Assembly: GCF_009177065.1 (NCBI RefSeq)
Contig: NZ_WEZF01000001.1
Coordinates: forward strand, 496,001 to 560,000
Source of the DNA: Tautonia marina
GTDB taxonomy: Bacteria > Planctomycetota > Planctomycetia > Isosphaerales > Isosphaeraceae
Length of the DNA: 64,000 nt
Direction: 5' to 3'
The translations under genes and the position numbers were made by a program. The notes under the pieces were generated by a model. The model was not told the DNA's origin. It searched no databases and saw only the letters and a program-made list of their open reading frames with translations. Positions 1-64,000 of the stretch are shown piece by piece (the stretch's first letter is position 1; each line of letters opens with the position of its first letter).

Positions 1-1
1 T

Positions 2-2158
2 CAATCGATCGAGGAACTGGAACCACTGCTTGATCCCGACACACTGCTCTATTACTGGCCTTACGGTCGGCACGGAATCAACTTTCATCCTCCCCTGTCG
101 GGACAGCTCAACCTGTTGACTTATGCGATTTTCGGGAACTGGGTCAAAGATGTTCCTGCGCGTCGGCTCGCGTCGGTGTTTGAATATGTCCTGACCATTA
201 CGGTTCTGTATCATTTCCTGACACGGCGCTATGGGATCTGGGTGGGCCTGACCGCCGCGGGGTCGCTTCTGACCCTGCCCCGCGTGTACGGAGACGCCCA
301 CATCTTCGGGACCGACGTGCCAGGCATGATGATCTGGCTGCTGACGGCGATCGCGACCTGGAAGGGCCTGACCGAACCGAACGCTCGACGATTTCGGGTC
401 CTGGTGGGGGTTCTGCTGGGCCTTGCCTTCCTGGTGAAGATGGCGGCCGTGATGGTCTTGCTGCCGATCGTCGCCTGGGCGTTGGTGGCCCACGTGCCGA
501 GGGAACTCCGCCAGGGAGGGCGAGCGGCCTGGATTGACGCCATTGTGACGACCGCCGCGTTGCTTGCCCCGCTGCTCCTCGCGTTCCTGGAGATCCGGCG
601 TCTGGCGTCGCTCTTGCCTCCGCCGAACATGACGGATCTGTTTATGGCGAGGCCAGAGAGTCGATGGCCTGGAACGATCCTGCTGGTTCCGGCCCTGATC
701 TGGTGCGTTCGACGGTTGGTCGCGTGGGTCGCGCGTGGGTCTCGGGTCTGGGGAGTCGAGCGGCCGGCGATGGAAGTCGGTTGGGCGATTCTTGCCTTCG
801 CTCCGGTCGTCGGCTGGCTCGGCAATCCGGCCTGGTGGCGGGAGACGTTGCCGAGGCTGGCCCACTACTACCTTTTGAGCGTCGATCGTCAGGGAGCCTT
901 GCCCGATATTCGCATCTATTATCTAGGTGAGACGTACTTGTTCAGCCTGCCCTGGCACAACGGGTGGGTCTTGATCGCCGCGACGGTCCCGGCGTCGATT
1001 CTCTTCGCGAGTGTGCTGGGTTTGGGCTATGCGCTTCGGGTGGTCAAACGTGATCGGTTGCCGCTCTATTTTCTCGTGCATTTCCTCACGTTACCCGTCC
1101 TCCGGATGCTTCCGACCCCGGCGCACGACGGCGTCCGCCTGATGCTGCCCTGCTTCCCGTTTCTGGCGGCGTTCGCGGGCTGGGGAGCGGTCTGGCTTGC
1201 CGACGGAATCGCTCGACTGGTCCGCAGGGGAGATCGACCGACGCCGTTCCGGGTGGTTCTGGCCACCGCCGTGCTGGGCTGGTCGGCGGTCCAATTGGTG
1301 CTGATCCACCCCTTCGAACTGTCGTACTACAATCGGCTGGTCGGTGGGCCGTCAGGTGCCTGGAGGCGAGGCTTCGAACTGTCGTACTGGTACGATGCCT
1401 TCAATCCCGTCACGCTCCGAGAGCTCAACGCGAGCTTGCCGCCCGGCGCGGCAATCGCACCCACCAACGAATTCTCGCAAGTGCCGACATTCATGGAATT
1501 GCAAACGTTCGGCGGGTTGCGGTCGGACCTGCGCCTCGAACCACCCGCCGACGCCTTTCCGTTCGTCTGGCTCCTGACGCACGATTCGAAGGCCAATGCC
1601 TACTCGCGCTTGCTCTTTGCCATGAAGCCGTTTTACGAGCGTCGGCCGGAGCAACTGGGAGGGCTTCGGGTGGCGGCCGTTTCCGGCCCCGAGGACGCGG
1701 CGCGAGCCTGGGCCTTGCAACTGCTGGCGAGCGATGCCCGGCCTCCGCGCGATCCACAGGCCCCGCTTCCCGACTGGCTTCGCCAGACACTTCCCTGGCT
1801 GGCCCGATTCTGGGGAGAAGGGCTGACGCGACCTCCGTTGCCGGGAGTGCTGGAGGAGAGCTTCACCTGGGCCTCGTCCGATCCTGAGGGGCTCCGGGCC
1901 GCGGCGCAGGCCCTGGTTGAAGGACGATCGGCCGAGGTTCCCGGGGCTGCGAAGCTTCGCGCCATCCTGAATCGGTTTGGGGCCACCTTTGCCGATGACC
2001 TGCTGAAGCGCCGCCCCGAAGCGCTCTTCGAGGCTGTCGAAATCCTCATCTCCCGGCCCGACGACCTTCGTCAAGTGCTCACGACACCCGGCTACACGGA
2101 TCCGGAACGGATCGGTGGTCCTTTGGTGCCTGAGTCGTCACAACGCGAGCCAGGTTGA
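2..2158 (+). CDS. Membrane glycosyltransferase, GT39/PMT-like (5' truncated)
   Basis: The reading frame is open to the left edge, so the true start lies outside the window; 718 residues are visible. The N-terminal part contains the short loop FHPPLSGQLNLL, typical of the first periplasmic loop of GT39/ArnT-like transferases, followed by a series of hydrophobic segments over roughly residues 50-450. The last 250 or so residues are hydrophilic and probably periplasmic. Enzymes of this fold move a sugar from a polyprenyl-phosphate donor onto a lipid or protein outside the cytoplasmic membrane. The acceptor cannot be told from sequence. It is followed by a 142-bp gap and a small unrelated gene, so it probably ends its own transcript. 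Family confidence is moderate; the exact activity is unknown. Confidence 0.7.
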   Translation, partial: QSIEELEPLLDPDTLLYYWPYGRHGINFHPPLSGQLNLLTYAIFGNWVKDVPARRLASVFEYVLTITVLYHFLTRRYGIWVGLTAAGSLLTLPRVYGDAHIFGTDVPGMMIWLLTAIATWKGLTEPNARRFRVLVGVLLGLAFLVKMAAVMVLLPIVAWALVAHVPRELRQGGRAAWIDAIVTTAALLAPLLLAFLEIRRLASLLPPPNMTDLFMARPESRWPGTILLVPALIWCVRRLVAWVARGSRVWGVERPAMEVGWAILAFAPVVGWLGNPAWWRETLPRLAHYYLLSVDRQGALPDIRIYYLGETYLFSLPWHNGWVLIAATVPASILFASVLGLGYALRVVKRDRLPLYFLVHFLTLPVLRMLPTPAHDGVRLMLPCFPFLAAFAGWGAVWLADGIARLVRRGDRPTPFRVVLATAVLGWSAVQLVLIHPFELSYYNRLVGGPSGAWRRGFELSYWYDAFNPVTLRELNASLPPGAAIAPTNEFSQVPTFMELQTFGGLRSDLRLEPPADAFPFVWLLTHDSKANAYSRLLFAMKPFYERRPEQLGGLRVAAVSGPEDAARAWALQLLASDARPPRDPQAPLPDWLRQTLPWLARFWGEGLTRPPLPGVLEESFTWASSDPEGLRAAAQALVEGRSAEVPGAAKLRAILNRFGATFADDLLKRRPEALFEAVEILISRPDDLRQVLTTPGYTDPERIGGPLVPESSQREPG

Positions 2159-2300
2159 TGGAATCGAGGGTGAGGGCCTGAGGTCACCAGGCGGTCTTGC
2201 TTTATTGTCAATGTGGGACGGTTGGAAGATCGGTTGCGTTCGATTTGATTTGCGTTTTGAATGATTCGCATCACATGAGCACAATCTCACGGAGCGCACG

Positions 2301-2723
2301 ATGTCCGACCTGTTCTCCGCCCTGCAATCGCGGACCGGTTTGGCCCCTGAAACGCTTGAATCGGGGGTTGGGGCGCTCCTGAACTTCATCAAGGAGCGTT
2401 TGCCGGCCGAACGTTTTGCGCAAATCGAGTCGGCCATTCCGCAAGCCGAGGCGGCGATCTCGGCGTTTCTCTCGAGCCAATCGTCGCCGGGAATGCTTGA
2501 AAAAGTGAGTGGGCTCGTGGGGAGCTTGCTGGGAGATAAGGCCGGCGACCTGCCCGAGCTCTTTGAGATGCTTTCACGATCCGGGCTGTCCATCGACCAG
2601 GCCAAGTCATTTCTTCCGGCGGCGATCGAGATGTTGAACGAACGGCTTCCCGCCGATCTGATCGATCAAATCTTGGCGCGCTTGCCAGGTCTGGGAGAGG
2701 CATTGAAACAGGCCGACGCATGA
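2301..2723 (+). CDS. DUF2780-like small helical protein
   Basis: The product is a 140-residue, mostly helical, acidic protein with no signal peptide or membrane segment. The pattern GVGALLNFIKERLPAERF followed by a Gly/Leu-rich middle resembles the DUF2780 (VcgC/VcgE) family, whose function is not known. The ATG at 2301 is preceded by CGGAGCG at suitable distance. A GG-N10-GC sequence (TGGAAG-N5-TTGC, 2223-2237) lies 64 bp upstream and loosely resembles a sigma-54 promoter. The gene stands alone between the glycosyltransferase and lpxD. It looks like a genuine conserved gene, but nothing around it indicates a role. Confidence 0.65.
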   Translation: MSDLFSALQSRTGLAPETLESGVGALLNFIKERLPAERFAQIESAIPQAEAAISAFLSSQSSPGMLEKVSGLVGSLLGDKAGDLPELFEMLSRSGLSIDQAKSFLPAAIEMLNERLPADLIDQILARLPGLGEALKQADA

Positions 2724-2968
2724 GTGGCCCTGGCCGGTAGGAGCCGGTCGAGGTTGGTTGACTCGCCTTGTCGGCTTGTGCGGGCTCGGGTACGATTCGG
2801 GTCAACGCCGCGGTTGAGGGATCATTCGCGGCCTTTCTGATGCCTGGTTCAGCGAGATCTTCCTCCTGGGTCCCTCAGGATGAATGCGATCGCGCGACCG
2901 GATGTCTCCGGGGTCGGAGCGATGCGAGGCTCCGATCCGTTTCAGGGAGGAAGAGGGGGCAGATCGCC

Positions 2969-4069
2969 GTGGCCGCCACGATTCAAGAGCTTGCGTCAAT
3001 GGTTCGGGGTCGCGTCATCGGCGATCCCGAGGCAACAATCAACGCCGCAAAACCGGTGACCGAGGCCGGTCCCGGCGACCTGACCTTCCTGGCCGATGAA
3101 CGTTATGCGAAGGCGCTGGTAATCTCTCCCGCCACGGCGGTGTTGATCGCCAAGACGTTCACCATTCCCGAACCGGCCGATCGATCGCCTTCCCTGACGT
3201 TTATCGTCGTGGATGACCCTCGAGCGGCGTTCATGGTCCTTCATGCGCATCTCCGAGGCGCCCAGGCCGAACGTTGGGTGGGGATCGACCCGCGAGCGGT
3301 CGTTTCCCCCTCGGCGAAGATCGGCCAACAGGTCGCCATCTATCCCTATGCCGTGATCGGCGACGACGCCGAGATCGGCGATGGCTGCACGATCGGCCCC
3401 GGGAGTGTCATCGGGTCCAGGTCCCGATTGGGCCAAAATGTGACGCTGCATGCCAACGTGGTCATCTACGAAGATGTGGTCATCGGCGATCGTGGGATTC
3501 TTCATGCCGGAGTGGTCATCGGAGCCGACGGCTTCGGTTATCAGTTCGTTGACGGCCGGCACGCCAAGGTGCCGCAAAGTGGCGGCGTGGTGATCGAGGA
3601 AGACGTGGAGATCGGGGCGAATTCCTGCGTGGACCGAGGAACCTTCGGCCCGACCCGCATCGGCCCTGGCACGAAGATCGACAACCTCGCGCAGATTGGC
3701 CACAACGTCAAGCTCGGGAAGCACACGATCGTGTGCGCCCAGGTTGGCATCGCCGGCAGTGTTGTGTCGGGTGATTACGTCGTGATGGGTGGGCAGGTTG
3801 GCATCGCCGACCACCGGACCATCGGCGACGGGGCCCAGCTCTGTGCCCAGGCGGGGGTGAATCGAGACGTGGCACCGAAGGTCACCGTCTTCGGCACTCC
3901 GGCCGTGCCGCTCCGCCAGCTGATGCAAATGCATTCGCTCAGCATGAAACTGCCGGATATGAAACGGCAATTGAAGCAGCTTGCGGCCGAGGTTCAGCGC
4001 CTCTCCAGCGCGATTGACGACGCTGAGGCCACCGACTCGCCGGCGAATCCCAACTCCTCCGCGGCCTGA
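2969..4069 (+). CDS. lpxD: UDP-3-O-acylglucosamine N-acyltransferase
   Basis: LpxD adds the second (N-linked) acyl chain to UDP-3-O-acyl-glucosamine, the third step of lipid A synthesis, in the cytoplasm. The N-terminal uridine-binding domain (ASMVRGRVIGDPEATI, GDLTFLADERY) is followed by many hexapeptide repeats forming a left-handed beta helix. The expected catalytic histidine is present in QIGHNV (His245 by the start used here). I chose the GTG at 2969, which follows GGGAGGAAGAG and gives 366 residues, close to the usual family size; the longer upstream frame starting at 2768 has no family similarity. lpxI follows 95 bp later on the same strand, so the pair is probably one lipid A operon. 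Confidence 0.93.
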   Translation: MAATIQELASMVRGRVIGDPEATINAAKPVTEAGPGDLTFLADERYAKALVISPATAVLIAKTFTIPEPADRSPSLTFIVVDDPRAAFMVLHAHLRGAQAERWVGIDPRAVVSPSAKIGQQVAIYPYAVIGDDAEIGDGCTIGPGSVIGSRSRLGQNVTLHANVVIYEDVVIGDRGILHAGVVIGADGFGYQFVDGRHAKVPQSGGVVIEEDVEIGANSCVDRGTFGPTRIGPGTKIDNLAQIGHNVKLGKHTIVCAQVGIAGSVVSGDYVVMGGQVGIADHRTIGDGAQLCAQAGVNRDVAPKVTVFGTPAVPLRQLMQMHSLSMKLPDMKRQLKQLAAEVQRLSSAIDDAEATDSPANPNSSAA

Positions 4070-4164
4070 CCAACCCATCGAACGGCGGGTCCGCTGCTCG
4101 AACGTGGCGGACCTGCCCACGACCGAGGCTCGACTCTGCTCGGAGCACAGGAGGCACCCGCGCC

Positions 4165-5082
4165 GTGTCCGCAACACTCAATGCCCGATCGCATCCCACC
4201 GCCGTCTCGATGGAACCCTCCGGCTCCCGAGTGGTTGGGTTGCTGGCCGGAAGCGGCCGCTTCCCGATCCTCTTTGCCGAAGCGGCCAGGCGGCAGGGGC
4301 TGTCGGTCGCCTGTGTCGGCATCAAGGGAGAGGCTCCCGAGGTGCTGGCCGAGCTTTGCGATTCGTTCGACGTGGTCCCCGTGACCACGCCGACCCGGAT
4401 CATCGGCGCGTTCAAGCGTCGAGGGGCCCGAGAGCTGGTCATGGCCGGCAAGGTCCACAAGACGGCCATGTACACGCCGTTCTTGTTCTGGCACGCGATC
4501 AGTGATCCCCGAGCCGTCCGCATCTGGTTCTACGGCGCCTTGCGCAGGAACAAGAAGGACGACACGATTCTGTTGACCGTCATCGATGAGTTTGCCAAGG
4601 ACGGCCTGAGCTTTCGCTCGGCCCTGGACTTCTGCCCGGAGCTTCTCGTGAATCACGGCGTTCTGTCCCGCCGCCGACCGTCAAGGTCGGAGCTTGACGA
4701 CATCCGCTTCGGCTGGGAACTGGCCAAGGAAATGGGCCGGCTCGACGTGGGCCAGTCGGTCGCCGTCAAGGATTGTGCCGCCATTGCCGTCGAGGCGATC
4801 GAGGGAACCGACCGCTGCATCGAGCGTGCTGGTCAGCTTTGTCGATCGGGCGGTTGGAGCCTGGTGAAGGTTGCCAAACCCCAGCAAGATATGCGGTTCG
4901 ATGTGCCGACCATCGGCATCAGCACGATTGAGAATCTGCACAAGGCCGGAGCCCGAGTCCTGGCGATCGAGGCGGGCAAGACCATCGTCATCGACCAGCC
5001 CGAGGTGATTGCCCTGGCCGATCGGCTCGGGATCGCCCTCGTCGCGCTCGATGGTGCCGAGGTGGAAGCCCCGGCGGCCTGA
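4165..5082 (+). CDS. lpxI: UDP-2,3-diacylglucosamine pyrophosphatase, LpxI type
   Basis: LpxI hydrolyses UDP-2,3-diacylglucosamine to lipid X in the cytoplasm, and replaces the unrelated LpxH in many bacteria. The protein has the N-terminal glycine-rich motif VVGLLAGSGRFPILFAEAAR and the conserved C-terminal DUF1009 region (RFDVPTIGISTIENL, AGKTIVID). Its 305 residues are near the family norm. The GTG at 4165 follows AGGAGG with a 10-nt spacer; an in-frame ATG at 4210 is an alternative that would start just before the conserved core. It follows lpxD directly and converges with the next gene 39 bp downstream. No lpxA, lpxB or fabZ is present in the window. Confidence 0.92.
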   Translation: MSATLNARSHPTAVSMEPSGSRVVGLLAGSGRFPILFAEAARRQGLSVACVGIKGEAPEVLAELCDSFDVVPVTTPTRIIGAFKRRGARELVMAGKVHKTAMYTPFLFWHAISDPRAVRIWFYGALRRNKKDDTILLTVIDEFAKDGLSFRSALDFCPELLVNHGVLSRRRPSRSELDDIRFGWELAKEMGRLDVGQSVAVKDCAAIAVEAIEGTDRCIERAGQLCRSGGWSLVKVAKPQQDMRFDVPTIGISTIENLHKAGARVLAIEAGKTIVIDQPEVIALADRLGIALVALDGAEVEAPAA

Positions 5083-5121
5083 TCGAGACCTTCGGAGCAG
5101 TCCTCCGACCGTGAACGACCG

Positions 5122-5895
5122 TCAGGCGGGGCGGTCGTCCTCGGGGCCAGGGAGCGAGAGGGCAGGGGAGGCCGGCGGCTGGCCTGCCTCGATGGCCCGA
5201 GCGATCAACTCGCAGGCGATGGGAAGGCCGACGCTCTCGGTGTCGATCACCAGATCGTACGAGTGGGGGTCGGTGTCGTCGACCCGAAACATCGTCCGAG
5301 CGAATTTCCGACGGCGGCGGTCGAGGTCGAGCGCCAGCCGTCGGGCGGTTCGAGGGGTGACGCCGAGCCGTTCCGAAAGGCGGCGGGCTCGTGCCTTGAT
5401 CGGCGCGACGAGGCGAACCGAGAGAACCTCGTGCCTTGGGATCATGAACCCGGCCCCCCGGCCGACGATCACCGCGTCTCCGGCGTGGCCGATCGAGAGA
5501 ACCAGCTTGGCCAAGTGATCGAGGTAGGCTTCCAGCGGTGCCCAGTGTTCCTCGCGGAGGGGCAAGAGCCAGTCTTGCACGACACTGGGAGAGAGTTCGT
5601 CGAGCGCCTCGACTTCCTCGATCGGCCGCTCCATCCGATCGGCGATCGTTTCGACAATCCGGGCGTCGTAGACGGTCCAGCCGAGGCGTTCGGCGACCAT
5701 CCGGCCCAGCGCCGAGCCGCCGGCCCCGGCCTCTCGTGAGAGGCAGACGACCCGGAATCGCGGGCGTGGTTCGCCGTTTGGCTCGGTGATGAGGTCGGGC
5801 GACGGCTGGCCCGAGAACCATCGAGCCATGACGGCGCGTAGGCCCCGGGGTGAGCGGTTTGTGCCGGGTCGCGATGCGTCGCCAATCATCCCCAT
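5122..5895 (-). CDS. Cytidylate kinase-like family protein
   Basis: The 257-residue protein matches the cytidylate-kinase-like family (Pfam Cytidylate_kin2): a modified P-loop SREAGAGGSALG at residues 53-64, then GRGAGFMIP, an Arg-rich lid (RRLALDLDRRRRKFARTMF) and the C-terminal YDLVIDT strand. The fold suggests phosphate transfer to a nucleotide or similar small molecule, but the true CMP kinase gene (cmk) is a different subfamily and members of this group are mostly uncharacterised. Start choice is uncertain: the ATG at 5895 has a weak GGGG-type site, and ATG 5829 is the next good option. The gene is divergent from the small gene at 6218 and converges with lpxI. Confidence 0.75.
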   Translation of the reverse strand: MGMIGDASRPGTNRSPRGLRAVMARWFSGQPSPDLITEPNGEPRPRFRVVCLSREAGAGGSALGRMVAERLGWTVYDARIVETIADRMERPIEEVEALDELSPSVVQDWLLPLREEHWAPLEAYLDHLAKLVLSIGHAGDAVIVGRGAGFMIPRHEVLSVRLVAPIKARARRLSERLGVTPRTARRLALDLDRRRRKFARTMFRVDDTDPHSYDLVIDTESVGLPIACELIARAIEAGQPPASPALSLPGPEDDRPA

Positions 5896-6003
5896 GCCGT
5901 CGCCCCGTCCAGCCGACTCAACCAGTGAGAGGTGCCCGAGAGCCTTTGCAACCAGGGACCACTTCCCAATCGTTGCCGATCCCGGTGTGAGGGTCGAATC
6001 TAT

Positions 6004-6016
6004 TGTAACCGTTACA
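6004..6016. promoter_or_regulatory. Operator-like palindrome TGTAAC-C-GTTACA
   Basis: Perfect 6-bp arms around a single central base in a divergent promoter region. The size and symmetry suit a dimeric helix-turn-helix repressor, but no regulator is encoded next to it. Confidence 0.4.
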
Positions 6017-6120
6017 TGACGGGTCGCTCTCGCCCTGGTCTCGAAAAATCGGGTGATTTTTCCTCAAGTCTTTGCGCCGTTTTGCCTGACGAGATTTTCC
6101 GCCACGGTGATCCACCCCAA

Positions 6121-6136
6121 TGGTACGGACTTTGCC
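6121..6136 (+). promoter_or_regulatory. Candidate sigma-54 promoter (TGGTAC-N5-TTGC)
   Basis: The GG (6122-6123) and GC (6134-6135) dinucleotides are separated by exactly 10 bp, as in -24/-12 promoters. The -24 box differs from TGGCAC at one base; the -12 box is TTGC followed by C. It lies about 80 bp upstream of the small gene at 6218. Confidence 0.4.
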
Positions 6137-6217
6137 CTAAGTCCAGACCGACGCCACGAGGGATCGCTCGCGTCCCTCCTCCCGATCGACATGGACCGTT
6201 CACGGGGCACCTTTCGT

Positions 6218-6433
6218 ATGAGCGACCGAACCAACACGCTGCTCTGGATGAAGGATTTGATTGAGCACATGCGACACTGCCAGGAGCAGCTTCAGTGGGC
6301 CTCCGATGGCCCGAGCGAGTCGTTCTTGACCGAAGCCATGCTGGTCGATCTGTCCGAGTGCCGCACGCTCTGCGAGCGCCTTCGATCGAACCAGACCCCG
6401 CACGGGGCCCGACTGCACGCAACCTCGGCCTGA
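6218..6433 (+). CDS. Small conserved-looking hypothetical protein
   Basis: A 71-residue soluble protein starting MSDRTNTLLWMKDLIEHMRH, with a helical, charged N-terminal half and a Cys pair (ECRTLCERL). I do not recognise a family. The frame extends upstream to 6053, but the residues before MSDRT are low-quality in composition, so the ATG at 6218 (or 6191) is preferred; neither has a strong ribosome site. A candidate sigma-54 promoter lies about 80 bp upstream. The codon use and the clean helix suggest a real gene, but there is no functional clue. Confidence 0.5.
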   Translation: MSDRTNTLLWMKDLIEHMRHCQEQLQWASDGPSESFLTEAMLVDLSECRTLCERLRSNQTPHGARLHATSA

Positions 6434-6586
6434 CGAATCGCCTCGAACCGCCCCTGTCCGCCGGTTCGACAGCCCCTGGACAGTCGCCCCCAAGCATGTG
6501 AACCTCGAGACGCGATGATCGACGATCCGCCCGAGGGACGATCGATCCAATCGACCTCCAGGAGGTTCGGCAACGGGGAGGCGACG

Positions 6587-8065
6587 ATGGGGCGAGCGCT
6601 CGGAATCCTTACGGCCCTGGTGATCGGCTTCGGAGCTTCGGTTTCGACGGCCGACGACGAGTCGAGACCGAACATCCTGCTGATCCTGGTCGATGACCTC
6701 GGCAAGGAGTGGATCGGCTGCTACGGCGCCGAGGGAATTGAAACCCCTCACATCGACGCCCTGGCCGCGGGTGGCATGCGGTTCGAACATGCATACTCCA
6801 TGCCTCAGTGTACACCGAGCCGACTGACCCTCCTGACCGGCCAGTACCCCTTTCGCCACGGCTGGGTCAACCACTGGGATGTCCCTCGGTTCGGCTGCGG
6901 AGCGCATTTCGATCCTGAGCAAAACGCCTCGATCGCCCGGCTGCTGCGCGATGCCGGATACGCGACCGCCGTGGCCGGGAAGTGGCAGATTGACGACTTC
7001 CGCGTCGAGCCGATGGCGATGTTCGAGGCCGGGTTCGACTCCTGGTGCATGTGGACCGGTGGCGAAGGCGGGAACCCTGGGAGCGACGAACGCTACTGGA
7101 ATCCTTACATCGCTGCCGGAGATGCTTCTGGGGCTGCCCCTTCCACAACCTATCGCGGCGCGTTCGGGCCGGAGGTGTTCGCCAGCTCGTTGATCGACTT
7201 CATGCGATCGCACCGCAAGCGGCCGATGTTCCTCTATTTCCCAATGGCCCTCGTCCATTCGCCCCAGGTGCCGACCCCCAGTGAACCAGGAGCCGAATCG
7301 GCCCAGGAACGCCACGCGGCGATGGTGCGGGCCACCGACGCCATCGTCGGTCGGTTGGTCCAGGCGGTTGATGACCTCGGGCTCCGCGAACGGACGATCA
7401 TCATCTTGACGACGGACAACGGTACGGCCAGGAACATCTCGGGCCGCCGACTCGGCCGCGAGGTCCGCGGCGCGAAGGCCGAACTGTCTGAGGCCGGCAC
7501 GGCCATGCCCTTCATCGTCAACGGGCCGGGTCTCGTGCCCGAAGGGGTCGTGACCGAGGCATTGACCGATTTCACCGACCTCTTTCCCACCCTCGCCGAG
7601 TTTGCCGGGGCCGAGGTGCCTGGGGATCAGGTGGTCGATGGCCGATCGATCGCCCCGCTGATTCGAGGCGAGGCCGACGACTCTCCCCGAAACTGGATTC
7701 TGTCCCTCGGCCGCGGTCCCGCCGTCTACCGAGATGGTCGGGTTGTCCCCGCGCAACCGTACATCGATCGGGTGATCCGCGATCAGCGGTTCAAGCTCTG
7801 GATCGGCCGCAACCGCGAGCCGACGGCCCTCTACGACTTGCAGGCCGACCCCGGGGAGGAACGCAACCTGCTCAATGCGAACGACGATCCCGAGGCCCTC
7901 GCCGCCCGAGATCGGCTCCTCGCCATCGCGGCCACCTTCCCGGAACACGACGCCGCTCCTCGCTACCGCCCCAATCCCCCTCAGCCCTGGGACCGCCCCC
8001 CTTCCCATCGACGCCCGCCAGGGAACGACCCCATCGTGATCCCCCCTCGTTCTGGAGAGCCCTGA
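6587..8065 (+). CDS. Secreted sulfatase
   Basis: This is a type I formylglycine-dependent sulfatase that cleaves sulfate esters, probably of polysaccharides, outside the cytoplasm. The signal peptide (MGRALGILTALVIGFGASVSTA) is followed by NILLILVDDLG with the metal-binding Asp pair, the CTPSR motif whose Cys75 would be converted to formylglycine, the GKW motif (VAGKWQIDDF) and a late LTTDNGT metal site. The ATG at 6587 follows GGGGAG with a good spacer; the upstream frame to 6515 would hide the signal peptide. Length 492 is typical. Planctomycetes carry many such enzymes. No sulfatase-maturing enzyme or carbohydrate transporter is adjacent, so the substrate is unknown. Confidence 0.92.
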   Translation: MGRALGILTALVIGFGASVSTADDESRPNILLILVDDLGKEWIGCYGAEGIETPHIDALAAGGMRFEHAYSMPQCTPSRLTLLTGQYPFRHGWVNHWDVPRFGCGAHFDPEQNASIARLLRDAGYATAVAGKWQIDDFRVEPMAMFEAGFDSWCMWTGGEGGNPGSDERYWNPYIAAGDASGAAPSTTYRGAFGPEVFASSLIDFMRSHRKRPMFLYFPMALVHSPQVPTPSEPGAESAQERHAAMVRATDAIVGRLVQAVDDLGLRERTIIILTTDNGTARNISGRRLGREVRGAKAELSEAGTAMPFIVNGPGLVPEGVVTEALTDFTDLFPTLAEFAGAEVPGDQVVDGRSIAPLIRGEADDSPRNWILSLGRGPAVYRDGRVVPAQPYIDRVIRDQRFKLWIGRNREPTALYDLQADPGEERNLLNANDDPEALAARDRLLAIAATFPEHDAAPRYRPNPPQPWDRPPSHRRPPGNDPIVIPPRSGEP

Positions 8066-8380
8066 CGTTGTGGTCTATTTGCAACGGGCGATCTGCATCG
8101 GGGCGACGTCAGCCCATGGTTCACGAGTGGATTCCTGGTTGTGTGTGTTGAAAACGCTTGCTCTCTCAAAGGTTATGTCAATGCGTTGTGCGCCGATGGA
8201 TTCTCCCATCGAGTTGCCCCTTCGCATCTCGCGAGAATGCAACACACGAAGATGCTGGATTTTTTTCTGGCCATTACCCCCCGAACTTTCGTACCATCAG
8301 GAAGCCTTGACCTATCGTTCCGGTTGTTTCTCTCGTACCGGATCTCGTTCGCGGAATTTTATTGAACAAAGGATGGATTG
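8066..8380. other. Intergenic region upstream of the first DUF1559 gene
   Basis: A 315-bp spacer that is AT-richer than its surroundings near its right end (poly-T at about 8260). I see no gene and no clear promoter match in it, though a promoter for the next gene is expected here. Confidence 0.5.
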
Positions 8381-9448
8381 ATGCGGAGAAGCCAGCGCGG
8401 TTTCACTCTGATTGAGTTGTTGGTGGTCATCGCGATCATCGGCGTTCTCATCGCCCTCTTACTTCCGGCGGTTCAGGCAGCTCGCGAAGCAGCTCGGCGA
8501 TCTCAGTGCACCAACAACCTGAAGCAGCTTGGCCTGGCGGCCCACAACTACCTGGATCAGAACCAGGTCTTCCCGCTCATGACCAACTTTCCTGCGGGGC
8601 AGGATCATAGCTGGGGCTGGGCCTATTCGTGGACCCTGGGTCTGCTGCCGCACATGGAACAGCAGCCGCTGTTCAATGCCTTCAACTATTCGATTGGCAT
8701 GTTCGGCAATGCCAGCGGCAACACCTACCAGCAGGGCAACACCACGGTCGGCTACACCCAGGTCGCCACGTTCCTTTGCCCGTCGGACATGACCAAGGCT
8801 CGTCCGGCCGCACCGTACGGAACCCAGAACTACTTCGGCAACTACGGCGGTCCCGGCTCGATGTTGCAGTTCACCGGCACCATCACGATCGGCGTCGGTA
8901 GCTCGACTCACCGCAACGCCGGCCCCTTCGGCACCGAAGGCATTCGTGACGGCACCTCGAACACCGCCATGTTCAGCGAGCGGCTGGTTGGCATCCGGGG
9001 CGGCCCGCAGATCCGCCGCAGCGATCCGGATTGGAAGCGCGCTGTCTTCACCGGCACGGTCGGCGCAGCGGCCGATTCCGGCGATGCCGCGGCGACGATG
9101 GCCTTCATCAACTCCTGCCGCAACATTCCGCCCACGGAGACCTCGCGGCGGTCCAATGCCAGCGGGTATGTCTGGATCGCTTCGTATCCCTGGCACCTGT
9201 CCGTCAACTCCTACAACCACGTGGGTGGGCCGAACAGCGTTTCCTGCCACAACCCCTCGGACGCTTCCTGGCTGACCTTCGTCGGGCCGCTCGGTTCGGC
9301 CCCGCCGAACAGCAATCACCCGGGCGGTGTCAACGTCGCCATGGCTGACGGCTCGGTTCGTTTCGTCAAGGATACGGTGAACCTGGAGACCTGGTGGGCT
9401 CTGGGAACCCGCAATGGTGGCGAAATCGTCTCGGCTGACCAGTTCTGA
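8381..9448 (+). CDS. DUF1559 prepilin-type protein
   Basis: The N-terminus [19 protein letters not shown] is a type IV prepilin-like N-methylation segment, cleaved after the Gly and forming a hydrophobic helix. The rest is the DUF1559 domain, found almost only in planctomycetes and relatives, ending with HPGGVNVAMADGSVRF. These pseudopilin-like proteins are thought to be exported by a type II secretion/pilin-like route; their function is not established. The ATG at 8381 follows AAAGGA. Length is 355 residues. A small lipoprotein gene follows after a stem-loop, and a strong terminator closes the pair. A second DUF1559 gene lies at 19377-20483. Confidence 0.93.
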   Translation: MRRSQRGFTLIELLVVIAIIGVLIALLLPAVQAAREAARRSQCTNNLKQLGLAAHNYLDQNQVFPLMTNFPAGQDHSWGWAYSWTLGLLPHMEQQPLFNAFNYSIGMFGNASGNTYQQGNTTVGYTQVATFLCPSDMTKARPAAPYGTQNYFGNYGGPGSMLQFTGTITIGVGSSTHRNAGPFGTEGIRDGTSNTAMFSERLVGIRGGPQIRRSDPDWKRAVFTGTVGAAADSGDAAATMAFINSCRNIPPTETSRRSNASGYVWIASYPWHLSVNSYNHVGGPNSVSCHNPSDASWLTFVGPLGSAPPNSNHPGGVNVAMADGSVRFVKDTVNLETWWALGTRNGGEIVSADQF

Positions 9449-9489
9449 TCGCGAGCTGTTTGCGAGACATCCTGGCTCGTCGTACCATG

Positions 9490-9524
9490 CCGGATCGAGT
9501 GGCCCTCAGGGTGGCTCGATCCGG
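9490..9524 (+). promoter_or_regulatory. Stem-loop between DUF1559 and lipoprotein genes
   Basis: CCGGATCGAG (9490-9499) and CTCGATCCGG (9515-9524) are perfect 10-bp arms, with a second CCCT/AGGG stem inside the loop. There is no immediate T-run, but a T-tract follows at 9569-9577. It may stabilise the upstream mRNA end or partly terminate transcription. Confidence 0.5.
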
Positions 9525-9601
9525 TGTTCGAATGAGGCTCAAGGATGGCCGGAGACACTCATCCCCCCTTTTTTTTTCTTCTCGACGGAGTTTTCTCGCC
9601 A

Positions 9602-9784
9602 ATGCTCTGGCGTTTTTCTCGATGGTTTGCGGCTCCCCTGCTGGCGATCGGCCTGGTTGGTTGCGGTGGTGGCGGTGGGATTGATGAAGGCATGCCCGAA
9701 GACCTCGAGCAGGCTGAAGCGGAATTTGAAGCTCAGTTCCGTGGCATGCAGGGTGAGCAGGGCGACGAGATGAAGACGCCCTGA
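9602..9784 (+). CDS. Small lipoprotein paired with DUF1559 gene
   Basis: A 60-residue protein with a short signal peptide and the lipobox LVGC, followed directly by a Gly run and an acidic tail rich in Glu, Gln and Met. After lipidation of the Cys only about 38 residues would remain, tethered to a membrane. I chose ATG 9602 because it places a normal signal peptide (MLWRFSRWFAAPLLAIGL) at the N-terminus; the longer frame from 9545 would disrupt it. The gene sits 153 bp after the DUF1559 gene and before a strong terminator, so the two are probably cotranscribed. The family is not recognised. Confidence 0.7.
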   Translation: MLWRFSRWFAAPLLAIGLVGCGGGGGIDEGMPEDLEQAEAEFEAQFRGMQGEQGDEMKTP

Positions 9785-10347
9785 GTCTCGCCTCTCGGTT
9801 CCGCTCCCCTCTTTTTGAAACAGTCTGGCCGTCGGCAGACGACACGATGGTTGGTCGAGCCAATGCGGGCTCGCCTCCTGAGACACTCCCCGCAAGGCAG
9901 CACGCGCGTTGCCTTGCGGGGAGTGTTGTTTTTTATACCCGTTTCGCGGACGCGGTCGCCCAAGATTCTGCTCGGAGGCGATCGGGAGCATCCGCTTGCG
10001 CCGGGGGCGTTGGCACGAGCCGAACGGCCTCGTGTGATTCGTGGAGATTCCGGTTGGAACGAGGAGACTGTGCTCGATTTTGGGAGCGAGCGGTTGCGGT
10101 GACGGGTTGAAGATGGTGGGATCGTGCGTCTCGATGATCACCGATGCGCCAATGACGGCACCATGCGTTCCCCCCTCACGAACGCTGCTGGCCGAAGGCC
10201 TGACCATCGCTCACCTCGGAGCGTGGTGCTGGCTTCGACGCTTCGGGCCGCTCTGCGATGGGCGGAACGAAGGGGACTCAACCGGTCCTTTGTCTCGGGT
10301 CATCGGTATCCAACGTTTCGTTTCGACTCGATCGCTCGGAGGAAGTC
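9785..10347. other. Intergenic region after DUF1559 pair
   Basis: A 563-bp spacer containing the terminator at 9883-9934. The remainder up to the MFS gene at 10348 shows no credible gene and no clear promoter match. Confidence 0.5.
9883..9934 (+). terminator. Strong intrinsic terminator
   Basis: A perfect 17-bp stem (ACACTCCCCGCAAGGCA, 9883-9899, with its complement at 9910-9926) encloses a 10-nt loop and is followed by TGTTTTTT. It is the clearest terminator in the window, about 100 bp after the lipoprotein gene. Confidence 0.92.
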
Positions 10348-12024
10348 ATGATGCATGCCGAACCGCCCTCCGGGGCAGGCGACGCCCCCATCGATTACAG
10401 TAAAGGCCCGTGGTATCGCGGTCTGACCAGCTATCATTGGTTCGTGCTTGCCGTCGCCGCGCTGGGATGGCTGTTCGACACGATGGATCAGCAGCTCTTC
10501 AACCTTGCCCGCAAGCCGGCAATGGAGGAACTGCTGGATACCACCGATCCAGCCCGCGTCAATTTCTTCGGCACGCTCGCCACGTCGATCTTCATCGTCG
10601 GCTGGGCGCTCGGCGGCCTCTTCTTCGGCATCCTGGGCGACAAGATCGGCCGAGCCAAGACGATGCTGCTGACGATCTTGATGTACTCGATCTTCACGGG
10701 CCTGAGCGCCTTCTCGTTCAACGTCTGGGACTTCGCCTTCTACCGCTTCCTGACCGGTCTGGGGGTCGGCGGCGAGTTCGCCGTCGGCGTGGCCCTCGTG
10801 GCCGAGGTGATGCCCGACCACGCGAGGGCCCGGGCCCTCGGGTGGCTCCAGGCCCTCTCGGCCGTGGGGAACATGACGGCGGCCCTGATCGTCATCAGCC
10901 TCGGCCTGATCGAGGATACCGGCATCAGCCGATGGCGGATCATGTTCCTGGTCGGCACCGCTCCGGCCTTGCTGGCAATCGTCATTCGCATGAAGCTTCG
11001 CGAACCCGAGCGCTGGCAACAGACTGCCGGGGTCGCACCGAAGGGCAAGGCAACTCCACCTCCCTCGGAGCATGAGCACACGCCGACACCTTCGGAAGAC
11101 ATCCCGGCCGACGGCTCCCCCGGCATGTATGAACCAGAGACTGACGGCGGTCAGAAGCTCGGTTCGCTCTCTGAGCTGTTCGGCGACCGTCGATGGCGGA
11201 AGAACACGATTGTCGGCATGCTGCTGGCCTTCTCCGGCGTGGTCGGCCTCTGGGGCATCGGCTTCTTCAGCTTCGACCTGATCCGCGACATCTTCAGCGA
11301 TGCGGCCCTGCAGATGGCCAACGAGGCCGGCCTGGTCGCCGGTCCCGAGGCCGATTACGAGGAGCGCCTCGAAGCCGGCACGATTCGGGTCGTGCAGAAT
11401 CCCTCCGACGTCCCCGAGACACCGGAGGAGGGAATCACCTATCTCGTCTCACCGACCGAGGAGCGTGCCCGCAGCAGCTACCTCCGGAACCATGAGGAAA
11501 TTCGGCCCTTCGTCGAGGCGAGGCTCGCCCGATGGACCGGTTATACCTCGCTCGTCCAGAACGCCGGGGCCTTCTTCGGCATTTATGCCTTCGCCTTGGT
11601 CACGGTGCAGATCGGCCGCAAGCCGGCCTTTGCCATCTCGTTCCTACTGGCGATGGGGGCGACGATCTTCACCTTCCTCTTTCTGGGCAAGATCGCCGGA
11701 TTCTGGGATGTGTACTGGATGATCCCAGTCATGGGCTTCTGCCAGCTCTCGCTGTTCGGCGGTTACGCGATTTACTTCCCCGAGCTGTTCCCGACACGAC
11801 TTCGGAGCACCGGCACGTCGTTCTGCTATAACGTCGGACGACTGGTCGCCGCGACCGGGCCGCTCGGCCTCGGGGCCTTGAACCTGCTCTACGCCGATTA
11901 TGCCGAGATCGACAGCTCGTTACCCATGCGGTACGCCGGTGTCACCATGTGCGTGGTCTTCCTGATCGGATTGATGGCGCTTCCATTCGCGCCGGAAACC
12001 AAGGATCAACCGCTGCCCGAGTGA
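10348..12024 (+). CDS. MFS transporter with extra soluble insert
   Basis: A 558-residue major facilitator superfamily permease in the cytoplasmic membrane. The first half shows the loop 2-3 signature (GILGDKIGRAKTM) and the GVGGEFAVG motif of sugar/acid:proton symporters; the second half ends with YFPELFPTRLRSTG and a final helix. Two features are unusual: a long Pro/Glu-rich cytoplasmic loop between helices 6 and 7 (about residues 215-285) and an acidic insert of roughly 75 residues between helices 7 and 8 (about 315-392), predicted to face outward. ATG 10348 follows GGAGGAAG; the upstream frame is non-coding in character. The substrate is unknown. The gene stands alone and ends at a bidirectional terminator. 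Confidence 0.85.
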   Translation: MMHAEPPSGAGDAPIDYSKGPWYRGLTSYHWFVLAVAALGWLFDTMDQQLFNLARKPAMEELLDTTDPARVNFFGTLATSIFIVGWALGGLFFGILGDKIGRAKTMLLTILMYSIFTGLSAFSFNVWDFAFYRFLTGLGVGGEFAVGVALVAEVMPDHARARALGWLQALSAVGNMTAALIVISLGLIEDTGISRWRIMFLVGTAPALLAIVIRMKLREPERWQQTAGVAPKGKATPPPSEHEHTPTPSEDIPADGSPGMYEPETDGGQKLGSLSELFGDRRWRKNTIVGMLLAFSGVVGLWGIGFFSFDLIRDIFSDAALQMANEAGLVAGPEADYEERLEAGTIRVVQNPSDVPETPEEGITYLVSPTEERARSSYLRNHEEIRPFVEARLARWTGYTSLVQNAGAFFGIYAFALVTVQIGRKPAFAISFLLAMGATIFTFLFLGKIAGFWDVYWMIPVMGFCQLSLFGGYAIYFPELFPTRLRSTGTSFCYNVGRLVAATGPLGLGALNLLYADYAEIDSSLPMRYAGVTMCVVFLIGLMALPFAPETKDQPLPE

Positions 12025-12070
12025 TCGTGATCCCTCACTCTGGTCGTTGACAACCCGTTCCGATCCCGTT

Positions 12071-12102
12071 CGGGGAGCCGGTCCTTTCTGACCGGCTCCC
12101 CG
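12071..12102. terminator. Bidirectional terminator hairpin
   Basis: Perfect 13-bp arms (CGGGGAGCCGGTC and complement) around a 6-nt loop, in the gap between the convergent MFS and DUF418 genes. The flanking T-run on the plus side is short (CGTTTGTT). Confidence 0.75.
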
Positions 12103-12115
12103 CGTTTGTTGAAGC

Positions 12116-13513
12116 TCACGTTTTTGCGGCCCGCATCGGCTGGAACTTCAGATACGTCAACGATCGCCAGATCCACTCCGCCGGGCCAAAGCGGAACCGA
12201 GCGAGCCAGATTGGGCTGTACCAGAGCTGCAACGCCCAGATGGCCAGCACGATGAGCCAGAGCTGCGGCCGATCCAGCTTGCCGTACAGGCCGAGTCCAT
12301 AACCATAAAACAGCAAGGTGCCGACGATGCTCTGCGTCAGGTAGTTCGTCAGGGCCATCCGGCCCACTGCGGCCAGGCGAGCCGTCAATCGCGGCAGCGC
12401 CCCCGACTTGACCACCAGCATCACCACCGCCGCGTGCCCGAGCGCCACCGGCACCATGCCCAGCATCGCCAGGGCCGCCCCGAAGACCGTCCCCCGGACC
12501 ACCTCGAAGTTGGTCGCCCAGAGGTCCAACCCCCCCACGATCGTCAGCGGTAGACCAATCCCGTAGGCGATCGACGCCATGACCAGATAGAAGCGGGTTG
12601 ATCGTTCCGCCGCGAAGGCCCCCCACTTCATGAAGGCCATTCCCACCATCATCCGCCCGGCGATGCCCCAGATGAACAGGGGCAGGAAGAACGCCTGAAA
12701 GCCGATCGACTCTTGCGCTCGGTGTGGGAAGACCTCCCAGTAGCTGCCCCGATACGCGGCGAGTTGCTCGGCATATTGCTCCTCGGTGGGTTCGAAGAAT
12801 GCCCCCATCTCCTGCCAGGCCTCGGCCATCGCGGCCCGGCCCGAATCAGAAGTGCTGATGCTCTCGGACGTGGTTTCGGCCATCGCTCGCACTGCGCCGA
12901 GACCCAGGCCCATGACCGGGAAGACAAGGCTTGAACCGACGATCAAGACCACCCCCAGCACGAACAATCGTCTCGGGCTCGTCGAGCGGAACACGAACAG
13001 CACCAGGCCGCACAGGGCGTAGGCCACCAGGATGTCGCCCGACCAGATGAAGTACGCGTGAATCAGGCCAATCACCAGAAGCCAGAGAATGCGTCGGTAA
13101 TAGACCCAGGCAAAGGACACCCCGCGCCGATCGGCTCGATCGGCCATCAGGACCAGCCCAGCACCAAAGAGCATCGAGAACAGCGACATCATCTTGCCGG
13201 AAAACAGCAGATGATTCATCATCCAGGCCGATCGGTTGACCATCCCCGGCCCTCCGCTGAGATCCGGATTGTCATACCCTGAAAACGGCCAGGCGAAGCT
13301 GACGATGTTCATCGCCAGAATGCCGAGCAGGGCCACGCCTCTCAGCACATCCACGGCCGCCAGCCGCTCGGCCTTGCCCACCGGCTCGGCCCTCGACGGC
13401 GCAGGGGGTTCCGAAGGCGGGCTCTGGGCCACGGGCGCAAGCAGATCGGCCCCCGGCGGAGGATCGCCGGGAGCCTCGGACCGATCAGGATCGGTCGAAT
13501 CGAGTGTTGTCAT
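12116..13513 (-). CDS. DUF418 (YeiB-like) membrane protein
   Basis: The 465-residue protein has a Pro/Ser-rich cytoplasmic leader of about 45 residues, then the signature RLAAVDVLRGVALLGILAMNI and about ten hydrophobic segments. The C-terminal third matches DUF418 (MALTNYLTQSIVGTLLFYGYGLGL, LQLWYSPIWLARFRFGPAEWIWRSLTY as split motifs). The family includes B. subtilis and E. coli YeiB/YxaH-type proteins of unknown function, distantly related to membrane acyltransferases. ATG 13513 fits the ORF, with no strong ribosome site visible. It is followed on the same strand direction by no close partner; nagB lies upstream 176 bp away and is transcribed towards it. Confidence 0.85.
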   Translation of the reverse strand: MTTLDSTDPDRSEAPGDPPPGADLLAPVAQSPPSEPPAPSRAEPVGKAERLAAVDVLRGVALLGILAMNIVSFAWPFSGYDNPDLSGGPGMVNRSAWMMNHLLFSGKMMSLFSMLFGAGLVLMADRADRRGVSFAWVYYRRILWLLVIGLIHAYFIWSGDILVAYALCGLVLFVFRSTSPRRLFVLGVVLIVGSSLVFPVMGLGLGAVRAMAETTSESISTSDSGRAAMAEAWQEMGAFFEPTEEQYAEQLAAYRGSYWEVFPHRAQESIGFQAFFLPLFIWGIAGRMMVGMAFMKWGAFAAERSTRFYLVMASIAYGIGLPLTIVGGLDLWATNFEVVRGTVFGAALAMLGMVPVALGHAAVVMLVVKSGALPRLTARLAAVGRMALTNYLTQSIVGTLLFYGYGLGLYGKLDRPQLWLIVLAIWALQLWYSPIWLARFRFGPAEWIWRSLTYLKFQPMRAAKT

Positions 13514-13689
13514 GGGGAATCATCTCGGTCGGGTTCGCACATGCTCCGCGGCCTCTCGACACCGAGGAGCCCTCCGGGGTTCAGAAGATTTTCACCCGGA
13601 AGTTCGACAATCCGACCGAAAGATTGACCGAGGTCGTCCTTCTTTTTGAGAGAACGAGGAGATCCCTCGACGACCTCGATCCCAAGGGA

Positions 13690-14487
13690 TCAGAGCACCA
13701 GACGGGCCGATTCGCGATCAAGCAGCAGGGTCGCTCCCTCGTGCTGCCGCAGGGCCGAGGCCGGGCAGGCTTCCGAGATCGGCCCCTTCAGCGTGGCCAG
13801 CACCGCGTCGGCCTTGCGAGGACCCGGCACGACCACCGAAAGCACTGGCGCCGACAGCAACGCCGGAACCGTCAGGGTATAGGCATGCGTCGGCACGTCG
13901 TCCAGCTCGGCGAAGCAGCCGTCGTTGACCTGCTGCACGCGACAGGAGTGATCGAGCCGAACCACCTTGATCAGGACCGGGTCCAAAAAGTCGGCCACCG
14001 GCGGATCATTGAAGGCGAGGTGCCCGTTCTCTCCAATGCCCGCGCAAACAATATCGGGCGGTTCGGCCCGGAGCGCATCCTCGTACTCCAGGCAGGTCCG
14101 CAGCGGTCGATCGGTCTGCTCGCCGGGAATCAGGCGGAGGCGATCGGCCGGCAAGCCCGCCATCCGGAAAATATGCTCATGCAAATAACGGCGGAAGCTC
14201 GCTGGATGATCCGGATTCAATCCCAGATATTCATCCATGTGAAATCCGACGATTCGTGACCAGTCAATCGCGTCGATTCCCACCAGCGCTGTCAGGAATT
14301 CATCCTGGCTGGGGGCGGCTGCAAAGATAATGTTGGCTCGTTCGGCGACCTTATGGCGGGCGGCGATGGCCTCGGCCACTCCGGCCGCGGCGGCCCGGCC
14401 CAGGCGGGCTCGGTCTTCAAAGACCCGAACGCGGAGGCGGTCGACAGTCCATTCGGCGATCGGCGTCGGGGGGGCCGGCAGGGACAT
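13690..14487 (-). CDS. nagB: Glucosamine-6-phosphate deaminase-like isomerase
   Basis: The 265-residue protein carries the NagB active-site motifs FHMDEYLG (Asp85) and GIGENGHLAFNDPP. The family converts glucosamine 6-phosphate to fructose 6-phosphate and ammonia in amino-sugar breakdown; a subset are 6-phosphogluconolactonases, but the HMDEYLG and NGHLAFNDP signatures favour the deaminase group. It begins at ATG 14487. No other amino-sugar genes are adjacent (no nagA or transporter), and the neighbouring DUF418 gene is unrelated, so the pathway context is not visible here. Confidence 0.88.
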   Translation of the reverse strand: MSLPAPPTPIAEWTVDRLRVRVFEDRARLGRAAAAGVAEAIAARHKVAERANIIFAAAPSQDEFLTALVGIDAIDWSRIVGFHMDEYLGLNPDHPASFRRYLHEHIFRMAGLPADRLRLIPGEQTDRPLRTCLEYEDALRAEPPDIVCAGIGENGHLAFNDPPVADFLDPVLIKVVRLDHSCRVQQVNDGCFAELDDVPTHAYTLTVPALLSAPVLSVVVPGPRKADAVLATLKGPISEACPASALRQHEGATLLLDRESARLVL

Positions 14488-14658
14488 GGTGTCAGTCTCT
14501 CAAGTCTCAGGCGAGTTCCGATGGCATCGATCGAGGATACACCAGACGGGCCGGGCGAGCCATCGAACCCAACCCCCTGGCCCGAAGGATACCCCGATTT
14601 CCGAGCGATCTCAACACCACCGAGCTTCCTCCGTTCCTCGGATCGGTCGGCTCGATGC

Positions 14659-15384
14659 TCAAGGCACCCCGAGCAGCACCACCGCCACGATCACCCCACC
14701 GCCGATCACCGCCACCACCAGCCCTGGATTGCGCCTCAGCTTCAGATAAAATAACAAGATGAGCCCCGAGAGCGAGATCACCGTCAGCACCACCGCCGAA
14801 ACGTCGATCGCCACCGACCAGGCCGGCCCTGTATCCCTCCCTTTGTGCAAATCGTTCAGCACGGCCACCAGGCCGAGCGTGCTTTCTGTTAAAAAGTATT
14901 GTCCTGTTTCTCGGTCAATCTGAGCATCGGCGGCATAACCCGGACCTTTAAACGTGACAAAACATTCGTAGTCGTCCACGAAGAACTCGGTGAGCGCTCC
15001 TCTGACGTCGTGTTCGAGCCTCAGGTACTCCACCACGCGGAGCTGATCGACCTGGTCGGCCGGATCGTCCGTCGATGCCGAGTCCGGATCGTCGATCCAC
15101 GACCGATCCAGCGTCCCCTCGGCTTCGCTCACATGCTCAACATTCGCAAAGAACCAGTCGGGATGATTCAGCGTCAGGCCGGTCACGCTGAAGAACAGGA
15201 CCGATGCCAGGCCAAACATCGACAGATAAATGTGAAGCCATCTCGTCACCGCGGCCACCCGGTTCCCGAGCGACCGCCGCGATCGTTTTCTCGATCCCCG
15301 CTCGGAACCGTTCTCAGGGGGGCGTTCCAGGTCACTCCGACCCGATTCGGCGGTACTCGACGGAGGCGGACTTGATCTCGACAT
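14659..15384 (-). CDS. PepSY-type membrane redox protein
   Basis: A 241-residue membrane protein with a basic, Ser/Arg-rich cytoplasmic N-terminus, a first membrane helix around 50-72 starting with His51 (RWLHIYLSMFGL), a periplasmic region of about 115 residues resembling one PepSY unit, and two more helices (191-213, 221-240). The LNDLHKGRDTGP segment before helix 2 is typical of PepSY-associated TM proteins. ATG 15384 is preferred over the TTG at 15420. The gene overlaps the end of the ApbE-DUF2271 gene by 53 bp in another frame, implying translational coupling. Such proteins are proposed to pass electrons across the membrane; this one has no partner ferric reductase nearby. Confidence 0.75.
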   Translation of the reverse strand: MSRSSPPPSSTAESGRSDLERPPENGSERGSRKRSRRSLGNRVAAVTRWLHIYLSMFGLASVLFFSVTGLTLNHPDWFFANVEHVSEAEGTLDRSWIDDPDSASTDDPADQVDQLRVVEYLRLEHDVRGALTEFFVDDYECFVTFKGPGYAADAQIDRETGQYFLTESTLGLVAVLNDLHKGRDTGPAWSVAIDVSAVVLTVISLSGLILLFYLKLRRNPGLVVAVIGGGVIVAVVLLGVP

Positions 15385-16891
15385 TCCCTTCGTAATCCTC
15401 GGCAAACGGTTCGTCGGCAATCGAGACCGGCATGCGGATCACCTGGTGCGTTCCGTGTTCCCGCGCAGCCTCGACGAAAACGGTGTACGACCCTTCCGGT
15501 AACGGCTGGCCCATGTCGTCCTTGCCGTTCCAGGTGATGCGATACTCTCCCGGCGGACGCGTTGATCGGCCAATCGCGTAGGCTTTGTTCCGGCGCTCGA
15601 TCCGGGTCCGGCCCGCGTCGCTCCGATACCAACGCAGCAGGTCGGGCAGCCACTGGTCCGGACCCGATCCGGACATGGAAACCCACATCAAGAGGTGACG
15701 AACTACGTGCCCCGTTTCGTCCTCGATATACACCACCACATACGGACGCCGATAACGCCGTTGCTCCACTTCGGGGCGGTTGATCTCGAACCGAACCACC
15801 AGTTCGAATGATTCTCCCCAGGCTTTTTGACGTTTGGCCTCCGGAGCCACTGCAATCGGCTCCTGCGCATTGGCCATCAGCGACGACGCGGGCTGCGATC
15901 GTTCCAGCTCGCCCCAGCCGTCACTCCGATGGATCGCGCCGTCGCTGGCGACGATCAGGCATTCGACCTCTGGCAACCCGTTGACCAGGCGAAGCCCGTC
16001 GGCAACCGGCAAGACGTTGAGGGCCGTGGCCAATGCGTCGGCATCGCTTCCTCTCGGAGCAACCACCGAGGCCGAGGCCACGGCCTCCACCGGTCGACCA
16101 CTTCGAGGATCAATGATGTGAGAATGCCAGCGGTCGCCGATCATCCAGCCTCGATGGGCCGCGCCGCTTGTGGCGACGGAACGATCATGAACCTCCAGAT
16201 AAGTGAACGGCTCGCTCGCCTCCGAATCTCCTATCGGAGGGGCCAGGCCGATCGTCCCGAACCCCTCGCCGACCACTCGCAAGTCGCCGCCGACATTCAG
16301 CAAGATCCCGCGCACTCCCCGGCTCGGATCGAGCGCCGCGGCACAGGCCCGCTCAATGATGAATCCCTTGGCGATGCCGTCCAGGCTGATCGGAGTTCGG
16401 CCGATCCGCTCGGCCGTCTTCGCGTCCAGATCGAGCCGCCAGGCGTCGGCCGAGGCCAGCACCTTCGCCTCGGTCAGTTCGGCGAGCGTGGGTGTTCGAC
16501 CTCGCTCGGCGCAGGAGTTCCAGAGGGCTCCAAACACGGCGGCTCTCGGGTCGAACGCGCCTCCGGACGCTCGGGTCCAGGAATCGGCCGCTCGAAGCAC
16601 CTCGAACAGTTCAGCGGGAGCGCTCGATGCCTCGCCCGGTTGGTTCATCCACCGACTCAGGTCGCTCGATGGATCGTAACCACTGAGGATGGCCGACAGG
16701 CGGTCGATCTCGCTTAGCACGCGTGCCTCGGCGTCACGGGCTGCGGGTTCATCGTCGGCCCGGACACGAAGCTCCAGCGCCGTGCCCATCACCTCTTCAT
16801 GAAAAAAGGTGAAATCATCGCCGGAGGCGAGGGGCGCGAACAGACTTCCCATGAGCAACCACGCAGGAACAATCCAGAAATCAGAATGCAT
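15332..16891 (-). CDS. FAD:protein FMN transferase fused to DUF2271 domain
   Basis: After a signal peptide (first 24 residues), residues 28-330 form an ApbE domain: EEVMGTALELRV, DGIAKGF, NVGGDLRV, HIIDPRSG and SDADALATALNV are its FAD- and Mg-binding motifs. ApbE attaches FMN covalently to Thr/Ser of extracytoplasmic redox proteins. Residues 355-515 match DUF2271 (VVVYIEDETGHVVRHLLMW, EYRITWNGKDDMGQPLPEG), normally a separate protein encoded beside apbE and PepSY genes. The ATG at 16891 follows AGGAGG with a good spacer; the frame upstream to 17188 is not coding. It overlaps the PepSY gene, so the two form one unit. No flavinylation target domain was recognised in the pair. Confidence 0.88.
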   Translation of the reverse strand: MHSDFWIVPAWLLMGSLFAPLASGDDFTFFHEEVMGTALELRVRADDEPAARDAEARVLSEIDRLSAILSGYDPSSDLSRWMNQPGEASSAPAELFEVLRAADSWTRASGGAFDPRAAVFGALWNSCAERGRTPTLAELTEAKVLASADAWRLDLDAKTAERIGRTPISLDGIAKGFIIERACAAALDPSRGVRGILLNVGGDLRVVGEGFGTIGLAPPIGDSEASEPFTYLEVHDRSVATSGAAHRGWMIGDRWHSHIIDPRSGRPVEAVASASVVAPRGSDADALATALNVLPVADGLRLVNGLPEVECLIVASDGAIHRSDGWGELERSQPASSLMANAQEPIAVAPEAKRQKAWGESFELVVRFEINRPEVEQRRYRRPYVVVYIEDETGHVVRHLLMWVSMSGSGPDQWLPDLLRWYRSDAGRTRIERRNKAYAIGRSTRPPGEYRITWNGKDDMGQPLPEGSYTVFVEAAREHGTHQVIRMPVSIADEPFAEDYEGNVEIKSASVEYRRIGSE

Positions 16892-17179
16892 GCGGCCTCC
16901 TCGGCGATCCGAACCGCGAGTTCCGAGACGCTTCGATGGTAGTGGACGATCCCTCCCGAGGCAACCGCGCCGCTCGCGATCACCTCGGCCCTCGGCCTTG
17001 CCGGCGATCGGGGGCTTCAGCCGGCTCGACTCGCGCTTGCTTGACGCCTCGAACGGATCGGATACCCTGGAATCACCCTCCCACGTCGTTCCTCGGACGA
17101 TCCGAGAGGGGCGCCGGCTGGCCAGTCTTCGCTTTGAGCCGACACGAAGGGGCGGACCATCCGCCCGGAGCCTCCAGAG

Positions 17180-18469
17180 ATGAGTCACCCGCCACGGATG
17201 CTCCTTGCGTCCCGAGGCCGTTCGTCCACTCAGGCCGTTGGCCTGTCGCTTCTGGGGCTGCTCGTGCTGCTCCTGGCGGGGCCTGGCTGCTCGGGAGACG
17301 ACACGCTCGGCCAGCAGGTGGCCGCGGCGATCGCCTCGGGGCAGCTCGACGAGGCGCAGCAGATCGTCGATCGCTGGTTATCGCGACGCTCGAATGACCC
17401 GGACGCCCTCGCCTGGGCCGCTCGGGTTGCCCTCGCCCGTGATCGACCAACCGAGGCATTCGAGTTCGCCCGGCGAGCCCAACAGCAGGGGCTCGATCGC
17501 TCTGCCCTTCGCGATGTCGAAGGGGTTGCCCTGGCCCGAGCCGGTCGCATGGCCGAGGCCGAGCCCTTGCTGCGAGCCCATTTGGCCGCCACCGATCGGC
17601 CCGATCCGGTGGCCAGCCAGGCCCTCGCCGAGATCGGCCTGGCGACCTTCCGCTTTGGAGCCGCCCGAGAGGCCCTCGCCCGATGGCGACGCGATGCCCC
17701 CGATGACCCGGAGCCCTGGTTGATGGAGGCCGAAATCTCCGAGCGCATCGGCGACGAGTACACGGTCATCGCCTCGCATTACCGCGAGGCACTCAAACGA
17801 GACCCGAGCCTGGATGGTGTGCTCCTCCGACTGGCCGAGACGATTCGCCGCTCCGGGAATTACCGGGAGGCGGTCGAATCGTTCAACGCCTACCTCGACC
17901 GCCATCCCGACGATCCCGACGCCCTTGCCTGGGCCGGGCTCAACCAGTTGGGCATGGGAGAGGTCGAGGCCGCCGAGCGTTTGCTTCGTCAAGCCCTGGC
18001 GCGGGAGCCTGACCATCTGGAAGCCATCAAGGGACTCGCCCGTCTGTACCAGCAGACGGGCCGCGTGGAGGAGTCCCTGGCCCAGTTCAATCGGGCCGCC
18101 GAACTCGACCCCGAGCAGGCCGACATCCCCTATCAGCAGTCACTCTTGCTCGCTCGGCTCGGTCGGCGGGAGGAGGCCGAGCAAATGCGCGAGCGCTCGG
18201 AACAGCTTCGCGCCCAGGCGGCCGAGATCGAGCGACTGCGCGATGCCCTCGTGCGCGACCCAGGCAACGCCGAGCTCCAGTACGAAACCGCGCGCTGGCT
18301 GATCGAACACGGTCACGCCGAAGAAGGCGTCCGCTGGGCCGAGAAGGCGATTACCACCGTTCCCGGCCACCGCCCCTCGTGTCTCCTGCTCGCGGAGTAT
18401 TACGAGGCGACCGATCAGCCCGACCTGGCGAACTTCTACCGCTTCAAGGCCGCTCCGGCTGATCGGTGA
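17180..18469 (+). CDS. TPR-repeat lipoprotein
   Basis: The 429-residue protein has a basic start, a hydrophobic stretch and the lipobox-like LLAGPGC (Cys about residue 37), suggesting membrane anchoring on the outer face of the cytoplasmic membrane. The rest is a tandem array of tetratricopeptide repeats, clear in YREAVESFNAYLDRHPDDPD, VEAAERLLRQALAREPDHLE and VEESLAQFNRAAELDPEQAD. Such proteins scaffold complexes; no partner is evident. It starts at ATG 17180 and is divergent from the ApbE fusion. A hairpin lies in the following gap. Confidence 0.85.
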   Translation: MSHPPRMLLASRGRSSTQAVGLSLLGLLVLLLAGPGCSGDDTLGQQVAAAIASGQLDEAQQIVDRWLSRRSNDPDALAWAARVALARDRPTEAFEFARRAQQQGLDRSALRDVEGVALARAGRMAEAEPLLRAHLAATDRPDPVASQALAEIGLATFRFGAAREALARWRRDAPDDPEPWLMEAEISERIGDEYTVIASHYREALKRDPSLDGVLLRLAETIRRSGNYREAVESFNAYLDRHPDDPDALAWAGLNQLGMGEVEAAERLLRQALAREPDHLEAIKGLARLYQQTGRVEESLAQFNRAAELDPEQADIPYQQSLLLARLGRREEAEQMRERSEQLRAQAAEIERLRDALVRDPGNAELQYETARWLIEHGHAEEGVRWAEKAITTVPGHRPSCLLLAEYYEATDQPDLANFYRFKAAPADR

Positions 18470-18507
18470 TGGGCTGATCGGCTCGACGAATCGCCCTCGT
18501 TCCGTCT

Positions 18508-18540
18508 GTTGCCTTTTCGCATCTGTTGCGATGAGGCAAC
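18508..18540. terminator. Terminator-like hairpin between convergent genes
   Basis: GTTGCCT (18508-18514) pairs with AGGCAAC (18534-18540), with an inner TCGCA/TGCGA stem around the loop TCTGT. It lies between the convergent TPR and lipoprotein genes. No T-run follows on either strand, so termination is inferred from position. Confidence 0.5.
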
Positions 18541-18683
18541 ATCCGAGAACCGACCGGAATTCGAGACCAGCGCGCGAAGAAACGACCCGGTTCCCATGCC
18601 AATTCTCCTCAAGGCCGTTTGCAGGCCACAAGGGGCAGGGGATCGGGTCGTCTGGAGTCGCGTCACAGGGCGTCGACCACGAA

Positions 18684-19172
18684 TCAGTCCGTCAGGTCGA
18701 AGTCCACGTTGCGATTTGAACCGCTCTCGACGGTGTAGGTCAGGCCCGAGGTGTCCGGCAGGCTGTACTTGGCGGGAACCAGGTCCTTGGCCTCGGCGAA
18801 CGCCTTGGCCACGTCATCCTGTTTCGGAGAACCACCCTGCACGCCACTCATGGCAGCGTCGTAATTGACATCACGCGAGGTGATCGAGACCCGGTACTCG
18901 CCGGGCAGCGCACCATCCCCGTCGATCGCGGTGGTCAGATAGTACGAACCACCGGAGATCGTTCCACTCGCCGCGCGACTGTCCGGATCGACGGGAGCGA
19001 ACGTAATGGTTCCGGTTTCGACAGGCTGACCGTTGTACGTGACGTTCCCCGAAACCGGGTAGCGTTTAGGGAGGCCCGTGCCGTCGCTGCAACCGACGAC
19101 GATCATCATGCCCGTGAAGATAACGGCCAGGGGGGTGATTCGGCGGATCAAGGTCAAGGGTGCCGCGGTCAT
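18684..19172 (-). CDS. Transthyretin-like lipoprotein paired with DUF1559
   Basis: A 162-residue lipoprotein with signal peptide and lipobox (MMIVVGC). The mature part begins PVSGNVTYNGQPVETGTITF, the pattern of the carboxypeptidase-regulatory/transthyretin-like beta-sandwich lipoproteins that are very common in planctomycetes next to DUF1559 genes; GEYRVSI is the matching late strand. Function is unknown. It lies 204 bp downstream of the DUF1559 gene on the same strand, with a terminator-like hairpin between, so expression may be partly separate. Confidence 0.82.
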   Translation of the reverse strand: MTAAPLTLIRRITPLAVIFTGMMIVVGCSDGTGLPKRYPVSGNVTYNGQPVETGTITFAPVDPDSRAASGTISGGSYYLTTAIDGDGALPGEYRVSITSRDVNYDAAMSGVQGGSPKQDDVAKAFAEAKDLVPAKYSLPDTSGLTYTVESGSNRNVDFDLTD

Positions 19173-19286
19173 GGTCGCTCCACTGCGGAATGGCGGAATC
19201 GATCAAGGCAAGAGAATTGCCCCGGCCCTACGGAAAGGGGCAGACAAGAATCATGGTCCTGGAGCCATCGAGCAAACGAACCAAAA

Positions 19287-19312
19287 CCCCCGGAAGGATG
19301 ATCTTCCGGGGG
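19287..19312 (-). terminator. Hairpin terminator after second DUF1559 gene
   Basis: CCCCCGGAAG and CTTCCGGGGG (10-bp arms, 6-nt loop) are followed on the minus strand by TTTTGG. The T-run is short, so it may be a partial terminator allowing some read-through to the lipoprotein gene. Confidence 0.65.
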
Positions 19313-19376
19313 TCGGGTTGCTCCCGAGCCGGGGGGGCAGCATCGCCACCCCGGAGCAATCAAGGCGAGTCGAAGA

Positions 19377-20483
19377 TCAATACTGGTCGGCGCTGATGAC
19401 CTCGCCGCCATTTCGGCTACCGAGGGCACAGTAGACGACGATATTGATGCTCTCCTTGAGGAACTTGACCGAGCCGTCGGCGAACAGGAAGTTCGCACCG
19501 CCCGGGTGTTCGCTCTTGGCTCCCTTGCTCGCGTAGCTGAACCGGCTTCGCCAGTTGGAAGAACCGAACTGAACGGCCGGGGCTTCCGGCGTCTTCCAGT
19601 TAATCGGCACCGTGGTGCCGAAGGTGCTGCCGTTGTTCATGTAGAAGTTGCTGTCGGCCACCTGATACGGCAGCGTCTCGCCCACGATGATGGTGTTGCT
19701 CGTGCCGTCTCGCACGCTGGCAAGGTTCACCGGGCCGATGCCCGCGTTGCGGTACGAGAAGAACCCACGGAGCACACCTGAACCACGAGCCGACAGAGTC
19801 TCGTTGAAGTTCGTGCCCCAGAAGCCCGCCCAGCCGATGCGGGGGAGACCCGGAGCCAGCGTCGTGCCCACCGGGGTTTCCCAGGGGCCGCCTGGCGGGG
19901 TCAGACCGCCGATGCAGTAGTTGTCGCCGAAGCTGCCCGGGTAGTTCGACACGGGAACGACCGTCGACGCGGCACCGGTCGCCGGGTTGATCGGGCCGGG
20001 GCCGTTGGGCCACTGGCCGGTCAGGCTTTCACGATCCCGGAGGCCGCCGTTGTTCTGGCCGTCCGAGGGGCAAAGCCAGGTGTTGTTGACCGTCACCCAC
20101 GCCGTAAACCACGAACCCGCACCCGCGCCGGTGTTGCTGCCGTGCACGTCGAAGTTCAGGGCGTTGTACTGGTTGGTCCCTTCCATCTGCGGCAGGATCA
20201 AGGCCCGCCAGCTCAGGGTGTTCATCTGGGAGTTGCCCGCCCAGATGCTGCCCCGGTTTTCGTCGGCAATGGCGCCCGGAGGGAACGCGTTGACCTGGTC
20301 GTGATAGTTGTGCAGCGCGATGCCGATCTGCTTCAGATTGTTCACGCACTGGGCCCGTCGGGCCGCTTCGCGAGCACTCTGGACGGCAGGAAGCAGCAAC
20401 GCGATCAAGACACCGATAATGGCGATGACCACCAAGAGTTCGATCAGAGTAAAGCCGAGGCGTCTGTGAGCACTGACCTTCAT
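19377..20483 (-). CDS. DUF1559 prepilin-type protein
   Basis: The second DUF1559 protein of the window: 368 residues with the prepilin segment [20 protein letters not shown] near the N-terminus, a conserved [17 protein letters not shown] region and the C-terminal [17 protein letters not shown] motif. It has the same architecture as the gene at 8381 but different mid-regions, so the two are paralogues rather than a recent duplication. ATG 20483 begins [14 protein letters not shown] 20-bp palindrome lies about 125 bp upstream. A transthyretin-like lipoprotein gene follows. Confidence 0.93.
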
Positions 20484-20607
20484 TGCGAATTGAACTCCTC
20501 GCGAGCGAGCTCAGGGCGCATGCTGGCCCCGAAACCGGCTCGGGTAGAACCCCGAAGAATGGAACACGCGAACGACCGAACGAAATGCACGAGATACGAT
20601 CGAAACT

Positions 20608-20627
20608 CTTGAACCGAACGGTTCAAG
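20608..20627. promoter_or_regulatory. Operator-like palindrome CTTGAACCG-AA-CGGTTCAAG
   Basis: Perfect 9-bp arms around a 2-bp centre, 125 bp upstream of the DUF1559 start. The size suits a homodimeric repressor or activator site; it could also form an RNA hairpin in the leader. Confidence 0.45.
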
Positions 20628-21185
20628 ATTGAGAAATCGTCAACCACTGCCGGACATCTTGATCGGCTCGAACGATACCTGTTCGATGCTGGAATCTTCG
20701 GCGACTCCAAACAAGATGAATGGATCGCAGATGCTCAAGGCCAGCCGCGATTGCATACGCTACCATATCCAGGACGAATTCCCGGGGTCAAGCAGGTCCT
20801 GAAGAATTTATGTCGATTCCGCAGAGATGTGGACGTACGGGGACTCGCCCATCATGCAATGGGTGATTGGTCGCTCAGCTTCCACGCCTCTGAGGATGAC
20901 TCCACTCGGGACGGGTGTTTGCAATCAGACGCAACACTCTCTGCGAAACGGGTGAGACAACACGTCATCCCACACGTCGGGCCTCGACCTCGCTCAAAAG
21001 CACGCGGCACCACATCACTCAGACCGGTGGTTTTCAAGCAAACACCATCCTGCCAGCCTGGGTTCAGGAAAGTCAAGGAAGAGATCGGGTCGAAAACGAC
21101 GTTTTTTGGCGATTTTTTCCTGCCGATCCTGATTGAAACTGGGGCTTTGAAGGATTCTCAGGTTCCGAGTGATCGAGTCGGCATG

Positions 21186-21221
21186 AAAAAGCCGATGCCA
21201 GTGCGAGTGACTGACATCGGC
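21186..21221 (-). terminator. Intrinsic terminator of the sugar dehydrogenase gene
   Basis: On the minus strand GCCGATGTCAGT pairs with ACTGGCATCGGC (12 bp, one G-U pair) around a 7-nt loop and is followed by TTTTT. It begins 37 bp after the stop codon. Confidence 0.88.
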
Positions 21222-21257
21222 CTGCCGATCGAGGGCTGTCGTGATCGGATCGTGACG

Positions 21258-23501
21258 CTATTCGGCCCCGGACTGGGTCGCGTTCGGTGCGTGAAGCTGC
21301 TCGATCCAGGTTCGGATCAGGGCCTCGCCCTCAGGATCGACGAGCGTGGTTGCGAGCGGCGGCATCTGTTGTGGACCTCGACGCGCGATCCGATGATACA
21401 GGATCGAACGCTCGGGCTCACCCGGTACGACCAGTCGGGCGTTGGCGATTCCCAGATCCCCTTGCGTTGGTGCTTCACCCACCAGGCGGAGCCGATCGAG
21501 CGGGGCATCGTGCCGAAGGTTGATGGCCGCGTTTCCGCCACCCGCCTCGACGTGACAGCTCGCGCAGTTGGCGTGCAGGTACGATCGGGCCCGAGCCTCG
21601 ATCGGTGCCGTGTCGTCGCTCGGATCGACCAGCTTCGGCAACGCCTCCGGCCGGTTTGGCAAGGGCTCCTTGAACAGGCCGATCCGTTCCAGCGTCGCAA
21701 GCTGGTTGGCAAGGCCGGCGGTGCCGTAATCAACGGTCCGGTTCATCTGCTCGGTGGAGAGGCCGAGAACGTAATTCGCCGCCCGAGAGTGGCAGACCAT
21801 GCATTCGGCGCGGCTCGGATAATGCCACGCGAGCGTTCGGACGCCGCCGGGCGCCTCGGGATCGCTCAGCGTGTACGAGCGGTCGAGCCCCTCTTTGCCG
21901 ACGAGCACGGCGTCGGTCCGATCGTCGTTCCAGAGGTACGAGTAGCCGACCCACTCCCCTTGCTGTCGGGTCATCAACCGGGTTTCGATGGGCTGGCGAG
22001 AGGCAGGGTTGCCGGCCTCGAATTCCAGGGCGAACTCCTTCACCAGCACCGTCCCCTCGGGAAAGTCCCACCCTTGGCCCGAGCCTCGTAGCGAAACGGT
22101 TGCCTCGTTCGGGTCACCGGGAATGGCGATGAAGCGTTGCTTGATCGAGCCGTCGGACCAGAGGGGCGAGTTGACCTCGTAGGGAATCAAGGCCTCATGC
22201 GTTTGTCGATCCGCGACCGACCGATAGAGGCCCGTCTCGCTCAGCAAGGTCGGGAACGGGGCGTCCGGGCGGTCGTCGGCTTGCGGCACCAGACGATAAA
22301 ACCCGGTCAGGTGGTCGATGACGATCAGTTCGCCGTCCTTGTCGAGGCCGAAACCGCTGATCGCAAACGACGTATCGGCAATCTCCTGATGCCATGTCAC
22401 CTGGCGGCCGTCGTGCTTAACGCCCCAGATTTTGCCGGTCGAGTAATCCCCATACACATACGCTCCCCGGAGTTCGGGAAGCGCCTGCCCGTGGTAGACG
22501 ACGCCGCCGGTCAGCGATCGGGCCTCGGAGTGATGATGCTCGACAGTTGGCGGAGTCAGGGGGTCCGGCCCCATCCGGTCGAGGTAGAACGGATGGCTTC
22601 CTTCGTACGCGCTCCAGCCGTAGTTCGCCCCTCGGGTCACCAGGTAGGCTTGCTCCCAGAGGTCCTGGCCGTTGTTGCCGACCCAGAGCTGATCGAGCGT
22701 TGCGTCGTAGGTCATCCGCCAGGGATTGCGCATTCCGTAGGCCCAGGTTTCCGGACGGGCGCCGGGGCGATCGACGAACGGGTTGTCGGGCGGAACCGCG
22801 TAATTCCGACCGGGAGCCGGGTGATCGACGTCGATCCGCAAGACCTTGGCCGTCAGCTCCGAAAGATCCTGCCCTCGGAAGTTCGTGTCCGAGTCTCCTG
22901 TGCCGTCGCCCGAGGTGATGTAGAGCATCCCATCACCGCCGAAGTCCACTGCGCCACCGTTATGGCCGTTCGAAGGCCAGTCGATGATGACCACCTCCGA
23001 CGCCGGGTCGATCGCGTGCGGCGGCTCCCGATCGACCGTGAACCGCGAGACACGCGTCACCGGCTCCTCGCCGTTCGAAACGTTCTGGCCGACGAACAGG
23101 TAACCGTTCCGCGCGTAGTCGGGATGAAACGCCAGTTCGTAGGCAATGCCTGAGAGTTCCAGAACCACCTGTGGATCGGCGGCGTTCGGGTCGTCCGGAA
23201 TGCGCAGGATCGTACTCGGCGCAGACCAGGAACCGTGGTGTTGGATGATGAGGAAGGCGTCTCGGCCGGGCTCGGCGTCGAACGTCAAGGGCTGGAAGAT
23301 TTCCAGCTTCGGGAAGGCCGGTTCAGGGCGGTACGGAAGCGGCGGCTCCGGAGAACCAACCACCCGAGAATCATGCCAAGGGACCCGGTGCGAGAGGCCA
23401 GACCGACGGTCGTCGTCGTCAGCCGCGAAGCTCGACGAGGCCATGCAACACAGCACCGGACAGAGCAACACGCGAAGGAACCTTGTCGAGCGGACGCTCA
23501 T
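21258..23501 (-). CDS. Secreted sugar dehydrogenase fused to dihaem c-type domain
   Basis: A 747-residue secreted protein. After the signal peptide (ending near SSSFA), residues about 50-400 form a six-bladed propeller of the PQQ-dependent soluble aldose dehydrogenase/GSDH family (LELSGIAYELAFHPDY, SNGHNGGAVDFGGDGMLYIT, WAYGMRNPWRMTYD). The C-terminal part carries two c-type haem sites, CMVCH (567-571) and CASCH (646-650). The expected reaction is periplasmic oxidation of a sugar or alcohol with electrons passed to the fused haems. I chose ATG 23501, which has GGAGG 12 nt upstream; the ATG at 23513 sits directly against that site. The gene is alone, with its own terminator. Confidence 0.85.
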   Translation of the reverse strand: MSVRSTRFLRVLLCPVLCCMASSSFAADDDDRRSGLSHRVPWHDSRVVGSPEPPLPYRPEPAFPKLEIFQPLTFDAEPGRDAFLIIQHHGSWSAPSTILRIPDDPNAADPQVVLELSGIAYELAFHPDYARNGYLFVGQNVSNGEEPVTRVSRFTVDREPPHAIDPASEVVIIDWPSNGHNGGAVDFGGDGMLYITSGDGTGDSDTNFRGQDLSELTAKVLRIDVDHPAPGRNYAVPPDNPFVDRPGARPETWAYGMRNPWRMTYDATLDQLWVGNNGQDLWEQAYLVTRGANYGWSAYEGSHPFYLDRMGPDPLTPPTVEHHHSEARSLTGGVVYHGQALPELRGAYVYGDYSTGKIWGVKHDGRQVTWHQEIADTSFAISGFGLDKDGELIVIDHLTGFYRLVPQADDRPDAPFPTLLSETGLYRSVADRQTHEALIPYEVNSPLWSDGSIKQRFIAIPGDPNEATVSLRGSGQGWDFPEGTVLVKEFALEFEAGNPASRQPIETRLMTRQQGEWVGYSYLWNDDRTDAVLVGKEGLDRSYTLSDPEAPGGVRTLAWHYPSRAECMVCHSRAANYVLGLSTEQMNRTVDYGTAGLANQLATLERIGLFKEPLPNRPEALPKLVDPSDDTAPIEARARSYLHANCASCHVEAGGGNAAINLRHDAPLDRLRLVGEAPTQGDLGIANARLVVPGEPERSILYHRIARRGPQQMPPLATTLVDPEGEALIRTWIEQLHAPNATQSGAE

Positions 23502-23628
23502 GGTCACACTCATCCTCCGATGATCGTTTGTTTCGGATCGATCGATGAAACATGGGCGGAAACTGCCGAGAAGAGGGCTTCGCCATGATACGGGGCGCGT
23601 GCTGGCCGGGCAATCCCGCGCAACGCCA

Positions 23629-23676
23629 GACGGCCGCCTTGCCCGTCGGAGCGTCCGAAAGGGCAAGGCGGCCGTC
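23629..23676. terminator. Long hairpin after the PMP3 gene
   Basis: Perfect 16-bp arms (GACGGCCGCCTTGCCC, 23629-23644, and its complement at 23661-23676) with an inner TCGGA/TCCGA stem. It lies 42 bp after the PMP3 stop codon. There is no T-run, so termination is inferred from position. Confidence 0.6.
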
Positions 23677-23718
23677 GTTCGATCTTCGGATTCAATATCG
23701 GCCCGCTGAGGGCTCGGG

Positions 23719-23877
23719 TCATTCGCTGGCGATCACGTAGACCGCATGGATGACTCCCGGAATGTAGCCGAGCAAGGTCAGCAGAATGTTCAGCCAGAAG
23801 TGCAAACCGATGCCCACCTGTGTGAACACTCCCAGGGGTGGCAGCACAATGGCCAACAAGAGTCGAATCAGATCCAT
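23719..23877 (-). CDS. PMP3/UPF0057 small membrane protein
   Basis: A 52-residue protein, MDLIRLLLAIVLPPLGVF..., with two membrane helices and the family signature LPPLGVF-x6-G-x5-LNILLTLLGYIPGVIHAVYV. PMP3/YqaE proteins are membrane proteolipids linked in yeast, plants and bacteria to salt and envelope stress and membrane-potential control. The start has AGGAGG with a 7-nt spacer, which is the best ribosome site of the region. It is the last gene of the leftward group that begins with DUF1328 at 25103 and is followed by a long hairpin. Confidence 0.93.
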   Translation of the reverse strand: MDLIRLLLAIVLPPLGVFTQVGIGLHFWLNILLTLLGYIPGVIHAVYVIASE

Positions 23878-23932
23878 GAGATGTCCTCCTCGTCAGATCG
23901 ATCAATGGGGGGTGGTCTGGTTCCGTTCTCGG

Positions 23933-24838
23933 TCAGGAGGGTCGAACCGCCAGCCCCGCATCGCGCCGACGCCTCAGGTCTTCGAGGGAAAGCTGAGGTC
24001 CGGCACCAATCAACGATCCGGCGATCGAGGCAATAATTGATGCGATCAGGGTCGCGAAGGTCCACCAGGCGGCCGTGGTCGCCCGGACATTGCTGCTCTG
24101 AGCCTGGGCCGCCTGAACGTCGGCGATTTGCTGATTCGTCAATCCGGCATCGACCAGTTGCGCCTCGGTCAGGGTCGGAGCCACGTTCGGCCCGGTCACC
24201 TGCTGAAGCATCCCGCCGACTCCAAGATTCAGCCCGAGGCCGGTCAGCACCACCACGGCGACGAAGATCGTGCCCCAGAGCAAGAGGCCGTAGATCATCG
24301 CCTCGTCCTTCCGCTCGCCAACGGTGCTTCGGCTGGTGACAAAGCCACCCATGAACAACGCGACAAGCAGCGAAATGGCAGCCCAGATCGCCGCGCCGAT
24401 GGCCAACGTGCTGCCGCCGACAGCGTCGGTCCCTGCCGTCGAGAGGCCAACGGCCACGCCCAGCGTTCCGAGCGACACATAAACCGTCAGCGCCACGACC
24501 GCTCCGGCCATCAAGGCGCTCCAGCTCACACGGCTGCCGACCGAGGTGACATCGTGCAGGCGAATCGTTTCGTCGTTGATGGTGCGGGTCATCCGGCGCT
24601 CATCCAGCCGCTCTCGGCCATTCCCAGCTTGACCGTTGGTTTCCGTGAAGTTCAACACGTGATCAAAAACACCATCCTGTCGATGGATGATGAGATTGAC
24701 TTCGCGGTCCCGAGCAAGGCTCTCGCCTTCCTCCACCGCGATCTCCTTGGTCGAGTATTCCGAGACGATTCCATCGTCTCCTTCCTGTTTGATTGCCCAA
24801 CGCTCCTCGTGGGGCACCACATGCAGATTCTTTGCCAT
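23933..24838 (-). CDS. DUF2188 domain fused to four-helix membrane protein
   Basis: Residues 1-62 match DUF2188 (NLHVVPHEERWAIKQEG, ending VNLIIHRQDGVF), a small domain usually found alone. A linker then leads to a membrane part with four predicted helices at about 108-130, 144-166, 180-206 and 257-280, Gly/Ala-rich, with a 50-residue Gln/Asn-rich outer loop between the last two. I do not recognise the membrane part as a named family. Start ATG 24838 is chosen because MAKNLHVVPH is the standard DUF2188 start and GAGGA precedes it. It sits between DUF1328 and PMP3 genes, which suggests a membrane-stress role by association only. Confidence 0.75.
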   Translation of the reverse strand: MAKNLHVVPHEERWAIKQEGDDGIVSEYSTKEIAVEEGESLARDREVNLIIHRQDGVFDHVLNFTETNGQAGNGRERLDERRMTRTINDETIRLHDVTSVGSRVSWSALMAGAVVALTVYVSLGTLGVAVGLSTAGTDAVGGSTLAIGAAIWAAISLLVALFMGGFVTSRSTVGERKDEAMIYGLLLWGTIFVAVVVLTGLGLNLGVGGMLQQVTGPNVAPTLTEAQLVDAGLTNQQIADVQAAQAQSSNVRATTAAWWTFATLIASIIASIAGSLIGAGPQLSLEDLRRRRDAGLAVRPS

Positions 24839-24871
24839 CGGTGATTCCTCGAAATCTGGTGTTTGCCCCAC

Positions 24872-24896
24872 CCGGCGCGGGGTCCGCCCGCGCCGG
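24872..24896 (-). terminator. GC-rich hairpin between DUF1328 and DUF2188 genes
   Basis: CCGGCGCGGG and its complement (10 bp, 5-nt loop) lie between the two minus-strand genes. No T-run follows; it may attenuate transcription so that DUF1328 is made in excess. Confidence 0.45.
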
Positions 24897-24932
24897 ACGG
24901 ATCATCGGGGCGAAAGGGAACAGGCCCCGACC

Positions 24933-25103
24933 TCAGGCGGCTGGTCCTCGCGTCCGTCCAAAGATCAAGGATGCGATGAACAGGACCAGGAACACGACAA
25001 ACAGCACCTGAGCAATCCAGGAAGCCGTGCCGGCGATTCCGCCGAATCCCAGAACCGCGGCAATCAACGCGATGATCAGAAAGGTAATCGCCCAGCCCAA
25101 CAT
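24933..25103 (-). CDS. DUF1328 small membrane protein
   Basis: A 56-residue protein starting [20 protein letters not shown], then [18 protein letters not shown], which is the DUF1328/UPF0391 (YtjA-like) pattern: two membrane helices with the conserved GIAG turn. Function is unknown, though homologues are often stress-induced. The ATG at 25103 follows AAAGGAGA. It is the first gene after a consensus sigma-54 promoter (25214-25230) with a leader of about 100 nt, and heads the leftward group with the DUF2188 fusion and PMP3. Confidence 0.93.
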
Positions 25104-25213
25104 AAGAGTCTCCTTTTCCCCGGTTAAGGTCGGGGAAGTCGTGAGTCATGGTTACGGGTTGTGATTGTCGGTGTTATCAACACCTCCAAATTCATCCGTC
25201 GCTGGATTCAGAG

Positions 25214-25230
25214 AGCAAGACGTGTGCCAA
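25214..25230 (-). promoter_or_regulatory. Sigma-54 promoter for the DUF1328 group
   Basis: Read on the minus strand: TTGGCAC-ACGTC-TTGCT. The -24 GG and -12 GC are exactly 10 bp apart and all conserved positions of TGGCAC-N5-TTGCW are present. It points at the DUF1328 start 100 bp away. Confidence 0.85.
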
Positions 25231-25433
25231 AGTTTCACGATTTGCGAGGCCCGTCACCCGTCGACGTCATTTGCCCGCGATCCTGCGAGTTGGCTCGCGT
25301 GCGGAGGAGTCTCGTCAGAATCATGTGTTGCATTGACGATGGGGGACAGTCGAATGGTGCTGGCCCACTCGTAAAGACAGCCGCGCTTGACGATCCCTCG
25401 ATCAGACCGGTTCGGCTCGCGTCGCGGGAATGC

Positions 25434-25448
25434 TGAGGGTGTCCCTCA
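25434..25448. promoter_or_regulatory. Palindrome between the two sigma-54 promoters
   Basis: TGAGGG-TGT-CCCTCA, a perfect 6-bp inverted repeat with a 3-bp centre. It lies about 190 bp from the plus promoter and about 205 bp from the minus promoter, a normal distance for a sigma-54 activator site. Binding is inference. Confidence 0.4.
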
Positions 25449-25627
25449 CGAGAGGGTTGAATATGAGAAGAAACGCGCGATCCCGTCCGGGAACAGCGTG
25501 ACGGTTGGCACGTCGACGCGATTGCCATCGATGCCGGTTTGCCCTCCGCGCAGAGGTAGCCTGGTCACTCACGGCTCAGAGCGGTCAGGAGGCGTTCAGC
25601 TGCGCGGCATCGCTGAGCAGGAACGCT

Positions 25628-25643
25628 TGGCACGGCGATTGCT
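25628..25643 (+). promoter_or_regulatory. Sigma-54 promoter for the bPH/DUF2254 group
   Basis: TGGCACG-GCGA-TTGCT, an exact match to the extended -24/-12 consensus with GG (25629-25630) and GC (25641-25642) 10 bp apart. It shares TTGGCAC-N5-TTGCTCT with the divergent promoter. The downstream ATG is at 25799. Confidence 0.88.
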
Positions 25644-25798
25644 CTAGCTGGCTTCACGAAGACAAAGAGTGAGACCCGAGGGCGGCTCACGGCGAAGCTC
25701 GCCGCACAGCTCCTTCATGGGCAGGTCTGACCGCACCAATCGGAACTCCGTCGGGCCGGCCCGATCTCCGTAGCATCCCCGGTGAGGGAGAGGGATCG

Positions 25799-26458
25799 AT
25801 GAATCAGCAGTCAAGTCTTGTCTACAAGTGTCCGCATTGCCAGGCGAAGGCGGAAATTGGAGACGAGATGCTCGGCCAGGTTGTCAACTGCCCCCAATGC
25901 GAGCGGCCGTTTCGCGTCGAGGCTCCTCCCTCGTTTCCGATCAGCGACGACGAGGCCGGCTCGGTCATCCGCAAAGGGGGAGCACCGGAGGTCACTAACC
26001 CGGTCGATCAGGAACGCGTGCTGATCGTCTTGCATCCGGCGGTGCTCAGGCGTCGAGTTTTTCAGACGTCGGCTTCGATCCTGATCATCATCGCCGGCAT
26101 CGTCGCCATGTTCTGGGGGATGGCAAGTACCAACCCCTGGCTGGGCTGGGGCGGTCTGGCCGCCGCGGTGATTGGAGCCCTCGACCTGGTTTACTGGTGG
26201 TTCAAGTCGCTCTTCGTTACCCTCTCTGTGACCAACCGCCGGACGATCCTGCGGACCGGACTGTTCGCCAAGGCCACCAGCGAGGTGAACCACGACGATG
26301 TCCGCAACCTTCAGATTGATCAATCGGTGGTCTATCGAATGCTCAACATCGGTGACCTTCGGGTGTCGAGCGCCGGTCAGGATACCATCGAGATCCGGGC
26401 CCGGGCGATCCCCGATCCTGAAGGTGTGGCGGCCATCATCCGAGAACATCAGGATTAA
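25799..26458 (+). CDS. Zinc-ribbon plus bacterial PH-domain membrane protein
   Basis: The 219-residue protein starts with a four-cysteine zinc ribbon (CPHC at 11-14, CPQC at 31-34), then an acidic linker, two membrane helices (about 91-110 and 115-135) and a bacterial PH-like domain (bPH2, formerly DUF304, about 138-215) with the hallmark TLSVTNRRTILRTGLF and IPDPEGVAAIIREHQ. bPH proteins are small membrane-bound proteins, many of unknown function, some tied to envelope stress. ATG 25799 follows GAGGGAGAGGG. It is the first gene after the plus-strand sigma-54 promoter and is followed 99 bp later by a DUF2254 gene. Confidence 0.85.
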   Translation: MNQQSSLVYKCPHCQAKAEIGDEMLGQVVNCPQCERPFRVEAPPSFPISDDEAGSVIRKGGAPEVTNPVDQERVLIVLHPAVLRRRVFQTSASILIIIAGIVAMFWGMASTNPWLGWGGLAAAVIGALDLVYWWFKSLFVTLSVTNRRTILRTGLFAKATSEVNHDDVRNLQIDQSVVYRMLNIGDLRVSSAGQDTIEIRARAIPDPEGVAAIIREHQD

Positions 26459-26557
26459 CCTGTGCGAGACGATCCAGGATCTTCGTCAGTTCCGAACCCC
26501 AGTTCTCCAGGGGCTCGCATCGCTCGATCCTCCCGCCTGACCTACCCGGGAGGAACG

Positions 26558-28012
26558 ATGCGGCTCCGCTATCATTGGGACTGGTTGAGGTCGGGCTACC
26601 TGTTCGTTCCCTCGATCATGGTCTTGATGGCGGTGGTCCTGGCGCTGCTAGCCATCGAGCTGGACAGCTTCCTCTACAGCGATGGTCGCGTGATCGAACA
26701 CTGGTATTCCCAGGGAGGCCCCGAGGAATCCCGGACCATCCTGGGCATGATCGCCGGCTCGATGATCACGATTGTCGGCATCGTCTATTCGATCGCCATG
26801 GTCAACCTGACGCTCGCCTCCGATCAGTTTGGCCCACGCCTGATCCGCACGTTCATGACCGACATGGGCACGCAGCTCGTGCTCGGCGCGTTTCTCGCCA
26901 CGTTCGTTTACAGCGTGATGGTCCTGCTGGCCATCGAGAGCGGCGCGAACGATCCAGGGCCGAGCGCCGCGTCGGCAGCCCGGACGGGCGATGCCGATGC
27001 CGAGGTCTGGGCCGCCTTGCCCGAGCCGACCTCGTTCGCCCCGGTCATCTCGATCTGGCTTGGCGTTGCCCTGTCGATGGTCTGCCTGGGGATGCTGATC
27101 TACTTCATCCACCACGTCGCCCAGGCCATCCAGGCACCAAACGTGATCGACTCGGTCGCTCGAGAGCTGGAGCGGTCGATCCGCCGCCACTTCCCCGAGG
27201 CTCGAGAGTCGGTCGAAACAATCGGGCATCCCACCAATCGTGAAGCGATCGACGATGATCTGCCCCCGGATTTTGAGGACGAGGCTCGGCCCTTGACGGT
27301 GGCTGTCTCCGGGTATCTTCAGTTCATCGACCATGAAGTTCTTGTTCAGATCTGCTCGGAAGCTCAGCTCGTGATGCGGCTTGATCAACGCCCCGGAGAC
27401 TTCGTGGTGGCGGGCGGTTCGGTGGGCCTGGTCTGGCCGCCCGATCGCGTGGATGAAGAGGTCGAGCGTCGGCTCCGAAGCGTCTTCTTGATCGGGGTGC
27501 AGCGAACCCCTCCCGAGGATGTCGAGTTCTCGATCAGCCAGCTCGTCGAGATTGCCGTGCGGGCCCTTGGCAACAACGACCCGTTTACCGCCATCAACTG
27601 CGTCGATCGGCTGGGAGCCGCGATGTGCTTGCTGGTGGGACGGAAAATCCCTTCCCGCAAACGCTTCGACAGCGACGGACAAATCCGGGTCATCGCCCGA
27701 GCGACCCGCTTCGGCGGCATCATCAACACTGCGTTTGACCAGATTCGCCAGTACGGCGCCGACGACACGGCCCTGACCATCCGCTTGCTTGAGGTCATCG
27801 CCCTGATTGCCTCGCGTGTGGATAATTTGACCGATGGCGCCGCCTTGCTTCGTCAGGCGGTCATGATCGAACGAGGCAGCCGCCAGACGATCGTCGAGGA
27901 ATACGACCGCCGCGACATCGCCGAACGGTTCCAGGACATTCTCAACCAACTTGATCTGCAGGAAGTCACGGGAGAGGTCGATCGCTGGAAACCGCGACGA
28001 GCCAACGCCTAA
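26558..28012 (+). CDS. DUF2254 membrane protein
   Basis: The 484-residue protein has four predicted membrane helices (about 14-34, 61-82, 106-126 and 160-184) and a soluble C-terminal half of 300 residues. Motifs such as SMITIVGIVYSIAMVNLTLASDQFGPRL (split here as SMITIVGIVYSI and LASDQFGPRL) define DUF2254, a family of predicted membrane proteins of unknown function. ATG 26558 follows GGGAGGAA; the frame extends upstream to 26462 without similarity. It lies between the bPH gene and the hybrid kinase, all in one direction with gaps of 99 and 63 bp, so the three may form an operon. Confidence 0.88.
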   Translation: MRLRYHWDWLRSGYLFVPSIMVLMAVVLALLAIELDSFLYSDGRVIEHWYSQGGPEESRTILGMIAGSMITIVGIVYSIAMVNLTLASDQFGPRLIRTFMTDMGTQLVLGAFLATFVYSVMVLLAIESGANDPGPSAASAARTGDADAEVWAALPEPTSFAPVISIWLGVALSMVCLGMLIYFIHHVAQAIQAPNVIDSVARELERSIRRHFPEARESVETIGHPTNREAIDDDLPPDFEDEARPLTVAVSGYLQFIDHEVLVQICSEAQLVMRLDQRPGDFVVAGGSVGLVWPPDRVDEEVERRLRSVFLIGVQRTPPEDVEFSISQLVEIAVRALGNNDPFTAINCVDRLGAAMCLLVGRKIPSRKRFDSDGQIRVIARATRFGGIINTAFDQIRQYGADDTALTIRLLEVIALIASRVDNLTDGAALLRQAVMIERGSRQTIVEEYDRRDIAERFQDILNQLDLQEVTGEVDRWKPRRANA

Positions 28013-28075
28013 ATGGACCGTCGCGTTCATCTGATTGACTTTTATTGAGATGGCCGAAGCACGTTTTGGATCATC

Positions 28076-30976
28076 ATGCGTCACGCCAATATGGTTCCCC
28101 GCTATGCGATCGCCTTGCTGAGCGTCACCCTGGCGTTTGTCCTGAGATGGGTCATCGATCCGTTGGCCGATCAGGAGTTCGGCCCGTTTCTGTTCTTTGC
28201 CGGTGCCGTGACGGTCAGTGCCTGGTACGGCGGGTTGTTGCCCGGCCTGATGGCGCTCGGACTTTCGGTGGTCGCGTCGATCGTGGCCTTTTTGCCGCCG
28301 GTCGGCACGTTCTGGCTCTCCGGTCCCGGTTCGATCACGCTGGTCCTGGCATTCGTCCTTGAAGGCTTGATCATCTGCATGGTTTGTCAGATGTTGCACC
28401 AGGCGAGAGCCCGCGCGGAGCTGTCGACCGCCGAAGCTCGCGAGGCGCTCCGGGCACGCCGGACCAGCGAAACCCGGTTCCGCCGCCTGGCCGAGTCTGG
28501 CGTGATCGGCGTGATCGAGGGCCGCGACGAGATGATCGTCGAGGCAAATGATGCCTTTCTCCGGATGCTCGACTACCCGCGTGATCGACTGGCCAATCGG
28601 GGGTTGAGCGTGGCCGAAATCACCCCCGAGGACGAACGTGAGCACGATGTGCCTCGCTTTGCTCAGCTCTTCCGGACCGGAACACTGCCGCCCTTCGAGA
28701 AGCGTTACATGACGTCCGACGGCCAAGCGGTCCCGGTCTTGGTCGGGGGGGCTCTCATTGATCCGGGAGGGCTCGACTGGGCCGCGTTCGTGCTCGACCT
28801 CAGCCGACAGAAAATCGTCGAGCGCGAGCTGGCTCAGGCGATCGCTCGGGCCGAGGCGGCCAACCGGGCCAAGAGCGAGTTCCTGGCCGTTCTGAGCCAC
28901 GAGTTGATTACCCCGATGAACGCCATTCTCGGCATGAATCAACTGGCCATGACCGGCCAGCGCGATCCGATCCTCCGCGACTACCTGGCCACGGCCCAGG
29001 ACTCGGCCGAGGCGCTGCTCGCCTTGCTCAGCGACCTGCTCGATTACTCCTCGATCGAGGTCGGCGGCCTCGACCTTGACCCGGCTCCCTTCCAACTCAG
29101 GGCCATGCTCGATCGGGTCATCCGGCCGCTGGCCGACCGGGCCTCTCGCAAAGGTCTGGAACTGACAGCCGAGGTGGCCGACGCCGTGCCGGAGGTTCTG
29201 GTCGGAGATGCCCGTCGCCTTCGTCAGATCCTGGTGAACCTGCTCGACAACGCGATCAAGTTTACCGAGCAGGGAGACGTTACCCTGACCGTCGGGCTCG
29301 ACCAGCGCGACGACCCGGGGGCCGCTCCGGACGAGGTGAGCGTCTGGTTCGAGGTGGCCGATACGGGCATCGGGATCAGTGCCGAGGACCAGGGCCGAAT
29401 CTTCGCCCCCTTCACCCAGATCGACGCCTCGACCACCCGGCCGTACTCGGGGACCGGGCTGGGGTTGTCGATTTGCCGACAGATCGTGACCTTGATGGGG
29501 GGGGAGCTCCATCTGGAAAGCCAGTCGGGGCAGGGCAGCCGGTTCCGCGCCCTCATCCCGTTCCGAAACGCGGTTGAGGACGAGCCGAGGCCCTCGACCT
29601 CCCTGCCCGACCTGAGTGGTCTGCCGGTCCTGGTCGTTGATGATCGCCCGGCCAGTCGGTCTGCGGCCGAGTCGATTCTGGCCGGCTGGTCGATGCGGCC
29701 GGTGCCCGCCTCCGATGGCTCGACCGCGCTGGCCTTGCTGGCCGAGGCCGTGAATCGAGGGGAGCCGTTTCCTCTGGTCCTTGTCGATGCCCGGATGCCG
29801 GGCCTCGACGGCGTCACCGTGGCGTCCCGCATCCATCGAGAAGGACTGGCCGGTGCAACCATCTTGATGCAATCGCCGGCCGATCGCTCGTCGGATTCGA
29901 TCGCAGAAGCGAGGATTCCCGAGGTCGAGGCTGTCCTGGAGAAGCCGATCACCCCCGCTCGGCTGCTGGATGCGATCGTCAAGGCCCTGGAACCCGGTCC
30001 CCGAACCCACGAGGCGGAGAAGGGGGAACGCGGGCCGTCGCCGGCTCCACCCAGGTCGACTCCGGAGCGTTCCTTGCACATCTTGCTGGCCGAGGATACG
30101 CCCGCCAACCAGAAGCTCGCCCTGGCCGTGCTCAGGCGCCGAGGGCATCGGGTTGACCTGGCCGCCAACGGTCGAGAGGCGGTTGAACTGGCTCGCCGAT
30201 CGCGGTACGACCTGATCTTGATGGATCTCCAGATGCCAGTCATGGACGGACTTCAGGCCACCTGCGCTATCCGGGCCCTGAACGGATCGAACACCGCGAA
30301 TGTACCGATCGTCGCCCTGACTGCCCACACCTTGCCGGCCGACCGACAGCGGTGTCTTCAGGCTGGAATGGATCACTATCTCGCCAAGCCAATCGACATT
30401 CGAGAGCTTCTGAATGTGATCGAGTCTTATGGGTTTCGATCCAACGGTCGCTCGGGTCAGAACACGCTGCCGGAGCGAACGCTTGCTTCCTCCGGGAACG
30501 GCCCTCGACCAGACACCGTTGCCAACCTCAACGCCCACACCGACACTCAGATTGCGGGTTCGACCGATGCGAAGCCCTCGGTGGCGGAACCCGCGCAGGA
30601 GGAACAGGTGCATCACGATCAGACCCCGGTTTATGACCGTCAGGCCGCGGTGAAGCGGCTGGGAGGCGACGAGGAATTATTCCGCGATATGATCGGGTTC
30701 TTCCTCGAAGACTTCCCGGGGCTGCTCGACCAGCTTTGCCAAGGCTTACTGTCCGACGATGCCAGGGCGGTCGAACGGGCCGCTCACAGCCTCAAAGGGT
30801 TGACCGCCAGTTGCGGCTCGGGACCGGCCAGACAAGCCGCCGGGCGTGTCGAGCAGATCGGCCGAGACAACCGACTGGTCGATGCCCCCGAAGCGGTCGA
30901 GCACCTCGTTGCCGAGCTCCAACGCTTGCGAGACGTGCTGAAGGCCGATCGAGACTCGACGGCGGGAGAAGCATGA
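28076..30976 (+). CDS. Hybrid histidine kinase with two receivers and Hpt
   Basis: The 966-residue membrane kinase begins with a DUF4118-type bundle of about four helices (residues 9-110), then a PAS domain (about 130-245), HisKA with His275 in SHELITPMN, HATPase (N-box near Asn388, GIGIS and GTGLGLSI), a first receiver (Asp571), a second receiver (Asp717, Lys771) and a C-terminal Hpt domain (His904 in AAHSLKG). This is a complete internal phosphorelay: His, Asp, His, then out to an Asp of a response regulator. The natural target is the NtrC-type regulator whose gene converges with it 138 bp downstream. ATG 28091 is an alternative start. Confidence 0.93.
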   Translation: MRHANMVPRYAIALLSVTLAFVLRWVIDPLADQEFGPFLFFAGAVTVSAWYGGLLPGLMALGLSVVASIVAFLPPVGTFWLSGPGSITLVLAFVLEGLIICMVCQMLHQARARAELSTAEAREALRARRTSETRFRRLAESGVIGVIEGRDEMIVEANDAFLRMLDYPRDRLANRGLSVAEITPEDEREHDVPRFAQLFRTGTLPPFEKRYMTSDGQAVPVLVGGALIDPGGLDWAAFVLDLSRQKIVERELAQAIARAEAANRAKSEFLAVLSHELITPMNAILGMNQLAMTGQRDPILRDYLATAQDSAEALLALLSDLLDYSSIEVGGLDLDPAPFQLRAMLDRVIRPLADRASRKGLELTAEVADAVPEVLVGDARRLRQILVNLLDNAIKFTEQGDVTLTVGLDQRDDPGAAPDEVSVWFEVADTGIGISAEDQGRIFAPFTQIDASTTRPYSGTGLGLSICRQIVTLMGGELHLESQSGQGSRFRALIPFRNAVEDEPRPSTSLPDLSGLPVLVVDDRPASRSAAESILAGWSMRPVPASDGSTALALLAEAVNRGEPFPLVLVDARMPGLDGVTVASRIHREGLAGATILMQSPADRSSDSIAEARIPEVEAVLEKPITPARLLDAIVKALEPGPRTHEAEKGERGPSPAPPRSTPERSLHILLAEDTPANQKLALAVLRRRGHRVDLAANGREAVELARRSRYDLILMDLQMPVMDGLQATCAIRALNGSNTANVPIVALTAHTLPADRQRCLQAGMDHYLAKPIDIRELLNVIESYGFRSNGRSGQNTLPERTLASSGNGPRPDTVANLNAHTDTQIAGSTDAKPSVAEPAQEEQVHHDQTPVYDRQAAVKRLGGDEELFRDMIGFFLEDFPGLLDQLCQGLLSDDARAVERAAHSLKGLTASCGSGPARQAAGRVEQIGRDNRLVDAPEAVEHLVAELQRLRDVLKADRDSTAGEA

Positions 30977-31114
30977 CGTCGGGCAAATGGAGCAGAGAGC
31001 TTTATCAATTGTCAAAGAGTTTTGATGTTTGATTTCTTCTGGGCGTTTTGTTCAGACGTTTTGGTTTATTCTGATGTGTTTGTGGTCAAAACAAAGACCT
31101 GGTCGGGCGCAGGC

Positions 31115-32572
<1,458 letters not shown>

Positions 32573-32834
32573 GGTGAGTGTCTCAATCGGCTCGGGCGTC
32601 TTGAACCAGCGTGCGGGATCGGAAACGAGGTCGAGACGCACCGGCTCCGAAACCAGGAATCCCGGGGGAGCGTGACGGCCATTATACCGGCCCTCGGCCT
32701 GAATGCGAGAAATGCCGCTCAGCTCGTCGATCGCTCGCCGGTGCGCGGCGATTGCGCCGTTGGGTGCGCGGAGAATGGTGCAGCGGTTTGGACTGATCGT
32801 CCTCCTGATTCTAAGGTTACGGCAAGACCTGGTC

Positions 32835-33103
32835 GTTCGTTTCGGGAATGAAGGGGAAAGGCAATGGGTTCGTTTCGCGCCGGGACAGCCGCGCCAGTCC
32901 CAGGAGGCCGCGGCACGGTCGCGGATGAGATCCAGACCCCTGCCAGTGCGGTTGAACATCCCTCGGTTCGTCAGGGGGCCGCCCCCCGGTGCGCTGGAAC
33001 GGGAGGCGAGGCGGATGGCGAAACCTGTGAAATGGCAAAGAGTTCGGGTGAGAATCTCAGGTTCGTTTCGGGGATCGACGCGGGGTCGACTGGGTTCGTT
33101 TGG
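32835..33103 (+). repeat. Cluster of GGTTCGTTT(C/T)G motifs
   Basis: Copies of (G)GTTCGTTT(C/T)G start near 32835, 32867, 33060 and 33093; a fifth related copy is at 34857-34868 in the next spacer. They lie only in gene-free DNA here. When read as protein on the minus strand they give recurring ETN/RNEP-type strings, a sign of non-coding repeats. Role unknown. Confidence 0.55.
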
Positions 33104-33620
33104 CGCGGGGAAATCGGGGAAGGAGCGATTGCGGGAACGACACTTGCCGTTCGGAGTCGCAGGGAGAGCATGGGAATTGAGGAGGCGATCGGCTCGGACC
33201 CTGACGGCGAGATCGAACGTGAGGATTCGGCCAAGATGCATGATCTTGTGGGCGATTCGTTGCGCCAGGAGGAGATTGCGAGGATGGGTGGAATCGTGCG
33301 CCCAATCCGAATTGCGATGGAGAGGCCTCAAGACGTGGAGGTGTTTGGAGTGGGAGAGCATGGGTGAGTGTCTGGGTGGTTTTGGTAAGAAGCGGAACTG
33401 GGGGCGATTTGGAGAGATGGGGTTTTCCGATGCGGTGCCGTCGGCCGAGGCGGGGAGGATGATTCCTGCAACAAGAGCATCGGGAAATCGGGGAGGCTCA
33501 GTCACTCAAAGTGAAAAGCCACGGCTGGTTTTCGGGATCGGGAGGCGAGGCAAAGAAGGGAGTGGAGGCGGGGAAGGGAAGGGGATGAGCGGACGGTTCC
33601 CGAGCGCCAGCGCGCACGGC

Positions 33621-33669
33621 GACGACCCCCGAGCCCCGAGTCCGAGAAGGACAGGGGGTGGGGGTCGTC
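33621..33669. repeat. Long inverted repeat in the spacer
   Basis: GACGACCCCC (33621-33630) and GGGGGTCGTC (33660-33669) are perfect arms, with an inner GTCC/GGAC stem. It lies about 190 bp after the PEP-CTERM stop codon, so it may terminate that minus-strand gene. Confidence 0.5.
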
Positions 33670-33859
33670 AGTGCAAGAGGACCGAGCCGAGGGGAGATCG
33701 CCCGAGATTGAATCGAGCGGTGTTCCTGGTCAGGAGCGTGGGTCAATCAGGGATGAGCCAGGCCGTTCGGATGCGGCGTCGCATCGCGTTCCGCGTCGGT
33801 GCAGAGCGGCTCGAACGGAGATTCTGATGACCGTGGGACGCCGGGGGAGCGCCGAGCGA

Positions 33860-34603
33860 TCAACCGCGGCGACGCAGGCGACGTAGGCGACGCACGCCCA
33901 GGCCGAGACCGGCGAGGGCTGCGGTGCCGCACAGGGCCAGTGACGAGGGCTCGGGCACCACGCCGTTGGGGCGGGCGATGAAGTCAAGCACATCAGTCGA
34001 GTTCAGATCGAGCAGTCCCGCGTTGTACGCGAAGCCGTTGTTGCCGCCCTTGACGTAGACGTTTCCCCAGACCGGAGCCCGGTTCGACGTGAAGGAGATG
34101 ACCAGGGGGTCGAGGCTGTCCATGCCCTCGAACTTCACTCCCACGATCGTGGGACCGACCGGGAAGCCGGGATTGCTGCCGCCAGGCCCACCGGAATTTT
34201 GGGGGTTGGACTCGAACTCGCCGAAGATCAGATCCACGCCGTCAGATGAGCCATTAAACGTGGTTTCGGTCACGGCCTTTGGATCGACCTGAGGGATGAC
34301 GGCATCGTCGGTCAGGTCGAGAATGATGTGGCTGATGGTGGGCTGGGTGAAGCCGGTGAAGGTGTAGGTATACGAAAACGCAGACTTGTTGAGTTGGGTG
34401 ATTTCCCAGGAGATGTTGAGGGATTTCCCGGCGTAGTCACTCAGGTTGGGTCCGCTGGACGTGTTTGTCAGGAGGACCAGGTTGGCTTCGGTTCGAGAGC
34501 CCGTCAGGTCGGCGGCAGTCCCATAGACTGGGTCGGCGCTGGCCGCCGAAGCGCCGAGCAGGGTCATCAAGGCGACAAGAGAAAGCGAACGAGAGGTCAG
34601 CAT
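33860..34603 (-). CDS. PEP-CTERM secreted protein
   Basis: The 247-residue protein has a signal peptide (ending ASAASA) and a C-terminal sorting tail: VPEPSSLALCGTAALAGLGL, a hydrophobic helix, then an Arg cluster (RRLRRLRRRG). This VPEP-helix-Arg pattern marks substrates of an exosortase, which removes the tail and anchors or releases the protein. The middle is a beta-rich region with no family I recognise (NLSDYAGKSLNISWEI, TFTGFTQPTISHIILDLT). No exosortase gene is in the window. ATG 34603 is the only good start. Confidence 0.85.
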   Translation of the reverse strand: MLTSRSLSLVALMTLLGASAASADPVYGTAADLTGSRTEANLVLLTNTSSGPNLSDYAGKSLNISWEITQLNKSAFSYTYTFTGFTQPTISHIILDLTDDAVIPQVDPKAVTETTFNGSSDGVDLIFGEFESNPQNSGGPGGSNPGFPVGPTIVGVKFEGMDSLDPLVISFTSNRAPVWGNVYVKGGNNGFAYNAGLLDLNSTDVLDFIARPNGVVPEPSSLALCGTAALAGLGLGVRRLRRLRRRG

Positions 34604-35525
34604 CAGGGGTGAAACTCATTGGTCCAGTGAAATCATGAAGTGAGCAACCATGCAACATCAGAGCGCCGTTACGTCCTCGATCCATCGGGTTTCCATCCGC
34701 ACAGCGCCGTGCATCGACCGACGTTTCCAGTGTTCGGAGAAGCCTGATCGAATCAAGACGCGTTGACGCGAAGCCGCGGACGATACGGCGAAATGTTGCA
34801 TGCAGTCAACTCGGCATAACAAACGCCGCGCCAGGGTGATGTTTTGGAGAGACAGTGGTTCGTTTTGGCAACGCGTGGGCCTAATGCGGAGGAGGATGAC
34901 AGTTGGTACGGGGCGGGAGCCGAAGCCCTGGAAAACGGATCGCGTCGGAGGGATGGTTGCGAAGGAGGGCGGAGGATGAGCAAGCGTGCCAGGGGCGCGG
35001 AACGATCACGGAGCCGAGCATCCGGAGAGGACGGCCGGGGATCGAGGACGAGGCGAATTGGTCGGTGTGTTCTGCCCCAACGAGATGCGGGTGAGGTGGA
35101 GTCGGGGGCGTTGGCTGTGCCCTGGAACCGAAGTGCTGGGGTCAGCGCGAGTGGGCAGAGGGGCAAGCGGGGAGGGTTTCAGTGGGGATCACATCGATGG
35201 ACGGTTGACCCCAAAGGAACGACGGGGATTGGTTTGTCGAGTTGACGGAGTTCCGTGTGGAATGGCGTGCCGAGGGAGGCCCACGGCGACGAGAGGAGCG
35301 GGATCAGGAGGATTCCAGCGCGGGCCGGAGGTGAGGTAATGAACGCGAGCGTTGCGATGTGGACGAAGACCCCTCACCCCAACCCTCTCCCCGCTCGCGG
35401 GGAGAGGGAGTTGGAGAATCAGCCCTCGCCCACGGCAGCGGGGAGCGGGTGGGCGAAGGCCGGGTGAGGGGATGGATCGAGAGGCCGATTAAGTTGGCCA
35501 CGCGGAAGTGCGATCGAGCGAGGGC
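34604..35525. other. Gene-poor purine-rich spacer
   Basis: A 922-bp gap with no credible gene. It contains a GGTTCGTTTTGG motif (34857-34868), a purine-rich plus strand similar to the 32.6-33.9 kb spacer, and the REP-like element at 35371-35470. Confidence 0.6.
35371..35470. repeat. REP/MITE-like palindromic unit
   Basis: The outer arms CCCTCACCC (35371-35379) and GGGTGAGGG (35462-35470) enclose a second perfect hairpin, CCCTCTCCCC...GGGGAGAGGG (35383-35408). The CCCTCACCCCAACCCTCTCC start is a familiar dispersed repeat in many high-GC bacteria. No transposase is nearby. Confidence 0.75.
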
Positions 35526-37211
35526 TCAGGGACGAACGGGGCGCAGGGCGAGGCCGGGCCGATCGCCGGTCGAGCGGCCGGAATCGAGGACGAGGCGGCC
35601 GTTGACGAAGACGTGGGTGATGCCCTCGCAGTACTGGAAGGGTTCCAGATAGGTGGATCGGTCGATGACCTGATCGGGGTCGAAGACGGTCACGTCGGCG
35701 GCAAGGCCGGGCAGGAGGAGGCCGCGGTCGGTGAGGCCGACCTTCCAGGCGTTCTGGGAGGTCATCTTGCGGATGGCCTCTTCGAGGGTGAGCAACCCCT
35801 GTTCGCGGACGTAAACGCCCAGGACGCGGGGGAAGGTACCGAAGTTGCGCGGGTGGGGATGGCCGCGGCGGAGCGGGCCGGAGATGGCCAGGGCCGAGCC
35901 GTCGGAGCCGATCGAGCACCAGGGTTGCCGGAGGGCGAGGGTCATGTCCTCGTCGGTGTGGTGGGCGTAGATGCAGCCGATCGAGCCGCCCTCGGCAATG
36001 AGGAAGTCGAACAGCAGATCGAGGGCGTCGGGGGCGGGCTGGCGATCGGCCGCGAGGCCGGCCAGGATGACGTCCATTGTCTGCCCCTCGAACCGGGCAT
36101 TTTCCGGACTGAGGCGCTCAGAGATGAGCATGCGAGACCAGTCGCCGCCGACAGCAAGATAGTGGTTGTACCAGCCGGGAATGCCCTGGAGGATGTCTTG
36201 CTTGAGGCGAGGGCGGGTGTCGGGATCGGCCAGGCGGGCAAGCAGAGCGTCGCGGCCCCCTTCGTGGGCCCAGGGGGGGATGATGCTGACGAGGTTGTTA
36301 TTGCCTCGGGTGTAGGGATAAACATTCGCCTGAACGTCGACACCCCGGGCGCGGGCGGCGTCGATCATGGCGACGATCTCGGGCATCCGGCCCCAGAGGG
36401 TTTGCTCGGCAATCTTCAGGTGAATGATGTCGACGGGTAGCCCGGCCTGTTCGCCGATGGCGATGGCCTCGGCAATGGAGTCGAGCACGCCGAGCCCCTC
36501 GGTGCGGATGTGCGAGGAGTAGATGCCACCGTGTTTTGCCACCACGCGAGCGAGGCGGACGATGTCGTCGGTCTGGGTGCCGAGCGATTGCGGGTGCATG
36601 AGCATGGTCGAGAGGCCGAGGGCGCCGTCCTGCATGGCCTGATCGAGCAGGGCTTCCATGGCCTGGAATTGCTCCTCGGTCGGGCGGTCGAACGAGTCGC
36701 CCATGACGGCCTGCCAGATGTTTCCGAGGCCAACGTAGGAGGCGACGTTGATCGCGATGCCGGAGCGCTCGATGGCGTCGAAGTAATCGGCCAGGGAGGA
36801 GATGGACACGGTCTGGCCGTCAATGGTCAGCTCACGAGGCTCGGCGAAGGGGCCGCCGGAGGTGTGTTCGCCGAGGATGTCGGTGGTGACTCCCTGGCGG
36901 ATTTTTGATTCGGCGCCTCCGTCTTCAAAAAGAACGAAGTCGGAATGCGAGTGGATGTCGATAAAACCGGGAGCGACAACGAGACCGGTGGCGTCGATCG
37001 TGCGGGCGGTTTCGGCGTCGTCGGGGATGAGGCCGACGGCGGCGATGCGGTTCCCTTTGATGCCGAGATCGCCGGCGTACCAGGGGTTGCCGGTGCCGTC
37101 GATGATCCGACCGCCCCGGATGATGAGGTCGAACGGTTCATCGTCGGGCGGGCTGGCCGCGAGCAGGGTTGGAAGCAGGGCGAGGGCGAGGAGGGAGCGG
37201 AGTGCAATCAT
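35526..37211 (-). CDS. Secreted D-aminoacylase-family amidohydrolase
   Basis: A 561-residue secreted amidohydrolase. After the signal peptide, DLIIRGGRIIDGTGNPWYAGD starts the fold; the metal site is IDIHSHSD (His87, His89), with further metal ligands expected at later His residues (SSHIRTEG). The YAGDLGIKGNRIAAVG and late GLLLPGLAADVTVFDP segments are characteristic of N-acyl-D-amino-acid deacylases. The likely reaction is hydrolysis of N-acylated D-amino acids or a D-dipeptide. It begins 22 bp after the stop of a gamma-glutamyltransferase gene on the same strand, so the two are one operon acting on extracytoplasmic peptides. Confidence 0.85.
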   Translation of the reverse strand: MIALRSLLALALLPTLLAASPPDDEPFDLIIRGGRIIDGTGNPWYAGDLGIKGNRIAAVGLIPDDAETARTIDATGLVVAPGFIDIHSHSDFVLFEDGGAESKIRQGVTTDILGEHTSGGPFAEPRELTIDGQTVSISSLADYFDAIERSGIAINVASYVGLGNIWQAVMGDSFDRPTEEQFQAMEALLDQAMQDGALGLSTMLMHPQSLGTQTDDIVRLARVVAKHGGIYSSHIRTEGLGVLDSIAEAIAIGEQAGLPVDIIHLKIAEQTLWGRMPEIVAMIDAARARGVDVQANVYPYTRGNNNLVSIIPPWAHEGGRDALLARLADPDTRPRLKQDILQGIPGWYNHYLAVGGDWSRMLISERLSPENARFEGQTMDVILAGLAADRQPAPDALDLLFDFLIAEGGSIGCIYAHHTDEDMTLALRQPWCSIGSDGSALAISGPLRRGHPHPRNFGTFPRVLGVYVREQGLLTLEEAIRKMTSQNAWKVGLTDRGLLLPGLAADVTVFDPDQVIDRSTYLEPFQYCEGITHVFVNGRLVLDSGRSTGDRPGLALRPVRP

Positions 37212-37233
37212 GATAGGGCCTCGATGAAGTCAA

Positions 37234-38907
37234 TCAGTAAGCGGCGGCGTGGCGTCGGGAGTCGGGGCAGCCGGCGGCTTCGAGCAGGCCGGTCTCGGGG
37301 TGGATGCGGAGGACGGTCGGGTTCGAGCCGACGGGAGCCTGTGTGGGCTGGATGATGTGGCCGCGGGCTTCGAGATCGGCCAGGACCTCGTCGCCGACGC
37401 GGGGGTCGATCCGAAGAACGCCCAGCTCGGGGGCAGGCTGGCCGAACGAGCCGACAAGGTGCTCGGAATTGAAGCGGGGGGCCGTGACAGCCTCGGACGG
37501 AGAGAGCTCGAAATCAATCAGGTTGGTGAGCATCTGTAAGGTCGATTGATCCTGCGCGTCGCCCCCCGCGACGCTGACGGCGATGACAGGCTGGGCATTC
37601 TTGAGGACGATCGTCGGCGTAAGGGTGATACGGGGGCGCTTGCCGGGCTCGATGACGTTGGGGTGGTTGGGCCAGGTGTTGAAGCTTTGGAGGCGAGAGC
37701 CGAGCCAGACGCCGGTGTCGCCGGCCAGAACGCCTGACCAACCGCTCGGGGTGGCCGCGACGACGTTTCCGGCCGCATCGGCGACGATGCAGGTGGTGGT
37801 GTCGAGCGATGGGCCGTCGTCGCCGACCTGAACGGTCGATCGCTCGGGATCGAGCCGGGGCTGGCCGGAGGCGGGGTCGCCGGGAATGCGGTCGAGCGAG
37901 GCGCGAGCGGGGTCGATCAGGGCGCGGCGGGCGTTCGCATAATCGGGGTCCAGAAGCAGATTCAAAGGAACGGGAGCAAAGAGAGGGTCGGCGTAGAACT
38001 CGTCGCGGTCGGCAAAGGCGAGCTTGAGGGCCTCGGTCTGGAGGTGGATGGCGTCGGAGGCGCCGGGGGAGTGGGAGGGAAGATCAAAACCTTCGAGCAG
38101 TTGGAGTGCTTGAAGCAAGGCCGGACCCTGGGTCCACGGGCCGCACTTGAGGATGCGATGGCCGCGATAGTCGAGGGAGACGGGTTCCTCGACTCGGGTG
38201 ACGTGGGTGGCGAGATCGGAGTAGCGAATCAGGCCGCCGTGAGCGCGGGACCAGGCGTCAAGCTCGACGGCGATCGGGCCGCGATAGAAGCAGTCGGCCA
38301 CGAGGCGGAGCCCCTGGCGGCGGTCGGAGGCGGCGGCCTCGGCCTCGACGAGGCGTCGGAGCGTGCGGGCGAGGTCGGCGTGCCAGGGGTGTTCGCCGCG
38401 GTCGAGGATCTGGAGGGTGGGGGCGACGACCTGAGTGAAGGACATGGTGCCGGAGCGGTCGAGCGCGGTCAGGCAGGCGTCGAGGAAGGCGGGGACGGCG
38501 GCCGATTCGATGCCGGATCGGGGAATGCCCCCTTTGGCCGCAAAGTGTTCGAGGGTGGCCAGGCGAGGCGCGGCCCCCTGGCCGGCGATCGATTCGACCA
38601 CGCCGCGCTCGGCATCATAAATGAGAATGGGAACCTCGCCGCCGAAACAGAACAGGTGAGCATCGGTGACACTCAGGGCCAGCAAGGTGCCGACCGCGGC
38701 GTCGATGGCATTGCCGCCCTGTTGCAGGATCGTCATGCCGGCCTCGACCGACTCGGCGCCGCCGGCGACGACGGCTCCGGAGTGACCGGAAGCGTGCCAG
38801 CCGATGGGAGAGTCGGCCGGAGGGCGGGTGGGCCGGGCTCGGTCGTCTTGCGATCGGGCCGAGAGGGGAATGAGGACAATTGCGCACATCAAGACGCGAG
38901 GAAACAT
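37234..38907 (-). CDS. ggt: Gamma-glutamyltransferase
   Basis: The 557-residue secreted protein matches gamma-glutamyltransferase, an N-terminal nucleophile hydrolase that cleaves itself into two subunits. The N-terminal AGGAESVEAGMTILQQGGNAIDAAV and the TTTCIVADAAGNVVAATPSG stretch are hallmarks; Thr370, the first of that Thr run, aligns with the catalytic Thr. It removes gamma-glutamyl groups from glutathione or poly-gamma-glutamate-type peptides in the periplasm. A signal peptide is at the start (MFPRVLMCAIVLIPLSARS). It is the first gene of the operon with the D-aminoacylase gene. Confidence 0.9.
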   Translation of the reverse strand: MFPRVLMCAIVLIPLSARSQDDRARPTRPPADSPIGWHASGHSGAVVAGGAESVEAGMTILQQGGNAIDAAVGTLLALSVTDAHLFCFGGEVPILIYDAERGVVESIAGQGAAPRLATLEHFAAKGGIPRSGIESAAVPAFLDACLTALDRSGTMSFTQVVAPTLQILDRGEHPWHADLARTLRRLVEAEAAASDRRQGLRLVADCFYRGPIAVELDAWSRAHGGLIRYSDLATHVTRVEEPVSLDYRGHRILKCGPWTQGPALLQALQLLEGFDLPSHSPGASDAIHLQTEALKLAFADRDEFYADPLFAPVPLNLLLDPDYANARRALIDPARASLDRIPGDPASGQPRLDPERSTVQVGDDGPSLDTTTCIVADAAGNVVAATPSGWSGVLAGDTGVWLGSRLQSFNTWPNHPNVIEPGKRPRITLTPTIVLKNAQPVIAVSVAGGDAQDQSTLQMLTNLIDFELSPSEAVTAPRFNSEHLVGSFGQPAPELGVLRIDPRVGDEVLADLEARGHIIQPTQAPVGSNPTVLRIHPETGLLEAAGCPDSRRHAAAY

Positions 38908-39066
38908 GGCGAGTGTCCCTTGAGAATCGAGACGAGAGGCGCCGAGGTGCGTCTTAATGGAACCGATCCGAGGCCGTGAGGCAAGGGGCGGGATTGGAGG
39001 CCCTGAGGGGGCGTCGGGTGGAGCCTTGCGGCGCTGGAGGGCGGGGTTCGAGCGGAATGGAAGGGG

Positions 39067-40431
39067 TCAGGCGAGGTTGGGGCCGGTCGAGCCGGCTGGG
39101 TATTCGAGCAGGGGGACGCGGCCTTCGGACCAGGCGTTGAGAATCGGCTCGACGATGCTCCAGGACTCCTCGGCCTCGTCGTCTCGGATCGAGAGCATGG
39201 TGTCGCCCTCGATCACGTCGAGCAGGAGGCGGGCATAGGCGGGAAGGTCCTGTCGGCAGCAGTCGGTTTTCAGTTCGACACGTTCGAGGTCGAACGGATT
39301 GCCCGGCCCGTTGATGTTCACGCCGAGCGACATGCGGTCGGGGTTGAGTTGGAGGCGGAGGACGTTCGGCGGGGGAGGGCTCTGCTCGAAGGCGAGGTGC
39401 GGGACAGGCCGGAAGTGGACGACGATTTCGTGACGATCGGCGGCCATCGCCTTGCCCGAGCGGAGGACGAACGGCACGCCGGACCATCGCCAGTTGTCGA
39501 GATGAAGCGTGACCTGCGCGAAGGTTTCGGTGCGGAGTTCGGGATCAACGCCGTCCTCGTCGGTGTAGTTGGGCAATGGCACGGCGCCGACCTGACCGGC
39601 CGTGTAGCGAGCGCGATGGGTGAAGCGTTCAACCTCGTCGGGAGTGTAGCGACGGACAGCGCGGAGGACTGCGACCTTGCGATCGCGCAGTTCTCGGGCG
39701 TCGAGCGAGACGGGGGGTTCCATCCCCACCAGGGTGAGCAATTGAAGCAAATGATTCTGGATCATGTCGCGGAGCGCGCCGGAGCGGTCGTAGTAGGAGG
39801 CGCGGCGTTCGAGGGCGACGGTTTCGTCCCAGGTGATTTCGACCCGTTCGATGTGATCGCGGTTCCAGAGCATCTCGAAGATGCGGTTGGCGAAGCGGAG
39901 GCCGAGGATGTTCTGGATCGTCTGCTTCATGAGGAAGTGATCGACGCGGAAGACGGCCCCCTCGTCGAATGAGTCGTGGATCAGGCGGTTGAGCCGCTTG
40001 GCCGATTCGAGGTCGGTGCCGAACGGTTTTTCGACGACGATCCGGCTCCCTCGGGGAAGATCGAGGTCGGAGAGGGTTTCGACCGTCGGAATGAACAGGC
40101 TGGGGGGGAGCGCCAGATAGGAGATTGCCGGTCCTTTGACCTGATGAAAGACCGAGGAAAGGGCAGCGCGGTCGGTGACGTCGGCCTGGCGATAGTCGAG
40201 GCGGTCGAGCAGGTTGGCGATGATCTCGGGATCAGCATCGGCGGCGTGTTGCTGCAGGCGATCGGCAATGTGCCGGCGGAACTGCTGGGGAGTCCAGTCC
40301 TGGCGAGACACGCCGAGGATGGAGACCGTTGGGTCAAGATAACCTGCCTTGATGACATGAACAAGCGCAGGCATCAAATAGCGGGAGGTCAGATCGCCCG
40401 CGGCGCCGAAGATGACAAAGTCCGGAGCCAT
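39067..40431 (-). CDS. zwf: Glucose-6-phosphate 1-dehydrogenase
   Basis: The 454-residue cytoplasmic enzyme oxidises glucose 6-phosphate to 6-phosphogluconolactone with NAD(P). The Rossmann motif GAAGDLTSRYLMPAL and VVEKPFGTDL are present. The usual RIDHYLGKE signature appears as RVDHFLMKQ, keeping the His and Lys but changing the neighbours; the second catalytic His is in ALRDMIQNHLLQLL. The protein is slightly short for the family. Its 5' leader contains a 9-bp inverted repeat (40475-40501). No gnd or pgl is adjacent; an aldehyde dehydrogenase gene lies upstream on the same strand. Confidence 0.9.
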   Translation of the reverse strand: MAPDFVIFGAAGDLTSRYLMPALVHVIKAGYLDPTVSILGVSRQDWTPQQFRRHIADRLQQHAADADPEIIANLLDRLDYRQADVTDRAALSSVFHQVKGPAISYLALPPSLFIPTVETLSDLDLPRGSRIVVEKPFGTDLESAKRLNRLIHDSFDEGAVFRVDHFLMKQTIQNILGLRFANRIFEMLWNRDHIERVEITWDETVALERRASYYDRSGALRDMIQNHLLQLLTLVGMEPPVSLDARELRDRKVAVLRAVRRYTPDEVERFTHRARYTAGQVGAVPLPNYTDEDGVDPELRTETFAQVTLHLDNWRWSGVPFVLRSGKAMAADRHEIVVHFRPVPHLAFEQSPPPPNVLRLQLNPDRMSLGVNINGPGNPFDLERVELKTDCCRQDLPAYARLLLDVIEGDTMLSIRDDEAEESWSIVEPILNAWSEGRVPLLEYPAGSTGPNLA

Positions 40432-40474
40432 CGGAACTCCCTCGTCTTTGAGAAGAACGGTGCGGATTTCGGAA

Positions 40475-40501
40475 CCATCGAGACGTGTTTTATCTCGATG
40501 G
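40475..40501 (-). promoter_or_regulatory. Inverted repeat in the zwf leader
   Basis: CCATCGAGA and TCTCGATGG (9-bp arms, 9-nt loop) lie 44 bp upstream of the zwf start. It could be an operator or a leader hairpin. There is no T-run beside it. Confidence 0.45.
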
Positions 40502-40612
40502 GCTTAACGGCAGGGTCGCGGGGGCCTGGTGAGATGGGTTCCGTCTATGCAATTCCGGCGCCGTTGCGGAGAAGGTGGCGAGGAAGTGTGATCGACAAAT
40601 GCGGCCTGGAAG

Positions 40613-40642
40613 GCCGGTCCCCAGGGTGCCCCGGGGACCGGC
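40613..40642 (-). terminator. Terminator-like hairpin after the aldehyde dehydrogenase gene
   Basis: GCCGGTCCCC and GGGGACCGGC (10-bp arms, 10-nt loop) begin 15 bp after the stop codon on the minus strand. No T-run follows. Confidence 0.6.
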
Positions 40643-40656
40643 GGATCGGATGACGG

Positions 40657-42132
40657 TCAGCCGTGGAGCTTGACGGTCACGGTCTTCAGTTCGGTGTAGT
40701 GTTCCAGGGCGGCCTCGCCGTTTTCGCGGCCCTGGCCAGACATCTTGAAGCCGCCGAAGGGGGTGGTGGGCTCGACGACGTGGTAGCAGTTGACCCAAAC
40801 GGTGCCGGCCTTGACCTTCTTGGCGTAGAGGTGGGCCTTGTCGATGTCCTTGGTCCAGACGCCGGCGGCGAGGCCGTAATGGGTGCGGTTGGCGCGCTCG
40901 ACGACCTCGTCGACATCGTTGAAGGGCAGGACGGTGACGACGGGGCCGAAGATTTCGTCTCGGACGATGTCCATGTCTTCACGAGCGTCGTCGAAGATGG
41001 TCGGCTCGACGTAGAAGCCGGAACCGCCGATGCGCTTGCCGCCCGAGACGACGCGGGCCCCTTGCTTCTGGCCCGACTCGACGTAGCCGAGGATCTTGTC
41101 CATCTGCTCCTGAGAGACCTGCGGGCCTTGCTCGGTGTCGGGGTCGAGCGGGTCGCCGATCTTGCGGACCTTGGCCCGTTCGGCCAGGCGTTCGACGAAC
41201 TCGTCGCGGATGCTCCGCTCGACGAACAGGCGGCTGCCGGCCGTGCAGCACTGGCCGCCGTGGAAGTAGATGGCGTGGAAGGCGCCGGCCACGGCCTCGT
41301 CGAGGTCGGCATCGGCAAAGATGACGTTCGGGCTCTTGCCGCCGAGTTCGGTGGTCACGCGCTTCAGGGTGTCGGCCGCGTTCTTCTGGATGATCTTGGC
41401 CGTATCGACGTGGCCCGTGAAGGCAATCTTATCGACATCCGGGTGGCGGACGATGGCGTCTCCGGTCGTCTCGCCCATGCCGTTGAGGATGTTGATGACA
41501 CCGGCGGGGAAGCCGGCCTCGATCGCCAACTCGCCGAGCTTCAGGGCGGTCAGCGGGGTTTGCTCAGCCGGTTTCAGGACGATCGTGTTGCCGCAGGCCA
41601 GGGCCGGGCCCCACTTCCAGGCGAGCATCAGGAGCGGGAAGTTCCAGGGGATGATCTGACCGACGACGCCGATCGGCTGCCGCAGGGTATACGACAGGAA
41701 GTTGCCGCGCACCGGGACCGTGCGGCCTTCGATCTTGTCGGCCCACCCGGCATAGTAGCGCAGAGTGTAGATGACGCCGTTGAGGTCGCCGCGGGCATCG
41801 CGGATCGTCTTGCCGCAGTTGAGCGATTCGAGCTGGGCGAGGGCCTCGGCGTCGCGCTCGATCAGGTCGGCCAGATCGTACATCAGCTTGCCGCGCTCGG
41901 CGGCGTCCATCGATCCCCAGGGGCCGGTTTCCAGGGCTCGCCGGGCGGCCCGGACGGCGCGATCGACGTCGTCGGCCGAGGCGGCGGCCACGCTGGCGAT
42001 CACCTCGCCGGTGGCGGGGTTGTAGGTGTCGAACGAGTCGCCTCCCTTGGGGCTGACCCATTCGTTGTCGATGAGGAGGCGGCTGGCCAGATCGGTCGGT
42101 ACGCGAGGCGCGGTTTCAAGTCCCTGGGCCAT
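40657..42132 (-). CDS. Aldehyde dehydrogenase (NAD(P)-dependent)
   Basis: A 491-residue ALDH superfamily enzyme that oxidises an aldehyde to an acid. Key residues are all visible: Asn164 in PWNFP, Lys187 in LKPAE, Glu262 in ELGGKSPNV and the catalytic Cys296 in GGQCCTAGSR. Similarity is greatest to the betaine/retinal aldehyde dehydrogenase group (FTGHVDTAKIIQKNAA, QEQMDKILGYVESGQKQGA). The substrate is unknown. It starts at ATG 42132, and an OsmC-type gene lies 79 bp upstream on the same strand, so they could be cotranscribed. Confidence 0.93.
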   Translation of the reverse strand: MAQGLETAPRVPTDLASRLLIDNEWVSPKGGDSFDTYNPATGEVIASVAAASADDVDRAVRAARRALETGPWGSMDAAERGKLMYDLADLIERDAEALAQLESLNCGKTIRDARGDLNGVIYTLRYYAGWADKIEGRTVPVRGNFLSYTLRQPIGVVGQIIPWNFPLLMLAWKWGPALACGNTIVLKPAEQTPLTALKLGELAIEAGFPAGVINILNGMGETTGDAIVRHPDVDKIAFTGHVDTAKIIQKNAADTLKRVTTELGGKSPNVIFADADLDEAVAGAFHAIYFHGGQCCTAGSRLFVERSIRDEFVERLAERAKVRKIGDPLDPDTEQGPQVSQEQMDKILGYVESGQKQGARVVSGGKRIGGSGFYVEPTIFDDAREDMDIVRDEIFGPVVTVLPFNDVDEVVERANRTHYGLAAGVWTKDIDKAHLYAKKVKAGTVWVNCYHVVEPTTPFGGFKMSGQGRENGEAALEHYTELKTVTVKLHG

Positions 42133-42211
42133 CGGTTCGGTGCTCCCTTGGCAAAGGCTCGAGGCGAGATCGTCGGGGGAAATTCATCAAGATGCGTCGA
42201 ACGAGGCCATC

Positions 42212-42736
42212 CTAGCGGTCGGCCGGGCGGTTGGGAACGATCTCGCTCGTCAACTCGGGAGGGTTTTTCAAGGTCTGCGCGACGACGCAATAGCGTTCGG
42301 TCAGGCTCAGGAGTTTGGCAAGCTGCTCGTCGGTGGCGTCGCTCTCGACCTCGAACCGAAGCCGGACGCGGGGGAAGCCGACCGGAGCGGCCTTGTCGAC
42401 GCCCAGGGTGCCGCGGGCGTCCCAGTCTCCCTCGGCGATGACCGAGCCGCCTCGGATCGGAATGCCCATTGCGGTGGCGACGGCGCGGAGGGTCACTCCG
42501 GCACAGGCGACGAGCGCTTCGAGGAGCATCGCGCCGGAACAGGCCGCCGATCCGTCTCCGCCGGTCGCCGGATGCAAACCGGCATCGACCTGGCCACCGG
42601 TGGCCTCGACCCGGCAGGTCAGGGCATCGCCCACCAGTGTCCCTCGGGCCGAGAGGGTGAGCTGGGCCGCTTCGGGATGATCGCGATAGGTCGCCTTGAT
42701 CGGCGCCTGCAGGGCACGCAAGGCTTCGCCGTCCAT
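42212..42736 (-). CDS. OsmC family protein
   Basis: A 174-residue OsmC/Ohr-fold protein. The central helix carries the reactive Cys motif (ALVACAGVTLRAVATAMG) and the C-terminal half has the second conserved Cys in LTERYCVVAQTLKNPPE, the pair that reduces organic peroxides in this family. Members protect against organic hydroperoxides and osmotic stress; the exact substrate is not predictable. ATG 42736 gives the normal length, the longer frame to 43117 does not. It lies upstream of the aldehyde dehydrogenase gene and is divergent from the PSCyt1 gene. Confidence 0.85.
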   Translation of the reverse strand: MDGEALRALQAPIKATYRDHPEAAQLTLSARGTLVGDALTCRVEATGGQVDAGLHPATGGDGSAACSGAMLLEALVACAGVTLRAVATAMGIPIRGGSVIAEGDWDARGTLGVDKAAPVGFPRVRLRFEVESDATDEQLAKLLSLTERYCVVAQTLKNPPELTSEIVPNRPADR

Positions 42737-42898
42737 CCGATTGTCCTCGATCGTCCAATCGCTGCGCGCGGTTTGGCGAAAAGACTCACCAGGTTTGCCC
42801 CCACGGCCGCGAATCCGTTGCCACGATCTTCCCATCATCGAAGAGTGTCGGCTCGCGTCAATGACCTGGATGCTCGCGGGCGGTGTTGAACTTTTCCC

Positions 42899-42927
42899 TT
42901 GGAAGTCTCGGCGTCGTGCGGTACAAG
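42899..42927 (+). promoter_or_regulatory. Candidate housekeeping promoter for the PSCyt1 gene
   Basis: TTGGAA (42899-42904) and TACAAG (42922-42927) are separated by exactly 17 bp, about 100 bp upstream of the start at 43029. Each box matches the sigma-70 consensus at four of six positions. Confidence 0.35.
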
Positions 42928-43028
42928 TTAAACAAGAGATGATCAAGGGAGATGCTGCGCCCTCTGGGAAGCGGGATCGTGCCCTGGTCACGACGAAGCC
43001 ACCCTCACAATTTGGGAGGTCGCTGTTG

Positions 43029-45836
43029 ATGATCTGGCCCGTACCTCTGGTCGGTCGGTGTGCTGGGATCGGAATGTCGCGAACGGTCGCGGTGTTTCTC
43101 GGTCTCCTGCTCGCCATGGTTGCTCCTGTGGTTCGGGCAGATGACGCGGGCCTCGCGGCCTACGAGGGGCAGATCCGGCCGTTGCTCAAGGAGCGTTGCT
43201 ACGCCTGTCACGGGGCGCTCAAGGAGCAGGCCGGGTTGAGGCTCGACACGGTGGCCGCCATGCTCGAAGGGGGAGATAGCGGCCCGGCGATCGAACCGGG
43301 AGAGTCCGAGTTCAGCCCCCTTGTTGAGCGGATCATCGAGCACGACGAAGCGCTCCGAATGCCTCCCGAGGGGGAACCACTGACCAACGAACAGGTGACG
43401 CTCATTCGATCGTGGATCGATGCCGGCGCCGCCGCGCCGAGCGACGAGACCCCCGAGCCCGACCCCCGCGAGCACTGGGCCTTTCAAGCCCCGACCCGAC
43501 CCGAGGTGCCCAACTCCGGCGCTGGCTGGGTTCGCGATCCGATCGACGCCTTTCTCGCCGCCGAACACGAACGGCTGGGACTGGAACCGCTGGATGAAGC
43601 TCCTCCTCATGTCTTGCTCCGTCGGGTCTATCTCGACCTGATCGGCCTGCCGCCGACTCGGGAGGAACTGCTTGAGTTTCTGGCGGATCCCTCCGATGCT
43701 GCGTATGAGCGCGTGGTCGATCGTCTGCTGGCCGATCCCCGGCACGCCGAGCGGTGGGCGAGGCACTGGATGGACGTCTGGCGGTACTCCGACTGGTACG
43801 GCCGGCGCGCCGTGCCCGACGTCCTGAACAGCTACGCCATGATCTGGCGATGGCGCGACTGGATCGTCAACAAGCTCGACGAGGACGCCGGATACGATCA
43901 CCTGCTGCGCATGATGCTGGCCGCCGACGAGCTGGCCCCCGACGACCCGGAAGAACTGCCCGCCACCGGATACGTCGTCCGGAATTTCTACCGGTGGAAT
44001 TACAACACGTGGATGGCCGACTCGGTCGAGCATACGGGGAAGGCGTTTCTTGGACTGACGATCAACTGCGCTCATTGCCACGATCACAAATATGATCCGA
44101 TTCGGCACGAAGACTACTTCGCCTTTCGGGCCTTCTTCGAGCCGATTGAGCTAAGGCACGACCGTGTTCCGGGCGAGCCCGATCCGGGACCGTACCCCAA
44201 ATATGAGTACGGCAAGGCGTACAAGCCGATCACCTCGGGCATGGTCCGGGTCTTCGACGAGAAACTCGACGCCGAAACCTTCCTGTACACCCGAGGCGAG
44301 GCTCGGAACGTCGTTCCCGGCCGCCCGCCCATTCCTCCCGGTCCGCCACGGTTTTTGACGCGAGGAGACTTTGAGTTCGAGCCGATCGACCTGCCGGACG
44401 AGGCCGCCTATCCCGGTTTGAAATCGTTCCTGCGTCAGGAAGAAACCGACACGAGGCAAGCCGCCCTCGACCAGGCTCAAGTTGCCCTGACGGCGGCTCG
44501 ACAGGCCCTGGAGGCGATCGACGCGCAGTCCGATCCCGAGGGGCTGACCACGGCGCAGCTTGCCCTTCAGGTGGCCGAGGAAACCGAACAGGTTGCCCAG
44601 GCAGACCTGGAATCGCTCCGCCTTCGCATTGCCGCAGATGACGCCCGCTTTGGTCGGAGTGAGGCGGATGCCGACGAGGCCGCCCGCGCGGCGGCTCGAA
44701 GTGAGCGAGCCCTGGCCCTGGCGCGTGCCCGGCTCGAACTGGCCGGGGCCGAGCAGGCTGAGCATCAGGTGCGTCATCAGGCCGACGCCGCCGAAGACGC
44801 TCTGGCGAAGGCCGAGCAACGGCTCGCCACCACCCGGCAAGCGGTTGAGACGGCCGAAGGGGCCCTGGACTCGGACGCGACCTCGTACACGCCGCTGTCT
44901 CCGTCGTACCCCGAGCAAAGCACCGGGCGTCGGGCGGCGCTGGCCAGGTGGCTGACGCAACGCGACAATCCGCTGACGGCTCGGGTGGCGGTCAATTATC
45001 TCTGGGGCTGGCATTTCGGTGAGCCGATCGTGCCCACGCCGCATGACTTCGGCCGCAACGGTGCGCCTCCCTCAAATCAAAGCCTGCTCGACTGGCTCGC
45101 CGTGGAATTGATGGAGCCGTCGAGCCCCGGGGTCGAGCCCTGGTCAATGAAGCATCTGCATCGGCGGATTGTGATGAGTGCCGCCTATCGGATGGCCTCG
45201 CACACGAGCGACCCCAACCACCCGAACGCCGCAATCGACCGCGAGAATCGCTCGCTCTGGCGCTTCCGGCCGGGCCGAATGGAGGCCGAAGTGATTCGGG
45301 ATAGCCTGCTCCAGGTGGCCGGCGTTCTCGACCTGGCCCGAGGAGGGCCGGAGATCGATCAGGCGCAGGGGCTCACCTCGCGGCGGCGGAGCCTGTACTT
45401 CGCCCACCACGGTGAAGGGTCAATGCAGTTTCTTGAGCTGTTCGACGCGCCCGACCCGGGCGAGTGCTACCGCCGCACCACGTCGGTCGTGCCGCAGCAA
45501 TCGCTCGCCCTGGCCAATAGCGAGCTGGCGCTGAACATGGCCCGAACAATCGCCGCGCAATTAGGAACAGACCCGTCATGTGATCCAGAGGCAGAAGGGT
45601 CTGAAAGTGCGTTCATTCGAGCGGCCTTTGAACGCGTGCTGTCTCGTCCGCCGTCGGACGAGGAACTCACCCTCAGTCGCGGGTTTCTCGATCGGCAGAT
45701 TGCCCTGTTCGAAGGAGCGGAGTTGCCCGAAGTTGCCGGGTCTGCCACGCCACCCTCGACCGATCCTCGAACGAGGGCGAACGAGAATCTGATTCATGCG
45801 TTGTTGAACCATCATGATTTTGTGACCATTCGTTGA
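43029..45836 (+). CDS. Planctomycete cytochrome C / DUF1549 / DUF1553 protein
   Basis: A 935-residue secreted protein of the planctomycete-specific PSCyt1-PSCyt2-PSD1 type. The signal peptide ends near VVRA, then a c-type haem site CYACH (57-61) heads the PSCyt1 domain, a DUF1549 domain follows with a second haem motif CAHCHDHKYDP (347-351), and the C-terminal DUF1553 domain (YPEQSTGRRAALARWLTQ, SLYFAHHGEGSMQFLELFDAPD). Between the two halves is an Ala/Glu/Gln-rich coiled coil (about 475-615). Start choice: ATG 43029 follows GGGAGG at 9 nt; ATG 43074 is an alternative. A DUF1501 gene follows at 45936, the usual partner. Confidence 0.9.
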   Translation: MIWPVPLVGRCAGIGMSRTVAVFLGLLLAMVAPVVRADDAGLAAYEGQIRPLLKERCYACHGALKEQAGLRLDTVAAMLEGGDSGPAIEPGESEFSPLVERIIEHDEALRMPPEGEPLTNEQVTLIRSWIDAGAAAPSDETPEPDPREHWAFQAPTRPEVPNSGAGWVRDPIDAFLAAEHERLGLEPLDEAPPHVLLRRVYLDLIGLPPTREELLEFLADPSDAAYERVVDRLLADPRHAERWARHWMDVWRYSDWYGRRAVPDVLNSYAMIWRWRDWIVNKLDEDAGYDHLLRMMLAADELAPDDPEELPATGYVVRNFYRWNYNTWMADSVEHTGKAFLGLTINCAHCHDHKYDPIRHEDYFAFRAFFEPIELRHDRVPGEPDPGPYPKYEYGKAYKPITSGMVRVFDEKLDAETFLYTRGEARNVVPGRPPIPPGPPRFLTRGDFEFEPIDLPDEAAYPGLKSFLRQEETDTRQAALDQAQVALTAARQALEAIDAQSDPEGLTTAQLALQVAEETEQVAQADLESLRLRIAADDARFGRSEADADEAARAAARSERALALARARLELAGAEQAEHQVRHQADAAEDALAKAEQRLATTRQAVETAEGALDSDATSYTPLSPSYPEQSTGRRAALARWLTQRDNPLTARVAVNYLWGWHFGEPIVPTPHDFGRNGAPPSNQSLLDWLAVELMEPSSPGVEPWSMKHLHRRIVMSAAYRMASHTSDPNHPNAAIDRENRSLWRFRPGRMEAEVIRDSLLQVAGVLDLARGGPEIDQAQGLTSRRRSLYFAHHGEGSMQFLELFDAPDPGECYRRTTSVVPQQSLALANSELALNMARTIAAQLGTDPSCDPEAEGSESAFIRAAFERVLSRPPSDEELTLSRGFLDRQIALFEGAELPEVAGSATPPSTDPRTRANENLIHALLNHHDFVTIR

Positions 45837-45935
45837 CTTCCGAGTACCTGGTCCTCGACTGCTGGATGTTCGGCGCAGTTTCTTCCTTCCGATTCACCGC
45901 GGTTTTGACGTGGACTGATGCTGGAGGCCCCGCCC

Positions 45936-47435
45936 ATGAGTGCTCGCCCTCGCCCCTCGATCGCCGGTCCCCCGTGTGGACGAATCGGCCGCAGGAGCTT
46001 CCTGGCCGACGTCGGCTTCGGTTTTACCGGCCTGGCGCTGGGCTCGATGCTGAACCAGGAGGGGATTGCCCGCGGCGAGGCCCCGAGCCCGGCGGGCCAG
46101 TCGGCTCCGGGGCCGCACTTTGCGCCGAGGGCGAAGAACATCATCTGGGTCTTTCTTTCCGGTGGTGTCAGCCACATGGAAACCTGGGACCCGAAGCCAG
46201 CCTTGAACCGCTACGCAGGCAAGAGCTACGACGAGACGCCGTATCCGAACCCGTTTGAGGACCCGCTGTTTCGCGAGCGATCGCGCGCCGTGGTGGGGGC
46301 AGATCGGACGCATTCGGAGATTTTTCCGCTTCAGGTCGGGTTCCGCCGCCACGGCGAGTCGGGCATTGCGGTGTCGGACTGGTGGCCCGAGCTGGGCTCG
46401 TGCGTGGACGACATCGCCTTCGTCCGCTCGATGTACTCGACCGATAACGACCACGCCGCCGAGTTTCAGTTTCACCACGGCCGCCACAAGCTCGACCCGA
46501 GAGAACCCTGTATCGGCTCCTGGATCCACTATGGTCTGGGCACGCTGAATGAGAACCTGCCTCAGTTCGTGTTCCTCGGGAAGTACTCGGATATGAGGGT
46601 TCGAGAGAACTTCAATCCGCACTACCTTGGACCCCAGCATGGCGGGGTCGAACTCTCGCTCGATCCGGGGGCTCCCTTGCCGTTCGGCTCGCCGGCCGAG
46701 GGAATTTTGGCCGACGAACAGCGCGAACAGTTCGCATTCATCCGAGATCTGAACGCCCTCTCCGGGGTCGAGTATCCGGACGACGAGCAATTACTGGCGC
46801 GAATCAAGGCGTATGAGCTTGCCTATCGGATGCAAGCCTCGGTGCCCGAGGCGCTCGACCTTGGGGCCGAGGATCCGGAGACGGAGCGGCTTTACGGCAT
46901 CGACCGAGAGCAGAACGCCATTTACGGCCGTCGCTTGCTGGCCGCTCGCCGGCTGGTCGAGCGTGGAACGCGCTTCGTGCTGGTCTATCTGAGTGACTAT
47001 GGCGAGTGGGATTCGCACACGCAGCTCCGCGACCTGCACGCCCGGTCGTGCGCTCGGGTCGATCGGCCGCTGGCCGGCTTGCTCAGGGATTTGAAGCGGC
47101 GCGGGCTCGACGAGGAAACGGTGGTCGTGTGCTGTACCGAGTTCGGCCGCACCCCTGGTCTTGAGGTGCGTGACGCCTACGCCAAGCCGAATGGTCGCGA
47201 CCATCACCCGCACGCCTTCACCATTTGGTTTGCCGGGGCCGGGATCAAGAAGGGGATCGTTCACGGCGCGACCGACGAACTTGGTTTTCACGTCATCGAG
47301 AACCCCCACTATGTGACCGACGTGCACGCGACCTTGCTGCACCTGATGGGCCTTGACTCACGCCGGCTCGAAATTCCGGGGCGCAAGCGCCTCGACATCG
47401 ACCACGGCAACCCGATCCACGACATTCTCGCCTAG
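45936..47435 (+). CDS. DUF1501 secreted protein
   Basis: A 499-residue DUF1501 protein, sulfatase/phosphatase-fold related, with a twin-arginine signal (GRIGRRSFLADVGFGF). Family motifs include IIWVFLSGGVSHMETWDPKP, GDPLF-type loops and VVCCTEFGRTPG. The Tat signal implies folding with a cofactor before export. Its partner, the PSCyt1/DUF1553 gene, ends 99 bp upstream; these pairs are numerous in planctomycetes and their function is unknown. I chose ATG 45936, which has CTGGAGG at 8 nt; ATG 45918 is an alternative. Confidence 0.92.
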   Translation: MSARPRPSIAGPPCGRIGRRSFLADVGFGFTGLALGSMLNQEGIARGEAPSPAGQSAPGPHFAPRAKNIIWVFLSGGVSHMETWDPKPALNRYAGKSYDETPYPNPFEDPLFRERSRAVVGADRTHSEIFPLQVGFRRHGESGIAVSDWWPELGSCVDDIAFVRSMYSTDNDHAAEFQFHHGRHKLDPREPCIGSWIHYGLGTLNENLPQFVFLGKYSDMRVRENFNPHYLGPQHGGVELSLDPGAPLPFGSPAEGILADEQREQFAFIRDLNALSGVEYPDDEQLLARIKAYELAYRMQASVPEALDLGAEDPETERLYGIDREQNAIYGRRLLAARRLVERGTRFVLVYLSDYGEWDSHTQLRDLHARSCARVDRPLAGLLRDLKRRGLDEETVVVCCTEFGRTPGLEVRDAYAKPNGRDHHPHAFTIWFAGAGIKKGIVHGATDELGFHVIENPHYVTDVHATLLHLMGLDSRRLEIPGRKRLDIDHGNPIHDILA

Positions 47436-47445
47436 GAATGGGTTG

Positions 47446-47470
47446 GTCCGGGGTCGAGGCGGCCCCGGAC
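47446..47470. terminator. Hairpin between convergent genes
   Basis: GTCCGGGG and CCCCGGAC (8-bp arms) lie between the convergent DUF1501 and PVC-haem genes; two further weak pairs extend the stem. No T-run. Confidence 0.5.
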
Positions 47471-47509
47471 ATCCCAACGAAGATCGAGGCTCACACCCGC
47501 CGATCCGAC

Positions 47510-50500
47510 TCAGGAGGAGAGGGAGCGCAGGTAGGCGTCGAGATCGGCGATCTCCTGATCCGAGAGGTCGTCGATCAGGCCGGCGGGCATGAGGGAAAGG
47601 TCGGAGGGACGACGCTCCTCGATCGTGTCGCCGTCGAGGGAGATGGTTTCGGTCGGGCCGGTTTGAAGGATCAAGGAGTCAACGGCATCGTAAATAACGA
47701 TTCCCTGAAAGATCGATCCATTCTCAGTGGCCACAACGAGCGACCGGTAGCGGTCGGCGATGTCGCGCGAGGGTTGGACGATCGCGGTGAGCAGATCGTC
47801 TCGTGAGAATCGGCCGGTGATCCCACTCAGGTCGGGGCCGACGGCCCGGTTCCCAGAGTGGCATGCGGAGCATTGAGCCCGATCGAAGACGGATCGGCCG
47901 TGCTCGGCGTTTCCTGCGTTCCAGTCGATCGACGCGAACCGCCGGGACCAGGCGGCGGCATCAACTCCGTCGGCCCCGCTCAAGGCGTTGGAGCGATCGG
48001 GGTAAGCCTTGGCAAACCAGGACGTCCAGGCGGTGGGGTCGTTGTGAAACGGATGATGAGTTGCGCGTGTGAGGAGCTCCGCAATCTTCGACCGGATCGG
48101 GCCTTCCGGGATACGACGAAGGGTACGGATCAGGGTGACCAGTTCGTCGGGATCGTCGCGCGGGCCGAGCTGATCGAGCCCATCGAGGGCGGCGGTCAGG
48201 GTCGAGGTTTGCGAGGATCGCAGGGCTGAGAGGAACCTGGCACGATCCTCGGGGATCGGATCGCTTGCCAGGACGGGCACGATCGAGTCATCCAGACCGT
48301 GCGTTCCCCAGAGGGATCGAAGCGTGGAGCGTGCCCGATCGTCGGGATGAGCGGCCAGGACGGCGACCACCTCGGCGTTCCAGGCAAAATCGGGGTCAGC
48401 ATCGGCTCGATCGAGGAATCGAGCGGCAGCGGCAGGGAGGTCGAACCCCTCGACGCGGGCAAACAGGGCATGGTCGGGGCGGCCGAACGACGGGTGATGG
48501 AGCATCGTGTCGGCGAGCTTCGGATCACGGTCGAAAAGCCCCTCGACCAGTTCGGACACGCGAAGCGGCCAGTTCCGATCGCGTCGAGCGTGCCTCGCGT
48601 CGAGTTTTCGGTCGAGGTCGAGCAGAGCGCTCGCCACGTGCTCGGTCACCGAATCCGACCGAGGGGCACGGAGTCGGCCGAGAACAATCAAATGGTGGAG
48701 ATCATTGACAGGATCTGATGTCCTGGTCAAGCGGTCAGCCACGAGTGAGAGTGCCTCGGGGTCGTCGCAAGCGAGCATCGCAAGGGTTCGCGTCCGCTCC
48801 CGATCAAGGGGGGAGACGGGAGGGGTCTCCAGGGTGATGAGGGCGGAGATGAGCCGACGAGTCGTGGCCGGTGGGCCGGCGGTAGTCATGTCTCGGGGAG
48901 CGGAATAGCCTTCCCAGACACTTGCTTTCAGGTCGGGGTTGGGTTGGCCCCCGAGTGCGACCTGAATGAGTCGGGTGGCTGAAAGGGCAGTGGAGGCCGA
49001 GCAATTCGGAGATCCGAGTACCTCGGCGGCGAGGGCGAGGGCGGTTTCCGGGGCATCGAGGGTGAGACCAAACCCGATGGTAAGTCGCGCTTGCGGGGTG
49101 GTGGACTGCTGCAGAAGCATCGACCGGGAGTCGGGATCGAGTTTGGCGATGATCGCGGCCGAGGCGTTGCGAAGGAGGCGGTCGGGATGGTCGAGGTTGG
49201 GGCGAAGTGCCGAGCAGACCAAATCAGCGGGAACGGTGGGGTGTCGGCGCTTCAGTTCGACGAGGGCACGAAGCCGTTGCTGCGCATCGTTCGATCCGGC
49301 CGCGTTGAGCAATCGTTCATGAGGGATGCCCTCAGGAAGGACGCCTGAGGGAAGCGTTTCGGAACGGGGGGCGGAATCCGCAACCACGGTTCCGGTCCGG
49401 TTCGGAAGATCACCGACGAATCGGACGCGATAGACCGCGCCGCGAGTGCCTCGACCGCCGACGGAGAGGTAAAGCTCGCCGGAGTGCGGGTGAACCTCGG
49501 CGTCGGTCCAGGCAAAGCCTTCGGTGCCGCTTGGTGCGAGGAAAATCTCGGGCTTGGCGGTGAAGGAGGCGCCTGCCGGTTGCGGGCGAGCGAAGAAGAC
49601 ACGGCCGAAGGTCCAATCAAGAAAGAAAATGCCGTTGTGATAGTGTGCGGGAAAGTTTGTGTGGTCGTAGCAGACAACCCCGGTGGGTGAGCCGCGGTCG
49701 ATGGGGGCGACGGGAGGCACCACGTCCTCCATCTCGGGAGGGAGGCGCCAGAGGTCGGTCTGCTGGGGGCCGAGCCAGCCGTGATGACCACCGGGAACGA
49801 CATGATAGAAGCGAGTCGGTTCGTACCAGGGGAGGGAAACGCAGCGTTCGTTGTCGGAGTCGAAGGTGAAGATCTCGCCCTCGGGCCCGAAGTCGAAGTC
49901 GTAGGCATTCCGGAAGCCGTCGGCAACGATCTCGGTGCCCTTGCCATCGGGGGCAATCCGAATGAGACAGCCGGCCACGGGTTTGGCAATGGGAGAGGTG
50001 GGAAGGGAGGCATACGACTCATCGACGTTTGCAAAGTTGCCGACCATGACATAAAGCCATCCGTCGGGTCCTCGGCGGACGGCGTGGGCATCGTGTTCGC
50101 CACCGGTCTTGATCGGGAGGATCAGTTGGGAAGGGCCATCGGCGATACCGTCGTCGTCTGCATCGACGTAGCGACGGAGGCCGCCATCGCCGACGACGTA
50201 AAGGGAGTCGTCTTCCCAGAACAGGCCCATCGCTCCATCCTTCGGACCATCGGCGAAGGGGAGGGCACGGTCGGCGCGGCCGTCGGCGTCATCATCGATG
50301 AGGATGCGGGTGTAGCCGCGCCCGGAGACGATGACCCGGCCTCGGGGGTCGATGGTCATGCACTGGATGTCGTTGGCCAGGTCGCTGCCCGAGAACTCGG
50401 TGACGACGAAGCCGGGGGGAATGCGAAGGCCGGCGACCTCGTCGGCCTCGTCGGCCTTTGCAAGTGGAACAAGGCCCAGGCAAATCAAGAGGATTGCAAG

Positions 50501-50518
50501 CATTTTGCATGGGGGCAT
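47510..50518 (-). CDS. PVC-type haem-binding dehydrogenase
   Basis: A 1002-residue secreted protein with an N-terminal propeller domain (GFVVTEFSGSDLANDIQCMTIDP, DGLRRYVDADDDG-type blades, FFLDWTFGRVFF), a long HEAT-like helical middle, and a C-terminal c-type haem domain with CSACH (883-887) and an axial Met in SLMPAGL. The combination is the Pirellula/Verrucomicrobium PVC-type dehydrogenase family, presumed to oxidise a small organic substrate in the periplasm. ATG 50518 is preferred (AAGGA 8 nt upstream). It is the third gene of an operon: SMP-30, amidase (17 bp gap), then this. Confidence 0.88.
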   Translation of the reverse strand: MPPCKMLAILLICLGLVPLAKADEADEVAGLRIPPGFVVTEFSGSDLANDIQCMTIDPRGRVIVSGRGYTRILIDDDADGRADRALPFADGPKDGAMGLFWEDDSLYVVGDGGLRRYVDADDDGIADGPSQLILPIKTGGEHDAHAVRRGPDGWLYVMVGNFANVDESYASLPTSPIAKPVAGCLIRIAPDGKGTEIVADGFRNAYDFDFGPEGEIFTFDSDNERCVSLPWYEPTRFYHVVPGGHHGWLGPQQTDLWRLPPEMEDVVPPVAPIDRGSPTGVVCYDHTNFPAHYHNGIFFLDWTFGRVFFARPQPAGASFTAKPEIFLAPSGTEGFAWTDAEVHPHSGELYLSVGGRGTRGAVYRVRFVGDLPNRTGTVVADSAPRSETLPSGVLPEGIPHERLLNAAGSNDAQQRLRALVELKRRHPTVPADLVCSALRPNLDHPDRLLRNASAAIIAKLDPDSRSMLLQQSTTPQARLTIGFGLTLDAPETALALAAEVLGSPNCSASTALSATRLIQVALGGQPNPDLKASVWEGYSAPRDMTTAGPPATTRRLISALITLETPPVSPLDRERTRTLAMLACDDPEALSLVADRLTRTSDPVNDLHHLIVLGRLRAPRSDSVTEHVASALLDLDRKLDARHARRDRNWPLRVSELVEGLFDRDPKLADTMLHHPSFGRPDHALFARVEGFDLPAAAARFLDRADADPDFAWNAEVVAVLAAHPDDRARSTLRSLWGTHGLDDSIVPVLASDPIPEDRARFLSALRSSQTSTLTAALDGLDQLGPRDDPDELVTLIRTLRRIPEGPIRSKIAELLTRATHHPFHNDPTAWTSWFAKAYPDRSNALSGADGVDAAAWSRRFASIDWNAGNAEHGRSVFDRAQCSACHSGNRAVGPDLSGITGRFSRDDLLTAIVQPSRDIADRYRSLVVATENGSIFQGIVIYDAVDSLILQTGPTETISLDGDTIEERRPSDLSLMPAGLIDDLSDQEIADLDAYLRSLSS

Positions 50519-50534
50519 TCGTTCGGTCCTTCGT

Positions 50535-51905
50535 TCAGGGGCGAGGCAAGGGCGGGAGTTCGCCGGCGCCGGCGGCCTGGCGAAGGGCGGACTCGGTACG
50601 GAGGGCGACGCCGAACAGGTCGGCTTCACCCTCGGGACCGGCCCGGCCGATCAGTTGCAGCCCGAGCGGCAGGCCGTCGGGCGAGAGGCCGATCGGGTGG
50701 GTAATTGTCGGCAGGCCGAGGAAGCTCCAGGGGGAGTTGAAGGCGGGATCGCCGGTCGTCTCGGGGCCGGGGGCGGGGCCGAGGGCGGCGGGGGTGAGCA
50801 GGGCATCGACCTCGTCGAAATGGCTCTCGAAAAGGCCGCGAACGAGCCTCTGGAAATCCCTCGCAGCCAGATAATCGTCGTGGGAGACGTGCTTGCCGTC
50901 CTCGACGAGTTTCCGAATGCGGGGGGGATAACAGGCGGGAGAACGCGTCAGTGACCGGCGGTGATTGACGGCGGCTTCCGCGGAGAGGATGGTGAAATGA
51001 TGCGCGGCGATTTCGGGGAACTCCCTCGGCAGGGTCGAGGAAACGACACGGTGGCCGGCGGCTGTCAAGATGGCGGTGAGGTGCTCCATCGCGTCGAGCA
51101 TGGCGGGCTCGGTCCGCTCGTCGAACCACTGGCGCAGACGGCCGATGGTGAGGGGGACTTCCGAAGGCGTGGCGCGAATGTTGGCCAGCAGCGCAAGGTC
51201 GGCGACCGTCCGGGCAATCGGCCCCGGGTGGTCGAGACTCTGTGCGAGGGGGAAGACGCCTTCGGTGCTCCAACTTCCATACGTCGGCTTGAAGCCGGCG
51301 ATGCCGCAGAAGGACGCAGGACGGGTGATCGACCCTCCCGTCTGGGACCCCAGGGCACCCAGGCACATCCCGCAGGCGACCGCCGCCGCCGGGCCGCTCG
51401 ACGAGCCGCCGGGGGTGCGGTCGAGGTTCCAGGGGTTACGGGTCGGGGGAGGATCGATCCAGGCATACGGGGTTGTGACGGCCTTGCCGAGGATGATGGC
51501 CCCTCGGCGTTTCAGGTCGGCGACGATCGGGGCGTCGTGCTCGGGAATGTTGTAACTGCGAAGTTTGTTTGCCTCGGTTTCCGAGAGATTTGCGCAGAGC
51601 AAGTCCACATAGCCGGGGACGCCGTACTCGATTGGCAAGCCGGCGACGTAGATGATGTCCTTCACGCCGATCGGGATGCCGCCGAGCGGGCCAAGCGGCC
51701 GTCCGGCCTTGTGATCGGCGTCGAGTTGATCGGCCTGCGCCCGGGCTCCCTCACGGTCGAGGAAGGCCCAGGCACGGACCTCGCGCTCACGATCGTCGAT
51801 CCGATCAAGACAGCGTTCCAGCACCTCGCGGCAAGAGGTGCGACCGGAGCGGAGGGCGTCGAGCGTGCCGGCGAGGGTGGCGTCGGCGGGAGGGAACAAC
51901 TCCAT
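50535..51905 (-). CDS. Amidase-signature enzyme
   Basis: A 456-residue amidase of the Ser-cisSer-Lys family. The catalytic Lys is in GIPIGVKDIIYV, and the two Ser residues are in TPGGSSSGPAAAVA and GSQTGGSITRPASFCG. The family includes GatA, allophanate hydrolase and fatty acid amide hydrolases; this protein is not GatA, since its context is a catabolic operon. It has no signal peptide, so it acts in the cytoplasm, unlike its secreted operon partners. It begins 7 bp after the SMP-30 stop codon and ends 16 bp before the PVC-haem gene. Confidence 0.88.
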   Translation of the reverse strand: MELFPPADATLAGTLDALRSGRTSCREVLERCLDRIDDREREVRAWAFLDREGARAQADQLDADHKAGRPLGPLGGIPIGVKDIIYVAGLPIEYGVPGYVDLLCANLSETEANKLRSYNIPEHDAPIVADLKRRGAIILGKAVTTPYAWIDPPPTRNPWNLDRTPGGSSSGPAAAVACGMCLGALGSQTGGSITRPASFCGIAGFKPTYGSWSTEGVFPLAQSLDHPGPIARTVADLALLANIRATPSEVPLTIGRLRQWFDERTEPAMLDAMEHLTAILTAAGHRVVSSTLPREFPEIAAHHFTILSAEAAVNHRRSLTRSPACYPPRIRKLVEDGKHVSHDDYLAARDFQRLVRGLFESHFDEVDALLTPAALGPAPGPETTGDPAFNSPWSFLGLPTITHPIGLSPDGLPLGLQLIGRAGPEGEADLFGVALRTESALRQAAGAGELPPLPRP

Positions 51906-51912
51906 CGGCGGA

Positions 51913-52827
51913 TTACTCCGGGTCGTCGGCGATGGCGAGAATGAAGCCCTTTGCCTCCATCGGCACGGCATAAACGGAGGTGCGGGCCGTGATGTAGAGG
52001 GTATTGAAGTCAGGGCCGGCGAAGGCGCAGTTGGAGGGGTTCTCGGGGACCTTGATGAAGCCGAGGGTGTTTCCGTTGGGGGCGACGACCTGGATGGCGC
52101 CGAGCGAGGGCTGGGTGAGGTAAAGGACGCCTCGATCGTCGACGGTCAGACCGTCCCCACCTCGGGCATCGGTGCCGGGAGCCTGTTCGAGCTGGCAAAG
52201 CACAACCGCCTCGCCGGGTTTACCGGGTGCGGCGAGCACATAGGAGAGGACGTCGGGTGTACCCGAGGGAAGGACATAAAGCGTACGACCGTCCGGAGAC
52301 AGGAGGATGCCGTTGGGCCTGGGGAGGTCGGTGAGGATGCGATGGACGGATCGTTCGGCGTCAATGTAATAGACGGCCCCGATGCCGGGATCGGTGAAGT
52401 AGATCCCTCCCTGGCGGTCGAGCACGAGGTCGTTCGGGCGGTCGAAGGGTTGGCCCTCGAAGGAGTCGGCGATGACGTCGATTTCCTTCGAGTCGGGATG
52501 GATGGCGATGATCCGCTTGCCGCCACCCTGGCAGGCGATGAGACGGCCGTCGCGCGTGATCATCAGGCCGTTGCACCCTTCGGAATTTTCCAGGAAGGGG
52601 GAGACATTTCCGTCTCGGTCGATCCGATAAATGGTGTTGCCGCGAACATCCGTGAAATAGACGTTCCCTTGGGTGTCGGCGGCAGGGCCTTCGGTAAAGA
52701 GAAAGTCGGTGGCGACCTGACGCATGGGGCCGGTCGGGCCAACGGAGGGGATCGTCTCAACGTCCTGAGGCGGGAACACACCAGAGAGGGCGAGCACGAA
52801 ACCAGTAAGGAATGCGGCGATGCTCAT
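51913..52827 (-). CDS. Secreted SMP-30/gluconolactonase-type lactonase
   Basis: A 304-residue secreted six-bladed propeller of the SMP-30/gluconolactonase family. The signal peptide (MSIAAFLTGFVLALSGVFP) is followed by DFLFTEGPAADTQGNVYFTD with the metal-binding Glu, GCNGLMITRDGRLIACQ and RPNDLVLDRQGGIYFTD, which supply the other ligands. These enzymes open sugar lactones. It is the first gene of a tight operon with an amidase and a PVC-type haem dehydrogenase. ATG 52827 follows CGGGAGA. Confidence 0.9.
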   Translation of the reverse strand: MSIAAFLTGFVLALSGVFPPQDVETIPSVGPTGPMRQVATDFLFTEGPAADTQGNVYFTDVRGNTIYRIDRDGNVSPFLENSEGCNGLMITRDGRLIACQGGGKRIIAIHPDSKEIDVIADSFEGQPFDRPNDLVLDRQGGIYFTDPGIGAVYYIDAERSVHRILTDLPRPNGILLSPDGRTLYVLPSGTPDVLSYVLAAPGKPGEAVVLCQLEQAPGTDARGGDGLTVDDRGVLYLTQPSLGAIQVVAPNGNTLGFIKVPENPSNCAFAGPDFNTLYITARTSVYAVPMEAKGFILAIADDPE

Positions 52828-53029
52828 GATCGGATCTCCCGACGGGTGAGGGTTGTCCGAAACCTGACGATCCCTTGATGGTATCGTGCGGCGCATGGGA
52901 TTCCTACCGGGTGGGTGACGTTGTCGAAATGATCATGAGCCGGGTGCAAGCCCTCTTCCCTCGGCATTGGGGAACCTCGTAGGATCGAAGCCTCTGATGC
53001 GGCGTCATCTCGGATCAACCACGGAGGCG

Positions 53030-53614
53030 ATGGTGCAAGCGGTCTGCGTGTTTTGTGGGTCAAGTCCGGGGGCCGACCCTGCGTATCGGGAGGAGGCGGC
53101 CGCGCTCGGGCGGTTGCTGGCCGAGTCGGGAAAAACCCTCGTGTATGGCGGGGGCAGCGTGGGCCTGATGGGCGTGCTGGCCGACGCGGCGCTGGCGCAT
53201 GGGGGGAAGGTGATCGGCGTGATTCCGCAATCGCTTGTCGATCGTGAGGTCGGGCACTCCACCCTGACCGATCTCCGCGTGGTTGGCTCGATGCACGAGC
53301 GTAAGGCGATGATGGCCGATCTTGCCGACGGATTTCTCGCCCTGCCGGGTGGCATCGGCACGCTGGAGGAGTTCTTCGAGATCTGGACCTGGGGACAGCT
53401 TGGCCTGCACCGCAAGCCGTTCGGCCTGCTCGATGTCGAGGGGTTCTATCAACCGATGCTCGCGTTTCTTGATTGTCTGGTCGAGCAGCGGTTCGTCAAG
53501 CCCGAACATCGGGCCATGCTGATCGTTGCCCGTCAGCCCGTTACGCTCCTCGCAGCGATGGAAGTCTACACGCCTCCTCCCGTTCCGAAGTGGATCAACC
53601 AGGAGTCCACCTGA
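53030..53614 (+). CDS. LOG family nucleotide hydrolase-like protein
   Basis: The 194-residue protein has the LOG (lysine decarboxylase-like, cytokinin-riboside phosphate hydrolase) signature [12 protein letters not shown] and the N-terminal [15 protein letters not shown] and [15 protein letters not shown] enzymes split a purine base from its ribose phosphate; bacterial members often act on AMP. I start it at ATG 53030 because this aligns with family starts, though the GGAGG is only 2 nt away; ATG 52997 is the alternative. It is divergent from the SMP-30 operon and stands alone. Confidence 0.88.
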
Positions 53615-53901
53615 GTCGGCAGGATGTCGGTAGATGAGAGGCTCGGCTGATGTCGCTCGATGGACCTGAGGACCGTGACGGGCCAGGACGGAAGACGCTG
53701 GAGATCGAGTGGCAAGCATGGGCGAACGCGAATGCGGTGTTGGACGCCACGCTCTGGTGGTGGCTCGACACGGCGTCGCTCACCAGCTAGGCTCCAAGAG
53801 ACGGATGGATGCGAGACGGCCAGGGATTCCTCGTCTCCGATTCGGACCGTAACACGTCCGGCGTCGCCGAAATTCCCCGAAACCATTGGTGAGCAAGCAC
53901 G

Positions 53902-55404
53902 ATGAAGCCAATCCTGCGCCGGAGCTTTCTGAGAGGTTCGGTGACGGCCGGTCTGACGCTGGGAATGCCGCGGCTGATGCTCGGGGCCGGACTTCCGGCG
54001 AGCCGTCCGAACGACGCGGTGAATGTTGCGGTCATCGGGCTCGGCTCGACCACGGCGGTCGGGGGGGTGGGGGGCCGAGGACACCAACTGATCAATCGTC
54101 TCCGCCAGATCGACGGCGTCAACATCGTCGCCCTCTGCGACGTGGACCAGGACCACATCGACCGGGAGCTGGAGGCGGCCCGCAACCACGGCGAGACACC
54201 CGCAACGCACCGCGACCTCCGCGAGGTTCTCGATCGTCAGGATGTCGATGCGGTTATTGTTGCCTTGCCGAACCACTGGCACGCCCTGGCGACAATTTGG
54301 GCCTGCCAGGCGGGCAAGGATGTGTATGTCGAGAAGCCGTTTTCGTACGACCTCTGGGAAGGTCGGCAGATGGTGGCGGCGGCTCGCAAGTATGGGCGTA
54401 TGATTCAGGTCGGCACCCAACGACGGTCGAGCCAGTTTCTCCGTGGGGTCTTCGACCGTCTGCAAGGCGGTGAGTTCGGTCCCATTCGATTCGCCCACGC
54501 CCTGGTGTATCGGCCGCGCAACGACATCGGGACGGTCGATGCACCCACCTCGCCGCCGCCCACCGTCGATTACGACCTCTGGTGCGGCCCGGTTCCGAAC
54601 GAACCCTTGATGCGCAAGCAATTGCACTACGAGTGGCACTGGTTCTGGGAGACCGGCAACGGCGAGATGGGCAACAACGGCATTCATGTGATCGACGCGT
54701 GCCGATGGGCTCTGGGGCAGGATCAAGCCCCCCCAAGAGCCATGAGCATCGGCGGCCGATTTGCGTTCAACGACTGCGGCGAGACGGCAAACACCCACCT
54801 TGCGCTGTTCGATTTCGAGCCGGCGCCCCTCATCTGTGAGATCCGAAACGTGGTTGCCGGCGACGATCGGAGCGCGATCGGTCAGTATCGGGGCCGGAGC
54901 GGTGGAATCCTGATCGACTGCGAGGGGGGATACTTCGCGGGCGACACCGCCGGCGGGGCAATCTACGACCCTCAGGGCAAGAGGATTCTGGACCTCGGGC
55001 AGGGTGAGAACCCCGGCGAGATCGAACATGCACATCTCTCCAATTTCCTCGATGCCGTCCGTAGCCGGAAGGCAGACGACCTGACGGCCGAGGCGACCGT
55101 GGGGCACCACTCGACGGCCTGCTGCCACATGGCCAATGTCTCGCACCGAATTGGGACACAGGCATCGCCCGAAGCCATTCAGGCCGCGGTCTCGGGCAAC
55201 GCAGAGCTGGCCGACGCCTTCGAACGCTGCCGAGCCTATCTCCGCAGCAATGGTGTGGACCTGGCCGATACGCCCGCGACCCTCGGACCCTGGGTGACCC
55301 TCGACGCGGAGCGGGGCCGCTTCGTCGGCGAGTTTGCCGCCGAGGCCAATGCGCTCTCGAAACGCGAATACCGCGAACCGTTCGTGGTGCCCGAACTGGC
55401 CTGA
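53902..55404 (+). CDS. Secreted Gfo/Idh/MocA family oxidoreductase
   Basis: A 500-residue protein with a twin-arginine signal (LRRSFLRGSVTAGLTL), an NAD(P)-binding Rossmann domain (VNVAVIGLGS, ALCDVDQDHIDRE), and the substrate domain motif EKPFSYDLWEGRQMV followed by the middle QVGTQRRSSQF. Gfo/Idh/MocA enzymes oxidise, reduce or epimerise sugars using a bound or free nicotinamide cofactor. The Tat signal suggests that it is exported with its cofactor bound, as with glucose-fructose oxidoreductase. Planctomycetes carry many such genes. No neighbours help to identify the sugar. Confidence 0.9.
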   Translation: MKPILRRSFLRGSVTAGLTLGMPRLMLGAGLPASRPNDAVNVAVIGLGSTTAVGGVGGRGHQLINRLRQIDGVNIVALCDVDQDHIDRELEAARNHGETPATHRDLREVLDRQDVDAVIVALPNHWHALATIWACQAGKDVYVEKPFSYDLWEGRQMVAAARKYGRMIQVGTQRRSSQFLRGVFDRLQGGEFGPIRFAHALVYRPRNDIGTVDAPTSPPPTVDYDLWCGPVPNEPLMRKQLHYEWHWFWETGNGEMGNNGIHVIDACRWALGQDQAPPRAMSIGGRFAFNDCGETANTHLALFDFEPAPLICEIRNVVAGDDRSAIGQYRGRSGGILIDCEGGYFAGDTAGGAIYDPQGKRILDLGQGENPGEIEHAHLSNFLDAVRSRKADDLTAEATVGHHSTACCHMANVSHRIGTQASPEAIQAAVSGNAELADAFERCRAYLRSNGVDLADTPATLGPWVTLDAERGRFVGEFAAEANALSKREYREPFVVPELA

Positions 55405-55766
55405 CCAGGGGATGCCTCCGGCCGACCCGTTGCGTGATCCGTCTGCTTGATCGCGCCCACCTGCCTCGCCGCTCGGTCGTGGAGTCGCGGGGCAGAGCTG
55501 GGCGGCGTGGATCGGTCGTGATCGGTGACCACGTGCGTGAGAGGGGTTGGATTCCCCAATACCCGACTGTTGATCCACCAACGGTATTCAGAGCGACAAG
55601 GTCGGGATGCAACGAACGAGAAGCGATTGCCGGTGGGTGATCCCGTTCCGATCGGGGGGCGGAGTCTCCTCCGAGACTTCCAATCGGGGAACGAAGCCCA
55701 ACCTTCGTACGGATTGGGGCTCCGTCCCCCGACGCGTTCTGGACGCTGGAGCTGCGTCTCTCTGTG
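55405..55766. other. Intergenic region between convergent genes
   Basis: A 362-bp gap holding the long imperfect palindrome at 55652-55732. No gene is evident. Confidence 0.6.
55652..55732. repeat. 81-bp imperfect palindrome
   Basis: Outer 13-bp arms (TCGGGGGGCGGAG and CTCCGTCCCCCGA, one G-U pair) enclose inner CCAATC/GATTGG and ACGAAG/CTTCGT stems. It could be a bidirectional terminator between convergent genes or a REP-like element. Confidence 0.6.
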
Positions 55767-57098
55767 TCAATGGGTCGCGGCCTTGAGGGCCTCGCGGGCG
55801 GCGGAGATGGTGTGGTCGATGTCGGCCTCGGTGTGGGCGGCGGAGAGGAAGGCGGCCTCGAACTGGCTGCAGGGGAAGTAGACGCCTCGGGCGAGCAGCT
55901 CCCAGAAAAAGCGGCCGAAGAGGGCGGTATCGGAACGCTTGGCGTCGTCGAAGTTGTGGACGGGGCCTTCGGTGAAGAAGAGGGTGATCATGCTGCCGAC
56001 ACGCTGGATGCAGTGTGGGACCTTGGCATCGGTGGCGGCGCGGCGGAGACCCTCTTCGAGGCGGGCGGTGAGCGATTCGAGATACGGGTAAGGGTTCTCT
56101 TGCTTGAGCAAGCGCAGGGTGGTCAATCCGGCGGCCATGGCGAGCGGGTTGCCGGAGAGGGTCCCGGCCTGGAAGACGGGGCCGACGGGGGAGACGTGAG
56201 TCATGACCTCTCGGGACGAACCGTAGGCCGCCGCGGGGAGGCCGCCGCCGATGATCTTGCCGAGGCAGGTGACATCGGGGGTGATGCCGAAGTGCTCCTG
56301 GGCACCACCGTAGGCCAGGCGGAAGCCGGTCATCACCTCATCGAAGAAAAGCAGAGCGCCGTTCTTCTCGGTCAACTCGCGGAGCAGTTCGAGGTAGCCG
56401 GGGCGAGGGGGGACGCATCCCATGTTGCCGGCGACCGGTTCGAGGAGGACGGCGGCAATCTGGTCGGGGAAGCGCTGGAAGGCATCGGCCACGGCGGCGG
56501 CATCGTTGAACGGGCAGAGGATGGTGTCGCTCGCGGCGCCGGGAGTGACACCGGGGCTGTTCGGGTGGCCGAGGGTGGCGACCGCCGATCCGGCCGAGAC
56601 GAGCAGGGCATCGACGTGCCCATGATAATGCCCGATCATCTTGATGACTTTATTGCGCCCGGTCACCCCTCGGGCGAGGCGGACAGCGGACATGGCGGCC
56701 TCGGTCCCGGAGGAGACGAAGCGGACCATCTCGATCGAGGGGACGGCCTCAACCACGGCCTCGGCAATCTCGGCCTCGCGGACGGTCGGGGCGCCGAAGC
56801 TGGAGGACTTCGCCAGGGCATCGGTGACGGCAGCGTTGACCTCGGGTCGGCAGTGGCCGAGGATCATCGGCCCCCACGATCCGATGTAGTCAATGTATTG
56901 GTGGCCGTCGATGTCGTACAGGTAGGCTCCATCGGCCCGATCCATGAAGGGAGGCTCGCCGCCGACGGCCCCGAAGGCTCGGGCAGGGCTGTTCACCCCT
57001 CCGGGGATCACCCGGCCGGCGCGGACGAACTCGGCATGGCTGTGGTCGAGGTGGTAGTCGGGCTTCGATCGGGCAGGGGTGGTGGCGTCCATCGGCAT
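55767..57098 (-). CDS. hemL: Glutamate-1-semialdehyde 2,1-aminomutase
   Basis: HemL converts glutamate-1-semialdehyde to 5-aminolevulinate, the entry to haem and chlorophyll synthesis by the C5 route; it is a PLP enzyme in the cytoplasm. The 443-residue protein carries VIPGGVNSPARAFGAVGG, the SSGTEAAMSAVRLAR stretch, the Asp of the cofactor site (Asp253 in LFFDEVMTGFR) and the PLP Lys281 in TCLGKIIGGGLP. It starts at ATG 57098. The histone-deacetylase-like gene lies upstream on the same strand 131 bp away; the product is a housekeeping enzyme and no other haem gene is near. Confidence 0.95.
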   Translation of the reverse strand: MPMDATTPARSKPDYHLDHSHAEFVRAGRVIPGGVNSPARAFGAVGGEPPFMDRADGAYLYDIDGHQYIDYIGSWGPMILGHCRPEVNAAVTDALAKSSSFGAPTVREAEIAEAVVEAVPSIEMVRFVSSGTEAAMSAVRLARGVTGRNKVIKMIGHYHGHVDALLVSAGSAVATLGHPNSPGVTPGAASDTILCPFNDAAAVADAFQRFPDQIAAVLLEPVAGNMGCVPPRPGYLELLRELTEKNGALLFFDEVMTGFRLAYGGAQEHFGITPDVTCLGKIIGGGLPAAAYGSSREVMTHVSPVGPVFQAGTLSGNPLAMAAGLTTLRLLKQENPYPYLESLTARLEEGLRRAATDAKVPHCIQRVGSMITLFFTEGPVHNFDDAKRSDTALFGRFFWELLARGVYFPCSQFEAAFLSAAHTEADIDHTISAAREALKAATH

Positions 57099-57229
57099 GC
57101 GTCAACAAAAGGGTTGGCGGGAGAGGGCGGGCATGATGAGGGGAGCATGCGATTGCGGGGCAAACCTCCCTTGAGTGACAGCATAGCCACCGCGCGGAGG
57201 GGCCGTCGAGCGGGGATCGAGGATGCCGG

Positions 57230-58135
57230 TCAGCCGGGCAAGCCCTCAACCGCCAGCCGCACGGTGGCGAAGTGAATGGTGACGATGTCCTCGACATCTT
57301 CGGAATAGCCGCCGGCCATGCTCACGGCGACGGGAATGCCTCGGGATCGCAGCGCGTCGAAGACGAGGCGATCACGAGCTTCGAGGCCGGGCATGGTCAA
57401 TTTCATCCGGCCGAAGCGGTCGGCCTGGTAAGGGTCGGCCCCGGCAAGATAGATGGCCAGATCGGCTCGGGCACGGTCGATCGCCTCGGCCAGGCCGGCA
57501 TCGAGGGCGGCGAGGTAGGCGTCGTCGCCGGTGCCGTCGGGCAACGGGACGTCGAGGTCGCTGGGAGGCTTGCGCAAGGGGTAATTGCGTTCGCCGTGGA
57601 TCGAGAAGGTGAAGACGGTCGGATCGTCGGCGAAGATCAGGGCCGTGCCGTCTCCCTGGTGCACGTCGCAATCGACGATCAGGACGCGGCGGGCGAGCCC
57701 TTCGGCCTGCATCGCTCGGGCGGCGATGGCCGAGTCGTTGAACACGCAGTAGCCGGCGCAGCGGTTGGGAGCGGCGTGGTGGGTGCCGCCGGCCAGATTG
57801 ATTCCGAACGAGTCGCCGGTCAGCACGTCTCGGGCGGCGGCGATGGTCGCGCAGGCCGATCGCCGTGATCGCTCGATCAACTGAGGCGACCAGGGGAAGC
57901 CGAGCGCCCGGGCTTCCTCGGCATGGAATTGGCCGGAGACGGCGCGGGCGAGGTAGTCTGGCTCGTGGGCGCGGAGGATTTCCAGGTCGGTCGCGGCCGA
58001 AGGCTCTCGGAGCAGCTCGGGAGGCACGAGGCCGAGGCGTTCGACGCGATCGCGTAGCCGGGCGTACTTGGCCATCGGAAAGCGGTGCCACTCGGGCAGG
58101 GGCAAGACAAACCGGTCACTGAAGTAGATCGCCAC
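57230..58135 (-). CDS. Histone deacetylase superfamily protein
   Basis: A 301-residue HDAC/AcuC superfamily hydrolase, acting on an acetylated lysine or polyamine. The motifs GGTHHA, GYCVFND, VDCDVHQGDGTA (Asp and His metal ligands) and the later LAGADPYQADRFGR (third metal Asp) and AGGYS (transition-state Tyr) are present. The start is uncertain: the GTG at 58135 begins the conserved region, while ATG 58195 adds 20 residues of low complexity. It lies upstream of hemL and is divergent from a secreted CBM9-like gene. The substrate is unknown. Confidence 0.85.
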   Translation of the reverse strand: MAIYFSDRFVLPLPEWHRFPMAKYARLRDRVERLGLVPPELLREPSAATDLEILRAHEPDYLARAVSGQFHAEEARALGFPWSPQLIERSRRSACATIAAARDVLTGDSFGINLAGGTHHAAPNRCAGYCVFNDSAIAARAMQAEGLARRVLIVDCDVHQGDGTALIFADDPTVFTFSIHGERNYPLRKPPSDLDVPLPDGTGDDAYLAALDAGLAEAIDRARADLAIYLAGADPYQADRFGRMKLTMPGLEARDRLVFDALRSRGIPVAVSMAGGYSEDVEDIVTIHFATVRLAVEGLPG

Positions 58136-58275
58136 GGGGAAGGACCTCGACCTCGGTCTCGGGCTGCGATGGAGAACATCGGGACGGCCGGTCATCGACC
58201 GTAACGGGTCTGGGTCGTATTGTAGGCGTCGGGATGACCAGGAGGACTGGTCGATTCCCGGGAGACTATTGCATC

Positions 58276-59361
58276 ATGCTGGTTCCGTCGTTGCTTGCCT
58301 TGCTCGTGATGTCCCCCGCGCTGCTCGATGAAGAGCCGGGGCCCCATGAGTTCACCGCCGCAGAGGCCCGCGGCTACGTCGCGTACCGGACCCCAGGGCC
58401 GATCACGATGGATGGTCGGCTCGATGATCCGGGCTGGAAGGGAATTCCCTGGACCGAGTTTTTCCTCGACATCGAGGGAGATGTTCGCCCTCGCCCTCGG
58501 TTCAAGACCCGGGCGAAAATGGCCTGGGACGATCAGTTCTTCTACATTGCGGCGGATCTGGAAGAACCGCACGTCTGGGGAACCCTGACCGAGCATGATT
58601 CGGTCATCTTTTATGACAACGACTTCGAGGTCTTCATCGACCCCGATGGCGACAACCACCAGTACTACGAGTTCGAGATCAATGCGCTGAACACCGGCTG
58701 GGATCTTCGGCTCGTCAAGCCGTACCGAGACGGCGGCCCCGCGCTGAACGAGTGGGAAATTCCCGGTCTGAAGACGGCCGTGCACGTGCGAGGGACCCTG
58801 AACGATCCGACCGACGAGGACGAAGGCTGGTCGGTCGAGATCGCGATGCCCTGGAACGTGCTGGGCGAGTTCACCGATCAGCCGAGCCCTCCCCGAAACG
58901 GCGACCGCTGGCGGGTGAACTTCTCCCGGGTCGAGTGGCAGCATTTGGTCGTGGACGGGCGCTATCAGAAGGTGCCGGACACGAGAGAGGATAACTGGGT
59001 CTGGTCGCCGCAATGGGTGATCGACATGCACCGCCCCGAGCGCTGGGGCGATGTGGTGTTCTCGACCGATACGGTCGGTTCGGTGACCTTTCGGCCCGAT
59101 CGCGCCCGTCCAGCTCGCGACTTCCTGCACCTCGTATATGAGGCGCAGAAGGTCTTCCGCAAGGAGCACGACCGCTGGGCCACGTCGGTCGAGGAAATCG
59201 GCTTCGACGCCGGCCCCGAACCCTCGCTGACCATCGAGGCGACGGATGACGGCTACTCCGCCTCGGTGATCGTGCCCGCCGCCGAGGGGGAACCGGCCCG
59301 ACGCTGGACGATCTCCCATGATTCTCGGATCATCAGCGCTCCGGTCAACCGTCCGTCGTGA
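58276..59361 (+). CDS. Secreted CBM9-like protein
   Basis: A 361-residue secreted protein. After a signal peptide (MLVPSLLALLVMSPALL), the middle matches the carbohydrate-binding family 9-like fold, also called DUF1083: ITMDGRLDDPGWKGIPWTEFFLDI, AWDDQFFYIAADLEEPHVWG, NDFEVFIDPDGDNHQYYEFE, and GWSVEIAMPWNVLG. Such domains bind sugars or act as outer-surface accessory proteins. The tail of about 70 residues has no family I recognise. I use ATG 58276, preceded by GGGAG. It stands alone between the deacetylase and a long spacer. Confidence 0.85.
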   Translation: MLVPSLLALLVMSPALLDEEPGPHEFTAAEARGYVAYRTPGPITMDGRLDDPGWKGIPWTEFFLDIEGDVRPRPRFKTRAKMAWDDQFFYIAADLEEPHVWGTLTEHDSVIFYDNDFEVFIDPDGDNHQYYEFEINALNTGWDLRLVKPYRDGGPALNEWEIPGLKTAVHVRGTLNDPTDEDEGWSVEIAMPWNVLGEFTDQPSPPRNGDRWRVNFSRVEWQHLVVDGRYQKVPDTREDNWVWSPQWVIDMHRPERWGDVVFSTDTVGSVTFRPDRARPARDFLHLVYEAQKVFRKEHDRWATSVEEIGFDAGPEPSLTIEATDDGYSASVIVPAAEGEPARRWTISHDSRIISAPVNRPS

Positions 59362-60161
59362 GCCGATTCTCGGTTCGCTTGCCCTTCCGGATCGCCGCCG
59401 GAAGGGCATCGACTCGGCGAGGTTCGCCTGGGAGAACGGTCAAAAAATCGTAAGCCATCCGATCAACGACCCAACGCTCCGGCCGGACGGTGAGTCGCTC
59501 ATTTCAGCGAGAATCGGGTGTGTTTTTGAGGAGAATTGCCGAGATTTGACTGCTTTCTTGTGTGTTTGAGGTGCTTGTGTGCCAAATATGGCGCGAATCG
59601 AGCCGGGGCCGATGGGCTCCTTGATACGGCATGTCTTGTTGGTTGGGGCCGAAGGTCTTATTGTCGAATGAACGATGCTCTGGGTTTGCACTGCCGAGGG
59701 CATCCGGGAAGAGGTGTGGCAAGCACCTTGGGCCCGGCGGGATCGCGTTGCGTTGGTGAAACATCCGGAGTGAAAGCTGCGGCGGTGGAGTCACACCAGG
59801 CGGCTTGATTGAGTCTGATCTTCATGGATGCGTGGCTTCTGGCGGGGTTTTCGCTCGGGCGGTGATCTGAGAGCCCGATCCCTGGAAGACCCGCTGGAGA
59901 CTGTTCGGGGAGTTCCTGTCAGCGTGGACGACGACCTTGCAACAGGAGCTTCGTCATCGAAGAACGACTGTTGAGTTGAAGATGTCGAATCATGATCGCT
60001 TCAGGGGATGAATGAGTGCGTTCTTGAGCGATGGTTTGCTCGTAAGGGAAAACAAGATTTTCGATCCGACTGTTGTTCGAATCGGGACCAACTCAACGAT
60101 CTCCTGTTGCGATCGAACGCTCTGGTGCTGAACACCGTTGCTCTGTTCTGGTGACCCCGAG
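59362..60161. other. Long spacer before the glycosyltransferase gene
   Basis: An 800-bp gap, AT-richer than average around 59500-59680, with no credible gene. A GCCCTTCCGG/CCGGAAGGGC hairpin (59381-59407) follows the CBM9 gene and is probably its terminator. A weak sigma-54-like site, TGGCGG-N5-TCGC, lies at 59840-59854. Confidence 0.55.
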
Positions 60162-61421
60162 ATGACCCTGACCGTGAATCGAAATACGCTGCCGGCTCGG
60201 CAGACCGAAGCCTGTGATGGTGTGGTCTGGTGTGGGAACGTCGACTACTGGTACCACAACCGGGGGCATTCGTCGGTCCGCATGGCGGTTCGCCTGGCCA
60301 GGCGGGGCGTGCCGACGCTCTGGATCAACAGCATCGGCATGCGGATGCCGGTTCCCGGCCGTACCGAGATTGCCTGGAGCCGATATACTCGCAAACTCGG
60401 CAGCATGCTCCGTGGTCTGCGTCGTGATCCGGAAACCGGGATGTGGGTCTATTCTCCCCTGTTTGTGCCGAAGTATTCGCCGAAGGGGATCGAGCTGAAC
60501 GGGCGGTTGCTGGCCTGGCAAATTGCCGCTCTGCGCCGGTGGCTGGGCATGAAGCATGCCTCGGCGGTGGTGTCGATGCCCACAATGGGGCCGGCGGTCG
60601 AACGCCTGAACTGGACGCGCACGGTCTTCGAACGGTGCGACGACTTCGGATCGATGCCGGGGGCCGATCATGCCACCATCGCCCCGCTCGAACGCCGACT
60701 CGTCACTGGGTCCGATGTGGTCATCTACGTCAATGAAGGGCTGATGGAGGCCGAGCGCGGCCTGTCGGCCCACGCCGAGCTGATTGGCCACGGCGTCGAT
60801 TTCGAACGCTTCGCCCAGGAACGCCCCGAGGGAAGGCCCCCCGAAGGCCCGCCTCCGGAACCGTTGCGGGGGCTTCCGAGGCCGATCATCGGCTTCTACG
60901 GCGGCATGGACGACTACCGGATGGATCGTGAACTTCTGGTGCGCATCGCCCGGCACGCGGCGGCTCGGGGGGGATCACTCGTCCTGATCGGCCCGGCGCA
61001 GATGGACCTCGGTTCGATTCTGGCCGAGCCGAACGTCCGCCACATCGGCCAGATGCCTCCCAACGACCTACCCGCCTTCGCCGCGCACTTCGATGTCGGC
61101 ATCATTCCGTTTCTTCGGAACGAGTTCAACGAAAGCTGTAATCCGATCAAGATCAAGGAATATCTTGCGATCGGCTTCCCCGTTGTGGCGTCCGAGCTGC
61201 CCGCGTTCGATCCGTACGACGGCCTGATTGAGCAGGTCACCACGCACGACGAATTCCTGCAAGCCATCGACCACGCCCTGCTCGACGACACTCCGGAACG
61301 GACCCGAGCCCGCCGGGCGACCGTCGCCGAGGATAGCTGGGACCGTGTGACCGATCGCATTGCCTCGCTGCTCGGCTGCCCTCCCTCGCCCGAGGGGGCC
61401 GACGCAACGGCGACACCTTGA
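60162..61421 (+). CDS. Glycosyltransferase family 1-like protein
   Basis: A 419-residue cytoplasmic glycosyltransferase with the GT-B fold. The N-terminal half contains WCGNVDYWYHNRGHSSVRMA and the second domain has RPIIGFYGGMDDYRMD, LIGPAQMDLGS, VRHIGQMPPNDLPAFAAHFD and the donor-binding NESCNPIKIKEYLAIGFPVV. Such enzymes add sugars from nucleotide donors to surface polysaccharides. The start at ATG 60162 is the only one close to the domain; a TTG at 60138 would add 8 residues. No other polysaccharide genes are adjacent, so the product is unknown. Confidence 0.85.
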   Translation: MTLTVNRNTLPARQTEACDGVVWCGNVDYWYHNRGHSSVRMAVRLARRGVPTLWINSIGMRMPVPGRTEIAWSRYTRKLGSMLRGLRRDPETGMWVYSPLFVPKYSPKGIELNGRLLAWQIAALRRWLGMKHASAVVSMPTMGPAVERLNWTRTVFERCDDFGSMPGADHATIAPLERRLVTGSDVVIYVNEGLMEAERGLSAHAELIGHGVDFERFAQERPEGRPPEGPPPEPLRGLPRPIIGFYGGMDDYRMDRELLVRIARHAAARGGSLVLIGPAQMDLGSILAEPNVRHIGQMPPNDLPAFAAHFDVGIIPFLRNEFNESCNPIKIKEYLAIGFPVVASELPAFDPYDGLIEQVTTHDEFLQAIDHALLDDTPERTRARRATVAEDSWDRVTDRIASLLGCPPSPEGADATATP

Positions 61422-61443
61422 TTCGTAAGCGGTTCGTCCTCGT

Positions 61444-62376
61444 TCAGGGGGCCCAGGGAGACGAGGTCAGCCACCAGGTCATCGTCCGGGTGACGCGGTC
61501 GGCGGCGTCTTGCTGAACGAAGTGGCCAGCGCCGGGGATGGTGATAAGGGTCAGGTCGTCGGCGATCCAGTCCCAGGTGCCAGCCAGGGCACCGGGCAAG
61601 AGGGCGGTGTCATCCAGTCCGTGAATCATCAGGACGGGGCACTCGACGGGAGGGAACTCGCGTCCTTCGAGGGCCTGATCGTAAGGCGGGCGCGGGTAGT
61701 TGGCCCGGTAATAGTTGAGCATGGCGGTGCGGGAGGATCGGCCGAACGCCTCGACGTAGACGGCTCGGGCCTCGGGGTCCTGAACCCATCCGGCGAGCAG
61801 GGCGGGGGGGATGAGCGCCTCGGCCCCGTCGGCCTGGAAGTTCCGAGCGTACTGGCTGGCCCGTTGCTGGTCGGGGTTCTCGGCCAGCTCGCGGAGCAGG
61901 CCCTTCGGGTGAGGCAGGTTGAGGATGACCAGCCGATCGGTTTGATCGGGATGTGCCATGGCGAACGACCAGGCGATCATCCCTCCCCAGTCGTGCCCGA
62001 CGATCACGGCTGATTCGGCCTCGAAGTGCCGCACGACGGCCGCCACGTCCTCGACCAGGCGATCCAATGCGTACGCCTCGACCCCCTCGGGCTGGTCGCT
62101 CTCGTTGTAGCCGCGAAGGTCGATGGCGACGACACGGAAGTGCTCGGCGAGCGGGGGCATCTGGGCGCGCCAGGTGTACCAGAAGTCGGGGAAGCCATGC
62201 AGCATGACCACGAGCGGCCCGTTCCCCATCGTCGCGTAATGAATCTTCACGCCGTTCGAGTCGGCCATGCCATGCGTGACGAGGTCGCGGATGTCGGGGG
62301 CCTTCGCCTCGGGAGGGTCGTCGATCGGCGCGACCAGGCCCAGCGAGACGACGATCGGCAGGAGCAAGCCAGCCAT
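61444..62376 (-). CDS. Alpha/beta hydrolase, epoxide-hydrolase-like
   Basis: A 310-residue secreted alpha/beta hydrolase. After a signal peptide, [11 protein letters not shown] carries the oxyanion-hole region, GHDWGG supplies the nucleophile Asp129, [12 protein letters not shown] the acid and [10 protein letters not shown] the catalytic His285. Asp rather than Ser at the nucleophile points to epoxide hydrolase or haloalkane dehalogenase chemistry; the tyrosines of the lid ([12 protein letters not shown]) favour epoxide hydrolase. It converges with the glycosyltransferase gene 22 bp away and is downstream of the MDR gene on the same strand. Confidence 0.88.
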
Positions 62377-62421
62377 CGGATCACCTTTTCATCGAAGGGG
62401 AGGGGGGAGGAATCATCCGGG

Positions 62422-63384
62422 TCAAGCGATGTGCAACACGATCTTCCCGCGCGTGCGGCCGGTCTGGCTCTGCTCGTGGGCCTGGCGAGCGTCTTCCAGC
62501 GGGTAAACGTGCTCGATGACGGGCCGGAGTTCCCCTTGCTCGGCCAACTGGGCAAGCGTGGCGAGGTCGTCTCCGCGAGGCTTGACCAGAATGATCGCCG
62601 CCCGTCGTCGCACGCCGAACGGCCGGAGGATGGGCAAGAGGCCCATCCAGCCGATCAACCGCGGCGAGGGTAGCGTCGAGACGTACGTTCCGTCGGGCTT
62701 GAGGAGGTGGCGGGCCCGGCGGAAGTTGCTGCGGGCGACGGCGTCGAAGAACACGTCGAAGGTTTCGTCCCGCTGGGTTACGTCGTGCACGGTGTAGTCG
62801 ATCACGGTGTCGGCGCCGAGCGATCGGACCAGTTCGGCATTCGAGGCCGAGCAGGTCGCCACGACCCGGGCTCCCAGCGCCTTGCCGATCTGCACCGCGA
62901 AGGTGCCAACCCCTCCCGAGGCGCCATTGATCAGGACCGACCCGCCCGAGGGGACCCGGCCAAGGTCGCGGAGCGATTGCAAGGCGGTCAGGCCGGCAAT
63001 CGGGACCGAGGCGGCCTGCTCGAAGCTCCAGACGTCCGGTTTTCGAGCGGCGGCCGATTCGGCAATGACGGCATATTCGGCATAGGCGCCGGTCTGGCCT
63101 TTTCTCAGGTCGGCCATTCCAAAGACCGGATCACCCACTTGAAATCGGGTGACACCCTCGCCCACCGCATCGACCTCGCCGGCCAGGTCGCCGCCGAGAA
63201 TCAAGGGGAAGGTCGGTCGCAAGATTCCCTTGAGCATCCCGCTACGGATCTTCCAGTCGACCGGGTTGACCCCCGCCGCTCGAACCCTGACCCGGATCAT
63301 TCCCGGTTCCAGCTCAGGACACTTGACCTCTCGGATCTGAAGCCGATCGGGGCCTCCGTATCCGTCGATCACGACGGCTTTCAT
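62422..63384 (-). CDS. MDR-family NAD(P)H-dependent oxidoreductase
   Basis: A 320-residue medium-chain dehydrogenase/reductase. The N-terminal MKAVVIDGYGGPDRLQIREV and AAGVNPVDWKIRSG are typical of quinone oxidoreductase-like members, and GASGGVGTFAVQIGKALGA is the nicotinamide-binding site. It lacks a structural zinc cluster. The physiological substrate is unknown. The start is ATG 63384; the frame upstream adds 15 non-conserved residues. It precedes the hydrolase gene by 45 bp, so the two may be an operon handling reactive carbonyls or epoxides, which is inference. Confidence 0.88.
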   Translation of the reverse strand: MKAVVIDGYGGPDRLQIREVKCPELEPGMIRVRVRAAGVNPVDWKIRSGMLKGILRPTFPLILGGDLAGEVDAVGEGVTRFQVGDPVFGMADLRKGQTGAYAEYAVIAESAAARKPDVWSFEQAASVPIAGLTALQSLRDLGRVPSGGSVLINGASGGVGTFAVQIGKALGARVVATCSASNAELVRSLGADTVIDYTVHDVTQRDETFDVFFDAVARSNFRRARHLLKPDGTYVSTLPSPRLIGWMGLLPILRPFGVRRRAAIILVKPRGDDLATLAQLAEQGELRPVIEHVYPLEDARQAHEQSQTGRTRGKIVLHIA

Positions 63385-63511
63385 GCGTTGGAACTCCACA
63401 GACCCGAGGGCATGACCGCCGAGGGCCAAAGGGGCGGGGGTACAGGTGTCGTCGGCACGTCGGCCGGCGGCGCATGGACGGCAAGAATGCCCCTATTACG
63501 ACCAGGTAAAC

Positions 63512-63551
63512 CGCGGGATGTCCAGGGGCCTGGGCCGCTGAACATCCCGCG
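63512..63551 (-). terminator. Hairpin after the YceI gene
   Basis: CGCGGGATGT (63512-63521) and ACATCCCGCG (63542-63551) form a 10-bp stem 30 bp after the YceI stop codon on the minus strand. No T-run follows. Confidence 0.55.
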
Positions 63552-63580
63552 ACAGTGGGTCGCAGCGGATTCGCGGAAGA

Positions 63581-64000
63581 TTACTCTGCGGCTTCGGTAG
63601 CCTCGGCACCGCGAGCGGCGTCCACGTCGAGTCGAATCACGACATCTTTGTTGATGATGTTGTCGCGGACGTCTGCCTCGGAACCGTAGACGATCCCCCA
63701 GATGGTTCGGTCGATCTTGAACTCGGAGTCGAGCGAAACGGCCTCGTCGGTGATGGCGACGGTCGCGGGGAAGCTGACCGACTTGGTCACGCCATGCAGG
63801 GTCAGGTTGCCGGTGATCTCGTGGGTACCTCCGTTCGAGGTGTCGGCCACGATCGCGGTCGAAACAAATTCGGATTCGGGGTAGGTTTCGACTTCAAAGA
63901 AATCTTCATTTTTCAGGTGGCCCGTCAGCTTGTCGTTGTCGGACCAGATCGAGTTCATGTCGATCGTCACCGAGACGGAGCTGATCGACTCGCCGTCGGG
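63581..64000 (-). CDS. YceI family lipocalin-like protein (5' truncated)
   Basis: The frame runs off the right edge, so the start is missing; 139 residues are visible. SVTIDMNSIWSDNDKLTGHLKNEDFF (as parts SVTIDMNSIWS and KLTGHLKNEDFF), the TGNLTLHGVTKSVSFP strand and the IDRTIWGIVYG segment are the YceI signature: an extended beta barrel that binds isoprenoids or similar lipids in the periplasm. The acidic C-terminus (DAARGAEATEAAE) is specific. A hairpin follows the stop codon. Confidence 0.9.
   Translation of the reverse strand, partial: PDGESISSVSVTIDMNSIWSDNDKLTGHLKNEDFFEVETYPESEFVSTAIVADTSNGGTHEITGNLTLHGVTKSVSFPATVAITDEAVSLDSEFKIDRTIWGIVYGSEADVRDNIINKDVVIRLDVDAARGAEATEAAE

Follow-up and report, generated by a model that had tools for sequence, protein, structure and literature searches.

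Why should a single intergenic gap carry two divergent sigma-54 sites, and what would these sites control? The gap under study (positions 25104-25798, 695 bp) lies in the window, i.e., the whole 64-kb stretch of DNA that was analyzed. The original prediction saw in it the control region of a self-regulated envelope-stress island, similar in its logic to the Psp system. Our analysis points to a different setting. The locus probably consists of two membrane-gene operons that form one module of a larger stress regulon under sigma-54 in this lineage, with the neighboring activator and a repeat in the gap as its putative control.

The motif TTGGCAC-N5-TTGCTCT is present in the gap in one copy per strand, and these are the sole two matches in the 64 kb when up to two mismatches are allowed. 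Shuffled sequences gave a mean of 0.25 matches and reached two in 5 of 100 cases. The predicted presence of the motif on both strands is thus borne out by the sequence and by the pattern search, with coordinates that were right within 1-2 bases. In both sites, GG and GC stand ten bases apart in the context TGGCAC-N5-TTGCW. The exact form of this shorter pattern is found 8 times in the 7.07-Mb genome, including the two occurrences in the gap (reversed-pattern control, 4). At this genome rate one expects 0.0008 sites per 695-bp gap, in agreement with the predicted frequency of about one chance site per thousand gaps, and the probability of at least two is about 3e-7. Once two mismatches are allowed, the same pattern turns up in the window no more often than expected (12 times versus 19); it is the exact matches that stand out. 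As predicted, each site is aimed at a nearby start codon, the minus site at that of DUF1328 (25103, minus strand) and the plus site at that of the zinc-ribbon/bPH gene (25799, plus strand). Transcription would start near 25203 and near 25654, respectively. A search for sigma-70 promoters in the region found 2, where shuffling gives 1.1. Both sites are very likely sigma-54 promoters (Table 1).

Table 1. Features of the module in the window (positions counted from the first base of the window) and sites before a conserved stretch of the genus genomes.
Feature	Position	Strand	Basis or remark
PMP3 family proteolipid, 52 aa	23719..23877	minus	Pfam 1.3e-22
DUF2188 domain fused to a hydrophobic C-terminal domain	23933..24838	minus	Pfam DUF2188 2e-12
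DUF1328 small membrane protein, 56 aa	24933..25103	minus	Pfam 9e-17
Extended motif TTGGCACACGTCTTGCTCT	25212-25230	minus	pattern search
Sigma-54 -24/-12 site TGGCACACGTCTTGCT, putative promoter of the DUF1328-DUF2188/membrane-PMP3 run	25214..25229	minus	pattern and conservation
Direct repeat GGTCA-N15-GGTCA, candidate enhancer (upstream activating sequence)	25563..25587	plus	65 bp upstream of the plus -24 site
Extended motif TTGGCACGGCGATTGCTCT	25627-25645	plus	pattern search
Sigma-54 -24/-12 site TGGCACGGCGATTGCT, putative promoter of the bPH-DUF2254-kinase run	25628..25643	plus	pattern and conservation
Zinc-ribbon-like and bPH_2 membrane protein, 219 aa	25799..26458	plus	Pfam bPH_2 2e-15
DUF2254 predicted membrane protein	26462..28012	plus	Pfam 2.5e-116
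Hybrid histidine kinase: DUF4118, PAS, HisKA, HATPase, two REC, Hpt	28076..30976	plus	Pfam
NtrC-family sigma-54 activator: REC, AAA+, HTH_8; 485 aa; GAFSGA	31115..32572	minus	Pfam
Sites before the conserved non-coding stretch	L008:1501, L245:1508	plus	
Sites before the conserved non-coding stretch	L265:1592, L177:1516	minus	

Pfam agrees with the identities proposed for the seven genes, except for the zinc ribbon, whose models fall below the Pfam cut-off in the 25799..26458 protein. By these domain assignments, the genes on both sides are mostly those of membrane proteins, as had been proposed. The gaps within each gene run are shorter than 100 bp, and the genes of a run may be co-transcribed. 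The activator gene (31115-32572), whose start was placed at the methionine ahead of the REC domain, is convergent with the rightward run. The gap between kinase and activator contains terminator-like hairpins at 31038-31056 (plus) and 31097-31114 (minus), a weak signal because 11 such hairpins were found in the region versus 6.8 expected. No known RNA family was found in the module at E 0.1. A 232-aa membrane protein (L181:1639-2337) is related to the window's DUF2188 fusion in the C-terminal half of the latter (42% over 71 aa) and has its own sigma-54 site in three of the genus genomes (G000, G041, and G042). A DUF1559 protein with an N-methylation motif is also encoded (Pfam); such a DUF1559-type protein is listed several times for R. 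baltica (PMC2754498). It helps to place the window in a planctomycete, probably one of the Isosphaeraceae, and the comparisons with Planctomycetia made below depend on this placement.

The arrangement is conserved in the genus, represented by four genomes (G000, which is the window's own, G041, G042, and G040) within a family set of 45 genomes that includes the window's. The order PMP3-DUF2188-DUF1328 / bPH-DUF2254-kinase is shared by all four, and in each of them both -24/-12 sites still precede the genes that they precede in the window. Loss of the sites from relatives that retain the gene order, named beforehand as the observation that would speak against the promoters, was found in none of them. 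The minus site reads TGGCACACGACTTGCC in G041, CGGCACGGGGCTTGCA in G042, and TGGCACGCGACGTGCA in G040, with two deviations: GTGC at -12 in G040 and a final C in G041. The plus site reads TGGCACGACGATTGCT, CGGCACGGTGATTGCA, and CGGCACGAAGTTTGCT in the same three genomes. Most of the gap is unalignable among the four genomes by MAFFT, with the plus sites of G042 and G040 out of register. Yet, a single high-scoring site is present on either strand in every one of the four gaps. The distance to the nearer end of the extracted stretch is 137-152 bp for the minus sites and 113-187 bp for the plus sites. A copied promoter or mobile repeat is an unlikely origin of the pair, because the N5 bases and the flanks differ between both sites and between species. 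Among the encoded proteins, DUF1328 is 91-100% identical in the three congeners and the bPH protein 74-91%; in the family, bPH relatives with at least 74% identity are confined to the four genus genomes. The bPH matches of the other family genomes are distant or partial (the best full-span one has 30% identity over residues 14-215, in G002), and the other module genes were not found in the stretches fetched from G011, G034, and G002.

Is the association of sigma-54 sites with DUF1328 a peculiarity of this locus? We searched for the pattern YGGCAY-N6-TGC, chosen after the first scores had been seen, within 300 bp upstream of DUF1328 genes. It was found before 10 of the 12 genes in the genus, 20 of 52 in the rest of the family (where 32 are without a site), 23 of 27 in the rest of the class (in 17 of 20 genomes), and 6 of 62 in the rest of the phylum, with 0 or 1 control matches per group. 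Pooled over the class, sites precede 53 of the 91 DUF1328 genes examined, compared to 0 of 91 for the reversed pattern, 0 for the opposite strand, and 1 for the complement (P 2e-21 against the reversed pattern, a value that is only a guide because genes of related genomes are not independent). These sites lie 78 to 262 bp upstream of DUF1328, and the columns outside the pattern also fit the consensus, with the T that opens TTGC present in 36 of 53 and TTGC followed by A or T in 37 of 53. The stricter YGGCAY-N5-TTGC gave 9 of 12, 19 of 52, 8 of 27, and 4 of 62 in the same groups. The first scoring, which took in the 400 bp ahead of each of 64 DUF1328 genes from 33 genomes of the family, had given 23 sites at 13.5 or more versus 2 on the opposite strand and 1 reversed; both opposite-strand matches are the divergent bPH promoter, in G042 and G040. 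With a threshold of 12.5, the count was 34 of 64 versus 2 and 6 in the controls. At 13.5 or more, the other families of the class had 18 of 27 (controls 0 and 0) and the rest of the phylum 7 of 62 (controls 1 and 0).

These counts leave out, for the family, one of 65 DUF1328 matches (an 18-residue fragment) and, for the phylum, the weakest 27 of the 116 matches outside the window's genome, of which 12 are in the class, where there were 39 in all. The phylum search covered 292 genomes drawn from a larger group, and a few upstream stretches were shortened by contig ends. In bacteria at large (80 DUF1328 loci, mostly from Pseudomonas) there was no clear sigma-54 signal: 3 of 80 reached 14.2 and 4 of 80 reached 13.5 (controls 0 and 0), and at 12.5 there were 8 versus 6 and 4 in the controls. 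A general link between DUF1328 and sigma-54 was rejected at this scale, since the counts at 12.5 are near the controls and the distances are scattered.

We also found sigma-54 sites before many other genes of the genus. The exact pattern YGGCAC-N5-TTGCW has 83 matches in the four genomes, versus 33 for the reversed pattern, of which three are without a locus and 30 could be compared. Intergenic positions account for 69 of the 83 sites and for 9 of the 30 reversed ones (P 2e-7), and a same-strand gene follows within 300 bp in 52 of 83 versus 3 of 30 (P 3e-7). The value of 52 is approximate: our crude gene caller misplaced some starts (bPH at 25868) and missed some genes. A Pfam scan of 29 downstream proteins, together with one control, left 11 without a match and gave about ten that are of stress type by name. 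Genes behind exact sites include those for Mn-catalase and Hsp20 (G000), GSP26-like oxidase (G000 and G041), ferritin/Dps-like protein and glutaredoxin (G040), CsbD and Usp (G042), CsrA (G040, with a relative in G041), G6PD (G040 and G041), and, in all four genomes, an AI-2E transporter and an amidase. For the two GSP26-like sites, the nearest downstream gene of the gene caller is at 353 bp. In other bacteria, CsbD, GSP26-like oxidase, Mn-catalase, and Dps count among the general stress genes. It speaks against the regulon reading that, for most of the stress genes named, an exact site was seen in no more than two of the four genomes. Further genes behind sites are YgaP-like/cyclase, arginine decarboxylase, DinB-like, trehalase-like, ArsR-type, diacylglycerol kinase, and methyltransferase genes.

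Sites precede DUF1328 throughout the class and various stress genes at other loci of the genus. These findings are better explained by a broad stress regulon than by an envelope module standing alone, and the island does not look self-contained. From the distribution of these sites, it seems likely that the module belongs to such a wider regulon.

Several other observations were made among the exact sites of the genus. Some of these sites are probably due to chance, namely, those inside FolD (L007) and inside a Usp gene (L188), and also that of L199, which we judged to lie within a B12-binding-like frame although the gene caller put it among the 52. A frame that we named a KaiC-like ATPase from its sequence starts 53 bp after a site in G040 (L252, G040:C1:7949797). 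In three genus genomes (L192, L179, and L251) a site precedes the gene of a secreted-looking protein of 176-180 aa that has no Pfam match, and in all three the start of an NtrC-type activator gene lies no more than ~0.8 kb away on that contig and strand. Finally, in all four genomes an exact site stands before ~200 bp of strongly conserved, apparently non-coding sequence. The structure predicted from the four sequences has 58 pairs, 7 of which are changed on both sides, and 99.6% of its cells are paired, compared to 37-53% in slid controls. Among 500 shuffles, the number of both-side pairs was reached in 6, the covariation score in 0, and the number of further pair types in 312. The stretch has no Rfam match at E 0.1, and it is a candidate for a sigma-54-driven structured small RNA.

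The presence of sigma-54 promoters raises an additional question: which activator works them? The genome has rpoN (Sigma54_DBD 1e-62) and 19 matches to Sigma54_activat, 13 of them at E <1e-20; the weak ones mean little because 14 of 14 control genomes also matched. The NtrC-type regulator predicted at the far end of the module is there, directly after the kinase, in G000, G041, and G040. It was not found in the 20-kb stretch of G042, where an ortholog (85%) is on another contig, C80. Its identity to the proteins of the three congeners is 85-97% and does not exceed 60% elsewhere in the family (35 candidates scored per genome). Its domains follow the order REC (Response_reg 4e-27), sigma-54 AAA+, and HTH_8 (Pfam), and its contact loop is GAFSGA, not GAFTGA, in all four orthologs. 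We read GAFSGA as a variant of the loop that contacts sigma-54, a point that weighs against the proposed mechanism. A crude pattern search of the 19 activator-domain loci found GAFTGA in 5, GAFSGA in 2 (this activator and L135), and nothing in 12. The 600 bp upstream of the activator gene contain no good sigma-54 site in any of the four genomes (best scores 11-12.5 of 15.2) and no GGTCA repeat. With no such site in these 600 bp, sigma-54 control of the activator itself was rejected, and self-regulation, which had been part of the original prediction, can hold for the kinase in the rightward run but is not supported for the activator.

The GGTCA repeat in the gap was first noticed by eye and counted afterwards. 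The form GGTCA-N15-GGTC precedes the plus site by 65 bp in the window and in G041, by 69 bp in G042, and by 67 bp in G040. Its distance to the minus site is not kept, being 334 bp in the window, 203 bp in G041, 110 bp in G042, and 98 bp in G040. Counted on both strands, it has 4 occurrences in the 64 kb of the window; the three 20-kb stretches of the congeners have 2, 1, and 1. When GGTC-N16-GGTC was searched with a site 30-60 bp behind it, the 45 family genomes gave 8 matches and the reversed control 5. Four of the 8 are the module promoter in the genus genomes; of the others, G040 has one, and so do G010, G014, and G023. The module promoter is the sole place with repeat and site in three of the four genus genomes. 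Outside the module, the matches are about as frequent as in the reversed control, so the combination is at background there. The repeat is a candidate enhancer. No shared enhancer motif was found across the 53 class DUF1328 promoters.

These data allow for the possibility that the promoters are real but are worked by a different, global activator, the neighboring NtrC-type gene being a bystander. The 13 strong activator-domain matches in the genome would provide candidates, the G042 ortholog is on another contig, and the combination of repeat and site is found at no other DUF1328 promoter. Furthermore, seven family genomes with a site before DUF1328 (G010, G014, G017-G020, and G026) have no relative of this activator at 1e-110 among the 35 candidates scored per genome, so other activators must serve DUF1328 there. 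Against this stands the position of the activator, which adjoins the module in three of the four genus genomes, and the fact that its orthologs (85-97%) and the repeat co-occur in the same four of the 45 searched genomes. We regard a global activator as a serious possibility, if a somewhat improbable one. As to whether the neighboring activator is the cognate one, we give about equal weight to yes and to no. Our confidence in the module as a whole is a compromise between the strong case for the promoters, the good one for the regulon, and this evenly balanced one for the activator.

A second possibility is a dedicated envelope-stress module that works like Psp, answers membrane damage with small membrane proteins, and is limited to this island. 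The Psp system of E. coli also has a sigma-54 promoter and small membrane proteins as products, and PspF chains match the AAA+ part of the activator at 1e-60, within the same superfamily. Most products of the locus look like membrane proteins (Pfam). A search that matched 9 of 14 control genomes found PspA/IM30 in none of the four genus genomes, so its part could be played by a different system. Yet, the same result leaves the module without a PspA-like partner, and its gene set is unrelated to that of Psp. PspF is described as having no signal-recognition domain (PMC3162934), whereas the activator has a REC domain, with a kinase nearby, and scores 275.5 bits where the pspF cut-off is 443.55; it is not a PspF-type activator without a signal domain. 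In addition, the sites of the genus that precede soluble stress proteins (Mn-catalase, Hsp20, ferritin) suggest a response broader than the envelope. We therefore think a Psp-like island unlikely. The predicted analogy stands for the sigma-54 promoters with their AAA+ activator and for the membrane products, and goes no further. Of the original prediction as a whole, the divergent conserved sites, the membrane gene runs, rpoN, and, in three of four genomes, the activator were recovered, while the self-regulation of the activator, the likeness to Psp, and the isolation were not.

It could also be that the protein bound at the GGTCA repeat is not the sigma-54 activator but a repressor, or a response regulator of OmpR type, by which the rightward promoter is modulated. 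HTH_8 activators are usually thought to bind inverted repeats, and the GGTCA repeat is direct; direct repeats of regular period are typical of winged-helix response regulators. The distance of the repeat is kept to the plus site (65-69 bp) and not to the minus site (98-334 bp). Still, we see no other conserved element between the promoters in the four-gap alignment (by eye), and a sigma-54 promoter needs an activator (PMC4641369). We regard this alternative as rather improbable. Last, chance matches to a consensus that is short, and whose two-mismatch form is unenriched in the window, can be dismissed as a most improbable source of two exact sites in a single gap that are kept in all four genus genomes and recur ahead of DUF1328 in the class where the reversed control is zero.

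How would the two-operon membrane module operate within the stress regulon? Sigma-54 may do in this lineage the work of sigma-S or sigma-B elsewhere. A membrane or osmotic signal would be read by the kinase (DUF4118 and PAS), whose Hpt domain could pass it to the REC domain of the NtrC-type activator (31115-32572). The latter, having no sigma-54 site, would be made by another route. It would bind the GGTCA-N15-GGTC repeat at 25563, between the promoters, and open the sigma-54 polymerase on both sides. The leftward promoter would then drive DUF1328, the DUF2188/membrane fusion, and PMP3, and the rightward one the bPH protein, DUF2254, and the hybrid kinase. The rightward run includes the kinase gene, so that induction would raise the level of the sensor and generate a positive feedback. 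The small membrane proteins may act protectively.

In its REC-AAA+-HTH_8 order, the activator resembles the type Ia regulators NtrC, ZraR, and AtoC (PMC3162934), a source that describes sigma-54 in terms of the "bacterial exterior." Its closest solved relatives by sequence are the NtrC-family chains 4l4u and 1ny5, followed by ZraR 1ojl. It differs from this type in falling below the cut-off of the 25 NCBIfam models listed (116 matched), in its GAFSGA loop, and in its likely partner, a DUF4118 hybrid kinase with Hpt. The regulons of sigma-S, sigma-B, and EcfG have the same kinds of target but differ from the present case, in which the promoters are of sigma-54 type and an activator is needed. 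One of these targets, YqaE, is a PMP3 protein. In Salmonella, DUF1328 (YtjA) and YqaE are among the small genes under sigma-S (PMC5437024).

The closest precedents are from the planctomycetes. In Planctomycetia, sigma-54 promoters have been predicted before UspA, MscS, chaperone, and CsrA genes, and NtrC-type regulators are also enriched (PMC12316311); DUF1328 and COG5487 are absent from the main text of that paper. R. baltica responds to each of heat, cold, and salt by inducing Mn-catalase, Dps, and pyridoxamine oxidase, and one of its common stress genes, the thioredoxin RB10378, is cited as having a proposed sigma-54 promoter (PMC2754498). This regulon and this transcriptome resemble ours in their Usp, chaperone, CsrA, Mn-catalase, and Dps-type targets. 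The same R. baltica study reports rpoN down under salt and not regulated under heat, which counts against the stress-regulon reading. The titles and abstract openings of the literature on DUF1328/COG5487 and on planctomycete sigma-54 and stress revealed no link between DUF1328 and sigma-54. Outside the planctomycetes, one may compare Chlamydia, a member of the PVC group. The sigma-54 regulon of Chlamydia trachomatis likewise ties sigma-54 to membrane reorganization, but it concerns the conversion to the infectious form and secretion effectors (PMC7482065).

The usual picture of sigma-54 is that of a specialist, in charge of nitrogen, motility, and the cell exterior. The class-wide sigma-54 sites before a gene that is under sigma-S elsewhere, with a reversed control of zero, make sigma-54 control of stress at the level of the class directly testable. 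The module is a compact test case, with both promoters, the candidate enhancer, the sensor, and the activator in about 9 kb. Tentatively, and at a confidence somewhat short of probable, we suggest that in this class (probably Planctomycetia) sigma-54 took over the general stress response that sigma-S, sigma-B, or EcfG runs elsewhere. DUF1328 would be its most constant target, the divergent pair would form a dedicated membrane arm that has an enhancer of its own and feedback through the kinase, and the regulon would include a structured small RNA. If this is true, the response would be built from promoters that are tightly off, with a separate kinase-activator input for each stress.
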